A DNA stretch of 64,000 nucleotides from contig JAFSSM010000037.1 of the NCBI GenBank assembly GCA_017451025.1, positions 1-64,000 on the forward strand, in the 5' to 3' direction. The translations under genes were made by a program, and so were the position numbers. Position 1 is the stretch's first letter; the number at the start of each line of letters is the position of its first letter. This document shows, piece by piece, positions 1 to 64,000 of the stretch. Source of the DNA: Synergistaceae bacterium (GTDB lineage: Bacteria > Synergistota > Synergistia > Synergistales > Aminobacteriaceae). The notes below the pieces were generated by a model. It was not told where the DNA came from. It did no database searches and saw only the letters and a program-made list of their open reading frames with translations.

Positions 1-1557
1 AGGCTGACCGTCGGGCGTGTGGAACTTCGTGCCGAACTGCGTGTGATAGTTCGCGTTCTCGAGTCCTGCGATTGTTCCGAAAGCGTAATTGTTCATGACA
101 ACCCACGTGCACGCTATGCCTTCCTCAACTGCCGTAGCCATGCATGTCGGGTTTACGCCGAAGCCGCCGTCGCCGATAAGGGCAATGCATATCTTGTCGG
201 GAGCAGCTTTCTTTCCGCCGAGAACTGCCGATGCGCCGAAGCCCATTGTTGCCAGTCCTGACGAGTGATGAACTGTTCCGGGAATGGTAATCGTGAACTG
301 CTGGGCTACGCCGTTCTTGTTCCAGCCTACGTCGGTGAAGATGAGTGCGTCTTCAGGGATGGCTTCCTTTACGTCCTTGAGGATTCTCTGCGGGGTCATC
401 GGGAAGCGCAGGTCTTCGGTGATTGCCTTGACGGATTCCTTGAACTCTGCCTTTGCCTTCGCGATGCCCTCACGCAGTCCGGGCCTCTTGATGCCTTCGG
501 GCTTGATAGCTTTTGCTGCCTCGAGAATCTGAGCGAGTGCGAGCTTCAGGTCAGCGACTGCACCGATCTCTACGGGGTAGTTCCTGCCGATTTCTGTCGG
601 GTCAATGTCGATCTGCAAGAATTTCGTTACAGCGGGGTCAAACGTTACGCCCTGATACCAGCTTGACGAGTCGGCCTCTGCAAAACGTGTTCCGAGCGCA
701 AGAATAATATCTGCGTTGAGCGTGAATGCGTGTGTGTGCGCAAGTCCCCAGAAGCCGGTCTGTCCGACCATGAGGGGATGAAGGTCGCTTACACAGCCCT
801 GACCCATAAGGGTACGTGAAATCGGGATGTCGAGGAACTCAGCGAGTGCCGCCAGCTCAGCCGAAGCCTGAGCGAGAAGGATTCCGCCGCCAGCATGAAT
901 AACAGGAGCCTTTGCGTCAATGAGCTTCTGTGCGATTGCCTTTGCACATGCCGGATCGAGTGCGGGCTTCACTGTTACGTGGCTGTCCTTGTAGGTGCGG
1001 GCGAAGAGGTCTTCCTCAATCTCCCTGCTCCAAATGTCCATAGGCATATCAATTAAGACGGGGCCGGGTCTCCCTGACTCTGCGAGCCTGAAAGCCTTAT
1101 CCAGAATGTCGGGCAGTGCTTCAGCGTCGTCAACTCTCCAGCAGCGTTTGCACACAGGCTCAAGCATTCTGTACTGCGTCGCGTCGCCGTGCATGTTGAC
1201 TTCCTGGTGAGGGTGCTTGCCGTAGTAGTAGCTCGGTACGTCGCCGGCGAATACTACCATCGGGATCGAGTCGAACGCGGCATTTGCTACGCCTGTGAGG
1301 ACGTTGGTGATGCCAGGCCCTAAGTGGCACATTACGACAGAGGCTTTGTGCGTAACTCTTGCATAACCGTCTGCGGCTGTTGAGGCAACTGCTTCATGCC
1401 TGTTGGAGATGTAACGGAGTTTTCCGCCCTTCTCGAGGTTGCGGTTGATTGCGTCGAGCATTCCGATAACGGTGTGGCCGCAGAGGCCGAAGATGTAACG
1501 GACATCCCTGCGTTCAAGGTAATCGACTATGAGATCAGCAACCAGCTTTTTGCTCAT
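1..1557 (-). CDS. TPP-dependent acetolactate synthase-like enzyme (3' end cut off)
   Basis: Thiamine-diphosphate-dependent enzyme of the superfamily that holds acetolactate synthase, glyoxylate carboligase and oxalyl-CoA decarboxylase; it would decarboxylate a 2-oxo acid or join C2 units in the cytoplasm. The frame opens at an ATG at 1557, eleven bases after a GGAGG box (1569-1573), and runs off the left edge, so 519 residues are visible and the C-terminus is missing. The N-terminal PYR domain has the catalytic Glu in RHEAVAS (residue 55). The TPP/Mg motif GDGG with a downstream Asn lies near residue 460. A central NAD/FAD-fold type domain lies between them. The substrate cannot be told from sequence alone, and no small regulatory subunit is adjacent, which argues mildly against a biosynthetic IlvB. 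Confidence 0.85.
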   Translation of the reverse strand, partial: MSKKLVADLIVDYLERRDVRYIFGLCGHTVIGMLDAINRNLEKGGKLRYISNRHEAVASTAADGYARVTHKASVVMCHLGPGITNVLTGVANAAFDSIPMVVFAGDVPSYYYGKHPHQEVNMHGDATQYRMLEPVCKRCWRVDDAEALPDILDKAFRLAESGRPGPVLIDMPMDIWSREIEEDLFARTYKDSHVTVKPALDPACAKAIAQKLIDAKAPVIHAGGGILLAQASAELAALAEFLDIPISRTLMGQGCVSDLHPLMVGQTGFWGLAHTHAFTLNADIILALGTRFAEADSSSWYQGVTFDPAVTKFLQIDIDPTEIGRNYPVEIGAVADLKLALAQILEAAKAIKPEGIKRPGLREGIAKAKAEFKESVKAITEDLRFPMTPQRILKDVKEAIPEDALIFTDVGWNKNGVAQQFTITIPGTVHHSSGLATMGFGASAVLGGKKAAPDKICIALIGDGGFGVNPTCMATAVEEGIACTWVVMNNYAFGTIAGLENANYHTQFGTKFHTPDGQP

Positions 1558-1725
1558 GCGTGATAATACCTCCTTAACATATTTGAGTGTGAATGTGAGT
1601 GAAATAAATTTTAGTGGAAACGTGAATAGGATAGTAGAAATTAATTCACTAGTCAATTGCAGATATACTTACGTGCGAGAAAAAAGCTCACTGGAATTTA
1701 CTGCAAAACGGGTTAAATAATTTTT

Positions 1726-2187
1726 TCAGTTTCTCTCCGGGTGATACCATTCATTGTAAACCTTCAGAGTTGCGTCATATTTGGACTGGCTGCCGGAATA
1801 AAATTTATTGTATGGTTCTCTGTCCACCAGATTACCGATCTCAGTGAAATACATTAACCTGAACCGTTCCCTGTCAATCTTGCCGTCATTATATTTCCCG
1901 CAGGCATCTTCATAGGCGTTGAGGTAAATTTCTTCCGCTGCAAGATATGCATTTTGAAACACTTCATTATCGGGGGCTTGCGCTAACTTCATCCCCATCG
2001 ACAGAACTTTATCATATGCATCATTGATTGCAGTTCGTATTTGTGTCTCTAGAGCACCTAAAGCCGCCTGTGTTTGTATCTTCACCATATCATTATACTT
2101 TTTCTGCAGATTCCAATAGTTATAATAGTTTAGCAGCGAAGCAAGCAGGGAAATTACAGATATAGATAAACTGATGACTGCAATCAT
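1726..2187 (-). CDS. small membrane-anchored protein of unknown function
   Basis: I do not recognise this 153-residue protein. Residues 1-22 form one strongly hydrophobic helix with no cleavage site, so it is probably an N-terminal membrane anchor. The rest is a mainly helical, charged soluble domain rich in Tyr, Asn and Glu. Its ATG overlaps the stop of the upstream 85-residue gene by four bases, so the two are almost certainly translated together. The surrounding DNA is AT-rich compared with the rest of the window, which suggests accessory DNA next to the glycan locus. Nothing indicates a catalytic function. Confidence 0.6.
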   Translation of the reverse strand: MIAVISLSISVISLLASLLNYYNYWNLQKKYNDMVKIQTQAALGALETQIRTAINDAYDKVLSMGMKLAQAPDNEVFQNAYLAAEEIYLNAYEDACGKYNDGKIDRERFRLMYFTEIGNLVDREPYNKFYSGSQSKYDATLKVYNEWYHPERN

Positions 2188-2441
2188 GATTTTTCCCTTC
2201 TTTGAGCTTTGTCTATTATGCTGTGAAACATCTGCATAACTGTCAGGACTTTTCCGTTATCGAACTGTTCTAGAACTGCGCCGAAACTTCCAAGCTCATC
2301 ATCAAGAAACTGCAGTACATCGTCGACATCTCTGCGTGATGGCAAAGCGAGCAGGAGGTTTGCATTTTTAGTGATGTTGTCTGCCGATGGATTTTGCCTG
2401 ATATTTTCTGCCAGCTTGCGAGCAAATTCTTTCTTGGTCAT
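2184..2441 (-). CDS. small hypothetical protein paired with the downstream membrane protein
   Basis: Unrecognised protein of 85 residues, charged and predicted helical, with no signal peptide or membrane segment. An AAGGAGA box lies about 12 bases before the ATG, a little far. It ends in a four-base ATGA overlap with the next gene (1726-2187), so both form a two-gene unit. The size and pairing recall toxin-antitoxin or small regulatory pairs, but no motif supports that. Confidence 0.5.
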   Translation of the reverse strand: MTKKEFARKLAENIRQNPSADNITKNANLLLALPSRRDVDDVLQFLDDELGSFGAVLEQFDNGKVLTVMQMFHSIIDKAQRREKS

Positions 2442-2539
2442 ACTGGTACATATTCTCCTTGAACTTTTCGTGAATTATAGCAAAATTTTTGTAATACAGG
2501 TGTAGAATATCATAAAATTCACGGAAAGGGACGTTGACA

Positions 2540-2608
2540 GTGATTAATAATTCGGCTAAACTGCTTGACCGCAGACCGCAGACCGCACTAACTATTCCCA
2601 AAAACTAA
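2540..2608 (+). other. leader ORF across a heptamer repeat, out of frame with the GT4 gene
   Basis: A GTG at 2540 follows a GGAAAGGG ribosome-binding-like box with about nine bases between. It opens a 22-codon frame that crosses the (GACCGCA)3 tract and stops at TAA 2606-2608. The glycosyltransferase frame downstream has no ATG, GTG or TTG between its last in-frame stop (2566-2568) and the conserved N-terminal residues. Adding one 7-base unit would move this leader into the glycosyltransferase frame. I infer that this is the true 5' end of that gene, shown here in the off state. Confidence 0.55.
2567..2587 (+). repeat. heptanucleotide tandem repeat (GACCGCA)3
   Basis: Three perfect head-to-tail copies of GACCGCA lie between a candidate GTG start and the GT4 glycosyltransferase frame. 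Seven bases is not a multiple of three, so each gain or loss of a unit changes the frame of translation downstream. Confidence 0.9.
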
Positions 2609-2673
2609 GAGTACTTTACGTAACTAACTACGATGGTCTTGGAGGAGGAGCTGCTTTCGCTGTATGCTCACTG

Positions 2674-3744
2674 ATGCGTGACATGAAGGAACGCTATAAC
2701 GTTGAGCCGGTCTTGCTAGCAAAACAGGAGAGCAAATTTTCCAGGCTGTGCCGCAAAAATGGCATCGAGGTCATTGTTCAAAGGTATTATTCATGGTCAA
2801 ACAGCAGAAATACATTCATCAACAGGCTCAAGGGTTACGTAAAAAACTTCCTAAACGCAATATACTTCCGCAGAAAAGTTCTCAGCCTCTTCGAAAACGA
2901 ACATTTCGACATCATTCACACCAACTCATCAATTACGGACATGGGCGACACAATCGCAAATCACTATCACATTCCTCATGTCTGGCATCTCAGGGAGTAC
3001 GGGTATTATTACTCCTATCCAGAAGATAACGTGAGAGCCAAACATGCGAGAACGACAATGAACGTAGTCATCTCGCAATTCAGCTACGACATATACACCA
3101 GCCAAAATAAACTATGCAGTCCTCAAAACACCAAAGTCATTTACGATGGTATTAATATTTCCGCCCCTTTCACAAAACGACCTCCCAGCCACAAACATAT
3201 ACACTTCTGCATGACTGGCAACTTTGATTTCATCAAGAACCAGATGATGGCCGCAAAAGCCTGCGAAAAACTCAGAGCATTAACTCCAAATTTCACCCTC
3301 CACTTCGTCGGCAAAGATACAAAAGGTTACGCAAGAAGCGTGAAGAATTTTGTGCGCTCGCACGGCCTTGAAGACTGTGTGAAGTTCTGGGGAGAACGCA
3401 GTGATGTCGGAGAAATCCTCCGCGATATGGACGTTGGGCTGATAACTTCGGAGAGAGAGGGCTTCGGGCGTGTTACAGTTGAGTACATGCTAAATTACAT
3501 GCCGGTTATCGGTACGGACGCAGGAGCTACTCCCGAAATTGTCGTTGACGGCGAAACAGGATACATAGTGCCGCTCAATGACCCTGACAAAATAGCGGAA
3601 ATCATGTACAGCTTCATTGAGCACCCCGAACAAATTCCAGCTATGGGCATGAAGGGGCGTGAACGTGCTGTGCAGAACTTCTCGCTTGAACGCAATACCG
3701 ACGAAATTTATGCGCTGTATCAGGAAATTCTTGGCCGCAGATAA
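2674..3744 (+). CDS. GT4-type glycosyltransferase, possibly phase-off
   Basis: Retaining glycosyltransferase of the GT4/GT-B kind, expected to move a sugar from a nucleotide donor onto a surface-glycan precursor at the cytoplasmic face of the membrane. The C-terminal domain has the E-x7-E donor-binding motif (EGFGRVTVE) followed by the usual DAGATPEIV loop. ATG 2674 is only the first start available in frame: the typical N-terminal strand and glycine loop (RVLYVTNYDG, then LGGGAAF) is encoded upstream, from about 2602, without any start codon. The complete gene therefore seems to begin at GTG 2540, on the far side of a heptamer repeat in another frame. Internal initiation at 2674 would lose the glycine loop and probably give an inactive protein. 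Neighbours are an ABC ATPase fragment and a fucosyltransferase. Confidence 0.8.
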   Translation: MRDMKERYNVEPVLLAKQESKFSRLCRKNGIEVIVQRYYSWSNSRNTFINRLKGYVKNFLNAIYFRRKVLSLFENEHFDIIHTNSSITDMGDTIANHYHIPHVWHLREYGYYYSYPEDNVRAKHARTTMNVVISQFSYDIYTSQNKLCSPQNTKVIYDGINISAPFTKRPPSHKHIHFCMTGNFDFIKNQMMAAKACEKLRALTPNFTLHFVGKDTKGYARSVKNFVRSHGLEDCVKFWGERSDVGEILRDMDVGLITSEREGFGRVTVEYMLNYMPVIGTDAGATPEIVVDGETGYIVPLNDPDKIAEIMYSFIEHPEQIPAMGMKGRERAVQNFSLERNTDEIYALYQEILGRR

Positions 3745-3772
3745 ATCAAACCTGCTCAGGTGCTCGACAAAG

Positions 3773-3916
3773 TTAATCCTGCTATACAAGGAATATTCGC
3801 GCGGGAACAGAAAATTTTCTGCGCTAGACAGCATCAATTTTGAGGTCAAGGCCGGAGATTTCGTGAACATAATCTGCCGTTCAGGCTCCGGCAAATCCAC
3901 ATTGCTGAAGAAGTAA
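3773..3916 (+). pseudogene. N-terminal fragment of an ABC transporter ATPase
   Basis: About 48 codons resemble the first part of a LolD/MacB-type ABC ATPase: an RGNRKFSALDSINF stretch, an EVKAGDFV strand, and a Walker A motif that reads CRSGSGKST instead of GRSGSGKST. The frame stops two codons after the P-loop region. There is no Q-loop, signature or Walker B, and no plausible start codon for this fragment alone. It is the remains of a gene, probably left by a deletion or recombination in the glycan locus. Confidence 0.7.
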
Positions 3917-3987
3917 TGTCTTTTTGCGGCAAGTGAAGTTTTGTGTGCTATAATCCTGCAAAATTTCTCAGGAAGGAGCTTGACAAA

Positions 3988-4050
3988 ATGGCTGTAACTG
4001 CTAAACTTGACCAGACCAGACCAGACCAGACCAGCCTTATTGTCTCCTAA
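3988..4050 (+). other. leader ORF across a pentamer repeat before the fucosyltransferase
   Basis: An ATG at 3988, preceded by a strong AGGAAGGAG box, opens a 20-codon frame that crosses (GACCA)5 and stops at TAA 4048-4050. The three possible frames after the repeat end differently: at 4048 (present state), at 4055, or at TGA 4098-4100, which overlaps the fucosyltransferase ATG as ATGA. It could be a translational-coupling leader switched by repeat number, or just the 5' remnant of another lost gene. Confidence 0.45.
4009..4033 (+). repeat. pentanucleotide tandem repeat (GACCA)5
   Basis: Five perfect copies of GACCA lie inside a short leader ORF, 64 bases before the ATG of the fucosyltransferase gene. 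A five-base unit shifts the reading frame whenever the copy number changes. Confidence 0.92.
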
Positions 4051-4096
4051 CAGGTAATCCCAATAACTATAATTCAGCCGGAAAGTGTGTGCGCAA

Positions 4097-5026
4097 ATGA
4101 TTATTACGCACATCATGCACTCTGCCGGAATGGGCAATCAGATGTTCATGTATGCCGCAGGACTAGCCGCAGCTTCCAGGCTGAAGACAGAGCTTAAGTT
4201 AGGGACTTGGAATTTTGAGAGCCTAACCACTGAGGGCAGGCATTATCACCTCGGGTGTTTCCCGCAAATTACCGAACAAGAAGCGTCATTCACCGAAACC
4301 TTCAAGATAACTCCCAGCACTGCCCTGAAAAATCTGCTCATACGCAAACCCTTGCGCAGATACCACCTGTTCAGAAGAGTTATACGCAAAATCCTGAACA
4401 AGACCGCCAGGCTTGAAAGAGGAGTGTATATGCCTGACTATGATTCATGGTCGCCGGAGTTCCTGAAAATTAAGGACAACACATTTATTTCCGGCTATTG
4501 GGAGTCAGAAAAGATATTTGCAGAAATATCCGGCCTTGTTCGCAGAAAATTCACCTTCTCTCCCGAATGTTTCAGCCCCGAATTATCCGCAAAGGTGCAA
4601 TCATGCAATTCTGTAGCTGTTCACGTGCGCAGAGGGGATAAGGCAATCGATAACCCCATACATCTCGCCTCAAATGAACATTACCTGAAAATAGCTCTCG
4701 AAAAAATTTCAGGTCTCACGGAAAATCCCAAGTTCTTCGTCTTTAGTGATGATATTGCCTGGTGCAGGCATAACCTCCCAAAGATTCATGAAGCAGATTA
4801 CTCGTTCATTGAGGGCCGTACTCCACCGCAGGATATGGCACTGATGACGATATGCCGCCATGTCGTGGTGGGTGTGTCTACATTCAGCTGGTGGGGTGCC
4901 TGGCTCAACGAGAATCCCGGCAAGATAATAATTGCTCCGGACGTACGCTTATGGTACAAGGACGGAGCGTATAACCATGAAGACAGAAAGTATTTGCTGC
5001 CGGAAAATTGGATAACTATCGGCTAA
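4097..5026 (+). CDS. GT11 alpha-1,2-fucosyltransferase-like glycosyltransferase
   Basis: Member of glycosyltransferase family 11, whose characterised bacterial members transfer fucose from GDP-fucose to galactose in surface polysaccharide or LPS. The 309-residue product opens with the family motif (GMGNQMFMYAAGLA). It has the donor-binding HVRRGD motif near the middle and the C-terminal STFSWWGAWLN motif. I chose ATG 4097; a GTG at 4085 is in frame but sits directly on its own GGAAA box. The short ORF upstream contains (GACCA)5 and in one of its three frames would end on this start codon. The stop overlaps the convergent nikR stop by four bases. The acceptor sugar is unknown, and no GDP-fucose synthesis genes are in the window. 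Confidence 0.88.
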   Translation: MIITHIMHSAGMGNQMFMYAAGLAAASRLKTELKLGTWNFESLTTEGRHYHLGCFPQITEQEASFTETFKITPSTALKNLLIRKPLRRYHLFRRVIRKILNKTARLERGVYMPDYDSWSPEFLKIKDNTFISGYWESEKIFAEISGLVRRKFTFSPECFSPELSAKVQSCNSVAVHVRRGDKAIDNPIHLASNEHYLKIALEKISGLTENPKFFVFSDDIAWCRHNLPKIHEADYSFIEGRTPPQDMALMTICRHVVVGVSTFSWWGAWLNENPGKIIIAPDVRLWYKDGAYNHEDRKYLLPENWITIG

Positions 5027-5439
5027 AGTTCAGCTGTAACATTGATGTTGAGACTCTTGATGCCGCGTATCTTCCTCAGGGCTTCGATTAACTCCTGTAT
5101 ATCTTGAGCCTGGCCTTTAGTGATTACGCACTCAAGGCACGTCTCGTGATTCAGGTGCACGTGCGTCGAACAGATTATCACCTGGCCGTAATCGTGCTGA
5201 GCTGCTGTGAGCTGACGGGTAAGTTCCGGGAGGTGATGGTCATACACAATCGTGATCGTAGCGCACACCTCCCCTCCCGAACATCGCCAGCGTTCCGACG
5301 AAATATAGCTTCTCATTAAAGTCCTGACTGCCTCAGAACGATTCTGAAGGTTCTCCGAGTAATAACTCTCCTCAAATTCCGACAAAAGACTTTCGGGAAT
5401 CGTTATGCTGAACCGAATTAGCTTGTCCTCATTGTTCAT
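5023..5439 (-). CDS. nikR: nickel-responsive repressor NikR
   Basis: Ribbon-helix-helix repressor that binds operator DNA when loaded with nickel. Residues 1-50 form the RHH domain (strand RFSITIP, then helices through SEAVRTLMRSY). Residues 58-136 form the ACT-like metal-binding domain. The four high-affinity nickel ligands can be seen: His82, His93 and His95 in THVHLNH, and Cys101 in CLEC, matching His76, His87, His89 and Cys95 of the Escherichia coli protein. Length of 138 is normal. No nickel transporter, hydrogenase or urease gene is adjacent, so its targets lie elsewhere. A stable hairpin stands 26-56 bases upstream. Confidence 0.93.
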   Translation of the reverse strand: MNNEDKLIRFSITIPESLLSEFEESYYSENLQNRSEAVRTLMRSYISSERWRCSGGEVCATITIVYDHHLPELTRQLTAAQHDYGQVIICSTHVHLNHETCLECVITKGQAQDIQELIEALRKIRGIKSLNINVTAEL

Positions 5440-5463
5440 TGATATTCCTCCCTATTGATAATC

Positions 5464-5494
5464 CCCCGCAGCTTAACTTGGCCGCAGGGGACTC
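5464..5494 (-). terminator. hairpin between the S9 peptidase gene and nikR
   Basis: On the minus strand CCCCTGCGGC pairs along ten positions (two G-T) with GCTGCGGGGG across an eight-base loop. The following bases are ATTATC rather than a T run, so it is either a weak terminator after the S9 peptidase or a leader structure in front of nikR. Confidence 0.45.
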
Positions 5495-5519
5495 TTTCTG
5501 TGTGCGTAAACACTTTATT

Positions 5520-7403
5520 TTAGCGGGAACCTAAATGTTTTCTGAAGAACTCCTCGAGCTGACGGTAGAAGTCAAAGCGATTCTCCTCGTTGTGGAAACC
5601 GTGCCCCTCGTTGTCCTTCACCATGTACACAACATCTTTTCCGTTCTTCCTCACTGCCTCGACTATCTGGTCGGACTCTGCCTTGTTCACCCGCGGGTCA
5701 TTAGCTCCCTGCGCAACAAACAGCGGAATCTTTATCTGGTCAGCGTGAAATACCGGCGATACTGCCTCCAGCAATTCCTTATCCTTTGACGGGTCGCCTA
5801 TCTCCTCGTACTCCATCTCCCTGAACGGTTCCCAGTATGGCGGAATGCTCTCAAGAAGTGTGAACAGGTTCGACGGCCCTACATAACTTACCGCGCAGGT
5901 GTAGAGGTCCGGCGTAAATGTTGCTCCTGCCAGTGCCGCATATCCCCCGTAACTTCCGCCGTAAATCGCCAGTCTCGTTTTGTCGGCTATTCCCTGCTCA
6001 ACTGCCCAGAGTACTCCGTCAGTAACGTCGTCCTGCATTTTCCGTCCCCACTGCTTGAACCCGGCCTGCCAGAAAGATTTACCGTAGCCTGTTGAACCGC
6101 GATAATTCACCTGCAGCACAGCTATTCCCCTGTTCGCGAGGAACTGTGCCTCTGAGTCGAATCCCCACGTATCACGTGCACTTGGCCCTCCGTGCGGAAT
6201 AACGACAAGCGGCAAATCATGTGAGCTTGCCCCCACAGGCAGAGTCAGGTAGCCGTTAATCGTCAGGCCGTCGCGTGCTGAGTAGGTTATCGGCCTCATC
6301 GGTGCCATCTGTTCCTCTTTGAGCCACGTGGACAAATCAGCCAGTTTCGACATGGAATTATCCTTGCGGTCGTAAAGATAGTATGTGCCTCTCGTCCTGT
6401 CGTTGTACGTCCTAACAACAACTCTGCGCTCGTCGTCGTCAATATCTGCGACGCTCACTTCATAGTTCGGGAAAAATGCTTCGAGTGCGTTCTGCAGTTC
6501 TTCCCTGTCCGCGTCGAAGAACTTGTAGTGCCTTCTGTCAGTCAGATACACTACACCGGTGATTACCTTGCGCTTCTTCGAGTGAAGCAGTCCTCCTACG
6601 TCCACTTCAGGATGCTCGAACACAAGATCAAGGGTCTCGTTTTTTTCCGGGTCAAACGTGAAAATTGCGGCTTTATCACGGCTAAGATTGCTCTCAACGT
6701 ACATCAGCTTGTTGTCGTACGCAAACATAATAGGCGTAAATGTTTCCTTGAAGTTTGTGGTGATAAGCGTCCTGAACTCGTCGGCTTCCGTTGTGCGGTA
6801 AAGAATGCTGGTGTTCACGCCGTCAGTTGCGGCGGCCGCACGAAGTTTTCCGTCGTGGTCGGTCATCCAGCCCGTAATGTTGCCGGGATTCTCGGCGATA
6901 AGTTCAAGCTCTCCCGTGTCAATGTTACACCTGTACACGTCGAATACTTCAGGATTCTTCTGGTTCATGTCTATGAGCATGTGCACGGGGTCATCTTCAA
7001 GGTCATCAAGAATCCCTGCTTTCACTTTCTCAAAAGGAGTTAAGTCTCTGGCTTCTCCTCCCTTGATGTCAATGATATATACGTGAAAATTTTCGTCGCC
7101 GCCAGAATCCTGAGCGTAAACTATGCGGTCATTGCCCTTCCAGAAAAATCCGGCTATATCACGTTCTGTCGCTGAGGTTATGCGTTTTTCTACTCCTGTC
7201 GAAATTTCGCGCACATAGACGTTCATTCTGTGTTCCCAAGGACGTGCAAAAGCCAGGCGCGTACCGTCCGGAGAGATTGAGAAGGCGGCTGTTTCCGGAT
7301 TACGGAAAAAGTCCTCCATAGGCAAAAGCGGAGGCATGGCGGCAAGAGCCGGGCCTATCGGCATGACGAACAGCATCACCGTAAAAATGAATAATAATCT
7401 CAT
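5520..7403 (-). CDS. secreted S9-family prolyl oligopeptidase-type peptidase
   Basis: Serine peptidase of family S9 (acylaminoacyl-peptidase/dipeptidyl aminopeptidase type), expected to release amino acids or dipeptides from oligopeptides in the periplasm. I start it at ATG 7403 because an AAAGGGGAGA box precedes it and the protein then begins with a clean signal peptide (RLLFIFTVMLFV, cleaved near PALAA); the frame itself is open 18 codons further. The N-terminal two thirds form a WD40-like beta-propeller (for example FSISPDGTRLAFARP). The C-terminal alpha/beta-hydrolase domain has the nucleophile Ser in GGSYGGYA, the Asp in GANDPRVN and the His in EGHGFHNE. Final length is 627, normal for the family. 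It is divergent from folP across a 77-base gap. Confidence 0.92.
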   Translation of the reverse strand: MRLLFIFTVMLFVMPIGPALAAMPPLLPMEDFFRNPETAAFSISPDGTRLAFARPWEHRMNVYVREISTGVEKRITSATERDIAGFFWKGNDRIVYAQDSGGDENFHVYIIDIKGGEARDLTPFEKVKAGILDDLEDDPVHMLIDMNQKNPEVFDVYRCNIDTGELELIAENPGNITGWMTDHDGKLRAAAATDGVNTSILYRTTEADEFRTLITTNFKETFTPIMFAYDNKLMYVESNLSRDKAAIFTFDPEKNETLDLVFEHPEVDVGGLLHSKKRKVITGVVYLTDRRHYKFFDADREELQNALEAFFPNYEVSVADIDDDERRVVVRTYNDRTRGTYYLYDRKDNSMSKLADLSTWLKEEQMAPMRPITYSARDGLTINGYLTLPVGASSHDLPLVVIPHGGPSARDTWGFDSEAQFLANRGIAVLQVNYRGSTGYGKSFWQAGFKQWGRKMQDDVTDGVLWAVEQGIADKTRLAIYGGSYGGYAALAGATFTPDLYTCAVSYVGPSNLFTLLESIPPYWEPFREMEYEEIGDPSKDKELLEAVSPVFHADQIKIPLFVAQGANDPRVNKAESDQIVEAVRKNGKDVVYMVKDNEGHGFHNEENRFDFYRQLEEFFRKHLGSR

Positions 7404-7480
7404 TGTGGAAAGTCTCCCCTTTGTGAAAAAATATGAATTGATTTTATCATGCCACAAAACAAAGGAGAAAAAACGAATCT

Positions 7481-8656
7481 ATGAATGTTTATCCGGTGAA
7501 CATTTCGAGTTTGAGCGACATGAAGGCTGTGTGTGCAAAAATTGGGACAGACATAAGGGCGTTGGGCTATCTTGAGCCGAAATCGCGAATGCTTCACGTT
7601 TACGCGGATGATGTGGATTACAGGGCGGCAGGTTTCATGAAGCAGGAGATGCTCGCTCGCGGCGGAGACGCTGCCGTAACGAAACACGTAATCGACGGCA
7701 AAGCGGAGAGAAGTGCTGTGCTGATAATGGCTACGCCCTCGCAATTGAGGAGCTTTCAGGAGAAGTTGAAGGCTATGGATATTTGGGGGCTGAAGGAATT
7801 TCGTGAGAGGCTTGCGGAAGTCTTGAAGGGAATGAACGTTGATAGCTGGGAGATGGTTTCACCTGCGGGACACACAATCAGCCTGAGCCTGGACACAAAG
7901 ATTATGGGTATCCTGAACGTTACTCCTGACTCGTTTTACCCTGAGAGCCGATTTGACGAGAAGGAAATACTTGGACGCGCTGAAGAGATGCTGAGTGAGG
8001 GAGCATATATTCTTGATGTGGGGGCTGAGTCCACGAGGCCGGGTGCAATCCCGGTTAGCGAAGAAGAGGAATTGGAGCGGTTATTCCCAGCACTGAAGAA
8101 TCTACGGAAGAATTTTCCTGAGGCGATAATCTCGGCGGACACGTACAAGCCTGAAGTTGCGCGGATAGCTGCGTGTGAGGGAGCGGACATGATTAACGAT
8201 ATTAGCGGGTTCACGTTCGGAGGGGGAATGCCGGAAGTGATAGCAGATATGAAAATTCCGTATGTGTTGTCGCACATCAAGGGCAGACCGGAGACGATGG
8301 CCAAGTCCGAGCCTTACGAAGACATAGTCAGGGAGCTTGCGGAATATTTTGGTGAGAGGCTTGCGGTTCTGGAGAGTGCTGGGGTAAAACGTGAGCAGGT
8401 TATGATAGATCCGGGCTTAGGCTTCGGGAAGAATGCGGAGGATAATTTTGCGGTCTTGAAGGACATAGAGAGTTTGAGGGTATGGGGATGTCCTGTGATG
8501 GTTGGACATTCGAGGAAGAGGTTCACCGGCACTGAGAGGCTGGCGGGGACTCTGGCAGTGTCGGCGATGATGGCGGGGAAGGTAAGTGTGCTGCGGGTGC
8601 ACGACGTGAAGGAGAATGCGGAGACTTTGAGGATTGCGTCGGGACTACGGATGTGA
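7481..8656 (+). CDS. folP: dihydropteroate synthase with an N-terminal extension
   Basis: Dihydropteroate synthase joins p-aminobenzoate to 6-hydroxymethyl-7,8-dihydropterin diphosphate in folate synthesis. The catalytic TIM barrel starts near residue 140 with the signature IMGILNVTPDSF. It then shows the pterin-binding GAESTRPGA loop and the anion-binding Asp/Asn pair in NDISG. Conserved IDPGLGFGK and GHSRKRF segments follow. At 391 residues it is longer than the usual 270-290 because of about 135 extra N-terminal residues, a form also seen in several anaerobic Firmicutes and thermophiles. An AAAGGAG box precedes the ATG. Other folate-synthesis genes are not adjacent, though metF is 6 kb away. 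Confidence 0.92.
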   Translation: MNVYPVNISSLSDMKAVCAKIGTDIRALGYLEPKSRMLHVYADDVDYRAAGFMKQEMLARGGDAAVTKHVIDGKAERSAVLIMATPSQLRSFQEKLKAMDIWGLKEFRERLAEVLKGMNVDSWEMVSPAGHTISLSLDTKIMGILNVTPDSFYPESRFDEKEILGRAEEMLSEGAYILDVGAESTRPGAIPVSEEEELERLFPALKNLRKNFPEAIISADTYKPEVARIAACEGADMINDISGFTFGGGMPEVIADMKIPYVLSHIKGRPETMAKSEPYEDIVRELAEYFGERLAVLESAGVKREQVMIDPGLGFGKNAEDNFAVLKDIESLRVWGCPVMVGHSRKRFTGTERLAGTLAVSAMMAGKVSVLRVHDVKENAETLRIASGLRM

Positions 8657-8745
8657 GAGCTTGTACTTCATAACGTAATATATTTCTTTGGCGGCGTAAA
8701 CGACATCATTACGCAAAGTTCCCAAGATGGAAAACGCTTTATTGA

Positions 8746-9492
8746 TTATGCGTTTCCACAAAGGTCTGCGTCCTCCGGTAAAAACGAAGCGTTGAACATA
8801 ATATCGACTAGTTCGTCACATGATTTCTCTTCTCCCCACGCAGTCTTGAGGTAGTAATGCCAATAGAATCTCTGAGCAGGATTGCCCGAAATTTTCCATG
8901 TCTTGGAACCGCCGGGCGTGTGAAGTATGCTGTCAGGGAGTTCGTGTTTACTTCTGGGGTTGTTCCTGTTGAAGCGTTCATCTATCAGCTTGATGGAACG
9001 GTAGAACAAATTATTTAGTACATCCTGGTCAGAATATCTCATAAGGTGCACATGACGTTCAATCCATGCCATAGAGTTCTGGAACAAGTTACCGTGCCGG
9101 CGAATATTCTTCAGGTTCATGACCAGTACGCCGGAATTAATGAAAGTCTTGACGCTGCAGCCGTTAATCCAGTCCAGCAAGGCTTCGTCAGGGAGAGAGG
9201 CCGAAAACACATCGAACACTCCAGCCATACAGCAGTCATTCACATCAATATGCCATAATTCAGCAATATCAAGATTGACGACAAGGTCGCAGTCTAGATA
9301 TATAGTTTTTCTGTATAACGCACCTATATTGCATTTTCTCGCGGCTAGTTCCGTTGCTGTTGCGGTGAAATGTTTTTTATGTTCACTCACATCTACTTCG
9401 TCCCGTTTTGGGGCAGAATCAGGCGTTAGGCACCGAGCGTTGGGTGCATTATAACTCAATATCACAATACATGCTAAAATTACTCCATCCAC
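8746..9492 (-). pseudogene. 5'-truncated GT8 family glycosyltransferase
   Basis: Family GT8 (glycogenin/LgtC-like) glycosyltransferase. The metal-binding DxD region is present (KTIYLDCDLVV), as are the acceptor-side INSGVLVMNL and SDQDVLNN motifs and the C-terminal HTPGGSKTWK segment with a HYYLK end. The normal first 50-60 residues, which form the nucleotide-binding strand and loop, are missing; in their place is a short unrelated sequence that begins only 35 bases before gyrA. The segment just before the DxD is also poorly conserved. The gene was probably cut at its 5' end when this region was joined to gyrA, and is likely inactive. A shorter active variant cannot be excluded. Confidence 0.65.
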
Positions 9493-9526
9493 TATTACAT
9501 CTCAGAGAGGAGACAGCTTTTCATTT

Positions 9527-12070
9527 ATGCCTGACGAAAACTTAACCCCGCCTGTCCAAAACAGCGAAGACCTTTTTGCTGGCGAGGCGGGAAAAATTAT
9601 ACCTTTACCATTAGTCGGAGAAATTAAGGACAGCTATCTTAATTATGCTATGAGCGTCATCGTCGGAAGAGCACTTCCTGATGCCAGAGACGGCCTCAAA
9701 CCAGTTCAGCGCCGCGTCCTCTACGCAATGTCCGAACTCGGCCTCAAGCACAACACCGCCTACAAGAAATCCGCCCGCATCGTCGGCGAAACTATGGGTA
9801 AGTACCACCCGCACGGAGACTCCGCCATCTACGACACGATGGTCCGTCTCGCACAGAACTGGAACCTGCGCTACGCACTCGTTGACGGTCAGGGAAACTT
9901 CGGCTCAATCGACGGAGACAGCCCCGCCGCTATGCGTTACACCGAAGCACGCCTAAGCTGGCTCGGCGAACTCATGCTCTCCAACATTGACGAGAACACC
10001 GTAGACTGGGGCCAGAATTTTGATGAATCCCTCAAGGAACCCCTTACGCTTCCGTCAATCCTCCCAAACCTCCTCGTCAACGGTTCAACCGGTATTGCCG
10101 TAGGTATGGCTACCAATATGCCGCCCCATAATCTCCACGAGGTCGTTGACGTGTTGAGCTGGATGATCGACAGCGGAATTGAGCCGGAAGACGCTGAACT
10201 CCGCGACATCATGCACAGAATGCCAGGCCCCGACTTCCCCACAGGCGGAGAGATTCTCGGAAGAACCGGAATACTCGAAGCATACAGCACAGGGCGCGGC
10301 AAAATCACCGTCAGAGGCAAAATGCACGTCGAGGAAAATTCCAGAGGCAGAACCCGCATCGTCATCACTGAGATCCCCTACAACGTCAACAAGACCCTCC
10401 TGCTCGAAAATATGGTGCAGGCAGTGCAGGACAAACAGATTGAGGGAATTTCCGAGATGCGCGACGAATCAGACAGGGACGGCCTCAGAATCGTTATCGA
10501 GTGTTCGCGCGACGCTGACGAGAACCTCGTTATGCGCCAGCTCTACAGGCACACGCAGCTGCAGTCAACGTTCGGAGTGATTAACCTCGCTCTGGTCGAT
10601 AAGCACCCCAGAATCCTGAACATCAAGCAGTTACTCAGCCTATACCTGAATTACAGGCGCGAAGTAGTCAGGCGCAGAACTGAGTACCGGCTCTCGCAGG
10701 CACAGGCCAGAGAACACATCATCGAAGGACTCAAGAAAGCACTGACCCACATTGAGCAGGTAATCAGGACAATCCGCGCTACGAACAATGCCGCCGAAGC
10801 AAAAGCTAACCTGCAATCGGTTCTGGGCTTCTCTGAAGTTCAGGCACAGGCAATTCTGGACATGAGGCTTCAGAGGCTCACAGGACTCGAACGCTCGAAG
10901 CTCGACGAGGAACAGTCAAAACTTCTCGCCGACATCTCTTCCTACAGGGCAATACTCGACGACAAACACACTCTTGATATGGTCATACGCGGGGAACTTC
11001 AGGACTTGGCCGTGCGCTTCGGCGACAAGAGACGCACAGACATTGTCGAGGACTTCCAGGAAACTACGGACGAAGACCTTATCCCCGAAGAGGACATAGT
11101 GATTACGCTCTCGAAGGACGGCCTGATTAAACGCCAGCCCGTAGATTATTACAGAGTGCAGGCAAAAGGCGGCAAGGGCAGAAAGGGCGCAAACATTCAG
11201 GAGGACGACAGCGTAGCCATGCTCTGCGTGACTAACACACACAGGGAATTATTCTTCTTCACGAACTTGGGACGCATAATGTCGCTGAAGGGCCACGAAA
11301 TTCCGGAGGCACGCTCGGGAAAAGGAAAGCCGGTATCGCGTTTCCTGCCGCTTGATGCCGCGAATGGCGAACGCATCGTGAACATTGCCGGCGGAGGCGC
11401 AAGCGACTGGCGTTATGCGTTTTTCGTAACCAGACTCGGAATCGCCAAACGTGTAGCCTTTGAGGAACTGAAGTACAACAACCGGGCCAAGAGAATTATC
11501 ACGCTCGACGAAGGCGACGAAATTGCGCAGGTCAGACTCACTACAGGGAAAGATGACCTTCTGCTGATTACCAGGCACGGCCAGGCCCTCAGGGTCAGCG
11601 AGGACGAGTTCCGCGCGATGGGCCGCGCAGCAAGAGGAGTCATCGCCATAAGCCTCAAGGACGGCGACAAGGTACTTAGCTGCGACGTGGTGAACGACGG
11701 CCACAAGATGCTGGTCATCAGCAAATTCGGTATCGGGAAGCGGGTAGAGTTCAGCGAGTTCATGCCCCACCACAGAGGTACAGCCGGAATAAGAATCATT
11801 GACCTCAACGACAGGACAGGAAGGTTGTCCGCAAGCCTCGCGGTGAGTGATTCTGATGAGATTATGGTTATTTCGTCGAAGGGAAGGGTTATCAGGATGA
11901 CGGTTGACGGAATTTCCGTGATGAAACGCCATGCTACAGGAACGATAATAGTCCGCCTCGACGAGGGAGATTCCGTAGCAGACTGCAGCATAAACAGGGC
12001 GGGCAGTGATGATGAACCGGCACCTTCAGGGACAATTTCTTTTGAGGCAGAACTGGAGAATGCGAAATGA
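9527..12070 (+). CDS. gyrA: DNA gyrase subunit A
   Basis: Breakage-reunion subunit of DNA gyrase, which introduces negative supercoils with GyrB. The catalytic Tyr is residue 138 in AAMRYTEA. The quinolone-resistance region reads [11 protein letters not shown], with Ser99 and Asp103 at the positions of E. coli Ser83 and Asp87, so no classical resistance substitution is seen. The C-terminal beta-pinwheel carries a GyrA box in the form QAKGGKG rather than the common QRRGGKG. Length of 847 is normal. An AGAGGAGA box precedes ATG 9527. The stop overlaps the start of psd by four bases, which is an unusual partner for gyrA. gyrB is not in the window. Confidence 0.98.
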
Positions 12071-12687
12071 AGCTCGCTAAGGACGGACTGCCTACAATAT
12101 TATTTCTGGTCTTGTGCACCGGAGCATTCGCGTTTATCTCGTGGATACCTGCGTTGATTCTGGGAGTGCTTTTGTGTTTGGTAATATGGTTCTTCAGGGA
12201 CCCGGAGCGCACTGCTCCCTACAATGACGGGGAATTTTACTCGCCTGCTGACGGAAAAGTTGTAGAGATTGCGGAAGCAGATCATCCGTTCACCGGCACA
12301 GCAATGAAGGTCGGAATCTTCATGAATGTCTTCAGCGTCCACGTGAACAGAGCACCGTGCACCGGCAAGATTGACTACATCGAATACGTGCCAGGCAAAA
12401 AGATAGCCGCATTCTCCCCGAAGGCCAGCGAGGTCAACGAGCGAAATTACGTCGGCCTGTCCACTCAGTGGGGGCGCGTAATGATGGTGCAGATTGCCGG
12501 GCTTGTGGCAAGAAGGATAGTCTGCAGATTAATACGCGGCGAAGTTCTGGAGGCAGGACAGCGTTACGGAATGATAAAGCTCGGCTCCAGGGTTGATTTG
12601 TACCTGCCAAAAGATATAGTATTGCGTGTGAAACTCGGCGACAATGTTAAGGCCGGAGAGTCATTGATAGGAGTGATTAGAGAGTGA
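12067..12687 (+). CDS. psd: phosphatidylserine decarboxylase (short form)
   Basis: Makes phosphatidylethanolamine by decarboxylating phosphatidylserine at the inner membrane. The 206-residue length matches the short PSD-A type. Two hydrophobic helices (about residues 8-45) anchor it. The catalytic core has [21 protein letters not shown], and near the C-terminus the self-cleavage site KLGSRVD, where Ser would become the pyruvoyl group. The ATG overlaps the gyrA stop (ATGA) and the gene ends by overlapping pssA, so three genes are translated as a chain. With pssA it forms a complete two-step PE pathway from CDP-diacylglycerol. Confidence 0.95.
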
Positions 12688-13421
12688 GATTTTTCCTTAG
12701 GAGGAGAAGGCTTGTAGGCAGGAAGCCCCTGGAGTTCAAGCACATACTCCCCAATATGGTAACGAGCGGAAATTTATTGTGCGGAGTATTTTCGTTGATG
12801 ATGGTGCTTCATGGAAGATATATACCTGCGGCGTGGCTGGTGTTCTTTGCTGTGATATTCGACGGCTTTGACGGAAAAGTTGCGCGTATGCTGGGGGGCG
12901 GTTCGCAGTTCGGGCTTGAGTTCGACAGCCTTGCAGACCTTGTGAGCTTCGGTGTTGCACCCTCAATCCTGATGTATCAGGTCAGCGTTAGGGGGCTGTA
13001 TATTCTGGGAGCAGCGGCGGCGTGTTTCTTTGCGCTGTGCGTTGCGCTGAGGTTAGCCAGGTTCAACATTGTGCATGTTCCCGGACCGTTTCAGGGGCTT
13101 CCATGTCCTGCAGGGGGGCTGTTCGTGTCGTCGTTTGTCCTGGCTCATGCTAAGCTACCTGCTTGGGCAATGGCAGGAGTTCTTGTGTGCGTGGGATTGC
13201 TGATGATTTCGAGCATACCCTACGCGAACATGAAGAAGCTCACCAAGAAAACAGCTAACCCCGTAAAATTCTTTGCGCTGTTGACGATGTTCGTGCTGTC
13301 GTTCATATTCCTGAAAGGCAGTGCACCGTTATTCCTGTTTGCGCTGTATATCGTGAGCGGGCTGATAAGATTTGACTGGGGAATGTGGCTGTTGAGGCCG
13401 GAAGCCCGGGAAGAACACTGA
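12684..13421 (+). CDS. pssA: CDP-diacylglycerol--serine O-phosphatidyltransferase
   Basis: Integral membrane enzyme that makes phosphatidylserine from CDP-diacylglycerol and serine, the substrate of the psd product encoded just upstream. The CDP-alcohol phosphatidyltransferase signature D-G-x2-A-R-x8-G-x3-D-x3-D is fully present in the segment FDGFDGKVARML followed by GLEFDSLAD. Several hydrophobic helices follow, and an Arg-rich N-terminus faces the cytoplasm. It starts with GTG overlapping the psd stop (GTGA). A terminator hairpin follows 16 bases after the stop, closing the gyrA-psd-pssA unit. Confidence 0.95.
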   Translation: MRFFLRRRRLVGRKPLEFKHILPNMVTSGNLLCGVFSLMMVLHGRYIPAAWLVFFAVIFDGFDGKVARMLGGGSQFGLEFDSLADLVSFGVAPSILMYQVSVRGLYILGAAAACFFALCVALRLARFNIVHVPGPFQGLPCPAGGLFVSSFVLAHAKLPAWAMAGVLVCVGLLMISSIPYANMKKLTKKTANPVKFFALLTMFVLSFIFLKGSAPLFLFALYIVSGLIRFDWGMWLLRPEAREEH

Positions 13422-13437
13422 CAGAAAAATTGCTCGT

Positions 13438-13471
13438 ACAGGCTCGCGGAAAAACGCGGGTCTGTTTTTTT
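13438..13471 (+). terminator. Rho-independent terminator after pssA
   Basis: ACAGGCTCGCG pairs with CGCGGGTCTGT (with G-T pairs) across a short A-rich loop and is followed by seven T residues. It closes the gyrA-psd-pssA unit. Confidence 0.8.
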
Positions 13472-13569
13472 GCGCGTGTTCATTCAAATTCACAGTGTTG
13501 TGATAAAATCTCTAGCTATTACCAATCTCGTATTAACATTTCATTTTTTAGGGAGGCTGAGATTCTAAA

Positions 13570-13983
13570 TTGTCCCCGAAAGGTGTTCACTATATCGTCG
13601 AAGTTTCTGGCTGTGATGACACCATCACTAACGTTTCCAAGCTGCAGGATATTCTTGTCGAAGCAGCAAATAGAGCACATGCTCAAGTATGGTCTGTATC
13701 ATTCAACAAGTTTCCCCCAAACGGAGTAAGCGGAGTAGTAGTAATCAGCGAGTCACATCTTTCGTGCCACACTTGGCCGGAAGTGAATTACATGGCTCTG
13801 GACATTTACACATGCGGAGCGCACACTGAGCCTATGATTGCCGTAGACTATGTGCTCGAGCAGGTCAAGGCATCCCACATTCACGTTACAGAAATTACGC
13901 GCGGCCTGGATGATGACGACGAAAAGTACTACCATTCGTTCATCACTTGGGAGGAAGACAGACAGGACGGCCAGAAAAAATGA
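13570..13983 (+). CDS. speD: S-adenosylmethionine decarboxylase proenzyme
   Basis: Supplies decarboxylated S-adenosylmethionine as aminopropyl donor for spermidine synthesis. The protein is the short bacterial (type 1b) proenzyme of 137 residues. The self-cleavage site is the Glu-Ser pair in SESHLSCHTWPE, where Ser becomes the pyruvoyl cofactor. The conserved DIYTCG motif with its Cys follows. It starts with TTG after a TTAGGGAGG box, because no ATG lies in a suitable place and the conserved N-terminal strand begins here. The stop overlaps the next gene's ATG. No speE is in the window. Confidence 0.92.
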   Translation: MSPKGVHYIVEVSGCDDTITNVSKLQDILVEAANRAHAQVWSVSFNKFPPNGVSGVVVISESHLSCHTWPEVNYMALDIYTCGAHTEPMIAVDYVLEQVKASHIHVTEITRGLDDDDEKYYHSFITWEEDRQDGQKK

Positions 13984-14873
13984 GACGAATAATTTTTGCG
14001 CTGGCTATGCTTCTCGTTTTTCCTTTATCTGCTTTTGCGGCGGGACTCTATCATCCCGATAAATCCGGCGACGAAATACTCCAGTCCCTTATCGCCGAAA
14101 AAGCCTCAAAGTTCACCGTAAAGACCTTCAGTGATGACGTTACAGACCTCGCAATCAGCTATAACCTTTATCTTCCTGAGGGATATTCGCCCGACAAAAA
14201 ATATCCCGCTGTTTTTTTCATTGCGGACGCAAGCGCGGCAGGTAAAACACCTTCGTTCTCATTGACGCAGGGCTATGGTGCATTAGTGTGGCCTGATGAC
14301 TGCATAGTGATTGTGCCGACGTACCCGGAAATGATTCTCGATGACCATGACGGATTTGTCGTAACGGATTACGTCTGGCTGACCGAAAGATTTGTGCGCC
14401 AGGCTTTGCAGAATTACAGCATTGACCCTTCACGCGTCTACGCAACAGGGCAGTCTATGGGCTGTATGACCTGGCTTATACTTTCAGCACAGTACCCCGG
14501 GCTGTTCACAGCGTGCATGTTCGTTTCCGGCCAGTGGAATATCGACGCACTGCAGGGACTCAGGGAGCAGAAGTTCGTGTATGTCGCTTCAGCGGGAGAC
14601 GACAAAGCATCAGCAGGCCAGCAGGAAGTTATAGACATGTTCAGGCAGGAAGGAGTGCCGTTTGTTCTGCGCCAGGATATTGACGCGCGGAATCAGGATT
14701 ACGTTTTGCCGAAAAGCCAGTCAGAACATTATTTCCTGACGTTCAAAGCGGGGACTACCCTTCCTGAAGATGCAGGCGAAGTGAAATATTCCGAGCACAT
14801 GACCTCGTTCGATTATGCGTACAGGATGCATGAAGTGAGAAAATGGCTTCTGGATCAGACGAAAGGAGATTAA
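13980..14873 (+). CDS. secreted alpha/beta-hydrolase (esterase-like)
   Basis: Exported protein of the PHB depolymerase/feruloyl-esterase type of alpha/beta-hydrolase; it would hydrolyse an ester outside the cytoplasm, substrate unknown. I start it at ATG 13980, which overlaps the speD stop and gives a signal peptide (RRIIFALAMLLVF, cleaved near SAFAA). The nucleophile elbow is GQSMGC at about residue 158. A likely acid is in SAGDDKAS and the likely His in EHMTSF near the C-terminus. The N-terminal YNLYLPEGYSPDKKYP segment is typical of this group. Its coupling with speD has no obvious metabolic reason. Confidence 0.8.
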   Translation: MRRIIFALAMLLVFPLSAFAAGLYHPDKSGDEILQSLIAEKASKFTVKTFSDDVTDLAISYNLYLPEGYSPDKKYPAVFFIADASAAGKTPSFSLTQGYGALVWPDDCIVIVPTYPEMILDDHDGFVVTDYVWLTERFVRQALQNYSIDPSRVYATGQSMGCMTWLILSAQYPGLFTACMFVSGQWNIDALQGLREQKFVYVASAGDDKASAGQQEVIDMFRQEGVPFVLRQDIDARNQDYVLPKSQSEHYFLTFKAGTTLPEDAGEVKYSEHMTSFDYAYRMHEVRKWLLDQTKGD

Positions 14874-14880
14874 TTGATAC

Positions 14881-15768
14881 ATGGAGAATTTTTTTGACCA
14901 TCCGAGACCGAGCTACACGTTCGAGATTTTCCCGCCTAAGGGCAACAAGAGCACCGAAGGCACTTACGGAGTTATAGACAGCCTCGCGAGCTTCAACCCT
15001 GACTTAATCAGCGTAACATACGGTGCAGGCGGTTCGAGCAGGGACAACACAGTAGAGATAGCCTCAGGCATTCAGAACAGGTACAACACAAACGGAGTCG
15101 CTCACCTTACGTGCGTAGGGACAACGAAGGCTGAACTTAAGGCCATACTTGACGAACTGAGGGCAAACGGCGTGAGAAACATTCTTGCGCTGCGCGGAGA
15201 CCTCAAGGACAAATCGGACTTGGGAGATTTTCATTATGCCAGCGAGTTAATCAGGTTCATTCACGAGGAGTACGGCGACGACTTCGACATTTTCGCGGCG
15301 TGCTACCCCGAAAAACACCCTGAAGCACCGTCAATCGAGGAAGACCTCGCGCACCTGAAGGAGAAGTGTGATTTGGGGGTCAAGGCGTTAATCTCGCAGC
15401 TGTTCTTCGACAACGACATATTCTCTGCGTGGAGGGACAAGGCCCGCGCAATGGGAATAACCCAGCCGATAATTGCCGGTGTAATGCCGATAACTGCCGC
15501 CGCTCAGATTCCGAAGGTAGTCGAGATGTGCGGAGCAAGTGTTCCTTCTAGAGTTAGGAGGTTCGTCGAGGCGTACGGCCACCATCAGGGAGCGGTCAAG
15601 GAAGCCGGAATCGCCTACGCAACGGAGCAGATTATTGACCTTCTGGCACGTGATGTCGAGGGTATTCACCTGTACACGATGAACCAGGCCGACACGGTCA
15701 GAAGGATTGACGCAGGAATACGGTCGATACTGTACGTTAAACGCTATGAAGTCCGGACCAACGGATAA
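14881..15768 (+). CDS. metF: 5,10-methylenetetrahydrofolate reductase
   Basis: FAD-dependent reduction of 5,10-methylene-THF to 5-methyl-THF for methionine synthesis or the methyl branch of anaerobic C1 metabolism. The TIM barrel begins with TFEIFPPKG, contains the catalytic Glu in that strand, and has the conserved VTYGAGGSSRD and LALRGD segments. The C-terminal half holds the GVMPI strand. Length of 295 is normal. The end overlaps the next gene, a homologue of the cobalamin-dependent methionine synthase activation domain, by 23 bases, so the pair acts in B12-dependent methyl transfer. The MetH catalytic domains are not in the window. Confidence 0.95.
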   Translation: MENFFDHPRPSYTFEIFPPKGNKSTEGTYGVIDSLASFNPDLISVTYGAGGSSRDNTVEIASGIQNRYNTNGVAHLTCVGTTKAELKAILDELRANGVRNILALRGDLKDKSDLGDFHYASELIRFIHEEYGDDFDIFAACYPEKHPEAPSIEEDLAHLKEKCDLGVKALISQLFFDNDIFSAWRDKARAMGITQPIIAGVMPITAAAQIPKVVEMCGASVPSRVRRFVEAYGHHQGAVKEAGIAYATEQIIDLLARDVEGIHLYTMNQADTVRRIDAGIRSILYVKRYEVRTNG

Positions 15769-16336
15769 GAACATAACCGATGCCCTGCGCTATATGCGAG
15801 TGCCGCCAGAGGGCCGCAGTGAGGAGCTTGTGCGTACAGTTCGCGAGGCATTCACGCGGCTTGAGGGGGTAATAACTCCGCGTATAGTGTGGGGCAGGTT
15901 TCACGTAATTCACTTTGACGGCGGAATAGAGATCGAAGGCGGGTATATCTACAGCAGGGATATTTCCCGCCTTACCGCACGGAGCGATGAGTGCTATGTT
16001 CTCGCGGCGACGCTCGGACACGATACCGACAGGCAGATAGCACTTGCCCAGAGGAAGAACATGCTCGACGGTCTTGCACTGGATGCGTGTGCGAGTGTGA
16101 GGGTTGATGACTTCGTTGACGGGGCTGTGAGCAGAGAGATAGTGCCTTCACTGCGTGGGGGTGAACATCTTACGTCGCGGTTCAGTCCTGGCTACGGGGA
16201 CTTGAGCATGAACGTAACGGAGGATATTATTGCTGTTCTGGATGCCACAAAGAGAATAGGGCTGAGTGTTACACGTTCGCTGATGATGAGTCCAGTGAAA
16301 TCGATCACAGCGATAATAGGCTTGTTCAACAAATAA
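15746..16336 (+). CDS. stand-alone MetH activation-domain protein
   Basis: Homologue of the C-terminal activation (AdoMet-binding) domain of cobalamin-dependent methionine synthase, here as a separate 196-residue protein. The domain reductively re-methylates oxidised cobalamin in the full enzyme. The typical RFSPGYGDLSMNV segment and the MMSPVKSITAIIGL end are present. I start it at ATG 15746 inside the end of metF; an in-frame start at 15707 would overlap metF much further. Such split forms pair with MetH lacking this domain in many anaerobes. Overlap with metF supports a common role in methionine formation. Confidence 0.85.
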   Translation: MKSGPTDKNITDALRYMRVPPEGRSEELVRTVREAFTRLEGVITPRIVWGRFHVIHFDGGIEIEGGYIYSRDISRLTARSDECYVLAATLGHDTDRQIALAQRKNMLDGLALDACASVRVDDFVDGAVSREIVPSLRGGEHLTSRFSPGYGDLSMNVTEDIIAVLDATKRIGLSVTRSLMMSPVKSITAIIGLFNK

Positions 16337-16360
16337 CCCCCCGTTCATCACGAGGGGCAT
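16337..16360. terminator. hairpin between two convergent genes
   Basis: CCCC, a bulged T, CGT, a short loop, then ACG and GGGG can be read from the minus strand, followed by TTATTTG. It probably ends the PTS operon on the minus strand and may work in both directions for the convergent methionine genes. Confidence 0.5.
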
Positions 16361-16373
16361 AACACAATTTCTC

Positions 16374-18230
16374 TTACACTTCCACAGTTCCGAAAATCTC
16401 GCCGGTCTCGTAACGCTGTCCTGTCTTGAAGTCCAGCAGCTTGCAGTCGTCGGAGTTCGTGATTATGACTGCCGTCGTCGCAGGATGCCCCGCCGCCGCA
16501 ATCGCACCCAAGTCAAACCTCAATACTTCCTGCCCGGCCTTCACCTTATCGCCGACCTTCACGAGAGGCTTAAAGCCCTTGCCCTTCATTCCTACGGTGT
16601 CAAGCCCGACGTGAATCAGTATCTCCGCTCCGTCGTCAGACTTTATCCCCAGAGCGTGAAGCGAGTCCGCAATCGAGATTACTTCGCCGTTCACCGGTGA
16701 ACATGCTATTGCGCTTTCGGGAATTACCCCGCATCCCTGACCGAGCATTCCTGCAGAAAATACCCCGTCGCCGATTTCCTCAAGCGTTATGTACTTGCCC
16801 GTAACAGGAGCGTATAGCATATTCTTGGCCGCGTCGATGGTCTTGGCCGCCGATGCTTCCTTCCCGCCGAGAATGAACGCCACAATCGCCGCAACAACTA
16901 TTGCCGTCGCAATTGCAGCAAGTATTCCCACGATGGTATCCTGGAAGATAGGCACTGCCAGAATCGTCGAGTAACCCATCACATACGCACGTGCTCCCAT
17001 GAGGCCAGCGACTACTCCGCCGACAGCTCCTCCGGCCATAACTCCGTACATCGGGGTCTTCTTCGGAAGGTTGTTGCCGTAAATCGCAGGTTCAGTTACT
17101 CCCGCAAAGATACAGCCGATTCCTAGCGAGAATATCTCCGCACGTTTCTCGGGGTCTTTTTCCCGCAGAGCCGAACCTATGCACGCTCCGCCTTCAGACA
17201 TGTTGTGCAGAATGAACGCAGGACGGAATATCGCATCATATCCGGGATTGGAGATTGACTGCGCCATGAACGGAACAAGCGAGTGATGCATTCCCGCGAT
17301 AATGAGCCAGGGCAGGACACACGCAAGAACTCCTACTGTGATAAAACCGATGTTGTTGGCGAGGTAGGCGAAGAAGTTTCCGAGATACATTCCCAGATAC
17401 CCGCCAAGAGGTGCCAGAGCCGTGAACCCGAACACCATCGTTATAGCTACAGTGCCCATTCCCACAAAGATAGCCTTGAAGATGCCGGGAATTACTTTGT
17501 TGAGCCACTTCTCGACCTTTCCGGCACACCACGCCAGCAGTAACGCGGGCACAAGAGAACCTGAATAGCTCATCAGCCTTACAGGAACACCGAGCATAGT
17601 AATCGGGTCTTTCGCGCTGAGGATTGCCAGCCAGTTGTTATGAAGGAGGGAGAGCGCGCATATCATCGCATAAGCCGGAGTCCCGCCTAACTTATTTGCA
17701 GCACCGTACGCTACGAACACGGGCAGGAAGTAGAACGGTGCATCACCCGCAATGCTGAGCAGACGGTACACTCCTGTGCTCGCGAACGTCGAGGAGAGCA
17801 GAGTCCCTAACAGCAGAAACACCTTCAGCATTCCGCCCGCAATCAGTCCTGGAACACACGGAGCTACCGACGCAGAGATGAACCCTATTGTGTCAGAGAT
17901 TACCCCGCTGAACGTGAGGGGCTTCTTTATGTCGTCGAGGTTCTCATTGACCGCCGCACCTTCCGCAAACTTGAACTTCTTGATTACGGCCTCGTACACA
18001 GGCAATAAGTGCTGGCCAAGTATAACCATGTATTCGCCGCTCGTTCCTGTGGCATCGAACACTCCTAACACTCCGGGAACTGCCTTAACGTCGGTAGTGT
18101 TTGCTTTTTTCGGGTCATTCAGCAAGAAACGTATTCTCGTCATGCAGTGTGCTACTGCCTTGATGTTATCAGGGCCTCCCACAGCCATAACAACATCGTA
18201 CGCTACCTGCTCATAGTCTAAATTCGCCAT
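16374..18230 (-). CDS. PTS beta-glucoside transporter, EIIBCA
   Basis: Membrane permease of the phosphotransferase system that imports and phosphorylates beta-glucosides. Domain order is EIIB (residues 1-90, phospho-Cys29 in AHCMTRIRF), EIIC (about 105-460, ten or so membrane helices, with the GITEP-like AGVTEPAIYG motif), and EIIA of the glucose type (about 480-618, phospho-His in LIHVGLDTVGM). I start it at ATG 18230, four bases after the stop of the 6-phospho-beta-glucosidase gene, with GGGAGGAG as ribosome site; the frame stays open 15 codons further into that gene. No LicT/BglG antiterminator gene or RNA target site is visible beside it. Confidence 0.95.
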   Translation of the reverse strand: MANLDYEQVAYDVVMAVGGPDNIKAVAHCMTRIRFLLNDPKKANTTDVKAVPGVLGVFDATGTSGEYMVILGQHLLPVYEAVIKKFKFAEGAAVNENLDDIKKPLTFSGVISDTIGFISASVAPCVPGLIAGGMLKVFLLLGTLLSSTFASTGVYRLLSIAGDAPFYFLPVFVAYGAANKLGGTPAYAMICALSLLHNNWLAILSAKDPITMLGVPVRLMSYSGSLVPALLLAWCAGKVEKWLNKVIPGIFKAIFVGMGTVAITMVFGFTALAPLGGYLGMYLGNFFAYLANNIGFITVGVLACVLPWLIIAGMHHSLVPFMAQSISNPGYDAIFRPAFILHNMSEGGACIGSALREKDPEKRAEIFSLGIGCIFAGVTEPAIYGNNLPKKTPMYGVMAGGAVGGVVAGLMGARAYVMGYSTILAVPIFQDTIVGILAAIATAIVVAAIVAFILGGKEASAAKTIDAAKNMLYAPVTGKYITLEEIGDGVFSAGMLGQGCGVIPESAIACSPVNGEVISIADSLHALGIKSDDGAEILIHVGLDTVGMKGKGFKPLVKVGDKVKAGQEVLRFDLGAIAAAGHPATTAVIITNSDDCKLLDFKTGQRYETGEIFGTVEV

Positions 18231-18234
18231 ATTC

Positions 18235-19725
<1,491 letters not shown>

Positions 19726-19777
19726 TTAAGTTGTGGTATGTGAATGGGATTTTGTGGTAAGTATAACATAAACAAGA

Positions 19778-19804
19778 AAACCGGGAGATTTTGTCCCCCG
19801 GTTT
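19778..19804 (-). terminator. Rho-independent terminator after the giant LRR protein gene
   Basis: AAACCGGGGG and CTCCCGGTTTT (minus strand) form a stem, followed by TTCTTGTTT. It ends the 5.6-kb gene upstream and lies just before the bgl operon. Confidence 0.8.
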
Positions 19805-19818
19805 CGAGTGCAATTGAG

Positions 19819-22800
19819 TTATCTTCTTCTGCGCAGGATGAATATTGCCGACAAGGCCAGCACAGCAAATCCTGATAAGCCTAATCCGGCATCGCATCCG
19901 CCCATCAGCAGCGCAATAATCAGCTTCGTCAAGTAAACGCTAAACGGTGTACCTGCATTCAGGAAGCCCACCATCAAGAACTCCTTAGCACCAAACTCCA
20001 GCTTCTCGCCCGAAAGTGACAGCAGTTCCCACGTGTTAAGTAATCCCGTGATGAACGATGCACTCACCTGCGAATCCTCAGTATTTCCATTGTCGTAGAG
20101 CACATATGCCTTCAAGTCTTCTGCCTTCACGCCTTCTACATACTGTTCGTACAGGTCGTCAGACAGAATAACCTTGAACACATAATACCCGTCCTTGCTG
20201 ACTACAAGAGTGTTCATCTTTCCGACAACATCACTCTCGCGGCTTGTCATCTCATCCCTCATCGCCTGAGTCGGCTCCTGCGGTTCAAGGATATTACCCT
20301 CCTGCAGCAAGTTCAACTGATCCGCAGAGAGATTCACCGTTTCCGCTATCTTCTCCATCAGTGCATCGTCAGGATATATAGGCTGAATTGTCCCCAGCCC
20401 AAGCTCATTAGGTGCAGTTACTACGCTCCTGTGAGTCCGTCCTGAACTCAGCCTGAGTGCCGCATATACTACTTTCCCGACGGGCACTTCCTTAATTTCC
20501 CGGCCGTTCTCGTCGAAGAACGCGTACTCCAATTCCTCAAGTGCAGAGGAATTTACCTCACTGCTCCCTGTTATTCCGTGAAGGGCAAGTGCCAATCCAG
20601 CATCAACGTCAAGCAGAGTCAGCCTCATCAAGTACACTCCAGACCTAACCGGCCTAATTTCCGGCAGGTTCAGAACTATGCGCAAGTTCATATCCGCAAT
20701 TGCCTGAATATCAGCACGTTCCGGCGACCACGTCTTGGAAATAATCTCTTGGGCTGTCAGCTGGTAAATCTCACTCTCTCCGAAATATGCTGCTATTCCA
20801 TTGCGAAGGACATCCGGAATTTCGAATGTGTAGTCCATGAAATTACGGCTTCCGTTGCGGTTTATGCGAGTTACCGTGATGTTTACCTGACCGGCAATTC
20901 TGGTTCCGTCGCTGTTGACTGCGTTCACTATGACTGCATAATTTCCCGCAGGAGTGTCGTATGGAATCGTTCCGGTTATCGCATTATCACGGGAGGACAG
21001 TCCTGAAACTTCAGAGACGAAGCTCCAGCTGGCGATACCCTCAGTGCTGAAAGTTATTGCAGTAACAGCAGACCCTTCCTCCACGCTCTGAGCAGCAGGA
21101 GTCAGCTCAAGGCTCGATGCATCACTGCCGACTTCGAATGACTGCGTGAAATCGTTGCTGTTGATGTTCTCGCGCTCAGACTCCGCATAACCAGCAATGC
21201 CTCCTGAATATTCAGCGTTGAGTGCCGCACGCGACACACATTCCGTAATTTCGCCGCCATACACATAACCGACAATTCCTCCGGCTGAATGTTGAGCGTT
21301 AATCCTCGAATCAGCCATAACCCTGCAATTATGGACTCTTCCGCCGGAAAGCTCGCCGACAATTCCTCCTGCCGACGAGTTCTCGCCTTCCGCCGACACA
21401 GTGCCCGAAAATGCGCAGTTCTCGATAGTTCCGTTGAGCAGTTCACGGATAATTCCGCCAGCACATTCCGTTTGCGCTGAGGCCCTAAACTCAGAATAGC
21501 CTGAAGTCTGCGTGCTTACAGCATGTACTGTGAGCGTGCGTATAGCAATTCCGTCGGAACTGACTACTCCGAACAGGCCGCTCGATATTACGACAGTGAT
21601 GGTGTGTCCGCCGCCGTCAAGATGCCCTGTGAACGGGTGAGCTTCGGTGCCTATTCCCTGCCAGTCCTGAGCGTCAGAAATATCTATGTCAACGGTTAGA
21701 GCATAATACGCTCCTGCAGGTTCGGAGCCGTTGTTGATTCTGCCGAAGAGTGCCAAAAATTCGCTGGCAGATGAAAGTTTGACGGGGTTTTCCCAAGAAC
21801 TGCCTTCAGGTATCACCGGGTCGGGTATTACCGGGTCAGGTATTACAGGGTCGGGAATCACAGGATCAGGCTCCGGCGAAGGAATATCCCTGCTGTCAAT
21901 GTCAATGTCCCTGCTTTCCGGCTGAACATCCCTGCTTGTGTTCTGATTGGTATTGTTCGACTGCCTGCCAGGTTCATATGGATTAGTCGTATTTGACGGA
22001 GACGGAGAAGGAGAAGGTACTTCACTGCTGCCGCCTGTTACCGTGATTGTCGCTGTGGCCGATACCGTACTGCTGTCGCCCAAGTCCATAACTGTCGCGG
22101 TGATGGTGTAAGTTCCGGCAGAAGAGATTGCTCCGGAAATTACGTTGTCAGATCTCGACAAGCCGGAGGGAAGCTCGCTAAAGGTAACGTCATAACCAGA
22201 GGATGAGGCATTCTCGACAGAAAGAGTTATCGGAGAAATGCTGCTTCCTGCCGCAACTGTCTGGGTTGAAGGCGTTAATGAGGCCTTCATGCCGAAATTC
22301 ACAGTAACGTCCATTGATGAGTAGCTGAACTCCTCATAGCCCGAATATCCGGCATCGTAGAAGTATGTGATGCTTTGGGGCATATCGGCCATCAGGAAAG
22401 AATAGCCCGCAGGGTCGAAGGAATAGGCGACGCTGTTTCCGTCTTTGTCCCTGACATCGACGCTGTAGACGCTTGCGGCAAATTCGGCATAGTCTGCTTG
22501 AACTCCCAGAGATGAGGCGGCATCTGCGAGGTTTATTGCGTAGGGATATTCCGAATTGCCGGACTCTTCTGGTTTGGAGAGGGTGAGTACTTGGCCGGAG
22601 AATCTGGAGGTACGATACGGTTTGCCTCTGTCGTTAGGAGTGATGTTATTGATTCTGGAATTGAGGTAGAGGTCATCGGAGTCCAGGTGTGTATTTGCGG
22701 CCAAGTCCAGAAGCGGAATGCTGTTATCGCCGCAATTCAGAACTACGAGGCTTGTGTTTCTGCTAACGTCGAGCGTCGTAATCTTGTTGCCGTAGCATAG

Positions 22801-25401
22801 GAGCCTCAAGAGCAACGGGTTGCTGCTGACGTTGAGGGCTGTGAGCTGGTTTTCCTCGCACTGAAGGTCTGCAAGTTCTGTGTTGCGGGTTACGTCGAGG
22901 ACTGAGAGCTTATTATTGCCGCATTCCAGCCTGGTCAAATTCGGAAGCATGGTAACGTCGAGAGTCGAGATGTTGTTTCTGTCGCACCACAGTGTGGTTA
23001 ATGCTGTATTGCTGGCGACATCGAGGACGCTGATGTTATTTGCAGGACAGGCTAACGTTTCCAGCTTGGTGTTCAGATGCACATCAAGCTCGGTCAGTTC
23101 ATTGTAGCCGCAGTAGAGAGCGGTTAGTTCTGTGTTCTTGCTTACGTCAAGTTCGGTCAAGTTGTTATGCCAGCAGTCAAGGGTAATAAGTTTTGTGTTG
23201 TTGGTAACGTCAAGCTCGACAATATTATTCTCGTCCAGATCCAGATATGCCAGCTCAGTGTTTGCGGTAACGTCAATCGAAGTAAGGCTGTTCCTTCTGA
23301 GATTTACGTCTGTGAGCTGAGTATTAGCAGAGAGGTCCAGTTTCCCGGAAATGTCGTTGCTGTACGCATGAATCTCCGTCAATGAGGTGAGGTACTCAAT
23401 GCCTGTGAGGTCGGACACACCTTTTGCTCTGACATTGATGCTTGTGATGGTGTCAATTTCGGTTGTGGACAGGTAGTTATCGCCGTCGCTGTCGAACTCT
23501 GTTGTGAGGTAGTCCCTGAAGACCTGGTCGGGGAAATTTGAGGAGTCGAGGGCAACGCCAGAGCTTGGGACAGGTGAAGGGTCTGGAGTAGGAGAGCTGC
23601 TTGCGTTGACGTTGATGGTTACGTCCATGTACTGGGTATCGTTTGGGTGCCTCACGTCGTAGCTGTATGCGACGGTTGATGGGTAGGACGCGAAGGAGAT
23701 GATGCCTGTGGATGGGTCGGTGTTGTGCTCAATGGTTGAGCCTTCGGAGTCTCTGATGTCGAGGCTGTGGACTCTGGAGATGTCGAAGGATGCATCGAGT
23801 GCGGATAGGTTGAGGGAGTAGGGGTAAGTGGAGTCGCCAGTGGAGTCTGCGCTTGCGATGGTGATATCTTGGGAGTAACACCATAGTGATGTCAAGATGG
23901 TGTTACTGCTTACATCTAATGCAGTCAACTTATTTTTGTAGCATTCCAAAATTGCTAAATAAGCAGTGTTATGGCTTAAATCTAAATTGGTTAGTTGGTT
24001 GTCGCTACACCACAGACCGCTTAAAATAGTGTTATAGCTCAAGTCCAAACTGGTTAATTGGTTACCGTCGCAGGACAATGCACTTAAAGCGGTATTATAG
24101 CTCACATTAAGTACAGTAAGTTGGTTGTTATCGCATTGTAAAATTGTTAAAACGGTGTTTTGGCTCACATCAAGCGTTGTTAGTTGGTTATTGTTACAGA
24201 TCAGCTCCGTCAAAGCACTGAAGTATTCTACTCCATGTAATGATGCAATACCTTTGCCGTCTACATTTATAAGCGTTACCGCAGCAATCTCCGCATCGCT
24301 CAGGTAACCGTCGCTGTCTGTATCACAATTGCTGCTCACATACGACCTGAACACATCATCCGAAAAATTCTGCTCGTTAATGGCTATCCCCGATGTCTTG
24401 TTCCCGATCGCCTGCGTCGCAGCACCAACCATGAACTTGTTACCGCTCAGCACAGGGTCCGAATATTCAGCATAACCAATAATCCCGCCTACCCATCTCG
24501 GCGCAGAAAGTGTCGCGTCAGAACTGCAATTGATGATCGCCGCTATAGCGGTACTGCTGGACTTGTACCCAGCTATTCCGCCGACGCTACCGTCTGTCTG
24601 GTTGTCGTCAGTTGAGAGAGGCGTTGTTACGTTCGCACCGGCCTCTACAACACAATTTCTGATCGTGCCGTTCTTCAGCACCGCCGCAATTCCTCCGGTT
24701 ACGAACCTTCCCGTTACAGTCGCACCGGAAGCTATTGTGCAGTTCTCGATAAGCCCGCCCTCAAGATAACCCACAATTCCGCCGGCCTTCTGTCCAACTT
24801 CATACTTGCTGGAAAGCCACGATTCTACATTTGCAGTTACGGTTCCGCTCACCGTGCAATTCCTGATTATGCCGCCCGACGGAAGCGTGTGCGCAATTCC
24901 CGCCACCACATAAGCATCACCGTAACCTATACCTACCGTGCCGCTGAATGTGCAGTTCTCGATTATTCCTTGAGCAAGCTCAAACACAAAACCTGCTCCG
25001 TGATTATCGTACGAGAATTTTCCTCTGAGCGTCAGATTCCGAATCGCCGCGTCCGTTCCTGTCGTGGTTATCTTGTTGAACACTCCGCCGTCAGAATAAT
25101 AGATGTCCATGCTTAACGTGTGGCCGTTGCCGTCAAGATGGCCTCTGAAATGCGGAGACTGCCACTCCTTCATTCGCGGAAGCACTATATCAGCGTTCAG
25201 CTTGTAGTACTTTCCTGCATCGTCCGATCCGGCAAGAATCCTGTTCCTAAACAGCATAAAGTCGCTCGACGTGTTCAGTACGTACGCCGTCTCCCAGCTG
25301 TCCCCGCTGTTGCCCTCGTCGTAATATGCCGCCGAAGCAATCCCGCTGAAAATTGCCAGCAACATCATTACTGCGGCAAACATTACCCGCTTGATGTTCA
25401 T
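19819..25401 (-). CDS. giant secreted LRR/GLUG surface protein with Synergist-CTERM
   Basis: Exported surface protein of 1860 residues, probably for adhesion or binding of host or microbial glycans. Order: signal peptide (1-24); GLUG-like repeats with many GGIVGY and ENCTFSG units (about 60-330); a Ca-binding EF-hand-like loop DTDSDGYLSDAEI (about 358); leucine-rich repeats of the LDVSxNTxLxxLxCxxNxL type (390-510); a second loop FDSDGDNYLS and a second longer LRR array (630-930); an Ig-like domain (1030-1130); a Pro-rich PDPVI linker (1177-1199); a second GLUG block (1207-1420); another Ig-like domain; and a C-terminal MGGCDAG motif, hydrophobic helix and RRRR. The two EF-hand/LRR/beta modules look like an internal duplication. 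The tail predicts sorting to the cell surface. Confidence 0.9.
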   Translation of the reverse strand: MNIKRVMFAAVMMLLAIFSGIASAAYYDEGNSGDSWETAYVLNTSSDFMLFRNRILAGSDDAGKYYKLNADIVLPRMKEWQSPHFRGHLDGNGHTLSMDIYYSDGGVFNKITTTGTDAAIRNLTLRGKFSYDNHGAGFVFELAQGIIENCTFSGTVGIGYGDAYVVAGIAHTLPSGGIIRNCTVSGTVTANVESWLSSKYEVGQKAGGIVGYLEGGLIENCTIASGATVTGRFVTGGIAAVLKNGTIRNCVVEAGANVTTPLSTDDNQTDGSVGGIAGYKSSSTAIAAIINCSSDATLSAPRWVGGIIGYAEYSDPVLSGNKFMVGAATQAIGNKTSGIAINEQNFSDDVFRSYVSSNCDTDSDGYLSDAEIAAVTLINVDGKGIASLHGVEYFSALTELICNNNQLTTLDVSQNTVLTILQCDNNQLTVLNVSYNTALSALSCDGNQLTSLDLSYNTILSGLWCSDNQLTNLDLSHNTAYLAILECYKNKLTALDVSSNTILTSLWCYSQDITIASADSTGDSTYPYSLNLSALDASFDISRVHSLDIRDSEGSTIEHNTDPSTGIISFASYPSTVAYSYDVRHPNDTQYMDVTINVNASSSPTPDPSPVPSSGVALDSSNFPDQVFRDYLTTEFDSDGDNYLSTTEIDTITSINVRAKGVSDLTGIEYLTSLTEIHAYSNDISGKLDLSANTQLTDVNLRRNSLTSIDVTANTELAYLDLDENNIVELDVTNNTKLITLDCWHNNLTELDVSKNTELTALYCGYNELTELDVHLNTKLETLACPANNISVLDVASNTALTTLWCDRNNISTLDVTMLPNLTRLECGNNKLSVLDVTRNTELADLQCEENQLTALNVSSNPLLLRLLCYGNKITTLDVSRNTSLVVLNCGDNSIPLLDLAANTHLDSDDLYLNSRINNITPNDRGKPYRTSRFSGQVLTLSKPEESGNSEYPYAINLADAASSLGVQADYAEFAASVYSVDVRDKDGNSVAYSFDPAGYSFLMADMPQSITYFYDAGYSGYEEFSYSSMDVTVNFGMKASLTPSTQTVAAGSSISPITLSVENASSSGYDVTFSELPSGLSRSDNVISGAISSAGTYTITATVMDLGDSSTVSATATITVTGGSSEVPSPSPSPSNTTNPYEPGRQSNNTNQNTSRDVQPESRDIDIDSRDIPSPEPDPVIPDPVIPDPVIPDPVIPEGSSWENPVKLSSASEFLALFGRINNGSEPAGAYYALTVDIDISDAQDWQGIGTEAHPFTGHLDGGGHTITVVISSGLFGVVSSDGIAIRTLTVHAVSTQTSGYSEFRASAQTECAGGIIRELLNGTIENCAFSGTVSAEGENSSAGGIVGELSGGRVHNCRVMADSRINAQHSAGGIVGYVYGGEITECVSRAALNAEYSGGIAGYAESERENINSNDFTQSFEVGSDASSLELTPAAQSVEEGSAVTAITFSTEGIASWSFVSEVSGLSSRDNAITGTIPYDTPAGNYAVIVNAVNSDGTRIAGQVNITVTRINRNGSRNFMDYTFEIPDVLRNGIAAYFGESEIYQLTAQEIISKTWSPERADIQAIADMNLRIVLNLPEIRPVRSGVYLMRLTLLDVDAGLALALHGITGSSEVNSSALEELEYAFFDENGREIKEVPVGKVVYAALRLSSGRTHRSVVTAPNELGLGTIQPIYPDDALMEKIAETVNLSADQLNLLQEGNILEPQEPTQAMRDEMTSRESDVVGKMNTLVVSKDGYYVFKVILSDDLYEQYVEGVKAEDLKAYVLYDNGNTEDSQVSASFITGLLNTWELLSLSGEKLEFGAKEFLMVGFLNAGTPFSVYLTKLIIALLMGGCDAGLGLSGFAVLALSAIFILRRRR
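21809..21870 (-). repeat. four 15-bp repeats coding PDPVI
   Basis: Four in-frame 15-bp units code a Pro-Asp-Pro-Val-Ile linker in the giant surface protein. They have small third-base differences, so this is a coding repeat subject to length variation, not a frame switch. Confidence 0.85.
22640..24240 (-). repeat. leucine-rich repeat arrays in the giant surface protein
   Basis: Two LRR arrays with a unit near 21 residues (63 bp) lie at about 23880-24240 and 22640-23450. The first is clearly richer in A+T than the second and than the rest of the gene, as if the two arrays had different histories. Confidence 0.75.
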
Positions 25402-25474
25402 AATAGATTCTCCTTGCTGAAAGATTTTGTTGAAATTGTGGATAAACTTATCCTACCAGCTCAAAATACCAGTG

Positions 25475-26230
25475 TCAAATCTCCCGCAGACTGTCCCGAA
25501 TTACCTCCAGCATCAGCTCAACAAACGCTGAACATTCACCTTTCCTGTCCGCTTTGCCCAATACATCGTAATATTCTTTCTGTCTCGACTGTATAAGCTC
25601 CTCGACCGGCAGCCAGTAAAATATACCCTTCCACTTTCCCAGAAGCAGGCTGTGCCACATCCGCCCCATCCTTCCGTTTCCGTCAGAAAAGGGATGAATG
25701 AACTCGAACTCGTAGTGAAACACCGCACTCTTCACCAGCGCATGAAGTCTTGAAGCTCGGTACCACGCAAAAAGATTCTGTATGTGTTCAGGGACAAGAC
25801 GGGCAGGAGGAGCCATATGTACAAGCCTCGTACCATCGGACACCCCGACACCGCCGGAACGGAATTTTCCCGCTTCCGGCACAAGTCCCTTCATCATAAG
25901 ACCGTGTGCCCTCAGAAGGTCGTCAGGTGATTCGGGGTCGAGGCTCAGCGTCAGTTCATAGGCTTCGTATGCATTCTGCACTTCCCGAATCTCTACAGGA
26001 CTGCCCAGAACTCTTTTGCCGTCGATTATCGCCGTAACCTGTTCGAGCGTCAGGCTGTTCTGCTCTATGGCAAGCGATGAATGTATTGTGCGTATCCTGT
26101 TCTCCCTCCGAATATGCGGTGCGGTCAGAACCTTCGGGTTCGCGGCCTCAGCCTTCCCTACAAGTTCGCACACTTCACCCACAAGAACAGTGATGTATTC
26201 CGTCAGGCTGAAGGGAGGAGCATACGGCAT
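25475..26230 (-). CDS. Fic-domain protein (predicted AMP transferase)
   Basis: Fic family enzyme; such proteins usually transfer AMP from ATP to a Ser/Thr/Tyr of a target protein. The core motif HPFSDGNGRMGR is intact, including the catalytic His and both phosphate-binding residues. The N-terminal helix carries SSLAIEQ, which fits the Ser-x3-Glu class II inhibitory motif whose Glu blocks ATP, so the protein is probably held inactive by default. A C-terminal helical region follows. I start it at ATG 26230, just past the guaA stop (26233) with GGGAG as ribosome site; a GTG at 26242 inside guaA is also in frame. Linkage to guaA suggests co-transcription. Confidence 0.88.
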   Translation of the reverse strand: MPYAPPFSLTEYITVLVGEVCELVGKAEAANPKVLTAPHIRRENRIRTIHSSLAIEQNSLTLEQVTAIIDGKRVLGSPVEIREVQNAYEAYELTLSLDPESPDDLLRAHGLMMKGLVPEAGKFRSGGVGVSDGTRLVHMAPPARLVPEHIQNLFAWYRASRLHALVKSAVFHYEFEFIHPFSDGNGRMGRMWHSLLLGKWKGIFYWLPVEELIQSRQKEYYDVLGKADRKGECSAFVELMLEVIRDSLREI

Positions 26231-26232
26231 AG

Positions 26233-27768
26233 TTACTCCCACTCTATCGTTGCGGGCGGCTTCGACGTTACATCCATCACTACCCTGTTGATGCCCTTCA
26301 CCTCGTTGCAGATTCTCTTGGCCGTGCGATCCAGAACGTCATAGTCTATCCTCACCCACTCCGCCGTCATCGCGTCCTGCGAGTGTATCGCCCTCAGCAC
26401 AACCGCCTCGTTGTACGTCCGGCTGTCCCCCATAACTCCGACAGACTTCACCGGCAGCAGCACACAAAATGACTGCCAGATTCCCGCATACAGCCCCGCG
26501 TTCTTCAGCTCCTCACGGAAAATCGCATCAGCCTCACGCAGCGTGTCAAGCCTCTGCTTCGTGATTTCCCCTAAGCACCGAACAGCAAGACCAGGTCCAG
26601 GAAACGGCTGGCGGTTGATTATCTCTTCGGGCATTCCGATTATCCGGCCAAGTGCACGCACCTCATCCTTGAACAAGTCCCTCAACGGCTCTAACAGCTT
26701 CAGGTTCATGTGCTCAGGAAGTCCGCCTACATTGTGGTGCGACTTGATCACAGCACTTCCCTTCTTTGTGCCGCTTTCGATTACGTCCGGGTAAATCGTC
26801 CCCTGCAAAAGCCATTTTGCTCCGTCAATCTTCCCGGCCTCTTCCTCGAACACATCAATGAATAGTTTTCCGATTATTTTGCGCTTCCTCTCAGGGTCAG
26901 TTACTCCCGCAAGTTCAGCAAGGAATCTCTCGGATGCGTCAACATACTTCACGTTCAGGCCGAGTGCCTTGTACTGGCTCATTACCTGTTCAGGCTCATT
27001 CTTGCGCATAAGTCCGTGATTGACGAACACACACTGCAGATTTTCGCCGACCGCCCTGTTCACCAAGACTGCCGACACGCTCGAGTCCACCCCGCCGGAA
27101 AGTCCGCACACTACCCTATCATTTCCGACAGACTCGCGAATCCCCGCAACAGTCCCGTCAACCCAGTCGGCCAAGTCCCAGTCTCCCGAGCACCCGCAAA
27201 TTCCGAACACAAAGTTCCTCAAAATTTCCGTGCCGTGTTCCGTAGCAGCAACTTCTGGGTGAAACTGCAGGCCGTAAAGTTTTCGTGAAGAGTCCTCGAT
27301 TGACGCAACTACTCCGCCGGAAGTCGAAGATGTAGGCAAGAATCCTGCTGGAAGCTGTGAGACGTTATCACCGTGACTCATCAGGACGTTCATGCTTTCG
27401 GGAATGCCCTTCAGGAGACGCGATGCTCCCTTGATGTTGATGCTCGTTGCTCCATATTCAGGTTTTCCTCCGGAACTCACTACTCCTCCGGTGAGTTTCG
27501 ACAATAACTGCATTCCGTAGCATATCCCCAGAACAGGACACCCTAACTTCAGAATCGCAGGGTCAATCGTGATTGCGTCAGGGTCATTCACGCTGTCAGG
27601 ACCGCCGGAAATGATGATACCCAACGGCGAGAATGAAGCGGCCTTCGCGCAATCAACGTCCCAGTTCAGAATTACGCTGTGAATCTTCATCTCTCGAAGC
27701 CTTCTCGCTATCAGCTGGGTGAACTGTGAACCGCAGTTGATAATAAGTATATTTTCGTTGTTAATCAT
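26233..27768 (-). CDS. guaA: GMP synthase (glutamine-hydrolysing)
   Basis: Converts XMP, ATP and glutamine to GMP in purine synthesis. Residues 1-190 form the class I glutamine amidotransferase with the nucleophile Cys in GICYGMQLL and the His/Glu pair in FHPEVAATEHG. The ATP-pyrophosphatase domain has the P-loop GLSGGVDSS. The C-terminal dimerisation domain contains RQPFPGPGLAVR and ends in ATIEWE. Length of 511 is normal. The upstream gap is too short for a purine riboswitch. The Fic gene follows directly. Confidence 0.98.
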   Translation of the reverse strand: MINNENILIINCGSQFTQLIARRLREMKIHSVILNWDVDCAKAASFSPLGIIISGGPDSVNDPDAITIDPAILKLGCPVLGICYGMQLLSKLTGGVVSSGGKPEYGATSINIKGASRLLKGIPESMNVLMSHGDNVSQLPAGFLPTSSTSGGVVASIEDSSRKLYGLQFHPEVAATEHGTEILRNFVFGICGCSGDWDLADWVDGTVAGIRESVGNDRVVCGLSGGVDSSVSAVLVNRAVGENLQCVFVNHGLMRKNEPEQVMSQYKALGLNVKYVDASERFLAELAGVTDPERKRKIIGKLFIDVFEEEAGKIDGAKWLLQGTIYPDVIESGTKKGSAVIKSHHNVGGLPEHMNLKLLEPLRDLFKDEVRALGRIIGMPEEIINRQPFPGPGLAVRCLGEITKQRLDTLREADAIFREELKNAGLYAGIWQSFCVLLPVKSVGVMGDSRTYNEAVVLRAIHSQDAMTAEWVRIDYDVLDRTAKRICNEVKGINRVVMDVTSKPPATIEWE

Positions 27769-27836
27769 GAATCCTCCTAAATGGTGTTATATAATTTGCC
27801 AATTATCCCATAAATTAGGTGAGGCGATGATATTTT

Positions 27837-29426
27837 ATGAAGAAAATTTTTCTCTGCATGACTATGATATTTGCGCTGGCTGTTCCTGCATATTCCGCTG
27901 AATACATCCCCGGTGATGTTCTTGTGGTGCTCAAGCCTTCGGACACTTCAGGAGAAGTTCAGGCTTCCGCTTTGCGCACACAGGTATTTGCGGCAAATTC
28001 CGGGACTCAGGTCAAAGAAGTGTATTCCTCCCTCTCAGACTCGGGCAAGGGAATTTACGCCCTTCTGCACTCAGATTCACAGTCTGCAGACGTTCTCGCA
28101 CAGCAGCTCCTCGATAATCCCGAAGTGCTTGCGGCTTCTCCAAACTACATTGTCAGGGCCGCAGTTACCCCTAATGATTCTTACATGAAAGACCTTTGGG
28201 GAATGGAGTATATCAATGCTCCGTCAGCTTGGGACATAACGACAGGAAGCAGTGATGTCTACGTAGCTGTGATAGACTCCGGAATCGATGACACTAACCC
28301 GGATTTGACGGACAACGTTGCGACTGAATACGGCACCAACGTAATCTACACGAACTCCGACTCGCCCAAAGACGACTACGGACACGGGACTCATGTTTCG
28401 GGAATAATCGGAGCGGCCGGCAATAACGGAAAGGGTGTAGCCGGAGTAAGCTGGAACGTTAAGCTGATTCCCATCAAGGCACTTGACGATAAAGGTACTG
28501 GCTCGTACAGCAACGTAATATCCGGCATGAATTACGCGGCAAACCTGATAAAGCAGGGAGTGAACATTTGCGCGGTTAATCTTTCTCTTGAGACGTACAT
28601 ACCGACAGCTCCGACACACGATAACCTGGTAAAAATGCCATTGTGGCGTGCATTCAAGGAGCTGGACGAACTGAACAAGGCCGTAATAGTTGTTGCGGCG
28701 GGGAATTATTCTGCGGTGATAGGCGAACCTACAACGACAACCCAGCGTTCGGGCGGAAGCGTGGTCTACGGTCCTGGAGAATATGTGTATCCGCCGTCGT
28801 TTACAGGGCTGGATAACATGATTTCGGTTTCTGCTCTGGGCAAGGACGGAGTTATCGCGAGCTTCAGCAACACGGGAGCAACGATTTCTGCGCCTGGCGT
28901 TGATATTCTGAGCACGTGGCTTCAAAGCAGCTGGATTAGGACGATTTTTAGCGACGGTATCAGCACGTCAACGATGAAGGGTACATCGATGGCCGCACCT
29001 CATGTTTCCGGAGCAATTGCACTTGTTGCCTCAATGAAGCCAGGTCTTACGGCCTATCAGCTCAAGCAGGCAGTGATAAACGGCAGTGAAATTTCCAGTG
29101 CGGAAGTTCAGGCGAGTGCGAGCGGTATTCTTGACGTAAGGGCAGTGCTGGATTACGTGGCGGCTAACACGGCAGCTCCGGACAACACGAATAACTCGGA
29201 CGAAACGGACACCAACAATACCCCTAACACTTCGGACAACACGACGAATCTTCCGCAGAAGAGCACTGAGAACAACGACTACAACGATTATACGGACTAC
29301 ACTCCGACGAACGAAGCATACGGCCAGAGAAATGCGGACAGCGGAGGCGGCGGATGCTCGGGGCTTATGCTGAATGTGTATGCTCTGGCACTGCTTATAC
29401 CGCTTGCCAAAAAGTTCATGGGCTGA
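27837..29426 (+). CDS. subtilisin-like surface protease with Synergist-CTERM-like tail
   Basis: Family S8 serine protease acting outside the cytoplasm. Signal peptide at 1-20 (KKIFLCMTMIFALAV, cleaved near AYSAE). A fervidolysin/I9-like propeptide begins at YIPGDVLVVLKP. The catalytic triad is Asp147 (AVIDSGID), His183 (GHGTHVSG) and Ser384 (GTSMAAPHVSG). After residue 440 comes an Asn/Asp/Thr-rich linker. The end is GGGGCSG, one hydrophobic helix and AKKFMG, a variant of the Synergist-CTERM tail with Cys followed by Ser instead of Asp. The protease may mature other surface proteins or degrade host protein. It is divergent from guaA. Confidence 0.92.
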   Translation: MKKIFLCMTMIFALAVPAYSAEYIPGDVLVVLKPSDTSGEVQASALRTQVFAANSGTQVKEVYSSLSDSGKGIYALLHSDSQSADVLAQQLLDNPEVLAASPNYIVRAAVTPNDSYMKDLWGMEYINAPSAWDITTGSSDVYVAVIDSGIDDTNPDLTDNVATEYGTNVIYTNSDSPKDDYGHGTHVSGIIGAAGNNGKGVAGVSWNVKLIPIKALDDKGTGSYSNVISGMNYAANLIKQGVNICAVNLSLETYIPTAPTHDNLVKMPLWRAFKELDELNKAVIVVAAGNYSAVIGEPTTTTQRSGGSVVYGPGEYVYPPSFTGLDNMISVSALGKDGVIASFSNTGATISAPGVDILSTWLQSSWIRTIFSDGISTSTMKGTSMAAPHVSGAIALVASMKPGLTAYQLKQAVINGSEISSAEVQASASGILDVRAVLDYVAANTAAPDNTNNSDETDTNNTPNTSDNTTNLPQKSTENNDYNDYTDYTPTNEAYGQRNADSGGGGCSGLMLNVYALALLIPLAKKFMG

Positions 29427-29444
29427 TAAAATTTCCCCTGTTGC

Positions 29445-29519
29445 GCCGGTGTGGCTCAGAGGTAGAGCAGCGCACTCGTAATGCGCAGGTCAACAGTTCG
29501 AATCTGTTCACCGGCTCCA
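29445..29519 (+). tRNA. tRNA-Thr (anticodon CGT)
   Basis: Full cloverleaf: acceptor GCCGGTG with CACCGGC, D-arm with GGCTCAGAGGTAGAGC, anticodon stem GCGCA/TGCGC around loop CTCGTAA (anticodon CGT), T-arm with GTTCGAATC, then an encoded CCA. Confidence 0.95.
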
Positions 29520-29537
29520 TAATTACAGACAAAAAAT

Positions 29538-29567
29538 AACCCGTCTTAATTCGTAAGGCGGGTTTTT
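29538..29567. terminator. bidirectional Rho-independent terminator
   Basis: AACCCGTCTTA pairs with TAAGGCGGGTT across a five-base loop. T residues follow on the plus strand and, in reverse, A residues precede it, so it can stop transcription from both the tRNA-Thr side and the convergent rho gene. Confidence 0.85.
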
Positions 29568-29592
29568 CCTTATTCTTCTTTGGGAACGTGTA

Positions 29593-31047
29593 TCAGGTAA
29601 GTTTTATTGAGCTCAGAAACTCGCTGTTGTTCTCTGTCTGTCTCAGCTTGTCCAGTATCAGGTTCAGTGCTCCGGCCTCATCGACCCCCGCAATTCTTTT
29701 CCTCAATATCCATAAACGTTTAAGTTCTTCTTCAGGCATCAGTAATTCCTCACGGCGTGTACCTGATTTCGTTATGTCTATCGCAGGAAAAATTCTCTGA
29801 TCCGCCAGTTTTCGCGATAAGTGCAGCTCCATGTTGCCCGTACCCTTGAACTCCTCGTAGATAACGTCGTCCATCCTTGAGCCTGTATCCGTCAGAGCAG
29901 TACCTATTATCGTAAGGCTTCCGCCCTCCTCGAAATTTCGTGCTGCACCGAAAAATCTCTTGGGGAAATACAGTCCAGAAGGGTCAAGTCCTCCCGACAA
30001 AGTACGTCCTGACGGCGGAACGGTCAGGTTTGATGCGCGGGCAAGCCTCGTAATCGAGTCCAGAAGGATAACTACATCTCTCTTGGCCTCCACGAGTCGC
30101 TTGGCCTTCTCCAGCGCAAGATTAGCTACCCTGATGTGTTCGTCCGAAGGCCGGTCAAACGTTGACGCGATAACCTCACCGTCGATTGAGCGCGAAATGT
30201 CCGTAACTTCTTCGGGACGCTCGTCGATGAGCAGTGCCATGATTATCACGTCGGGTGAATTTGCGGTTATGGCCTTCGCTATGCGCTTGAGGAGCGTGGT
30301 CTTTCCGGCTTTGGGCGGCGAAACTATCAGTGCCCTCTGGCCAAGTCCGATGGGTGCGAACATATCTACAAGCCTAGTCGCTAAATCTTTCGAGTCATAT
30401 TCCAGGCTTAGGCGTTTATTCGGGAAAACAGGGGTCAATTGCGCAAAGACTGCCCTGTTCCGTGAGTGCTCGGGGTCAGTGAAGTTGACAGTCTCAACCC
30501 TCAATAATGCCTCGTAGTGTTCCTGTTCTCGCGGCGGCCTTATGAGTCCCCAGATTACGTCGCCGTTCCTGAGTCCGAAGCGCCTTATCTGCGAACTGGA
30601 CAGGTATACGTCGCTGTCGGTAGGGAGCATTCCTTTCGGCCTGAGGAACCCGAAATTCTCGGGCAAAATCTCGAGCGTACCGCCGCCGAACCTGTAGTTC
30701 ATGCTCTCTGCCTGCGCCTTCAGTATGGCGATAATCACGTCGTCCTTGCGCATAGTTACCGGAGCATTAACGTCAAATTCCTTCGCCAGCTTCCTCAAGT
30801 CCGGTGCACCCTTCGACGCAAGCATTGCGTACGTGTATTTGGGCTTGGGGTGCTGAATCATTTCGCGTCTTCCGCCTCTGTAGGGCATAGGCTCTTCCGT
30901 TTCATCAAGCTCTTCCGGCTCCATAATATCCTGAGACCTGTCGCCGTAACTTTCCTCCTGAATCGCACGGACTTCCTCGCTAAGCTCCTCAGGAGTCATC
31001 CCTGAAGTGGTTCGTGTCTCCATTTCTGTCATTTTCCTTCTTGGCAT
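29593..31047 (-). CDS. rho: transcription termination factor Rho
   Basis: Hexameric RNA-dependent ATPase that ends transcription. After an acidic, flexible N-terminal extension (1-65) come the Rho N-terminal helical domain (about 75-120) and the RNA-binding cold-shock-like domain (FGFLRP). The RecA-type core has Walker [11 protein letters not shown], the LIDERPEEV strand, the [14 protein letters not shown] Walker B region and the [17 protein letters not shown] loop. Length is 484. An AAGGAAGA box precedes the ATG. It stands alone between two terminators. Confidence 0.97.
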
Positions 31048-31082
31048 GTGATCTTCCTTTTAAGTGTGAATGTTGTGGATAA

Positions 31083-31115
31083 GGACAAAGGGGGAAAAAT
31101 TGATTTCCCCCAAAG
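31083..31115 (-). terminator. hairpin after pfkA
   Basis: On the minus strand GGGGGAAAT pairs with TTTTTCCCCC across a short loop and is followed by TTTGTCCTT. It lies just after the pfkA stop. Confidence 0.6.
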
Positions 31116-31123
31116 GTAAAGCA

Positions 31124-32089
31124 CTAGTTCATTTTGTTGATCAGGCTCAACATCTCCGGACTTAAGGATTTATGCTCGCTCCATGCCCTCTCGAGCGGGC
31201 TTAGGGTGAGCTTATGGTTGATGTTCCCGACCATCATTCCCGACTTGCCGATCATGAGGTTTTCCGTAGCAAATGCTCCCATTCTTGTAGCGAGCACAAC
31301 GTCAAACGATGTCGGATGTCCTCCGCGCTGAATATACCCCAGCACCGTAACGCGTGCATCATATCCGCCAGCGTCGGCGAGCTGTTCGCGCATCTCTGCC
31401 GCAGTCATCACGCCCTCAGCCAGAATAATCAGCGTGTGGGTCTTGTGCTGTTCGTGGGACTGCTTGAGAATTTTGACCAGGTTACCGATGCTCAGAGGCA
31501 GTTCCGGAACTACTGCGTACTCTGCTCCTGTCGCTACTGCAACTTCCAGAGCGAGGAAGCCGGCGTTGCGTCCCATCACCTCGACCACAAATAGCCTCTC
31601 GTGGCTGGAAGCGGTGTCGCGCAGTTTCATGATGGCATCGAGCGCGGTGTTCACAGCTGTATCGAACCCTATGGTCTCGTCGGTGCCTGTAATGTCATTG
31701 TCGATCGTCCCGGGAATGCCTATCGTCGGGAAGCCCAGATCGTGAAGGGCCTTCGCCCCGTGAAATGACCCGTCTCCGCCGATGACTACCAGGCCGTCAA
31801 TTCCTGCCTTCTTCATCTGCTCAAGTGCCTCTTCGCGCCCTTCGGGAGTCCTGAAGCGTTCACTGCGTGCTGTCCTCAAAATAGTTCCGCCCTTGTGGAT
31901 TATCCCGCCGACTGCCGCACGGTCAAGGGGCACAAAATCTCCCTCGATGAGGCCCTCATATCCCCGCATTACTCCGATGCACTCTTTATCGTTGAACATA
32001 CAGGTACGGGCAACGGCTCTGACTGCCGCGTTCATTCCCGGCGAGTCTCCGCCGCTCGTAAGTACAGCGATACGGTCCATCTTAATCAT
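31124..32089 (-). CDS. pfkA: ATP-dependent 6-phosphofructokinase
   Basis: Phosphorylates fructose 6-phosphate to the 1,6-bisphosphate in glycolysis. The N-terminal ATP site TSGGDSPGMNA has the Gly (GGDS) typical of ATP-using enzymes. The catalytic GIPGTIDNDI segment, with its catalytic Asp, and the MGRNAGFLAL and GYIQRGGHPTSFD segments are present. Length of 321 is normal for the bacterial allosteric type. An AGGAAGAGAG box precedes the chosen ATG; a second Met three codons later is also possible. Confidence 0.97.
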   Translation of the reverse strand: MIKMDRIAVLTSGGDSPGMNAAVRAVARTCMFNDKECIGVMRGYEGLIEGDFVPLDRAAVGGIIHKGGTILRTARSERFRTPEGREEALEQMKKAGIDGLVVIGGDGSFHGAKALHDLGFPTIGIPGTIDNDITGTDETIGFDTAVNTALDAIMKLRDTASSHERLFVVEVMGRNAGFLALEVAVATGAEYAVVPELPLSIGNLVKILKQSHEQHKTHTLIILAEGVMTAAEMREQLADAGGYDARVTVLGYIQRGGHPTSFDVVLATRMGAFATENLMIGKSGMMVGNINHKLTLSPLERAWSEHKSLSPEMLSLINKMN

Positions 32090-32193
32090 AATAGCAACTC
32101 TCTTCCTTTCGTGTGAGCTGTTTAATTTTGTGGAATTACTCCCATATTTTAACGATTAAGCCCGCTTTTCGTCTATTCGTGAATTTCGTTATG

Positions 32194-32949
32194 CTACTCA
32201 GACTGAAGCTCATCGATTCTCGTGTTAATTTCTCCGGCTTCCTTGTCCAGTGCCTCAAGCTGTTTGCGCAGTGCCTCGCGGTCTGCGTTGAGCTTCTCGT
32301 TGCGCTTGAGCAGACGGTCAACTTCGAGCCTGTTTGCGGCCTTGCCTCCGCCGATTTTTGCTCTGTCCTTCGTGAGATCCCACACCCACGTAACATCTCC
32401 TCTGGTCGCCATCGCCATACTAATTGCGCTGTCGAAGATGACTCTTACGTCCTTTGCGCCGTCGAGGATTTCCTTTCCGGTCTTTGGGTCATAGCGCGGG
32501 AAAAACACCATTCCGTCACGAGAACCCTGAATCTTGAAGTTGAAGCGTTTGTCATAGTCGATAGGCGAATACTTGTTCTTGCCGACCATCATTGTAATGT
32601 GCTTGTCGAACGGCCCGGCATACATTGGTACTCCCCTGACGTTAATATCAATGTGGAACGGAATGGACTCGCCCAAGTTCAGGTTCTTCAAGAGCGTGTA
32701 CTTGTAGTTCTCCATTTCGTCGGCAGTCCAGAGGTTTTTTTCGGCCTCTGAAGCTACGAGAGCCTCTACGTACTCGTTGGAATAGTATGTAGCTTTGACT
32801 TTTACGGTCTGGTCGCCGTCCTTGTCCCTTACTTCGGTCTCGTGAGACCACTGTGCAAGGACAGGGTCAATTTTCTCTGCCGCAAATGACAGGGCAGGTA
32901 CGCACAGCAATACAGCAAGGATTGACGCTGAAAGTTTACGGTTAAGCAT
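32194..32949 (-). CDS. secreted protein with a C-terminal coiled coil
   Basis: I do not recognise the family. Residues 1-23 are a clear signal peptide (LNRKLSASILAVLL, cleaved near SFAAE). A central domain of about 160 residues is rich in beta-type and aromatic residues. The last 50 residues have a heptad-like pattern of Leu, Glu and Arg (from LEVDRLLKRNEKL on) and should form a coiled coil. A periplasmic or surface role is likely. It stands alone with no informative neighbour. Confidence 0.7.
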   Translation of the reverse strand: MLNRKLSASILAVLLCVPALSFAAEKIDPVLAQWSHETEVRDKDGDQTVKVKATYYSNEYVEALVASEAEKNLWTADEMENYKYTLLKNLNLGESIPFHIDINVRGVPMYAGPFDKHITMMVGKNKYSPIDYDKRFNFKIQGSRDGMVFFPRYDPKTGKEILDGAKDVRVIFDSAISMAMATRGDVTWVWDLTKDRAKIGGGKAANRLEVDRLLKRNEKLNADREALRKQLEALDKEAGEINTRIDELQSE

Positions 32950-33087
32950 CTCAGTAAAAAAATTCCTTCCGGTTTAGATTTTTCAGGTGAACTCTATTAT
33001 CCGACTGGTTTGTAGCTAAATTATGGGGTAATAAAAATTTTGGGCTATTATACAACAAGTTGTTGCTCTGTCCAGAGAGTAAGATTA

Positions 33088-33116
33088 TTGACACCCCCGC
33101 GAAAAAATGTTAATTT
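33088..33116 (+). promoter_or_regulatory. predicted promoter of the partner-switching operon
   Basis: A perfect -35 box TTGACA (33088-33093), a 17-base spacer, and TAATTT (33111-33116) as -10. CGCG repeats flank the -10 region, which could be an operator. It lies 69 bases before the STAS gene within a 235-base gap that holds nothing else. Confidence 0.55.
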
Positions 33117-33184
33117 ACGCGAAATCCATTACACAATAATTTATTCATGTGCATCTTTTGTGTGCACCATTTGGAGGTTTTACT

Positions 33185-33490
33185 ATGGCACTTACTATTA
33201 ACAAGACAGCATCAGGCAATGCACTTAGCATTTCGCTTGAAGGCCGTCTCGACACCACCACAGCACCCCAGCTTGAAGCAGAACTCAACACCGGCATTAC
33301 GGGCGTAACGTCGCTTGTGTTTGACATGTCGAAACTCGCCTATATATCTTCAGCGGGCCTTCGTGTACTGCTTAAGGCCCAGAAGACCATGAACAAGCAG
33401 GGCAGCATGTCGATTAGGAACGCGGGCCAGGAAATTCAGGAAATCTTCAAGGTAACGGGCTTCGACGAAATCCTCAACATCGAGAATTAG
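33185..33490 (+). CDS. STAS-domain anti-sigma factor antagonist
   Basis: Single STAS domain of 101 residues like SpoIIAA/RsbV. In partner switching the unphosphorylated form binds an anti-sigma or switch kinase; phosphorylation of a Ser in the conserved loop stops binding. The loop reads LAYISSAGLRVLL, with Ser55/Ser56 at the phosphosite, although the usual Asp before it is Ile. I start it at ATG 33185 after a TTGGAGG box; an in-frame ATG at 33149 lacks such a site. It leads a six-gene set that also contains a PP2C phosphatase with a HATPase domain, which is probably its partner. No sigma factor is nearby. Confidence 0.9.
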   Translation: MALTINKTASGNALSISLEGRLDTTTAPQLEAELNTGITGVTSLVFDMSKLAYISSAGLRVLLKAQKTMNKQGSMSIRNAGQEIQEIFKVTGFDEILNIEN

Positions 33491-33495
33491 TCTTT

Positions 33496-34422
33496 ATGCT
33501 CAGTTTCAGGTCTGTAACCCTCAGTGACCGCAAGATGATTGAGGGTTACTTTTTTAAGTGGGGGGAACACTCCTGCCAGCACTCGTTCATGTCCGTGTTC
33601 GGTACGCAGGGCAAGTACGGGGACAGAATTTGCGAGCAAGACGGTTTTCTCTACATCTTCCGCTCGAAACGCGGCACTCCAAAAGAAAGAGTCTATCTGT
33701 TTCCTTCTGGAGACTATTCACGAAGAGATGACCTGCGCAGGGCTGTCCTCAATGTTATTGATGACGCTCACAGCCATAACACTGCGGTAAGGTTCGACAC
33801 GATCACTGCGTCTTCATGGGCAATCCTTCAGGAGATACTGCCCGGCAGGTTCAGAGGTCAGCCCAACCGAGACTACAACGAGTACATACATTCAGCCGCA
33901 AACCTGGCTTCATACCCGGGGAGCGGCTTTGCTTCGAGGCGGTATGACTACAGGACGTTCTTCCGGCGTTACGCTGGTAGGGTAAGCATAGAGCTGATAA
34001 CACCGAAAATTATTCCTGCACTGCTTGAGTTCCAGAAACGCTGGCTGTCTTCAAGGATAGAGCGCGGAATGTACATGAAGGATGCACTGATCGAGGAAGA
34101 TGTTGCGGACAGAAGATTCCTTGAGCATTACGCAGAACTTGGCCTGTCGGGAATCGTCGTGTACCTTGACGGGAAAATAGCAGGCTACGCTTTCGGTGCA
34201 CCGATGTCCGGCGGGTATTATGACGTGCTCGTCGAGAAGGGGGACGTGAACGTTCAGGATATATACTGCGTTCTTGTCCGCGAACTCGTAGCCCGGTGCT
34301 GTGCGGGCTTCAACTGGATAAACCGCGAGGAAGACTGCGGCGAAGAAGGTATGCGCCGTGCAAAGATGTCATACAGACCTGATTTCTTCATCGAGAAGGT
34401 AACTGCCTACGAAATAACATGA
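33496..34422 (+). CDS. DUF2156/LPG-synthase C-terminal domain protein
   Basis: Soluble GNAT-fold protein like the C-terminal domain of MprF (lysyl-phosphatidylglycerol synthase), which moves an amino acid from tRNA to a lipid. The C-terminal NREEDCGEEGMRRAKMSY motif is the family signature. There is no membrane flippase part, so it may aminoacylate another acceptor in the cytoplasm. The start is six bases after the STAS stop, and the stop overlaps the next gene by four bases. The context suggests its activity or output is tied to the partner-switching proteins. Confidence 0.82.
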   Translation: MLSFRSVTLSDRKMIEGYFFKWGEHSCQHSFMSVFGTQGKYGDRICEQDGFLYIFRSKRGTPKERVYLFPSGDYSRRDDLRRAVLNVIDDAHSHNTAVRFDTITASSWAILQEILPGRFRGQPNRDYNEYIHSAANLASYPGSGFASRRYDYRTFFRRYAGRVSIELITPKIIPALLEFQKRWLSSRIERGMYMKDALIEEDVADRRFLEHYAELGLSGIVVYLDGKIAGYAFGAPMSGGYYDVLVEKGDVNVQDIYCVLVRELVARCCAGFNWINREEDCGEEGMRRAKMSYRPDFFIEKVTAYEIT

Positions 34423-36203
34423 ACAAGCTAGAAGCGAGCATATCGCTGTTGATAATAACGTGTTTTGCGGCGGCTCAGTACATGTTCCTTGCGGGAGTAC
34501 CGGAAGACCTGCCGCATTTTGCTTTTCTGTGCATCACTAACTTTGTCGGCTTCCTGATAGCGTTATCGTTCTTCTTCGGGGAGCTTTTCCGTCTCGACGC
34601 AAGGCAGGTAAAGCAGAGCATGGTCTTGGCCGCCGAGCTTGTGGCGTTCAACATGTTCATGCTCTTGGGCGCAAGTGGTGCAGGGCCTACGAATACTGCG
34701 GCTGTTCTGTCGGTGTATTTCGTGTTTGTTGTTGCGATTGAGGCCGTGTTCCTGCACCGCAAGCCGACGCTCAACATGACGGCAGGTGTTGCGGTAGTGT
34801 TCGCGGGTGTGTTCTTGGCGACAGGGGCTGACTTGGCAGGACTGGCGAACGTTCACATACTCTACCTGATTGCGGCTGATGCTGCGTTTGCGCTTTACAT
34901 CATTACGGCGGGAGCTTACGCAGTCTCGTCGAACCCGTCAATTCTGGCGATGGGACAGATGTTCTTCTGCTTTGTGTTCTCGCTGGCGTTCTGGGGGGCC
35001 GATGCACTGATATTTGGAGCGTCATTCTCTCTTCCGGCGGACGGTATGTTCTGGGGGAGCGTGATATTCATCAGCTTCTTCATACGCGGGCTGTACACAA
35101 TAGTGCAGATTTACGCACAGCGTTACGTGAGTCCCTTGAGCACCTCGCTGATATTCTCGACAGAAATAATCATCACTATGCTTCTGTCCCCTCTTCAGGC
35201 AGTAATAAGCGGCACAGTTCCCGACGCAATCACCCCGTCAAAGGCCGCAGGAGGAGTAATGATAGTTCTCGGCCTCCTGATAACCGAGCCGAACTTCATG
35301 AATGTGGTGCGAAAGGTCTTAGCTTTCCGGCCGTCAATAAACACTTCGGACATGAAGCGCGGTGTTCATCTCGCCGCAATATCCGCTGTAATGTATTTCC
35401 TGATGGACGTACCTGTTCAGCTCACGGGACTCCTGCCTGTTCACACGGGGATAAAGACGTTCCTGCCGTTCACTCTGGGCCTGTTCTTCGGAATGTACGG
35501 AGCCGTCGGGTGCTGTCTGGGCTGTATAGCCGGAAGCCTAGCTCTGGGTTCTTGGCCCGCAGGTGCTGCTGCTGAATGCACGTATATTCTCGTTGCAGGG
35601 CTGGGTATGTTCTACGGCTGGCACACTTTCTCCGGCACGCACAGCGTACGCTTCCTCAAGCCTGGACACTACATCACGTATCTGCTGCTCGTGCTTGTTC
35701 TGTCAGCATTGAGCCTCGATGTAGGAGTCGCCGCGTCGTACATCCTCACAGGAATATTCATTGCCCTTCCGGTAAATATTCTCTTAGGGAGTCTGCTGTC
35801 CGTTGAGCCGGTGCTTCCTGCCGGGTACAGCCTGGCCTGCGACGCTGATTTCAGCCTTACGCCAGGAGCAGAGTCCCTCGACGAAGCTAACAGCATTTTT
35901 GAGGAGTCAGGCGAAAAGCACGATGTTCCGATGAAGCGGGTGTTCGAGATTCAGAGCTTGCTTGAAGAGTTGTCGATAAGGATATTCGGCGCACTCCCTG
36001 ACACGGTGATAAACGTCAGAGTAATTTACGGCGAGGCTGTCTCAATGAAGCTGTCTTACAGCGGGGCAAAATATAACCCGTTCACGATTTCTGCAGGGGA
36101 TGACGTGCTTGATATTACGGGGCTGAAAATCATAAAGCACCGTGCACTCCGGGCATCCTTCAGCCGCAGAGGCAGCAGGAATCATGTTCACGTAGTCGTC
36201 TAG
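34419..36203 (+). CDS. EamA permease fused to extra membrane helices and a HATPase-like tail
   Basis: Unusual 594-residue membrane protein. Residues 1-300 have about ten helices in two EamA (DMT superfamily) repeats. Residues 315-470 form a second hydrophobic block of five or six helices (with IKTFLPFTLGLFFGMYG) that resembles ECF-S or MASE-like sensor domains. Residues 490-594 are soluble and follow the outline of an anti-sigma HATPase domain: a helix with EIQSLLEELSIRIFG, a KYNPF segment like the PYNPL of the next gene, then GLKIIKHRALRASF. The N and G boxes needed for ATP are not recognisable, so it may be a binding-only module. It overlaps its upstream neighbour by four bases. Confidence 0.75.
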   Translation: MNKLEASISLLIITCFAAAQYMFLAGVPEDLPHFAFLCITNFVGFLIALSFFFGELFRLDARQVKQSMVLAAELVAFNMFMLLGASGAGPTNTAAVLSVYFVFVVAIEAVFLHRKPTLNMTAGVAVVFAGVFLATGADLAGLANVHILYLIAADAAFALYIITAGAYAVSSNPSILAMGQMFFCFVFSLAFWGADALIFGASFSLPADGMFWGSVIFISFFIRGLYTIVQIYAQRYVSPLSTSLIFSTEIIITMLLSPLQAVISGTVPDAITPSKAAGGVMIVLGLLITEPNFMNVVRKVLAFRPSINTSDMKRGVHLAAISAVMYFLMDVPVQLTGLLPVHTGIKTFLPFTLGLFFGMYGAVGCCLGCIAGSLALGSWPAGAAAECTYILVAGLGMFYGWHTFSGTHSVRFLKPGHYITYLLLVLVLSALSLDVGVAASYILTGIFIALPVNILLGSLLSVEPVLPAGYSLACDADFSLTPGAESLDEANSIFEESGEKHDVPMKRVFEIQSLLEELSIRIFGALPDTVINVRVIYGEAVSMKLSYSGAKYNPFTISAGDDVLDITGLKIIKHRALRASFSRRGSRNHVHVVV

Positions 36204-36219
36204 GAAAGGAAAACAGATT

Positions 36220-38670
36220 ATGCACACACAAAATAAACGCCGGCCCATCCGAAGCAAGGTGCTTCATATGGTTCTGGCAATTTCATGCGCGGCTCTTCTG
36301 CTGTCGAGTACAGCCGGAATGTTAAGCATGACCAACATCCAGCAGTCAAGCGAGACGGCATTAATCAGCCAGATGGAGACCAACCTCCGCAACATAGTTG
36401 TGAGCAAGGCCGCCCTCGCAGACTCGGAACTTGGAAGATACGCCGGATACGTCAGGAACTTCGCGGACTATATTCACAGCCTGTACAACGAGCCTTCAGC
36501 TTACGTGCCGCGTGAAGTACTGCCGCCGAGCGCAAAGAATGCCGGGATTTACGCAATGCAGAGGTACATAGCCTCTGAGAGCCTGTCCTACGAAAACCTC
36601 AAGCAGGAGTTCGGGCTTCTCGGCAACGTCAAGAGTGTCTGGGCACCGGTCATGAAGTCTGACAGGATAATCACCACTGTCTACATGGGAACAGAAACCG
36701 GCGCAATGCTGGACTATGATCCTGACTCGGAACTGTCGGCAGTTGAGGACGGACAGGAGTCCTATTACGACTTCTACGGTTCAGCGTGGTACTCGCAGGG
36801 GAAGAAGCGCGCGCGTGTATCGTTCACCGATGTCTACTACGACACTTACGGACGCGGAGCAATGATAGCCTGTTCAGCTCCGTTCTATGATGCAGAAGGG
36901 GAGTTTGCAGGTGTTGTCGGCATGGACATAATGATTTCTGACCTGTACCGCGCAATCGTTGAGCTGGAACTCGGAAAAGGGGCATACGCATTTCTGGTTG
37001 ACGGAGCAGGAAGGATAATTAACAATCCAGACAGCAGTACACAGGAAGTCCACACACTCAGCGAGGAAAAAGACATGACCGACACGATTGCTAAGGGAAT
37101 ACTCGCGGGAAGGACAGAAGTCTTCCTCTCAGAGAACAGGACATATTTTGCCTGCACTCCCATAAGGTCAACGGGCTGGAAGTTCTGCGTCCGAATACCT
37201 GAGAGCGTGATACTTGCTCCGGTCCGCGACGTGAACAGGAACATCATATACTCGATGATGCTGTTCCTTGCGGCATTTGCGGTGATTATCGTGATTGTGG
37301 CTCTGGTTGCGCACAAGTTCTCAGAGAAGCTGACTACTCCTATTGCTGCACTTGGCCGGGATGTTCAGGAAATAAGCTCCGGCAATCTGGATTACAGGGC
37401 AACAGTCCGCGACAATGACGAGATAGGCGACCTCGCAGTGAGCTTCAACGATATGGCGGCCTCCCTCAAGAATTACATCAAGAACCTGGCCGCAGTTACC
37501 GCCGAAAAAGAACGCATAGGTGCCGAGCTGGATATAGCGACGCAGATTCAGGCCGATATGCTGCCGCGAATCATGCCGCCTTACTCGAATCACGAGAAGT
37601 TCGACATTTACGCGAGTATGACTCCGGCAAAGGAAGTCGGCGGAGATTTCTACGACTTCTTCCTGATAGACGATAACCACCTTGCTCTGGTGATGGCTGA
37701 CGTTTCGGGAAAAGGAGTCCCTGCCGCGCTGTTCATGGTCATAGCCAAAACGCTCATCAAGAACCGTGCACAATTAGGAGGCAGCCCGAGAGAAATACTC
37801 CACGATGTCAACAACCAGTTATGCGAGGGAAATGAAGCTGACTTGTTCGTAACGGTGTGGCTCGGTATTCTTGACCTGAATACAGGAAAAGTAATCGCCT
37901 CGAACGCCGGCCATGAGTACCCCGCAATCAGGAGAACCGACGGCAAATATGAGCTGTTCAAGACAAAGCAGAGTCCAGCAGTTGCCACGATGGAGGGCCT
38001 GAACTTCCGCGAGAGCGAGTTTACGCTGGGACATGGGGACAACCTTTATGTGTACACTGACGGTGTGCCCGAAGCGACCAATATTCACGAAGAACTTTAC
38101 GGCACAGAAAGAATGCTCGATAAGCTGAACTCGACAATAGGGCTTGGTGCCTCCGAAGTCCTGAACATCATGAAGAAAGATGTTGACGACTTTACGGGCG
38201 AGGCTCCGCAGTTCGACGATGTTACGATGATGTGCCTGCAATTCTTGGGAGGAAGTGCTGACGAAATGCATGAACTTGTTATAGAAGCCAAGATAGAGAA
38301 ACTCGATGAGGTGCTGGAATTTATTGACCAGCATCTTGAAGAATGGGAATGCACGCCTAAAGTAGTTGCGCAGATCAACATTGCTACGGAGGAAATCTTC
38401 GTGAACATAGCACATTATGCCTACGAGAACAAGGAAGGCGTGGCCAAGATAGTGCTCAAGCATACCGGCAACGACGCAGAAATAACGTTCACCGACAGCG
38501 GTATTCCGTACAACCCCCTCGAGCATGAAGACCCGGATATTACGCTGAGTGCAGAGGACCGCGAAGTCGGAGGACTGGGTATCTACATCGTCAAGAAGAG
38601 CATGAACTCCGTAAGCTATGAGTACCGCGATAACCATAACGTTCTGAAAATCCGCAAGAACCTGGCGTAA
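36220..38670 (+). CDS. Cache-HAMP-PP2C phosphatase with HATPase domain
   Basis: Membrane sensor phosphatase/kinase for partner switching. Order: helix 1 (residues 15-37); an extracytoplasmic double-Cache domain (about 40-335, with GVVGMDIMISDLY); helix 2 (about 345-368); HAMP (370-425); a SpoIIE-type PP2C phosphatase (445-675) with metal-binding motifs GGDFYDF, MADVSGKG, and FDDVTMM; and a C-terminal HATPase_c_2 domain (690-816) with N-box-like IATEEIFVNIAHYAY, DSGIPYNP and GGLGIYIV. It could both dephosphorylate and phosphorylate the STAS protein at the head of the operon. An AGGAAAGGAAAA site precedes the ATG. Confidence 0.93.
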   Translation: MHTQNKRRPIRSKVLHMVLAISCAALLLSSTAGMLSMTNIQQSSETALISQMETNLRNIVVSKAALADSELGRYAGYVRNFADYIHSLYNEPSAYVPREVLPPSAKNAGIYAMQRYIASESLSYENLKQEFGLLGNVKSVWAPVMKSDRIITTVYMGTETGAMLDYDPDSELSAVEDGQESYYDFYGSAWYSQGKKRARVSFTDVYYDTYGRGAMIACSAPFYDAEGEFAGVVGMDIMISDLYRAIVELELGKGAYAFLVDGAGRIINNPDSSTQEVHTLSEEKDMTDTIAKGILAGRTEVFLSENRTYFACTPIRSTGWKFCVRIPESVILAPVRDVNRNIIYSMMLFLAAFAVIIVIVALVAHKFSEKLTTPIAALGRDVQEISSGNLDYRATVRDNDEIGDLAVSFNDMAASLKNYIKNLAAVTAEKERIGAELDIATQIQADMLPRIMPPYSNHEKFDIYASMTPAKEVGGDFYDFFLIDDNHLALVMADVSGKGVPAALFMVIAKTLIKNRAQLGGSPREILHDVNNQLCEGNEADLFVTVWLGILDLNTGKVIASNAGHEYPAIRRTDGKYELFKTKQSPAVATMEGLNFRESEFTLGHGDNLYVYTDGVPEATNIHEELYGTERMLDKLNSTIGLGASEVLNIMKKDVDDFTGEAPQFDDVTMMCLQFLGGSADEMHELVIEAKIEKLDEVLEFIDQHLEEWECTPKVVAQINIATEEIFVNIAHYAYENKEGVAKIVLKHTGNDAEITFTDSGIPYNPLEHEDPDITLSAEDREVGGLGIYIVKKSMNSVSYEYRDNHNVLKIRKNLA

Positions 38671-38685
38671 GAAAGGAGCAGCTTT

Positions 38686-39732
38686 ATGTTCATAGGACGC
38701 AAGAAAGAACTTGATGAGCTTGAACGCGTTTATATGCAGGACGGCTTTCACATTTTCATCGTAGCAGGGCGCGAAGGTGCCGGCAAAACTACGCTTATTG
38801 AGAGATTCTGCAGGGATAAGAACACTATTTTCTTCACAGCCTCGCGCGAGAGCGGACGCGCCAACCTTCAGAGATTCTCGAGGGAAATTCTCGCCCACTA
38901 CAAGGACGAACAGCATGAACCTTTCCCCTTCTGGAACTCCGCATTTGAATACATCAGTAACAAACAGGGCGGCGGAAGCTCCTCAAGCGAAAGTTCCGAC
39001 TATGCCGAGAACTACGAACTCCAGGATTTTATGCAAGCCCAGCTCGGAGACACAGAAGAACAGGAAAATAAGCAGGAGCGCGTGATCGTCGTGATAGATG
39101 AGTTCGGTGAACTGTGCGAACGCGACCCGGTATTTCTGGGCATGTTCACAGACCTTGTTGATAAGCAGTTCAAGGACAGCAAGATTTTCATGATAATCAC
39201 GAGCAGCGATACCAAGTTTCTCCAGAAAACATTTCTCACCAAGACTGCCCCGCTTTCACACAGAGTAACCGGCCATATTTTGCTGTCCCAGTTCACCCTG
39301 ACGGATAACATAGTCGAGCAGATCAAGGAGAAGGTCGTAAAGCGCAGTATGGGCATGGACGCGGCCAAAGTGGTCAAGTTTTCGGCGGACGACGTGATAA
39401 TCAGCGAAGGGGAGCTGAACACCGAGATGTACAAGATAATTTCGGGCAAGGCAATATGCTATTTAGGCTACGGAACTGATGACGAGTACGTTTTGGGCAC
39501 GCTCAAGGACGGGCAGAGTTTCGGTGAGTATGCGCTTATTCGGGGGAAGCCGAACTTCTACACGGTTGTTGCGTTTACGGATGTTCTTCTGCTGAAGGTG
39601 GACAGGGAGACATTCCCGAGATTCATAGAGATGAACGCCAACAACGCGGTGGAAATTATGCGGAACATGGCGCGAATGATAAGTATGCTCAAGGCAAATA
39701 TTGATATGTTAAGGCTCGAGCAGAAAGAATGA
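38686..39732 (+). CDS. ATPase fused to a cyclic-nucleotide-binding domain
   Basis: Fusion of two signalling parts in 348 residues. Residues 1-215 are an AAA/STAND-like P-loop ATPase with an archaeal-ATPase-type start (MFIGRKKELDEL), Walker A GREGAGKT at 28-35 and Walker B VIVVIDEF at 133-140. A Ser/Glu-rich insertion lies at 95-130. Residues 230-325 form a CRP-type cyclic-nucleotide-binding domain (VIISEGELNTEMYKIISG, then GQSFGEYALIRGKP), but no HTH follows, so it is not a CRP-like regulator. It could sense cAMP, c-di-GMP or another ligand and act on a partner in the operon. The stop overlaps the next gene. Confidence 0.85.
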   Translation: MFIGRKKELDELERVYMQDGFHIFIVAGREGAGKTTLIERFCRDKNTIFFTASRESGRANLQRFSREILAHYKDEQHEPFPFWNSAFEYISNKQGGGSSSSESSDYAENYELQDFMQAQLGDTEEQENKQERVIVVIDEFGELCERDPVFLGMFTDLVDKQFKDSKIFMIITSSDTKFLQKTFLTKTAPLSHRVTGHILLSQFTLTDNIVEQIKEKVVKRSMGMDAAKVVKFSADDVIISEGELNTEMYKIISGKAICYLGYGTDDEYVLGTLKDGQSFGEYALIRGKPNFYTVVAFTDVLLLKVDRETFPRFIEMNANNAVEIMRNMARMISMLKANIDMLRLEQKE

Positions 39733-40736
39733 ACAGAAAATTTCACGCAGTAATTTACGCATTGAGCGCGGCGGTGTACTATGCCGCCGGTCTTCCCTTC
39801 TCGAAGCTGCTGCTGGATAAGATAGAGCCTGTCTTTATGGCAGGCTTTATGTATATCGGTGCGGGCTTGGGAGTCGGAATAATTTACATGTTCCATTTCC
39901 GGGATGAAGACAGTACAAGGCATCTCGGAAGGCAGGACATGATTTATGTGGTCGGTATGGTAGTGCTTGATATTATTGCGCCGATTCTCTTGATGGCAGG
40001 TGTGAATCTCGGAACGTCCTCTAATGCATCATTGCTGGGAAATTTCGAGATAGTTTTTACGGCACTGTTCTCGCTCCTCGCGTTTGGTGAGCCTGTGTCG
40101 CGCCGTCTCTGGACAGCAATTGCCCTAATTACTCTCTCTGGAATAATATTATCTTTTGATGGAGCTGAAGGTTTGAAGTTTTCGCGTGGTGCTCTGCTTG
40201 TGCTGGGAGCCGCGTTGTGCTGGGGACTTGAGAATAACTGCACAAGAAGTATCGCCGGCAAAAGTACATACCAGATTGTTACGGTTAAAGGTTTGTGTTC
40301 TGGTGCAGGAGCATTAATTACGGCACTGATTGCCGGTGAGGAAGTACCTGATGCGAAATATATACTGCCTGCTCTGGTGTTGGGATTTATTGCTTACGGG
40401 CTGAGCATATTCACGTACATACGTGCCCAAAATGTATTAGGTGCGGCGAGAACAGGAGCGTATTATGCTGCGGCACCATTCATAGGTTCTCTGCTGTCGT
40501 TCGTCGTTCTGGGTGAAGATTTGTCGCTGAGGTACATTGCTGCTCTTCTGTTGATGATACCCGGCGCGTTTCTTGCTGTAATAGATGCGCTGAAGCACAG
40601 ACATTTTCACGAACACTGTCACGTGATTTACCGCAGGCACGGCGGAATGCTTCATGCTGATGTAATCAGGCACTCACACATGCACAATCACTATATCAGC
40701 GAGGAGAGTCACAGGCATATACACAGCTGGCCGTAA
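39729..40736 (+). CDS. EamA/DMT permease with a histidine-rich tail
   Basis: Ten-helix permease of the drug/metabolite transporter superfamily, with two EamA repeats (residues 5-140 and 155-290) and a typical small-residue-rich helix 9-10 pair. The last 45 residues are hydrophilic and contain 14 His (for example KHRHFHEHCHV and RHSHMHNHY). That is not usual for EamA proteins and suggests metal binding or a metal substrate such as Zn, Ni or Co. It is the last gene of the six-gene operon, overlapping its neighbour by four bases. Substrate is unknown. Confidence 0.85.
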   Translation: MNRKFHAVIYALSAAVYYAAGLPFSKLLLDKIEPVFMAGFMYIGAGLGVGIIYMFHFRDEDSTRHLGRQDMIYVVGMVVLDIIAPILLMAGVNLGTSSNASLLGNFEIVFTALFSLLAFGEPVSRRLWTAIALITLSGIILSFDGAEGLKFSRGALLVLGAALCWGLENNCTRSIAGKSTYQIVTVKGLCSGAGALITALIAGEEVPDAKYILPALVLGFIAYGLSIFTYIRAQNVLGAARTGAYYAAAPFIGSLLSFVVLGEDLSLRYIAALLLMIPGAFLAVIDALKHRHFHEHCHVIYRRHGGMLHADVIRHSHMHNHYISEESHRHIHSWP

Positions 40737-40821
40737 ATCTTTGCAATGAAATAGTTTCTATGATATTCTAACTTGCATTCAAATCACAACAAACAATTTA
40801 TAAAGGAGGAGCTTGTCGGAA

Positions 40822-42381
40822 ATGGGACTTCGTACAATAGAAGAGCTGTGTGCTGAACTTGAAGCGAAGCGCAAATCTGCACTGGAAGGCGGCGGAAAAG
40901 AAGCCGTCGACAAGCAGAAAGCCAAAGGCAAAGGCACTGCCCGCGAAAGACTGGCGCAGCTTCTTGATCCCGGCTCATTTGTGGAGATTGACGAGTTCGT
41001 TACGCACAGGTGCCACAACTTCGGCCTCGAGGAGAAAAAACCCTTAGGCGACGGTGTAGTAACCGGCTGGGGAGCAATCGACGGCCGCAAGGTTTTCGTG
41101 TACAGCCAGGACTTTACGGTGTTCGGAGGGTCTCTCGGCGAAAAGCACGCGGACAAAATCTGCAAGGTTATGGATATGGCTATGCAGACTGGATGTCCGG
41201 TAATCGGCCTGAATGATTCGGGCGGTGCACGCATTCAGGAAGCACTGGACGCGATGAACGGCTACGGAAAGATCTTCAAGCGCAACACTATGGCGAGCGG
41301 AGTTATCCCGCAGTTCAGCGTAATACTTGGCCCGACAGCAGGAGGAGCGGTCTACAGCCCCGCACTCACTGACTATATCTTCATGGTTGACGGCGAAAGC
41401 GTAATGCACATCACCGGCCCGGAGGTCATCAAGGCAGTAACGGGCGAGGCAATCACCAGTGAGGAGCTTGGCGGAGCGAAAGCGCACAACACCATGAGCG
41501 GAGTTGCGCACTTCGAGGCAAAAGACGAGGCGGAAGCGTTTGCGCAGGTTCGTAAAGTTCTGTCGTATCTTCCTCTCAACAACCTTGACGATGCACCGTT
41601 CAAGCCTGGCAATGACAGCCCTGACCGTGCAGACCCCGCGCTTCGCACAATAGTCCCGGTGAATCCCAACAAGGGCTACGATGTTCACGAGGTGCTTACG
41701 AAAATTCTCGATGACGGAGAGTTCACGGAAGTACAGGCAGGCTGGGCCAAGAATATCGTCATCGGCTACGGAAGAATAGGCGGACGTTCTGTCGGAATAG
41801 TTGCGAATAACGCAGATGTTCTCGCTGGATGCCTGGACATTGACGCTTCGGACAAGGCATCGCGTTTCGTGAGGCACTGCGACGCGTTCAACCTGCCGAT
41901 CGTTACGTTTGTGGACGTGCCCGGCTATCTGCCCGGTGCAGACCAGGAACACAACGGCATAATCCGTCAGGGCGCAAAGCTGCTCTACGCTTACAGCGAG
42001 GCCAGCGTTCCGATGGTAACGGTAGTGATGCGCAAGGCTTACGGCGGAGCGTATATTGCAATGGGCAGTAAGTCGCTCGGTGCAGACGTAGTTCTTGCGT
42101 GGCCGCAGGCGGAAATCGCAGTACTTGGTGCTGAGGGAGCGGCTCGCATAGTCTTCAAGAAGGAGATCGACGGAGCTACAGATCCGGGCACGAAGATGAA
42201 CGAGAAGATCGACGAGTACCGTGAGGCTTTTGCGAATCCGTACAGGGCCGCAGAGAGAGGCTACGTTGATGAAGTAATTATGCCGGAAGAGACACGCAAG
42301 GCAGTGTACATTGCGCTCGAGGTAACGGAGAGCAAGCGCGAGACACGTCCGGCCAAGAAGCACGGAGTAATTCCGCACTAA
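40822..42381 (+). CDS. mmdA: methylmalonyl-CoA decarboxylase-type carboxyltransferase, alpha subunit
   Basis: Carboxyltransferase that moves CO2 from methylmalonyl-CoA (or a related acyl-CoA) to biotin; in Na-pumping decarboxylases this energises the membrane. The acyl-CoA carboxyltransferase fold is complete: GGSLGEKHADKI, the NDSGGARIQEAL oxyanion region and, in the C-terminal half, GYLPGADQEHNGIIRQGAK and KAYGGAYIAMGSK. I start it at ATG 40822; a TTG three codons earlier sits too near the AAAGGAGGAG box. Length is 519. OadG-like and biotin-carrier genes follow. The Na-pumping beta subunit is not in the window, so a propionyl-CoA carboxylase role is not excluded. Confidence 0.9.
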   Translation: MGLRTIEELCAELEAKRKSALEGGGKEAVDKQKAKGKGTARERLAQLLDPGSFVEIDEFVTHRCHNFGLEEKKPLGDGVVTGWGAIDGRKVFVYSQDFTVFGGSLGEKHADKICKVMDMAMQTGCPVIGLNDSGGARIQEALDAMNGYGKIFKRNTMASGVIPQFSVILGPTAGGAVYSPALTDYIFMVDGESVMHITGPEVIKAVTGEAITSEELGGAKAHNTMSGVAHFEAKDEAEAFAQVRKVLSYLPLNNLDDAPFKPGNDSPDRADPALRTIVPVNPNKGYDVHEVLTKILDDGEFTEVQAGWAKNIVIGYGRIGGRSVGIVANNADVLAGCLDIDASDKASRFVRHCDAFNLPIVTFVDVPGYLPGADQEHNGIIRQGAKLLYAYSEASVPMVTVVMRKAYGGAYIAMGSKSLGADVVLAWPQAEIAVLGAEGAARIVFKKEIDGATDPGTKMNEKIDEYREAFANPYRAAERGYVDEVIMPEETRKAVYIALEVTESKRETRPAKKHGVIPH

Positions 42382-42399
42382 AGGGAGGGTGAAAAGTAA

Positions 42400-42813
42400 A
42401 TGCATTTCGAGGGAATAGCAGGAGCAATTAACGTCAGCGTAGTAGCATTCTCGATAGTGTTCGGAGTACTGTTAGTGCTCACGGGCGTAATCTACGGAAT
42501 GAAGCTGTTTGCAGGCGGCGACGAAAAAAAAAATGATGTAGTTTTACCTGGCCCCGCCAAGCCGTCAGCATCGTCATCACCGAAGCCATCACCGGCAAAA
42601 ACTTCGGGGGATAAGGCAAAAATCGTAGCGGCAATAACTGCGGCGATAGTGGAGTTCACCGGAAGTTCTGACTTCAGGATTTTGTCAGTGAGTCCCGAAA
42701 CGCAGGAGATGTACATTCAGGGAATGAGCGGCGGAGATTTCTGGACGAGAAGATGGAAAGCGGCGGGAATGTTGAGCCTGAATGCAAACAGGCTTAACCG
42801 CAAGTGGCATTAA
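42400..42813 (+). CDS. OadG-family decarboxylase small subunit
   Basis: Small membrane-anchored subunit (137 residues) of the OadG/MmdD family that holds the biotin decarboxylase complex together. One N-terminal helix (about 13-36) is followed by a Lys/Pro/Ser-rich linker and a helical end with the FWTRRWKAAG motif seen in delta subunits of methylmalonyl-CoA decarboxylase. It lies 18 bases after mmdA and 25 before the biotin carrier. A run of ten A residues (42524-42533) in the linker region could cause slippage. This subunit supports a membrane-bound, ion-pumping complex. Confidence 0.85.
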   Translation: MHFEGIAGAINVSVVAFSIVFGVLLVLTGVIYGMKLFAGGDEKKNDVVLPGPAKPSASSSPKPSPAKTSGDKAKIVAAITAAIVEFTGSSDFRILSVSPETQEMYIQGMSGGDFWTRRWKAAGMLSLNANRLNRKWH

Positions 42814-42838
42814 TAACAACGAAAGGAGAAAGTTAATC

Positions 42839-43234
42839 GTGAGCAATAAATACAGAGTAGTAGTAGATGGCACGGCCTACACAGTAGAGGTCGAGGCACT
42901 TGGAGCGGGCGCAGCAATGCCTGCACCTGTTGCGGCGGCACCTGCTGCAGCACCTGCGGCGGCACCTGCACCTGCGGCGGCACCGGCGGCACCTGCAGCA
43001 CCGGCACCTGTTGCTGATGATGCAATGACAGTTACGGCACCGATGCCCGGAAAGATTCTCAGCGTGAAGGTCAACGTAGGCGACAGCGTGAACAGCGGAG
43101 ATTTGGTGCTTATGCTCGAGGCCATGAAGATGGAGAACGAGGTATTTGCGACGGCTTCAGGCAAGGTTACGGAAATTCGCGTGAAGAGCGGCGACAACGT
43201 GAGCACCGGAGATATTCTGATGGTGATTGCGTAA
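42839..43234 (+). CDS. mmdC: biotin carboxyl carrier protein of the decarboxylase
   Basis: Biotin carrier subunit of 131 residues that shuttles the carboxyl group. The N-terminal strand region (KYRVVVDGTAYTVEVE) is followed by a flexible Ala/Pro linker (about 28-60) and the biotinyl domain, with Lys97 in EAMKMEN as biotin site. It starts with GTG 42839 after an AAAGGAGAAAG box; an in-frame start at 42782 would overlap the previous gene. A terminator follows 24 bases after its stop, so the beta subunit gene is not part of this transcript. Confidence 0.93.
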   Translation: MSNKYRVVVDGTAYTVEVEALGAGAAMPAPVAAAPAAAPAAAPAPAAAPAAPAAPAPVADDAMTVTAPMPGKILSVKVNVGDSVNSGDLVLMLEAMKMENEVFATASGKVTEIRVKSGDNVSTGDILMVIA

Positions 43235-43257
43235 GAGCTGAGAGAGCAATTTTTCTG

Positions 43258-43289
43258 TCCCTCCTGTGAAGTTTGCGGGAGGGATTTTT
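43258..43289 (+). terminator. Rho-independent terminator after the biotin carrier gene
   Basis: CCCTCC (43259-43264) pairs with GGAGGG (43278-43283) across a loop and is followed by ATTTTT. Confidence 0.85.
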
Positions 43290-43344
43290 GTTGCGAAGAC
43301 TTGCGTCGTAAATCAGCATAACATCTTGGTTTAGGGAACATTTT

Positions 43345-43368
43345 TGTAGTTGTAAATGTAGTTGTAAA
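43345..43368 (+). repeat. tandem 12-mer TGTAGTTGTAAA x2, copy A
   Basis: Two perfect copies of the 12-mer TGTAGTTGTAAA lie side by side, 70 bases before the methyltransferase ATG. Nearly the same pair occurs at 53800-53823, also in a gap between genes. It may be a regulator-binding site or part of a dispersed repeat. Confidence 0.75.
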
Positions 43369-43437
43369 ACTTGTGTTATCTGCGTGAGTTCGTAAATTTA
43401 TAATATATCTGTATTATACGTTAAGAGGTGTCCATTC

Positions 43438-44514
43438 ATGTACAACACAATCATCAACGGCGAGACTATTCACGAAATGCAGCAGCTCCCCGATAAATCC
43501 ATAGACCTCATTTTCGCCGACCCTCCCTACTTCATGCAGACAAACGGTATCCTCAACAGACCCGAAGGCACAGAGTTTCACGGATGTAATGATGACTGGG
43601 ATAAATTCACCTCATTGAGTGATTACGCCCTGTTCTCCTGCAAGTGGCTTGCTGAATGCCGCAGACTCCTCAAACCCTCCGGCTCAGTCTGGGTCATCGG
43701 ATCAATGCAGTGTATCTACACTCTCGGGAACGTCATGCAGGGATTAGGCTTCTGGTTCATCAACGATATTATCTGGCAAAAATCTAACCCCACACCCAAC
43801 TTCACCGGTTCAAGGCTCAACAATTCGCACGAGACCCTGCTCTGGGCAGTCAAGTACAAACACGCAAAGTTCACCTTCCACTACAAGACCGCCAAGCACC
43901 TAAACGGCGGCCGTCAGCTCGGCTCAGTCTGGACGTTTCCTGTGTGTTCCGGCAACGAGAGGCTCAGAGATTCAGAAGGACGCAAGCTCCACAATACCCA
44001 GAAACCTTTGGCTCTTCTTGAGCGTATAATAGCAATCTCGTCGAACTTAGGGGATGTCGTGCTGGACCCCTTCGGCGGAACAATGACCACTGCGGCGGCG
44101 GCCAAGAAACTTGGACGCAAATTCATCATGATTGAGCGCGAAAAGACTTACTGCGAATACGGGCAAAGAAGGCTTGAAGAAGTGAGCTTTGAGGATTCGG
44201 ATATTGCTCGTGCTGTGTTTGACCGGAAGCCCTTGCGCGTAACTATGCAGGAAATGATTCGTGAGGGAGCGTTCACTGCTGGCGAATGGTTCACATTGAA
44301 GGACGGCAAGCCCCGCGCACAGCTCCAGCCCGACGGTAAATTGCTCTATGACGGCGAAATTCTGGACATGCATTCCTGTGCGGCGAAAGCCAGGAACGTC
44401 AAGGCCAAGAGGCTCAACGGATTCGATGTCTGGCATGTAATCAGGCAGGGCAAGGCTGTTAGTATTTCTGAGGTCAGGGAGAACTTCAGGGCAGGACTTG
44501 CGCGGGAAAACTGA
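43438..44514 (+). CDS. ccrM: CcrM-like orphan DNA adenine methyltransferase
   Basis: N6-adenine DNA methyltransferase of the beta class (HinfI/CcrM type, GANTC in characterised members). The catalytic motif is DPPY (residues 31-34 region, FADPPYFM), and the SAM-binding motif DPFGGTMTTAAAAKKLGR lies C-terminal of it, the beta-class order. The last 85 residues match the extra DNA-recognition domain of CcrM (EMIREGAFTAGEWF, KLLYDGEILDMHSCAA, GFDVWHVIR). No restriction endonuclease is beside it, which makes a cell-cycle or gene-control role more likely than restriction. Its stop abuts the convergent histidine kinase gene. Confidence 0.9.
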   Translation: MYNTIINGETIHEMQQLPDKSIDLIFADPPYFMQTNGILNRPEGTEFHGCNDDWDKFTSLSDYALFSCKWLAECRRLLKPSGSVWVIGSMQCIYTLGNVMQGLGFWFINDIIWQKSNPTPNFTGSRLNNSHETLLWAVKYKHAKFTFHYKTAKHLNGGRQLGSVWTFPVCSGNERLRDSEGRKLHNTQKPLALLERIIAISSNLGDVVLDPFGGTMTTAAAAKKLGRKFIMIEREKTYCEYGQRRLEEVSFEDSDIARAVFDRKPLRVTMQEMIREGAFTAGEWFTLKDGKPRAQLQPDGKLLYDGEILDMHSCAAKARNVKAKRLNGFDVWHVIRQGKAVSISEVRENFRAGLAREN

Positions 44515-45894
44515 TTACACTGCTTTAAACGATGCGCGTATCTCCGTGCCCTTCCCCGGCGAAGATATTATGTTCAGGCTTCCGCCCATCAGGCTCATTC
44601 GTTCAGTCATGCTCGCCAGTCCTCGATGTCCCTCTACCCTCAAAGTCTCAGGGTTGATGTTCCCCGCGTCAAAGCCCGTCCCGTTGTCGGATATGTTCAT
44701 GATAACCACGTCATCGTTCTTGCGCAGATACACGTCAACTTCGTCCGCCCCGCCGTGCCTCACAGCGTTAGACACAGCCTCCTGAATTATCCTCAGGACT
44801 GAGAGTATCTTTTCGTTGTCGATGTCGAGTTCCCTGACCCCGTCGTCAAAATCCGCAATCACCGAAATATCGTAGACCTGCGACAACCTTTCGACCAGTT
44901 CCGTAACCGCCTCAGCAAAACCCAAGTCCATCCAAGGCGGAGCCAGTTCATCGCACAGCGAACGCAATTCCCGCACAACGCTCTTGGCGATAATTTCTGC
45001 ACGCTTAATCCTCGCATCCTTGCTGTCCTCTTCATCGAGTGCCATGTGAATCTGCTGCAGCAGTGCCGTAATGTCCTGAAGCGGCCCGTCGTGAATCTCA
45101 CGCGCCATGTCCATGCGCTCCTGTTCCTGCGCACGAACAACATCCTTCACGTAGCTCGTTCTCAGGTGATCCCGCTCTATCGCTGCCTGCGTTGACCTGA
45201 CTAATGCGCTGTGGACACGCTCAATCTCCATTATTGCGCCTTCCTCGAGCTTGTCGGGGACATCTTTTCCGAGCGTCATGTTGTCGATTTCCGCAACGAG
45301 AGTCTTTAACGGAATAACCAGCCTGCTCCAGAGAATGCGTATTGCCGCGAAACTTGCCAGAGTGATAATCATAATCAGGATCGGCCACAACCGCACAACA
45401 CTCACCAGTCCGCCGAGCAGGTTAGTCCACGAAACTGCGGCGATAACATAGCCTCCGCTCGGTCTTTTCACAGGATAAACAGCAAGCGTGTAGTGCGCTC
45501 CCTGGCTGTCGTCAATCTTGATGGCTTTTCCGATGGGCAGGTCTGGCTTCCAGATTGCGGTGATGTTCATTGCGCCGGGTGAGGCCATAATTACCTTGCC
45601 GTCATGATCCGTCAGTGCAACCCAACCGGGAATTGACGGCCCCCACGAGAAAAACGGGTAGCGCGTGAAATCACTTAGCATCTGGAACGTCCACGAGTCA
45701 GAGTCGGAACTGAGATGATAGCTCATGCTTTCGGCCAAGTCCTGAACGTAGGAACTTACTGCAGCTTCCATTGCGCTCTCCTGATTGACCATTCCGGCGA
45801 CGGCAACGATTACCACAGCGGCAGAAGGCAGAATCAACGCACATAACAAAAAGGCCAGGAAGTGGGATCTTGGCCTTGAAAACAGCTTAAACAT
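44515..45894 (-). CDS. NarL-type sensor histidine kinase
   Basis: Two-component sensor of the HisKA_3 type. Helix 1 (about 13-35) and helix 2 (about 160-182) enclose an extracytoplasmic sensor domain of about 125 residues; a HAMP-like linker follows. The dimerisation helix carries the phospho-His in REIHDGPLQ after QEQERMDMA. The HATPase domain has IIQEAVSNAVRHG (N box), DNGTGFD (G1) and GRG-like GHRGLASM. The cognate regulator gene ends eight bases upstream. The signal is unknown. Confidence 0.93.
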   Translation of the reverse strand: MFKLFSRPRSHFLAFLLCALILPSAAVVIVAVAGMVNQESAMEAAVSSYVQDLAESMSYHLSSDSDSWTFQMLSDFTRYPFFSWGPSIPGWVALTDHDGKVIMASPGAMNITAIWKPDLPIGKAIKIDDSQGAHYTLAVYPVKRPSGGYVIAAVSWTNLLGGLVSVVRLWPILIMIITLASFAAIRILWSRLVIPLKTLVAEIDNMTLGKDVPDKLEEGAIMEIERVHSALVRSTQAAIERDHLRTSYVKDVVRAQEQERMDMAREIHDGPLQDITALLQQIHMALDEEDSKDARIKRAEIIAKSVVRELRSLCDELAPPWMDLGFAEAVTELVERLSQVYDISVIADFDDGVRELDIDNEKILSVLRIIQEAVSNAVRHGGADEVDVYLRKNDDVVIMNISDNGTGFDAGNINPETLRVEGHRGLASMTERMSLMGGSLNIISSPGKGTEIRASFKAV

Positions 45895-45901
45895 GAGGAG
45901 C

Positions 45902-46543
45902 TTAATCGTCCTCCAAAAGTTCCTCCAGAGTAACGACTCCGTACTTGAGTGCTAACAGCAGAGCTTCGGTCTTGTTGCGGCTGCCCAGTTTGTCGTAAAT
46001 CGAGGCAAGGTGTGTCTGGACCGTGCGTTCGCTGATGAATAATTTTCGGGCGACTTCCTTGCTGGACAGTCCTTTAGCGGCGAGCAGAAGCACCTCGCGT
46101 TCTCTCACTGAAAGCTGCTCCGGAATGAAGTCCTGTTCTCCCATCACCGACGCTACTTCGGGATCTAGATACAGTCCGCCTTTTGCGACAGTGTTAATCG
46201 CGCTGGTAAGCTCTTTCGGGCTGACGGTCTTTAGGACGAAACCGCGGGCACCGGCTCTGAGCGAAGCTATAACGTATTGCTGTGCGTCATATGACGTGAG
46301 CATGAGGATAGCTGTCGGGAGTCCCTCGTTCTTGACCTTCTGCGCAACAGTTACGCCGTCAAGTCCTGGCATTCTTATATCCAGCAGTGCAACGTCAGGG
46401 CGCAATTCCTGAATAAGTTCCCAAGCTCTGATGCCGTCTTCAGCGTCGGCGACAAGCTCAAATGTTGGTTCTCTCTTCACGAACTCACCGATACCTGAAC
46501 GGGTGAGAGGGTGGTCGTCAGCGAGCAAAATTCTTACAGCCAT
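45902..46543 (-). CDS. NarL/FixJ-family response regulator
   Basis: Partner of the sensor kinase encoded directly downstream. The receiver domain (1-120) has acidic Asp9/Asp10, the phospho-acceptor Asp55 in LLDIRMPG, and the Lys in GFVLKTVSPKEL. The LuxR-type HTH (about 145-205) has LSVREREVLLLAAKG and ISERTVQTHLASIYDKLG. It should bind DNA as a dimer after phosphorylation. Targets are not visible here. Confidence 0.95.
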   Translation of the reverse strand: MAVRILLADDHPLTRSGIGEFVKREPTFELVADAEDGIRAWELIQELRPDVALLDIRMPGLDGVTVAQKVKNEGLPTAILMLTSYDAQQYVIASLRAGARGFVLKTVSPKELTSAINTVAKGGLYLDPEVASVMGEQDFIPEQLSVREREVLLLAAKGLSSKEVARKLFISERTVQTHLASIYDKLGSRNKTEALLLALKYGVVTLEELLEDD

Positions 46544-46569
46544 ATTACTACATCATCTCCTGAAAAATT

Positions 46570-47136
46570 TTACATGCCTATCAATTTCTCGACAGGTCTT
46601 AGGGCTAAAATCGTCTCGTTAATCACGTCATCAAGGGGCATGTTCATTTTTTCCGCGCCCTGCTTGATGATTTCACGGTTCACTCCGCGAGCAAATGCCT
46701 TATCCTTCCATTTCTTTTTGACGGACTTGACTTCGAGGTCTGCGAGGGATTTTGAGGGTCTGACCAGTCCGGCAGTGATGATTAGGCCGGTGAGTTCGTC
46801 AATAGTGAAGAGTGTGCGCTCGAGGTTATTGGAGGGTTCAACGTCGGTGCAGATTCCCCAGCCGTGAGACTGGACAGCATGAATGAGGCTGTCGTCGGCT
46901 CCGATTTCCCTGAGCATGTCGGGTGCCAGGTGGCAATGACGCTCTGGGGTAGTTGTCGTCTGTTCCCAGTCAATATCGTGGAGCAGGCCGACAATTCCCC
47001 AGAGGTCGGGGTCTTCGTGGAACAGCTCTGCGAAGTGGCGCATAGTTGCTTCGACGGCGTAAGCGTGGTGAATGTGAGATTCTTCTTTGTTGTATTTGCG
47101 CAAAAGTTCTAGTGCCTGTTCTCTAGTCGGTATCAA
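46570..47136 (-). CDS. HD-domain hydrolase
   Basis: Putative metal-dependent phosphohydrolase of the HD superfamily (188 residues). Metal ligands can be seen as HHAYAVEATMRHF, the HD pair in GLLHDIDW, and HCHLAP; a further region is LFTIDELTGLI. This compact HD family is common in Firmicutes and Synergistota, and its substrate is not known. Its ATG overlaps the stop of the GT2 glycosyltransferase by four bases, so the two are translated together. Confidence 0.85.
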   Translation of the reverse strand: MIPTREQALELLRKYNKEESHIHHAYAVEATMRHFAELFHEDPDLWGIVGLLHDIDWEQTTTTPERHCHLAPDMLREIGADDSLIHAVQSHGWGICTDVEPSNNLERTLFTIDELTGLIITAGLVRPSKSLADLEVKSVKKKWKDKAFARGVNREIIKQGAEKMNMPLDDVINETILALRPVEKLIGM

Positions 47137-48125
47137 TTAATGCATTCTCCCTTCAATTTTTGTTTTAACCATTTAAGTTTGTAGAACAGTTTGGAACATT
47201 TCTTGTTTAAAGCATATTTCAGCGGAAAATATATCCAAGCTGCCGGCAGAATCAATATATTCCAGAATACCCGCAAAGGCTGTAATGAGACTAGCTTTAA
47301 CCATTCCGAGAAAAACTTTCTGTATTGGCCGCAAGCTGGATACTCTTTTATTGTCCTCCTCAACCTAAACCAGTACGTGTATGGATCTTGTGTTAAGTAG
47401 CTTCTATGTCTCTCGGTAATAATCTCATGAGCCGCAAGTACCCTAAATTTACCTACGTTCACATGTGCTCTGCCTCCTCCCTGATAAACATTGTCAAGCA
47501 CTTCATCTACGAAAGCAAAACGGCAAATTTTAGCTAGCCTGAGCCATGCTTCCCAGTCCTCAAAAGCTGGCATAGTTTCGTCAAAACCTCCAGCTTCTGC
47601 AAGATATTTAGAACGTATCATAGCCATTATGTCAACAAAATTCTTTCTAAGAAGATTGGTGTAAACATTGCCTTCATATTTCTTGCTGGTATGCCTCATT
47701 AAACGTTTGTTGCCTGTGTCCTCATCGATAATATAACTATTACAGTAAACCAGACCAGTATCTTCACTGCACTCTTTGAACTTAGCGAGCTGTTTCTCCA
47801 ATTTTTCCGGCAGCCATTCATCATCATCATCGAGGTACGCAATAAATTCATGCCCCCCCCCCCCCCCCGCGATTTCTAGAGCTGTATTCCTCGCAGCACT
47901 TACGCCGCGATTATGCTCATGAGGCACATAGCGTATCCTGCTGTCCACAGCCGCATAACCCTTAACCATCTTCCTGACCTCTCCGCGCAGCTCATAATCA
48001 GACGGACTGTCATCCACTACTACACATTCCCAGTCCGTATATGTCTGGGCAATCACGCTCCTCAATGCCCGCTCAACCATCGCAGGAGCACGCTTGTATG
48101 TCGTTATAGCCGCAAGTACCATCAA
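47133..48125 (-). CDS. GT2 glycosyltransferase with a poly-G tract
   Basis: Family GT2 (GT-A fold) glycosyltransferase, expected to add a sugar to a surface glycan at the cytoplasmic membrane face. The donor-binding strand is VVVDDSP, the metal site is the DDDDEW motif and the acceptor-side acid lies in FEDWEAWLRLA. A C-terminal region rich in Lys and aromatic residues probably contacts the membrane. Just before DDDDEW the gene has 16 consecutive G (plus strand C, 47853-47868), coding five extra Gly that relatives of this motif usually lack. In the present state the frame is open; a 17th G would give TGA two codons later. The start has only a weak site; it is divergent from cbiK. Confidence 0.9.
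   Translation of the reverse strand: MMVLAAITTYKRAPAMVERALRSVIAQTYTDWECVVVDDSPSDYELRGEVRKMVKGYAAVDSRIRYVPHEHNRGVSAARNTALEIAGGGGGHEFIAYLDDDDEWLPEKLEKQLAKFKECSEDTGLVYCNSYIIDEDTGNKRLMRHTSKKYEGNVYTNLLRKNFVDIMAMIRSKYLAEAGGFDETMPAFEDWEAWLRLAKICRFAFVDEVLDNVYQGGGRAHVNVGKFRVLAAHEIITERHRSYLTQDPYTYWFRLRRTIKEYPACGQYRKFFSEWLKLVSLQPLRVFWNILILPAAWIYFPLKYALNKKCSKLFYKLKWLKQKLKGECIN
47853..47868 (-). repeat. 16-base G homopolymer in the GT2 gene
   Basis: A run of 16 C on the plus strand (16 G on the coding strand) lies in the middle of the catalytic domain. Its length is far beyond what other coding runs in this window show. Slippage by one base would shift the frame; the present length keeps it open. Confidence 0.95.
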
Positions 48126-48216
48126 TCTATCTCCTCATTGAAATTTATCAGTATTATATATTATTTCGCGAAGTGTATAATCTCTCTTACACATAAACTT
48201 TTCAGGAGGTCTATCC

Positions 48217-49095
48217 ATGAACAAACTTTTATGCGCAATTTCTTTTGCCCTGCTGCTCGTTGTTCCGCAATGTTCATTCGCTGACGACGAAAAATCAGCT
48301 ATTCTCGTCGTGTCCTTCGGAACTTCTGTACCGGAAGCCCGCCAGGCCATAAACACCTTAGTAGATTCTGCACGTAAAGAGTTTACCGATACCGAAGTCC
48401 GTCTTGCCTTCACATCTAACATTATTCGCCGCAAACTTGCCCGCGAGTCAAAAGACTTTATCCCTAATCCCGTTCAAGCTCTCGCCCAGCTCAACGATGA
48501 AGGTTTTAGTGATGTGTACATTATGCCGACACACATGATACCTGGCGAAGAGTTCGACGAGATAGCCGAAGTAGCTGACGCTTTCGGGAGTCTCAGCGGC
48601 AAATACGGCTTCAAGACGCTGAAATTGGGAGTGCCTTTCTTGTGCGGGGTTGAGGACTGCGAAGGAATGGCTGATGTCCTGCTCGAACGCTTCGACTCTC
48701 AGCTTCAGGACGATAATACCGCAATTGTCCTTATGGGACACGGAACACCCGAGCACTTCGCCAATGCAATGTACTCACAGCTGCAGCTCGCTCTGGACAC
48801 TAAGGCTTACGGCAAATTCTTCGTCGGAACTGTCGAGGCCGCTCCGAAAATCGGGGACGTTATCACGAAACTCAAGCGGCATCCCGAAGTGAAGAAGCTG
48901 GTGCTGAGTCCGTTAATGATTGTTGCAGGAGATCACGCACATAACGATTTGGCGGGTGAAGATGATCCTGAATCCTGGATTAATGTCCTGAAGTCTGAAG
49001 GATATACTGATGTTAGCAGTTATCTTGTCGGTCTCGGCGAGGACGAGAATATACGGCGGGAATTTGTGAGGAGAATTTCTGAATTGATGGACTAA
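48217..49095 (+). CDS. cbiK: sirohydrochlorin cobaltochelatase with signal peptide
   Basis: Class II chelatase that inserts Co(II) into sirohydrochlorin in the anaerobic B12 pathway. The metal-binding and catalytic residues are His175 (MGHGTPEH), Glu207 (VEAAP) and His240 (AGDHAHND). Unlike most CbiK it begins with a clear signal peptide (residues 1-22, cleaved near SFADD), so it is predicted to act in the periplasm, like the periplasmic CbiK described in Desulfovibrio. An alternative role is metal or haem handling outside the cell. Length is 292. No other cob/cbi gene is adjacent. B12 use is supported by the methionine module in the window. Confidence 0.92.
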   Translation: MNKLLCAISFALLLVVPQCSFADDEKSAILVVSFGTSVPEARQAINTLVDSARKEFTDTEVRLAFTSNIIRRKLARESKDFIPNPVQALAQLNDEGFSDVYIMPTHMIPGEEFDEIAEVADAFGSLSGKYGFKTLKLGVPFLCGVEDCEGMADVLLERFDSQLQDDNTAIVLMGHGTPEHFANAMYSQLQLALDTKAYGKFFVGTVEAAPKIGDVITKLKRHPEVKKLVLSPLMIVAGDHAHNDLAGEDDPESWINVLKSEGYTDVSSYLVGLGEDENIRREFVRRISELMD

Positions 49096-49118
49096 TTCAC
49101 AGCTGCTTAACATAAAAT

Positions 49119-49147
49119 AAGCCTCCTCACACCACGAGGAGGCTTTA
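49119..49147. terminator. bidirectional terminator between cbiK and the FGGY kinase
   Basis: AAGCCTCCTC pairs perfectly with GAGGAGGCTT across a seven-base loop. It is A-rich on one side and T-rich on the other, and suits both convergent genes. Confidence 0.85.
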
Positions 49148-49150
49148 TAG

Positions 49151-50623
49151 TTATTTCACATCAAACGGTATATCCGGCAGCGTCAGCTTCTCTCCAGGTA
49201 CGTAATGCCCCGTCTCCGTCAATCCCTCACGCAATTTAGCGTACACATCCTCCACATCTCCGACAGCATATGCACCGATAACAGCATTCAGCGCAAGTGC
49301 CCCTCCGGTCTTCAGCGTAAGAGCTTCCGCACCTATCATGTCCGCCTTAATCTGATTCCATAGCTCACTCTTGCTACCGCCTTCCGTGATGATTATCCGG
49401 TCAACCGGAGTCCCCGCGGCTCTGCACCTCTCCGCAATCTCCGAATACTCACCCGCAATCGCCTCTAGCACCGCACGCCACAGCGTAAACTGATTCGTGT
49501 TCATGCCCATGTTGATGAAGCACCCGTGAACCTCGCGGAAACCTTCCGGCCCTCCTGTCAGCCACGGCAGGAATCGTACTCCGTCAGACCCCGCCGGAAT
49601 ATTCTTCGCTCCGTCGCTGAGAATGTCATAATACGCATCATCGCCCGGCCTGTTGCAGATATTATCCCTGAACCACCGCAGAGCAAGCCCTCCTGTCCTT
49701 ACGAAGCCCCAGTAGAAATATGTACCAGGCAGTGTTCCGGAGTTGAAGATTAACGCATTGCCCTTCCTGCTGAGGCCCGGGACAATTCCGCCTGTCGAAA
49801 TGCAGAACATCGAGCACGTCCCCGCAACATCCACAGCGTGCCCCGGCTCGTACACCCCGCAGGCCAAGAGGGACTGCATCGTGTCGCCGGCACCAGCGCA
49901 AACCGGAATCCCCTCAGGGAATCCCGTGAACTCCGAAGCCTCGCGCGACAACCTTCCGATAACGTCATACGGCCTGACTATTCGCGGCATTAATGCCCTG
50001 TCAATTCCCAGAATGCCCAGCTGTTCGTCAGACCACTCCTTAGCTTCAACCTTGTAGCCCAATCCCCAGCCGGACATTGCGCCCCAGTCGATGAAAGCAT
50101 CTTCCGCCTTCAGGCCCGCAAGCCTCATCAGGATATAGGGGGCATTGTGCACGAACTTGCGGATATTTTTGGCGTTCGGGTCATTCTTGAGGAGCCATCG
50201 CGCGAACATTGCAGGGAACAGGCACAGCGGCTCGGGGTTGCCGGTCTCGCGCGCCCAGATGTCCAAATTCTGCGCGGCCAGGTAATCCGCGTCTTCCTGT
50301 GTCCTCGAGTCTAAATAGTTGATGTAGGGAGTGATTGCCCGGCCCTCGTCATTTATTCCAGCAATGCCGCAGATTATTCCGTCGCCCATCACTGCCCTGA
50401 CGCTGGACAGGTCAATTCCCTTCTCCTTCATGGCTTCCGCGCAGTGCTTCATGCCCTTCAACGCCAGCGTGTAATATTCGTGAACATCCATCTCAACCCA
50501 GCCGGGATTGGGATAATTCAGCGTTGTGGGGTTCACTTCTGCGGCGATCTGCGCTCCATTTTCGTCATACACAGCAACTTTCACGCTCTGGGTTCCTGCG
50601 TCGAAACATATATAGTGATTCAA
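49151..50623 (-). CDS. FGGY-family carbohydrate kinase
   Basis: Kinase of the FGGY family (xylulokinase/gluconokinase type), phosphorylating a sugar or polyol with ATP. Residues: phosphate-1 loop FDAGTQSVKVAVYD at the start; catalytic Asp in AGAGDTMQS (about 250); phosphate-2-type VAGTCSMF; and the C-terminal EGGSKSELWNQIKADM adenosine motif. Length is 490. It starts with TTG at 50623 behind a TTGGAGGTG box, because the first ATG in frame would lose the essential DAGTQS loop. Substrate is uncertain (xylulose, ribulose or similar), and no transporter is adjacent. Confidence 0.9.
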   Translation of the reverse strand: MNHYICFDAGTQSVKVAVYDENGAQIAAEVNPTTLNYPNPGWVEMDVHEYYTLALKGMKHCAEAMKEKGIDLSSVRAVMGDGIICGIAGINDEGRAITPYINYLDSRTQEDADYLAAQNLDIWARETGNPEPLCLFPAMFARWLLKNDPNAKNIRKFVHNAPYILMRLAGLKAEDAFIDWGAMSGWGLGYKVEAKEWSDEQLGILGIDRALMPRIVRPYDVIGRLSREASEFTGFPEGIPVCAGAGDTMQSLLACGVYEPGHAVDVAGTCSMFCISTGGIVPGLSRKGNALIFNSGTLPGTYFYWGFVRTGGLALRWFRDNICNRPGDDAYYDILSDGAKNIPAGSDGVRFLPWLTGGPEGFREVHGCFINMGMNTNQFTLWRAVLEAIAGEYSEIAERCRAAGTPVDRIIITEGGSKSELWNQIKADMIGAEALTLKTGGALALNAVIGAYAVGDVEDVYAKLREGLTETGHYVPGEKLTLPDIPFDVK

Positions 50624-50663
50624 GACTTTGCACCTCCAAACAAATTATAGCGCATAAAAATAT

Positions 50664-50693
50664 CCCTCCCTGTTCACTCTCGAACAAGGAGGG
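50664..50693 (-). terminator. Rho-independent terminator after the TDTPG protein gene
   Basis: On the minus strand CCCTCCTTGTTC pairs with GAACAGGGAGGG (one bulge) and is followed by ATATTTTTATG. Confidence 0.8.
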
Positions 50694-50732
50694 AGTTCTG
50701 CTAGTTCGTGTTAAAAATCTGCCTAGTGTGTA

Positions 50733-51782
50733 TTACCTTTTGCGTGCTACAAAACCTGCAAGAGCTGCAAGAGCCAGTGCGCCGAAGCCTGCGTCGCAGC
50801 CGCCGCCTGAGCTGCCTACATCGTTGTCAGGCTCAGTGTTAGTGCCGGGCGTGTCAGTGCCAGGCGTGTCAGTGCCGGGAGTGTCAGTACCAGGAGTATC
50901 AGTGCCAGGAGTGTCGGTGCCGGGCGTGTCAGTACCAGGGGTATCTGTGCCAGGAGTGTCGGTGCCGGGCGTGTCAGTACCAGGGGTATCTGTGCCAGGA
51001 GTGTCGGTGCCGGGCGTGTCAGTACCAGGGGTATCTGTGCCAGGAGTCTCCGCATCAGCTACCGTAACGATAGGCTCGTAGGTATTGCCTGCTTCCATGT
51101 ATGCCGCTACGTTGACTGTAGTGCCTGCAGGAGGAACCGTCGTAAGCTCATTGCCGTCTGCATCGAGGAATGAGTAGTCTTTCTCCTCAGGTGCTGCGGT
51201 CGTCGGTGCTGCATCTGTATCATCGTCTGCGGCAAAGAAGGACACTGCTGCGGCTCTGGGGTTGAGCATCAGGAAAAGCAAGTTGCCAACTGTCAGAGCA
51301 CTCATATCAAGACCGAAGACCTTAACGCCCGTGCTGGTGATTACGAGTACAGGGAGAACCAGTCCGATTCTTCTGCCGCTTCTGGTGATTGAATCACGGG
51401 TTGCTGCAGGTACATCGCTGGGACTGCGCGGAGCAAGACCTGCGAGTGAAAGTGCCTCAACGGGTGCATTGGCGAACCTTCCGCCTAACGTTGCGAGGAT
51501 TGCCTGAACAACTGCGGGGTTGCTGAGGTTGAGTGTCGGGGCTACGGGTACAACCGCTACGCCTGCGGGTGTGTCAGTGCCGGGTGTGTCAGTACCAGGT
51601 GTATCGGTGCCTGGGGTGTCTGTGCCGGGGGTGTCGGTGCCGTTGTTGCTGTTGCTGTTGCCGTTGCCGCTGTAGGGATTAGATGGAGTAGTACTGCCAC
51701 CATGCCCGGAATCTGCCGCAAATGCGCTCCCTGCCGCAACAAGAAGCATAACTACTACGAATAATGCCAAAAACTTCTTCAT
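50733..51782 (-). CDS. TDTPG-repeat surface protein with Synergist-CTERM
   Basis: Exported surface protein of 349 residues. Signal peptide 1-22 (KKFLALFVVVMLLVA, cleaved near AFAAD). An Asn/Ser/Gly-rich start leads to five TDTPG-type repeats (about 46-70), then a non-repeated domain of about 170 residues, then thirteen more TDTPG repeats (about 246-310). The end is SGGGCDAG, a hydrophobic helix and ARKR, a full Synergist-CTERM tail. The Thr/Asp/Pro stalks probably extend the middle domain from the cell surface and may carry O-linked sugar. The middle domain is unrecognised. The tail fits that of the giant protein at 19819-25401. Confidence 0.85.
   Translation of the reverse strand: MKKFLALFVVVMLLVAAGSAFAADSGHGGSTTPSNPYSGNGNSNSNNGTDTPGTDTPGTDTPGTDTPGTDTPAGVAVVPVAPTLNLSNPAVVQAILATLGGRFANAPVEALSLAGLAPRSPSDVPAATRDSITRSGRRIGLVLPVLVITSTGVKVFGLDMSALTVGNLLFLMLNPRAAAVSFFAADDDTDAAPTTAAPEEKDYSFLDADGNELTTVPPAGTTVNVAAYMEAGNTYEPIVTVADAETPGTDTPGTDTPGTDTPGTDTPGTDTPGTDTPGTDTPGTDTPGTDTPGTDTPGTDTPGTDTPGTDTPGTNTEPDNDVGSSGGGCDAGFGALALAALAGFVARKR
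50851..51045 (-). repeat. thirteen 15-bp TDTPG repeats, with 45-bp higher order
   Basis: Thirteen head-to-tail 15-bp units code TDTPG. The last nine are grouped as three identical 45-bp blocks (50911-51045), which suggests recent expansion by three units at a time. All changes keep the reading frame. Confidence 0.93.
51571..51645 (-). repeat. five 15-bp TDTPG-type repeats
   Basis: Five 15-bp units of the same kind near the N-terminus of the surface protein, more diverged from one another than the C-terminal array. Confidence 0.85.
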
Positions 51783-51918
51783 AAAAACAAAGCACTCCTT
51801 CCAAAAAATAAAAGATTAATACTATTACTAAGTAATACACGCAGAACTAGGATGTGCAGATTCTACACCGTGTTAGCGTTTTGTCAATTAATCCAATCAG
51901 GATTTTTACGCATATTAC

Positions 51919-52356
51919 TCACTTCAACGAGGACTTCAGTACCGAAGGAAGCCCCGAGTCATTCTTGAGCTGTCTCACCAGTTCCGCCCTGCGCGAATCC
52001 TTCACGTCGTACAAATCCACAAGCCGACACTTCACCAGCACCGACCTCCGCGTCTTCGGGTAAGTCCTCAGGCACAGCTCCAGCATCTCCGTCGCCTCCT
52101 GCCTCATCTCCTCAGGAAATCCGTCCAGGTACAAATCCGCCAGGTCCCAGTAAGCACGTTCGCCCTCCTCTGTGCCTTTAGCCCTGTCTATCATTTTGCG
52201 CAGGATTGCTTCACGCTCGAACGGATCCCCCGAACTTCCCAGCATGTTTAACTCCGCACGCAGTATCCACGCCTCACGCTCAATCCCCGCAACATCTGCG
52301 CAGTAACCGCACCCAGCAAACGCAAGCACCATCATTATCACCAAAAACTTCTTCAT
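51919..52356 (-). CDS. small secreted helical-repeat protein
   Basis: Unrecognised protein of 145 residues. It has a signal peptide or lipoprotein-like start (KKFLVIMMVLAFAGCG); the Cys at 16 lacks a good lipobox, so lipidation is uncertain. The mature part is all helical with a TPR-like pattern (ERAYWDLADLYLDGFPEE). Its ATG overlaps the UDP-glucose dehydrogenase stop by four bases. It may be a periplasmic helper for polysaccharide export or assembly, but only the gene order supports this. Confidence 0.7.
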   Translation of the reverse strand: MKKFLVIMMVLAFAGCGYCADVAGIEREAWILRAELNMLGSSGDPFEREAILRKMIDRAKGTEEGERAYWDLADLYLDGFPEEMRQEATEMLELCLRTYPKTRRSVLVKCRLVDLYDVKDSRRAELVRQLKNDSGLPSVLKSSLK

Positions 52357-53678
52357 GCCTTAACCTCCGGACGACCTACAGACACATACTCAAACCCTCT
52401 GCGCTTCATATCATCCAGCGAATATAAATTCCTGCCGTCAACAATAAGCGGCCTGTTCATTAACTTCTTTATGCGCACAAAATCGGGCTGTCTGTAAATA
52501 TCCCACTCCGTCATCACCGCCAGAGCATCTGCCGAATTTACAGCGTCGTACATGTCGTTCACGTACACAAGTCCCTGCCTGTCGCCGAGAACTGCGCGTG
52601 TCTCGTCAACTGCTCGCGGGTCGCTGGCCTGTATCTTCGCACCTGCATCCAGCAATGAGCGTATAAGTACTTGAGCCGGAGCTTCGCGTGTGTCGCTGGT
52701 CTTGGGCTTGAAGGACAATCCCCACACCGCGATAACTTTTCCCTGCAGGCTGTCGAATCTGGACGCAATCTTCGCAAAAATTGAAGCCTTTGCGCGCTCG
52801 TTCACATCGTCAATTGCCGTGAGAATCTGAGGCTCATACCCGGCCGCCCGCGCAAAATCACGAAGTGCACGGACATCTTTCGGGAAGCATGACCCGCCGT
52901 AACCGCACCCTGCGTTCAGAAATTTTTTCCCTATGCGTTCGTCGAGGCCGATACCCCTGCGGACGCTCTCAACGTTTGCGCCGACGTGCTCGCAAATTCC
53001 GGCCATCTCGTTCATAAAGGAAATTCGGGAGGCCAGCATTGCGTTGGCGGCATACTTGGACATTTCTGCGCTGGCTGTGTCCATGAACAGGAGCTTTGAC
53101 GGCTCAAGGAATGAGTACAGCTGAGTGAAAAGCCTTTCGCCTTCCGGGTCATTCACTCCTATGATTACGCGGTCAGGCTCCAGAAAATCCGTAAGTGATG
53201 ATCCTTCGCGCAGGAACTCGGGATTTGAGGCCATGTACAGCTTGACGGTTGATGCTCTCTTGGCCAGTTCGGACTCTATTATGTTCTGGACGAGCCTGTT
53301 AGTTCCGACCGGGACTGTGGACTTCACGATTACGAGAAGGTCTCCGGTCATTCCCTGCCCTATATCTTTTGCGGCACTCTCTATGTATGAGAGATTCGCA
53401 CTGCCGTCTGGTGCCTGCGGAGTCCCTACGCAGATAAAGCACGCTTCGGATTCGGTGAGGGCTTCTGCTGTAGATGTGGTGAAGGTAAGCCTGCCTTCGC
53501 GCATATTCCTGCTCATCATTTCCTCGAGGCCCGGCTCATAGAATGGAACGGTTCCTTTTTTGAGGGTCTCTACTCTTTCTTCATTGACATCGACGCATAC
53601 AACATTGTTGCCGTAACGCGCCAGGCACGTGCCGGTAACAAGTCCGACATACCCTGTGCCAATAACAACTAACTTCAT
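52353..53678 (-). CDS. ugd: UDP-glucose 6-dehydrogenase
   Basis: Oxidises UDP-glucose to UDP-glucuronate with two NAD, for capsule or other surface polysaccharide. The N-terminal Rossmann motif is GTGYVGLVTG, the catalytic Cys is in GYGGSCFPKDV and the C-terminal domain has the second Rossmann-like region with WGLSFKPKTSDTREAP. Length of 441 is normal. The stop overlaps the small secreted protein gene. With the glycosyltransferases in the window it adds to a surface-glycan theme, though the loci are not adjacent. Confidence 0.97.
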   Translation of the reverse strand: MKLVVIGTGYVGLVTGTCLARYGNNVVCVDVNEERVETLKKGTVPFYEPGLEEMMSRNMREGRLTFTTSTAEALTESEACFICVGTPQAPDGSANLSYIESAAKDIGQGMTGDLLVIVKSTVPVGTNRLVQNIIESELAKRASTVKLYMASNPEFLREGSSLTDFLEPDRVIIGVNDPEGERLFTQLYSFLEPSKLLFMDTASAEMSKYAANAMLASRISFMNEMAGICEHVGANVESVRRGIGLDERIGKKFLNAGCGYGGSCFPKDVRALRDFARAAGYEPQILTAIDDVNERAKASIFAKIASRFDSLQGKVIAVWGLSFKPKTSDTREAPAQVLIRSLLDAGAKIQASDPRAVDETRAVLGDRQGLVYVNDMYDAVNSADALAVMTEWDIYRQPDFVRIKKLMNRPLIVDGRNLYSLDDMKRRGFEYVSVGRPEVKA

Positions 53679-53799
53679 TCCGGATGAAGCACTCCTTGCT
53701 TAATAATTTATGTATGAACACGGAAATTATACACTGGCAGTGAAACTTCTTGAGACAGCCGTGCGAGTGCTTGCTGCTGCTGAAACGAGAGGTGATTTC

Positions 53800-53823
53800 T
53801 GTAGTTGTAAAAGTAGTTGTAAA
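53800..53823 (+). repeat. tandem 12-mer, copy B
   Basis: TGTAGTTGTAAA followed by AGTAGTTGTAAA, differing in one base from copy A at 43345-43368. It sits in a 289-base gap that otherwise holds only the tRNA-Leu promoter. Confidence 0.75.
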
Positions 53824-53918
53824 AATGTCTGGATTTCATGTTTTGGAGAGGCTGTGCTGATATTTTACTACTATTAGTTCACGTTACGATTCGGTCTGTG
53901 CAAAATCTTTTCAGGGGG

Positions 53919-53947
53919 TTGCAAAAAATTCATACTCTGAGTAAAAT
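53919..53947 (+). promoter_or_regulatory. predicted promoter of tRNA-Leu
   Basis: TTGCAA (53919-53924), a 17-base spacer and TAAAAT (53942-53947) stand 20 bases before the tRNA. Confidence 0.6.
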
Positions 53948-53967
53948 AATCCCGCTTTGAACAAATT

Positions 53968-54054
53968 GCCCGGGTGGCGGAATTGGTAGACGCGCTAGAT
54001 TCAGGTTCTAGTGGGCGCAAGTTCGTGGAGGTTCGAGTCCTCTCTCGGGCACCA
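53968..54054 (+). tRNA. tRNA-Leu (anticodon CAG)
   Basis: Acceptor GCCCGGG pairs with CTCGGGC, the D-arm has the class II TGGCGGAATTGGTAGAC form, the anticodon stem-loop is CTAGATTCAGGTTCTAG (anticodon CAG), a long variable arm follows, and the T-arm has GGTTCGAGTCC. CCA is encoded. It lies 36 bases upstream of the rpoB promoter. Confidence 0.95.
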
Positions 54055-54089
54055 TCACTCAAGAATATTACGGGGTATAGTTATGTTGC

Positions 54090-54118
54090 TTGACATGGCT
54101 ATACCTTTTTGCTATTAT
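54090..54118 (+). promoter_or_regulatory. strong predicted promoter of rpoBC
   Basis: Perfect -35 TTGACA (54090-54095), spacer of 17 bases and TATTAT (54113-54118). It lies 46 bases before the rpoB ATG, fitting independent expression of rpoBC. Confidence 0.8.
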
Positions 54119-54163
54119 CCCACATTGCACCCAAACAAACCAGACAATCAGGGGAGGTATAAC

Positions 54164-57856
<3,693 letters not shown>

Positions 57857-57858
57857 AC

Positions 57859-60800
57859 TTGGCCGCAAAAAGAAAGGAAATCACAGGAGTCAGGATAAAG
57901 CTCGCGACTCCTGACAGGATACACGCAATAAGCAAAGGCGAAGTTACGAAGCCGGAGACGATAAATTACCGAACGCTCAGGCCGGAAACTGACGGGCTGT
58001 TCTGCGAAAAGATATTCGGCCCCACGAGGAGCTACGAGTGCAAGTGCGGAAAGTACAAGAGGAGCGGTCCGAAGTTCAAGGGCGTTGTGTGCGAGCACTG
58101 CGGTGTGGAAGTTACGGACAACAGGGTTCGCCGCGAACGCATGGGGCATATCGACTTGGCCGTGCCTGTGGTGCATATCTGGTACTTAAGGGGAATCCCC
58201 AGCAGGTTAAGCCTGCTGCTGGGCACAAGTGCAAAGGACCTCGAGAGAGTCATTTATTTTGCGCCTTCACGCAAAGCCGAAAAGGGCTTTAAGGTTACGG
58301 AATCGTCAAGGCCCGAGATTATCGCGAAGGGCGACGAAGTTTTCGAGAGCGACCTCAAGATTCACACGCACTATCAGGGAGACGGCTTCCAGTACGAAGA
58401 AGCGTTCCAGCTCGAGGGAATCGAGAATGTCCCTGTGGATGTCGGAGATGTTATTACGGCAACGCAAGCGGGAAAATTCCGGACGGATTACGGCAGTGAT
58501 TCGCTGAGGGTTGAGCCTGCGTTTGTTCTGAGTGAAGCGTCGGAAGAACTGGGACTTGAGGCCGGAGCGTTTGTCCCTGCGTCGAAGGCGGGCGAGAATG
58601 ACGTTCGCGCGAAAATCGGCAACAACGAAGCGTTCATCGTAACTTTTGCCGCAAAACTGCCCTACAAGAAGGGTGCAGTTCTCTCACGCAGAGAGCTTAC
58701 GGAATTTGAGGCGAGATTCCCGGGCCGCTTCAGGGTTATGCGCTACGAGAAGAACATAGATGATCCGAGCCACTTAGTGATTGAGCCGGGACGTTCCGGA
58801 TTTTCACAGGGAGATGTTATCTTCGAACACCAGCAGACATTGTGCAGAATGTATGACCCTGATTTTGAGGCAGGAATAGGTGCTGACGGAGTCCTGGCAC
58901 TCATCAACAAGCTGGATCTGGACTTGCTCGCTGACAACCTGCGCGAAATGATCGCCGACAAGTCAGGGCAGACCAAACGCAAACTGATAAAGCGTCTGCA
59001 GGTAGTCGAGGACTTCAGGAAGGGCAACTCCAAGCCGCAGTCTATGATACTAACGGTGCTTCCGGTTATTCCGCCGGACTTGAGGCCGTTGGTACAGCTT
59101 GACGGCGGAAGATTTGCGACAAGCGACCTCAACGACTTATACAGGCGCGTGATTAACCGCAACAACAGGCTCAAGAAATTGCAGGCCCTTAACGCTCCGG
59201 AGATAATCATCCGCAACGAAAAGAGAATGCTTCAGGAATGCGTTGATGCCCTAATCGACAACGGACGTGTAGGAAAAGCCGTGCTCGGTGCAGGGAACAG
59301 GCCGTTAAAGAGTCTGACGGACTTACTGCGCGGCAAAAAGGGACGCTTCCGCCAGAACTTGCTGGGAAAACGCGTAGACTACTCGGGGCGTTCGGTCATA
59401 GTGATCGGGCCTCAGCTTAAGATATATCAGTGCGGACTGCCAAAGCAGATGGCACTTGAGCTGTTCAAGCCGTTCGTGATTCGCAGGCTCGTCGAGGGAG
59501 GATTAGCCCCCAACGTCAAGAACGCAAAGCGCAAGATCGAGAAGGGCGGCGGCGAAATCTGGGAGATTCTCGAAAACATCATCAAGGATCACCCCGTAAT
59601 GCTGAACAGGGCACCGACGCTTCACCGTCTGGGCATTCAGGCGTTCGAGCCGGTGTTAATGGAGGGAAAGGCTATCAGGCTTCACCCGATGGTCTGCACA
59701 GCGTTCAACGCTGACTTCGACGGCGACCAGATGGCTGTACACGTGCCTCTCAGCATCGAGGCACAGGCAGAAGCAAGACTGCTGATGCTCTCTGCCAATA
59801 ACCTGCTCTCTCCTGCGAGCGGAAATCCCGTAGTTACTCCGACACAGGATATAGTTCTGGGAGTGTACTACCTGACGGATATGCGCGAGGGCCTGCCAGG
59901 AGACGGTAAGCACTTCCGCGACACAGAGGACGTGCTTTCGGCAATATCTCACGGCACAGTTCACGTGAACGCCAGAATTTGGCTGAAGGAGAACCCCGAC
60001 GAATGGGGGCATCCCAAAGGCCGCAGGAAGTACATGCTCAACGGTGATATGGTCATTGCGGACAGCTTCGAGGAAGTGCAGGGCGAACCCAGCACGTTAT
60101 TCTTCGAGACCAGCCCGGGAAGAGTTTTGTTCAACACCAGAATCGCAGCGGTGTTACGCTTCGTGAACGAACAGCTCGGCAAAAAGAAGATAGGCAAGCT
60201 ATTAGACGACGCTTATGACAAAGTTGACAGGCCCGGTGTTGTTACTATGCTCGACGAGATAAAGTCTCTGGGCTATCACTGGGCGGCACGCAGCGGAATA
60301 TCCTTCGGAGTTCAGGCAGTGCGCATTCCCGACGAGAAGGCCATAATCACCAATGCAACGCAGGCAGAAGATGACGTTGCGAAGGAAAATTACGAGATGG
60401 GACTTCTCACTCACGACGAGTACCTTGACCAGAAGAGCAAGCTGTGGAGTCAGGCTACAAGGGACATTGCCGAAAAGATAAAGGAGCACATGAGCGAGGA
60501 TAACCCCGTCCGAATGATGGTAGATTCCGGAGCGCGAGGCTCACTTGGCCAGATGGGGCAGATGGCAGGAATACGCGGCCTTATGGCTGACCCGACGGGT
60601 AAGACGATTGACTACCCGATTACGGCGAATTTCCGCGAGGGAATGAACATGCTCGAGTACTTCATATCGACTCACGGCGCAAGGAAGGGCCTCGCCGATA
60701 CAGCACTGCGCACGGCCAAGTCAGGCTACCTCACCAGAAGGCTCGTAGACGTTTCGCAGGACCTGATCATCACTCAGCACGACTGCGGGACAGAGAAGGG

Positions 60801-63126
60801 AATCTGCATACATCCTCTTCTGAGCGAGGGAAAGGTCATGATTGGAATAGCCGAGAGAATTTCCGGACGCACATCGCTTCATGACATCGAGAAGGACGGA
60901 GAAGTTTTCGTGAGGGCCGGTGAAATTATCACTGAGGCAATCGCGAAGAGGATAGAGGCCGCCGGATTCGATGAGGTGTGGGTGAGAAGTCCGCTTGCCT
61001 GCGCGCTCAAGAAGGGTGTATGTCAGGTGTGCTATGGTCATGACCTGTCCTCAAGGAAGCTCGTTCCGATAGGTGAGGCAGTCGGAGTAGTTGCGGCCCA
61101 GTCAATCGGTGAACCAGGTACCCAGCTCACGATGAGGACGTTCCACACCGGAGGCGTTCGCAGTGCTGAGGACATTACGCAGGGTCTTCCGAGAATCGAG
61201 CAGCTCTTCGAGGTAAGGCGGCCGCGCAAGGTCTGTATACTCGCCGGACTGAACGGACACATCAAGGACATAATCACTGAGGGCAAGCGTAAAGTTATCG
61301 TTGAGGATGACGAGGGCAACACGATTACGCACGCAATCCCTTCCGGCCAGGAGATAAAGGAAGGTCTCGAGGTAGGAATGGAAGTCGAGAAAATGACCTA
61401 CCTTACGGAAGGAAGCATTGACCCCCAGCAGCTGCTTGAAGTTGAGGGTATCGACGCTGTGCAGAGGATGCTCGTTGACGAGATTCAGAACGTCTACAAC
61501 TCGCAGGGTGTCAGCATCAACAACAAGCACATCGAGGTAATCCTGAGGAAAGTTGCTCCGCTCAACAAGGTTAGAGTGATTGAGGAAGGCGACACAGATT
61601 TTGTTGCGGGCGATATGGTCTGGGAGGACGAAGTCGAGAACGTCGAATTTAACATCGAAGAGGATAACGAGCGCAGGATTTCCGGAGCAGTTGCGACGCT
61701 TAACGGAGATATTCTGCTTGATTCGGACAAGATAGACGAGGAGATGGTAGGCCTGATAGGCCAGCCGCTCACTGAGGAGATAATCCGCAAGATTCTCACG
61801 CCCGGAACATCGATAAAGACTCTGACGGTCAGCCATGACGGGCAGGAAGTAGATGTAGTGCTCGGAAAGTCTGCGTTCAGGAAGAGAATGGAAGGCTTGA
61901 GGCTTGTGCGTGATGTCAGGACCGACAAGAAATGGAAGATCAAGAAGGGCACAAAGCTGGGCCGTGATGACCTGAAGCGCATAACTTCCGGCGGTCCTAT
62001 GGTTATTCGTGTCAGGGACAAAGATATTATGCAGCGGGCAATTGGCGTGAAGTGGTCCTCCGAGAATATCATGGTGGGCAGCAAGCGTCTCATGCCGCAC
62101 GATACTTTGTTCACGCCGCAGTATGTCGAGGACATAACCCAGAGCGGTATTCACGATATATCCGTGTGGTCGAGCGTGGAGCACTTCAACATAGCTGAAG
62201 AGATGCGCCGTTTCCTGGCCGACAAGGATTATCTGAACAAGGGGCTTTATGAGGACGGCGAGGACACCGGAAGAGTAGTCGACGACGAAATTATCAATGC
62301 CCTTGCTGACGGAACGCTGACCGAGATTGAGATTGAGGACGACGAGGACGGGGTAAAGACCGTAAGGCGTATCGATATGCTGGAGCGTCTTCTGACCAGC
62401 AAGCTCAAGAACAAGATTCTGGTGAGCGTTGTATTACCAGAAAATCCCGAAGAAGAATCGGAAGCAGAAATTCAGCAGGAGGCAGAACCGGAAGCCGAGC
62501 CTCAGCCCGAGACGGAAGAGCCGGTTACGGAAATTCAGGAGGCAGCACCCGAGACGGAAGAACAGCCTGCAGTTTCGGAGGAAGCAGTGCAGACTGAGGA
62601 AGGCCAGCAGGAAATCGGGGAAGAGGAAAAAGTTCCTGAGGAGGAACCGGAGCCTAAATTTTCGGGAGGTCTTGAGCTGAAGGGCAAGGTCATTGATGAG
62701 CTTGCGGCACTGAACCCGATAGATGTTTATGTGAGGTCAGCGAGCACAAAACCGGAAGTTATTCACCTGATACGCGATTACACGTTTGTGCAGAAACTGC
62801 GCGAATTTCCCGAGTGCAAGCCGTTCATTCACGGCATCACTAAGGCGGCGCTCGCAACGGACAGCTTCCTTAGTGCGGCATCGTTCCAGCAGACCGCGCA
62901 GGTACTTGCAGGAGCGGCGGTTAAGGGTGAGCTTGACCCGTTGAGCGGCCTCAAGGAGAACGTCATTATCGGGCACCTGATCCCTGCCGGGACAGGGTCA
63001 GAGGCTTTCAGGGGAATAACCTACAAGAATACTGGCAGGCCGAAGCCTAGAGTCTCCCAGCCTGAAACTGAAGGAGCACAGCAGGAACAGCCGAAATTGG
63101 CCAGCGAGGATTTATTCACGGCATAA
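57859..63126 (+). CDS. rpoC: RNA polymerase beta' subunit with an acidic insertion
   Basis: Largest RNA polymerase subunit, 1755 residues. It starts with TTG 57859, two bases after the rpoB stop, behind a GGGGAG box. The N-terminal zinc finger (CKCGKYK with CEHCG), the catalytic NADFDGDQM and the trigger-loop region ([10 protein letters not shown]) are conserved; a second zinc site has [13 protein letters not shown]. Residues of about 1528-1600 (62441-62660) are an insertion rich in Glu, Pro and Gln (such as [15 protein letters not shown]) just before the conserved last segment [13 protein letters not shown]. The usual rpsL and rpsG do not follow; a terminator does. Confidence 0.98.
62441..62660 (+). 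repeat. low-complexity Glu/Pro-coding insertion in rpoC
   Basis: About 73 codons in which Glu, Pro, Gln, Ala and Val make up nearly all residues, without a fixed repeat unit. They split the conserved C-terminal part of RpoC and are probably a flexible surface loop. Confidence 0.8.
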
Positions 63127-63133
63127 AAAAATA

Positions 63134-63166
63134 CCCTCCCTGTTTTTTGCGGGGAGGGCTTTTTTT
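63134..63166 (+). terminator. Rho-independent terminator after rpoC
   Basis: CCCTCCC pairs with GGGAGGG across an 11-base loop and is followed by C and seven T. It ends the rpoBC operon. Confidence 0.9.
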
Positions 63167-63171
63167 GTGTC

Positions 63172-64000
63172 CTAGTAACGCAGATCGTAGGACGGGTAAT
63201 ATATTCTTTCGTCGTTCAAGTTTCCCTTTTGTGCGAGCAGTGCATCACGTCCGGCGGTTCCCATATCCTGAGCAAGGAGCGAAGTCAGAATGTGAACAGC
63301 CAGCATTGAGCCGATAAGGCTGCTGCCGAACATAGGGGAACGATCGCTCACGTAGAAGTTTATGCGCGAGTGCTCACATATCGGAGCGGCCGGGCTGTCG
63401 GTTATTGCTGCGATGAAGACATTGCGGGATGCTGCCATTCTGACGGCTTCGGCTACTTCGATTACGTAGCTGGGCAGTTCGCAGACAATTAACATATCAT
63501 TTTCGCCGATGCTTCTTGCCTGTTCAGTGAGAGATAGTGAACCTCTGCGCATGAGAATGCTTTTCAGGCCAAGCTCCGAGAATCTGGTGTAGAACCATTC
63601 AGCTGGTATAGCCGAAATTCCCCAGCCCATGCAGTAAATAGCTTCGGATTCTTGTGCGGCATTGCAGAAATCAGAGATGAACTCGGGATTAAGCGATATG
63701 CTGCGATAAGTTTCGTCAATGTTGGCGTGTTCCAGCCTGCAAATTTTGCTGGCCATGTTGGAATCGTCAGCGGAAGTGTTCATAGCTGCGGGTATGACTT
63801 GAGCTAGTAATTTGCGCTTGAGAGTATTTTTGAGGTCAGCATAGCCGCTGAAGCCCAGCATTCTGGCGACGCGCACGAGTTGGGCACGGGAAACGCTGAG
63901 CCTTTCTGCTGTTTCGCTGATGGAGTGGAACGCAATTTCTGAGGAGTTGCCGAGAATATACTCAGCGACTCTTCTTGTCTTGGCCGGGAACTCGTTAAGG
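63172..64000 (-). CDS. MurR/RpiR-family regulator (5' end cut off)
   Basis: Transcriptional regulator of sugar-phosphate or amino-sugar metabolism. The frame is open to the right edge, so the N-terminus is missing. The visible start is the end of the HTH_6 domain (EIAFHSISETAERLSVSRAQ, then VRVARMLGFSGYADLK). The SIS domain follows, where a phosphosugar would bind (IYCMGWGISAIPAEWF, ENDMLIVCELPSYVIEV, and ITDSPAAPICEHS). The stop is a few bases after the rpoC terminator, in convergent orientation. Targets would be upstream, outside the window. Confidence 0.88.
   Translation of the reverse strand, partial: LNEFPAKTRRVAEYILGNSSEIAFHSISETAERLSVSRAQLVRVARMLGFSGYADLKNTLKRKLLAQVIPAAMNTSADDSNMASKICRLEHANIDETYRSISLNPEFISDFCNAAQESEAIYCMGWGISAIPAEWFYTRFSELGLKSILMRRGSLSLTEQARSIGENDMLIVCELPSYVIEVAEAVRMAASRNVFIAAITDSPAAPICEHSRINFYVSDRSPMFGSSLIGSMLAVHILTSLLAQDMGTAGRDALLAQKGNLNDERIYYPSYDLRY

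Follow-up and report, generated by a model that had tools for sequence, protein, structure and literature searches.

A G16 tract in a predicted glycosyltransferase gene

Is a run of 16 consecutive G inside a predicted glycosyltransferase gene of a Synergistaceae bacterium a switch for that gene, or does it have a more ordinary origin? Phase variation through simple repeats has been described mostly in a small number of host-adapted pathogens, and slipped-strand mispairing on a G run is an established mode of it in Campylobacter, Helicobacter, and Neisseria. In the window (the whole stretch of DNA that we analyzed, 64 kb), positions 47853–47868 of the + strand are exactly 16 C, and hence the coding (−) strand carries 16 G (G16). 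This is the only run of at least 9 in the window.

The tract lies in a GT2 glycosyltransferase gene (47133–48122, − strand) that encodes 329 aa from an ATG at 48122, which we took as the start in place of the TTG at 48125 given in the ORF listing. The product matches PF00535 (3.3e-29; 102.4 bits, above the curated cut-off of 23.3 bits), and GAGGAG at 48131–48136 (−) reads as the likely ribosome-binding site. The tract occupies nt 255–270 of the gene, at codon 85, and encodes five Gly by means of five GGG codons that follow a GCG. In an AlphaFold model (mean pLDDT 89), these residues form the turn between helix 74–88 and strand 94–99, and the strand leads to DDDDEW (47814–47831, −), a DXD-type metal site that is kept across the homologue alignment. 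The turn is a site of loop-length variation among homologues. The nearest solved chains are those of chondroitin synthase (2z86 and 2z87) and PglI (9jma); the GT2 of the window resembles the K4 chondroitin synthase 2z86 and PglI in its catalytic domain and DXD-type motif, but unlike them it has a poly-Gly insertion in the turn preceding the DXD strand. The sequence-only reading had placed the tract in the catalytic domain just before DDDDEW, which the coordinates bear out. Its further claim that related enzymes usually lack these Gly residues holds outside the genus (the Lachnospiraceae loop is shorter) but not within it, where about half of the orthologues bear a tract.

With 16 G, the ORF is intact and its frame is open. 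Simulated changes in tract length gave products of 140 aa for G15, 329 aa for G16, and 91 aa for G17, the last of these in agreement with the earlier prediction that a seventeenth G would bring a TGA into frame two codons past the tract; G13 and G19 also gave a full-length product. The TTG start of an HD-domain protein gene (46570–47136, −; PF01966, E 5e-4, just under cut-off) overlaps the GT2 stop, and so translation of the HD gene may be coupled to the state of GT2.

We compared orthologues in 43 genomes of the genus and found poly-G at the same codon position in eight GT2 copies, including that of the window, with lengths of G9, G9, G9, G10, G12, G13, G14, and G16. Four of these copies are in frame (16 G in the window's genome, G000; 12 G in genome G004, where a further in-frame TGA lies downstream; 13 G in genome G017; and 9 G in genome G033). 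Three are out of frame (14 G in genome G031 and 9 G in genomes G012 and G028): the match breaks at residue ~84–93, and apart from that break the halves on either side stay open and conserved. The eighth copy, with 10 G at a contig edge in genome G061, was given no frame state in this count, and genome G035 carries an in-frame run of 7 G. Close copies that have no tract are found in genomes G002, G003, G011, G032, and G034, and as a second copy in G017. The tandem copies of G017 (a 100/100 clade) differ by the tract, which was thus gained or lost after the duplication; the GT2 gene tree is mostly unresolved, so that gains and losses of the tract are not countable. Relatives in named records come from Synergistaceae or Synergistales MAGs from goat, sheep, reindeer, and red deer, and some of them have a tract at the same place. 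These differences in on/off length are differences between species, not strains. The recurrence of the tract at one site, in frame in some orthologues and frameshifted between open halves in others, supports the proposal, made from the sequence, that this is a phase-variable glycosyltransferase.

Poly-G tracts across the genome

The genome (2.35 Mb in 62 contigs, 97.6% complete) contains 59 poly-G runs of at least 9, ranging from G9 to G23. A first-order Markov model of the whole genome predicts 5.6 runs of at least 9 per genome, 0.06 of at least 12, and 0.0002 of at least 16. In a 345 kb sample, G/C runs of lengths 3–8 numbered 5168, 995, 191, 32, 3, and 0 (the sample is weighted to tract regions, and the zero at length 8 is strict only there), and those of lengths 9–14 numbered 1, 7, 7, 14, 8, and 9. 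The distribution is bimodal, with a second mode that peaks at G12; no second mode was seen for A/T runs in the 345 kb sampled.

Approximately 41 of the 59 tracts are intragenic, as judged from ORFs and Pfam, the assignments to genes and gene classes having been made by hand and being approximate. Where at least 40 codons are open on both sides of the tract (33 cases), 9 tracts are in frame and 24 are out of frame, which is close to the one third in frame expected for random lengths; long homopolymers may be off by one in short-read assemblies, and this proportion is safer than individual on/off calls, which are unsure. Six tracts are found no more than 60 bp from a contig end, compared with ~0.2 expected from 124 ends, and this excess fits heterogeneous tract lengths as well as the ordinary difficulty of assembling homopolymers.

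In a plain tally by Pfam, the tract-bearing genes belong chiefly to surface polysaccharide and lipid biosynthesis. They include glycosyltransferases (GT2, GT4, GT6, and GT11), other glycan genes (capsule synthesis, LicD, FkbM methyltransferases, and a sugar epimerase), and acyltransferases (PglD/hexapeptide, GNAT, and acyltransferase 3). Tracts are also present in genes for ATP-grasp, AMP-ligase, KAS III, radical SAM, and beta-helix surface proteins, and at the 3′ end of a few signalling, transport, and metabolic genes. The GT2 tract is one of 59 in the genome, mostly in surface-glycan genes, a larger scale than the sequence-only reading had proposed.

Several Pfam domains (for example, GT11, AMP-ligase, KAS III, and PglD) are split at the tract into two frames, which indicates a single gene in an out-of-frame state. 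The GT11 model matches over 36–222 on one side and 239–297 on the other, PglD_N is separated from the hexapeptide domain, and AMP-binding is separated from AMP-binding_C. The match continues in frame across the tract in the epimerase (1–101 and 107–239), an acyltransferase (3–155 and 171–300), ATPgrasp_ST, and the GT2 of the window. The epimerase tract is G14 in this genome and an out-of-frame G10 in genome G012, and the six other epimerase orthologues read have no tract.

One member of the set of 59, a G12 run in a CDP-alcohol phosphotransferase-like gene (C23:65160–65171; L076), lies 1.2 kb past the end of the window and is out of frame in the assembly. At C35:1561–1573 (L083), the promoter-like arrangement TTGACA-G13-ATAGGG-TAGAAT is followed by AGGAGG, and this tract is possibly a promoter-spacer switch like that of Neisseria porA. 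As a general role for the G runs, that of a −35/−10 promoter spacer was rejected, being plausible only for a few apparently intergenic tracts. We also rejected the idea that the tracts are abundant because mismatch repair has been lost: this genome and the sampled genus-mates carry mutS, and slippage may accordingly proceed more slowly than it does in Campylobacter.

A sequence motif upstream of the tracts

A motif search by EM on the 25-mers upstream of 207 tracts (59 from this genome and 148 from genus-mates) yielded T[AC][CA]GTAAWWT on the G strand, with GTAA ~13 nt upstream of the run and mostly at −17 to −12. The motif was fitted to ~80% of the 207 pooled genus tracts, which include orthologous tracts of different species and are to that extent non-independent, and its log-likelihood ratio was 524, compared with 77–92 for composition-keeping shuffles. 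In this genome alone, GTAA is found at −18 to −9 of 27–33% of runs of at least 9 and of 2–3% of runs of 4–8, and the motif is at background level beside G4–G8 runs. Likewise, CGTA is found at −19 to −9 of 19 of the 59 tracts in this genome, against 1 of 59 further upstream. TACGTA occurs 4–14 nt before G9 in 31 of the 43 genus genomes, the reversed pattern in almost none, and GTAA occurs 7–12 nt before G10 in most genomes of the genus and in few from the other genera of the order. Outside the genus, the motif is nearly absent.

The motif falls in all three reading frames (13, 10, and 7 cases by codon phase) and in unrelated genes, for which reason we rejected the idea that it reflects a constraint on the protein, and it also precedes apparently intergenic tracts. 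A dyad (GTAA-WW-TTAC) was rejected as a general rule for the flank, since the best six-base arms scored only slightly above shuffles. Insertion of motif and tract together as a cassette was not supported: in the GT2 pair of genome G017 and in the epimerase orthologues, the net insertion approximates the G run alone and the upstream codons are replaced. Tractless epimerase orthologues lack the motif, and other codons stand where the motif-coded ones would be. The flank of the GT2 tract in the window, AGCTCTAGAAATCGC, contains no clear copy, and thus the motif is not required for a tract.

The motif may be a binding site, a slippage-favouring context, or a recoding signal. A tentative and rather doubtful possibility is programmed slippage: a dedicated system specific to the genus would recognize the motif and create, maintain, or hypermutate poly-G in arbitrary genes, and contingency loci would then be seeded and tuned by that system instead of arising by chance. 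If the motif affects the birth or the mutation rate of tracts, the question of whether bacteria use signals in cis to seed or set contingency loci would become directly testable.

Long poly-G runs are rare outside the genus, with a few exceptions, and we therefore rejected the view that poly-G characterizes the order as a whole. Runs of at least 11 outside the genus number 33 in genome G149, 23 in G139, 16 in G142, and 11 each in G133 and G143; some of these sets may be separate phasomes and others a GC-rich tail. The runs of genome G057 are mostly G9, with GC-rich flanks and without TACGTA. Three genomes of the same genus (G015, G020, and G066) have no poly-G run of at least 11 and offer a natural contrast for correlates of the tracts.

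Alternative origins and relation to known systems

Were the Gly residues a stable linker, an in-frame expansion of neutral or structural character without switching, we would expect a loop that tolerates changes in length and copies that are in frame, as are the window copy, three other GT2 copies, and the copy with 7 G. This explanation is very unlikely, because the Gly residues are encoded by GGG only over 15 bases, with no mixed codons, because three orthologues are frameshifted at the tract, and because most other tracts of the genome are out of frame. The out-of-frame copies might be dead genes, a reading favoured by the additional in-frame TGA in the GT2 of genome G004. The two halves of the G031, G012, and G028 copies, however, are otherwise intact, and dozens of genes are broken at poly-G and not elsewhere, all of which makes pseudogene decay highly improbable.

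The compared genomes all seem to be MAGs and some tracts lie at contig ends, as would be expected of a sequencing or assembly artefact such as the no-signal poly-G of two-colour Illumina chemistry stitched into contigs; the G23 run at the end of contig C25 may be inflated in this way. Internal tracts, in contrast, are flanked by coding sequence on both sides and by a specific DNA motif, and lengths centre on 12 and not on read-end lengths. The same site carries a tract in genomes that belong to different species and were assembled separately, and on that account we consider an artefact extremely unlikely. It is also conceivable that slippage of RNA polymerase or the ribosome, tuned by the upstream motif, lets some full-length protein be made whatever the length of the tract. 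Both polymerases and ribosomes can slip on homopolymers (PMC3711429), and on the coding strand the motif comes 5′ of the G run, where a recoding stimulator could be placed. Such recoding is nevertheless improbable, as the motif is also found before seemingly intergenic tracts, one of them the promoter-like tract at C35:1561, where frame is irrelevant, and tract length differs between species.

From the sequence comparisons, the G16 tract is very probably a translational contingency locus, a slip-prone on/off switch of GT2. DNA polymerase would slip on G16 at high frequency, and the run would gain or lose one base or a few. Full-length GT2 with a poly-Gly turn of adjustable length before the DXD site would result when the run has 3n+1 G (G13, G16, and G19), and other lengths would give fragments of ~90 or ~140 aa that lack a working catalytic domain. 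GT2 would switch randomly between on and off, as would some forty other genes with poly-G, most of which act in the synthesis of surface polysaccharides and lipids, and a clonal population would come to contain many combinatorial surface types. We infer that slippage is the cause, that switching is reversible within a population, and that a surface phenotype follows from it.

In the portion available to us of a survey of the Campylobacter phasome (PMC6321876), 77% of poly-G/C tracts lie in ORFs, C is on the coding strand in only 5%, lengths peak at 9–10, and strains have 5–81 loci. The Synergistaceae set is similar in that poly-G is on the coding strand, mostly intragenic, and in surface-glycan genes, with tens of loci per genome. 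It differs in belonging to another phylum and in its longer tracts (mode G12 versus 9–10), and the upstream motif and mutS are features of the Synergistaceae set, no motif being mentioned in that portion of PMC6321876. As far as the available portions of PMC5084427 and PMC3639595 go, Neisseria offers a likeness in on/off switching by poly-G within ORFs and, in PorA, a counterpart of the few promoter-spacer-like tracts found here; it differs in phylum and in the genes, which are unrelated, and the Synergistaceae tracts are known from assemblies alone. A search of the open literature, with most subscription journals outside its scope, found no report of repeat-mediated phase variation in Synergistota; among the Synergistetes papers retrieved, one describes DNA inversions and another surveys frame transitions. 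Together, these comparisons suggest that poly-G switching is a known mechanism that appears here in a new lineage.

A phasome of ~59 poly-G loci in uncultured gut bacteria of a Synergistaceae genus would bring phase variation to apparent commensals and to another phylum. It suggests that a little-studied phylum would reshuffle its cell surface as Campylobacter and Neisseria do, and it would point to phage or host pressure on that surface. It also cautions that, in assemblies of this kind, tracts split genes.

The window contains further features that touch on DNA modification and the cell surface. An adenine DNA methyltransferase (43438–44514, +) resembles CcrM (NF050803, 393 bits, under the cut-off of 830), and no restriction gene was seen next to it. 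By eye, the N-terminal part of a GT8-like ORF (8746–9492, −) looks scrambled, and this ORF may represent a glycosyltransferase that has decayed or suffered a frameshift. A protein of 1860 aa (19819–25401, −) combines repeats of leucine-rich and DVSxNTxLxxL types with a GGCDAG-type C-terminus that resembles those of Synerg-CTERM proteins. Finally, the gene at 50733–51782 (−) contains an in-frame tandem array with a 15 bp unit (45 bp higher-order) that encodes repeated PGTDT, together with a Synerg-CTERM sorting domain (TIGR04564), and its product is possibly a length-variable surface stalk.
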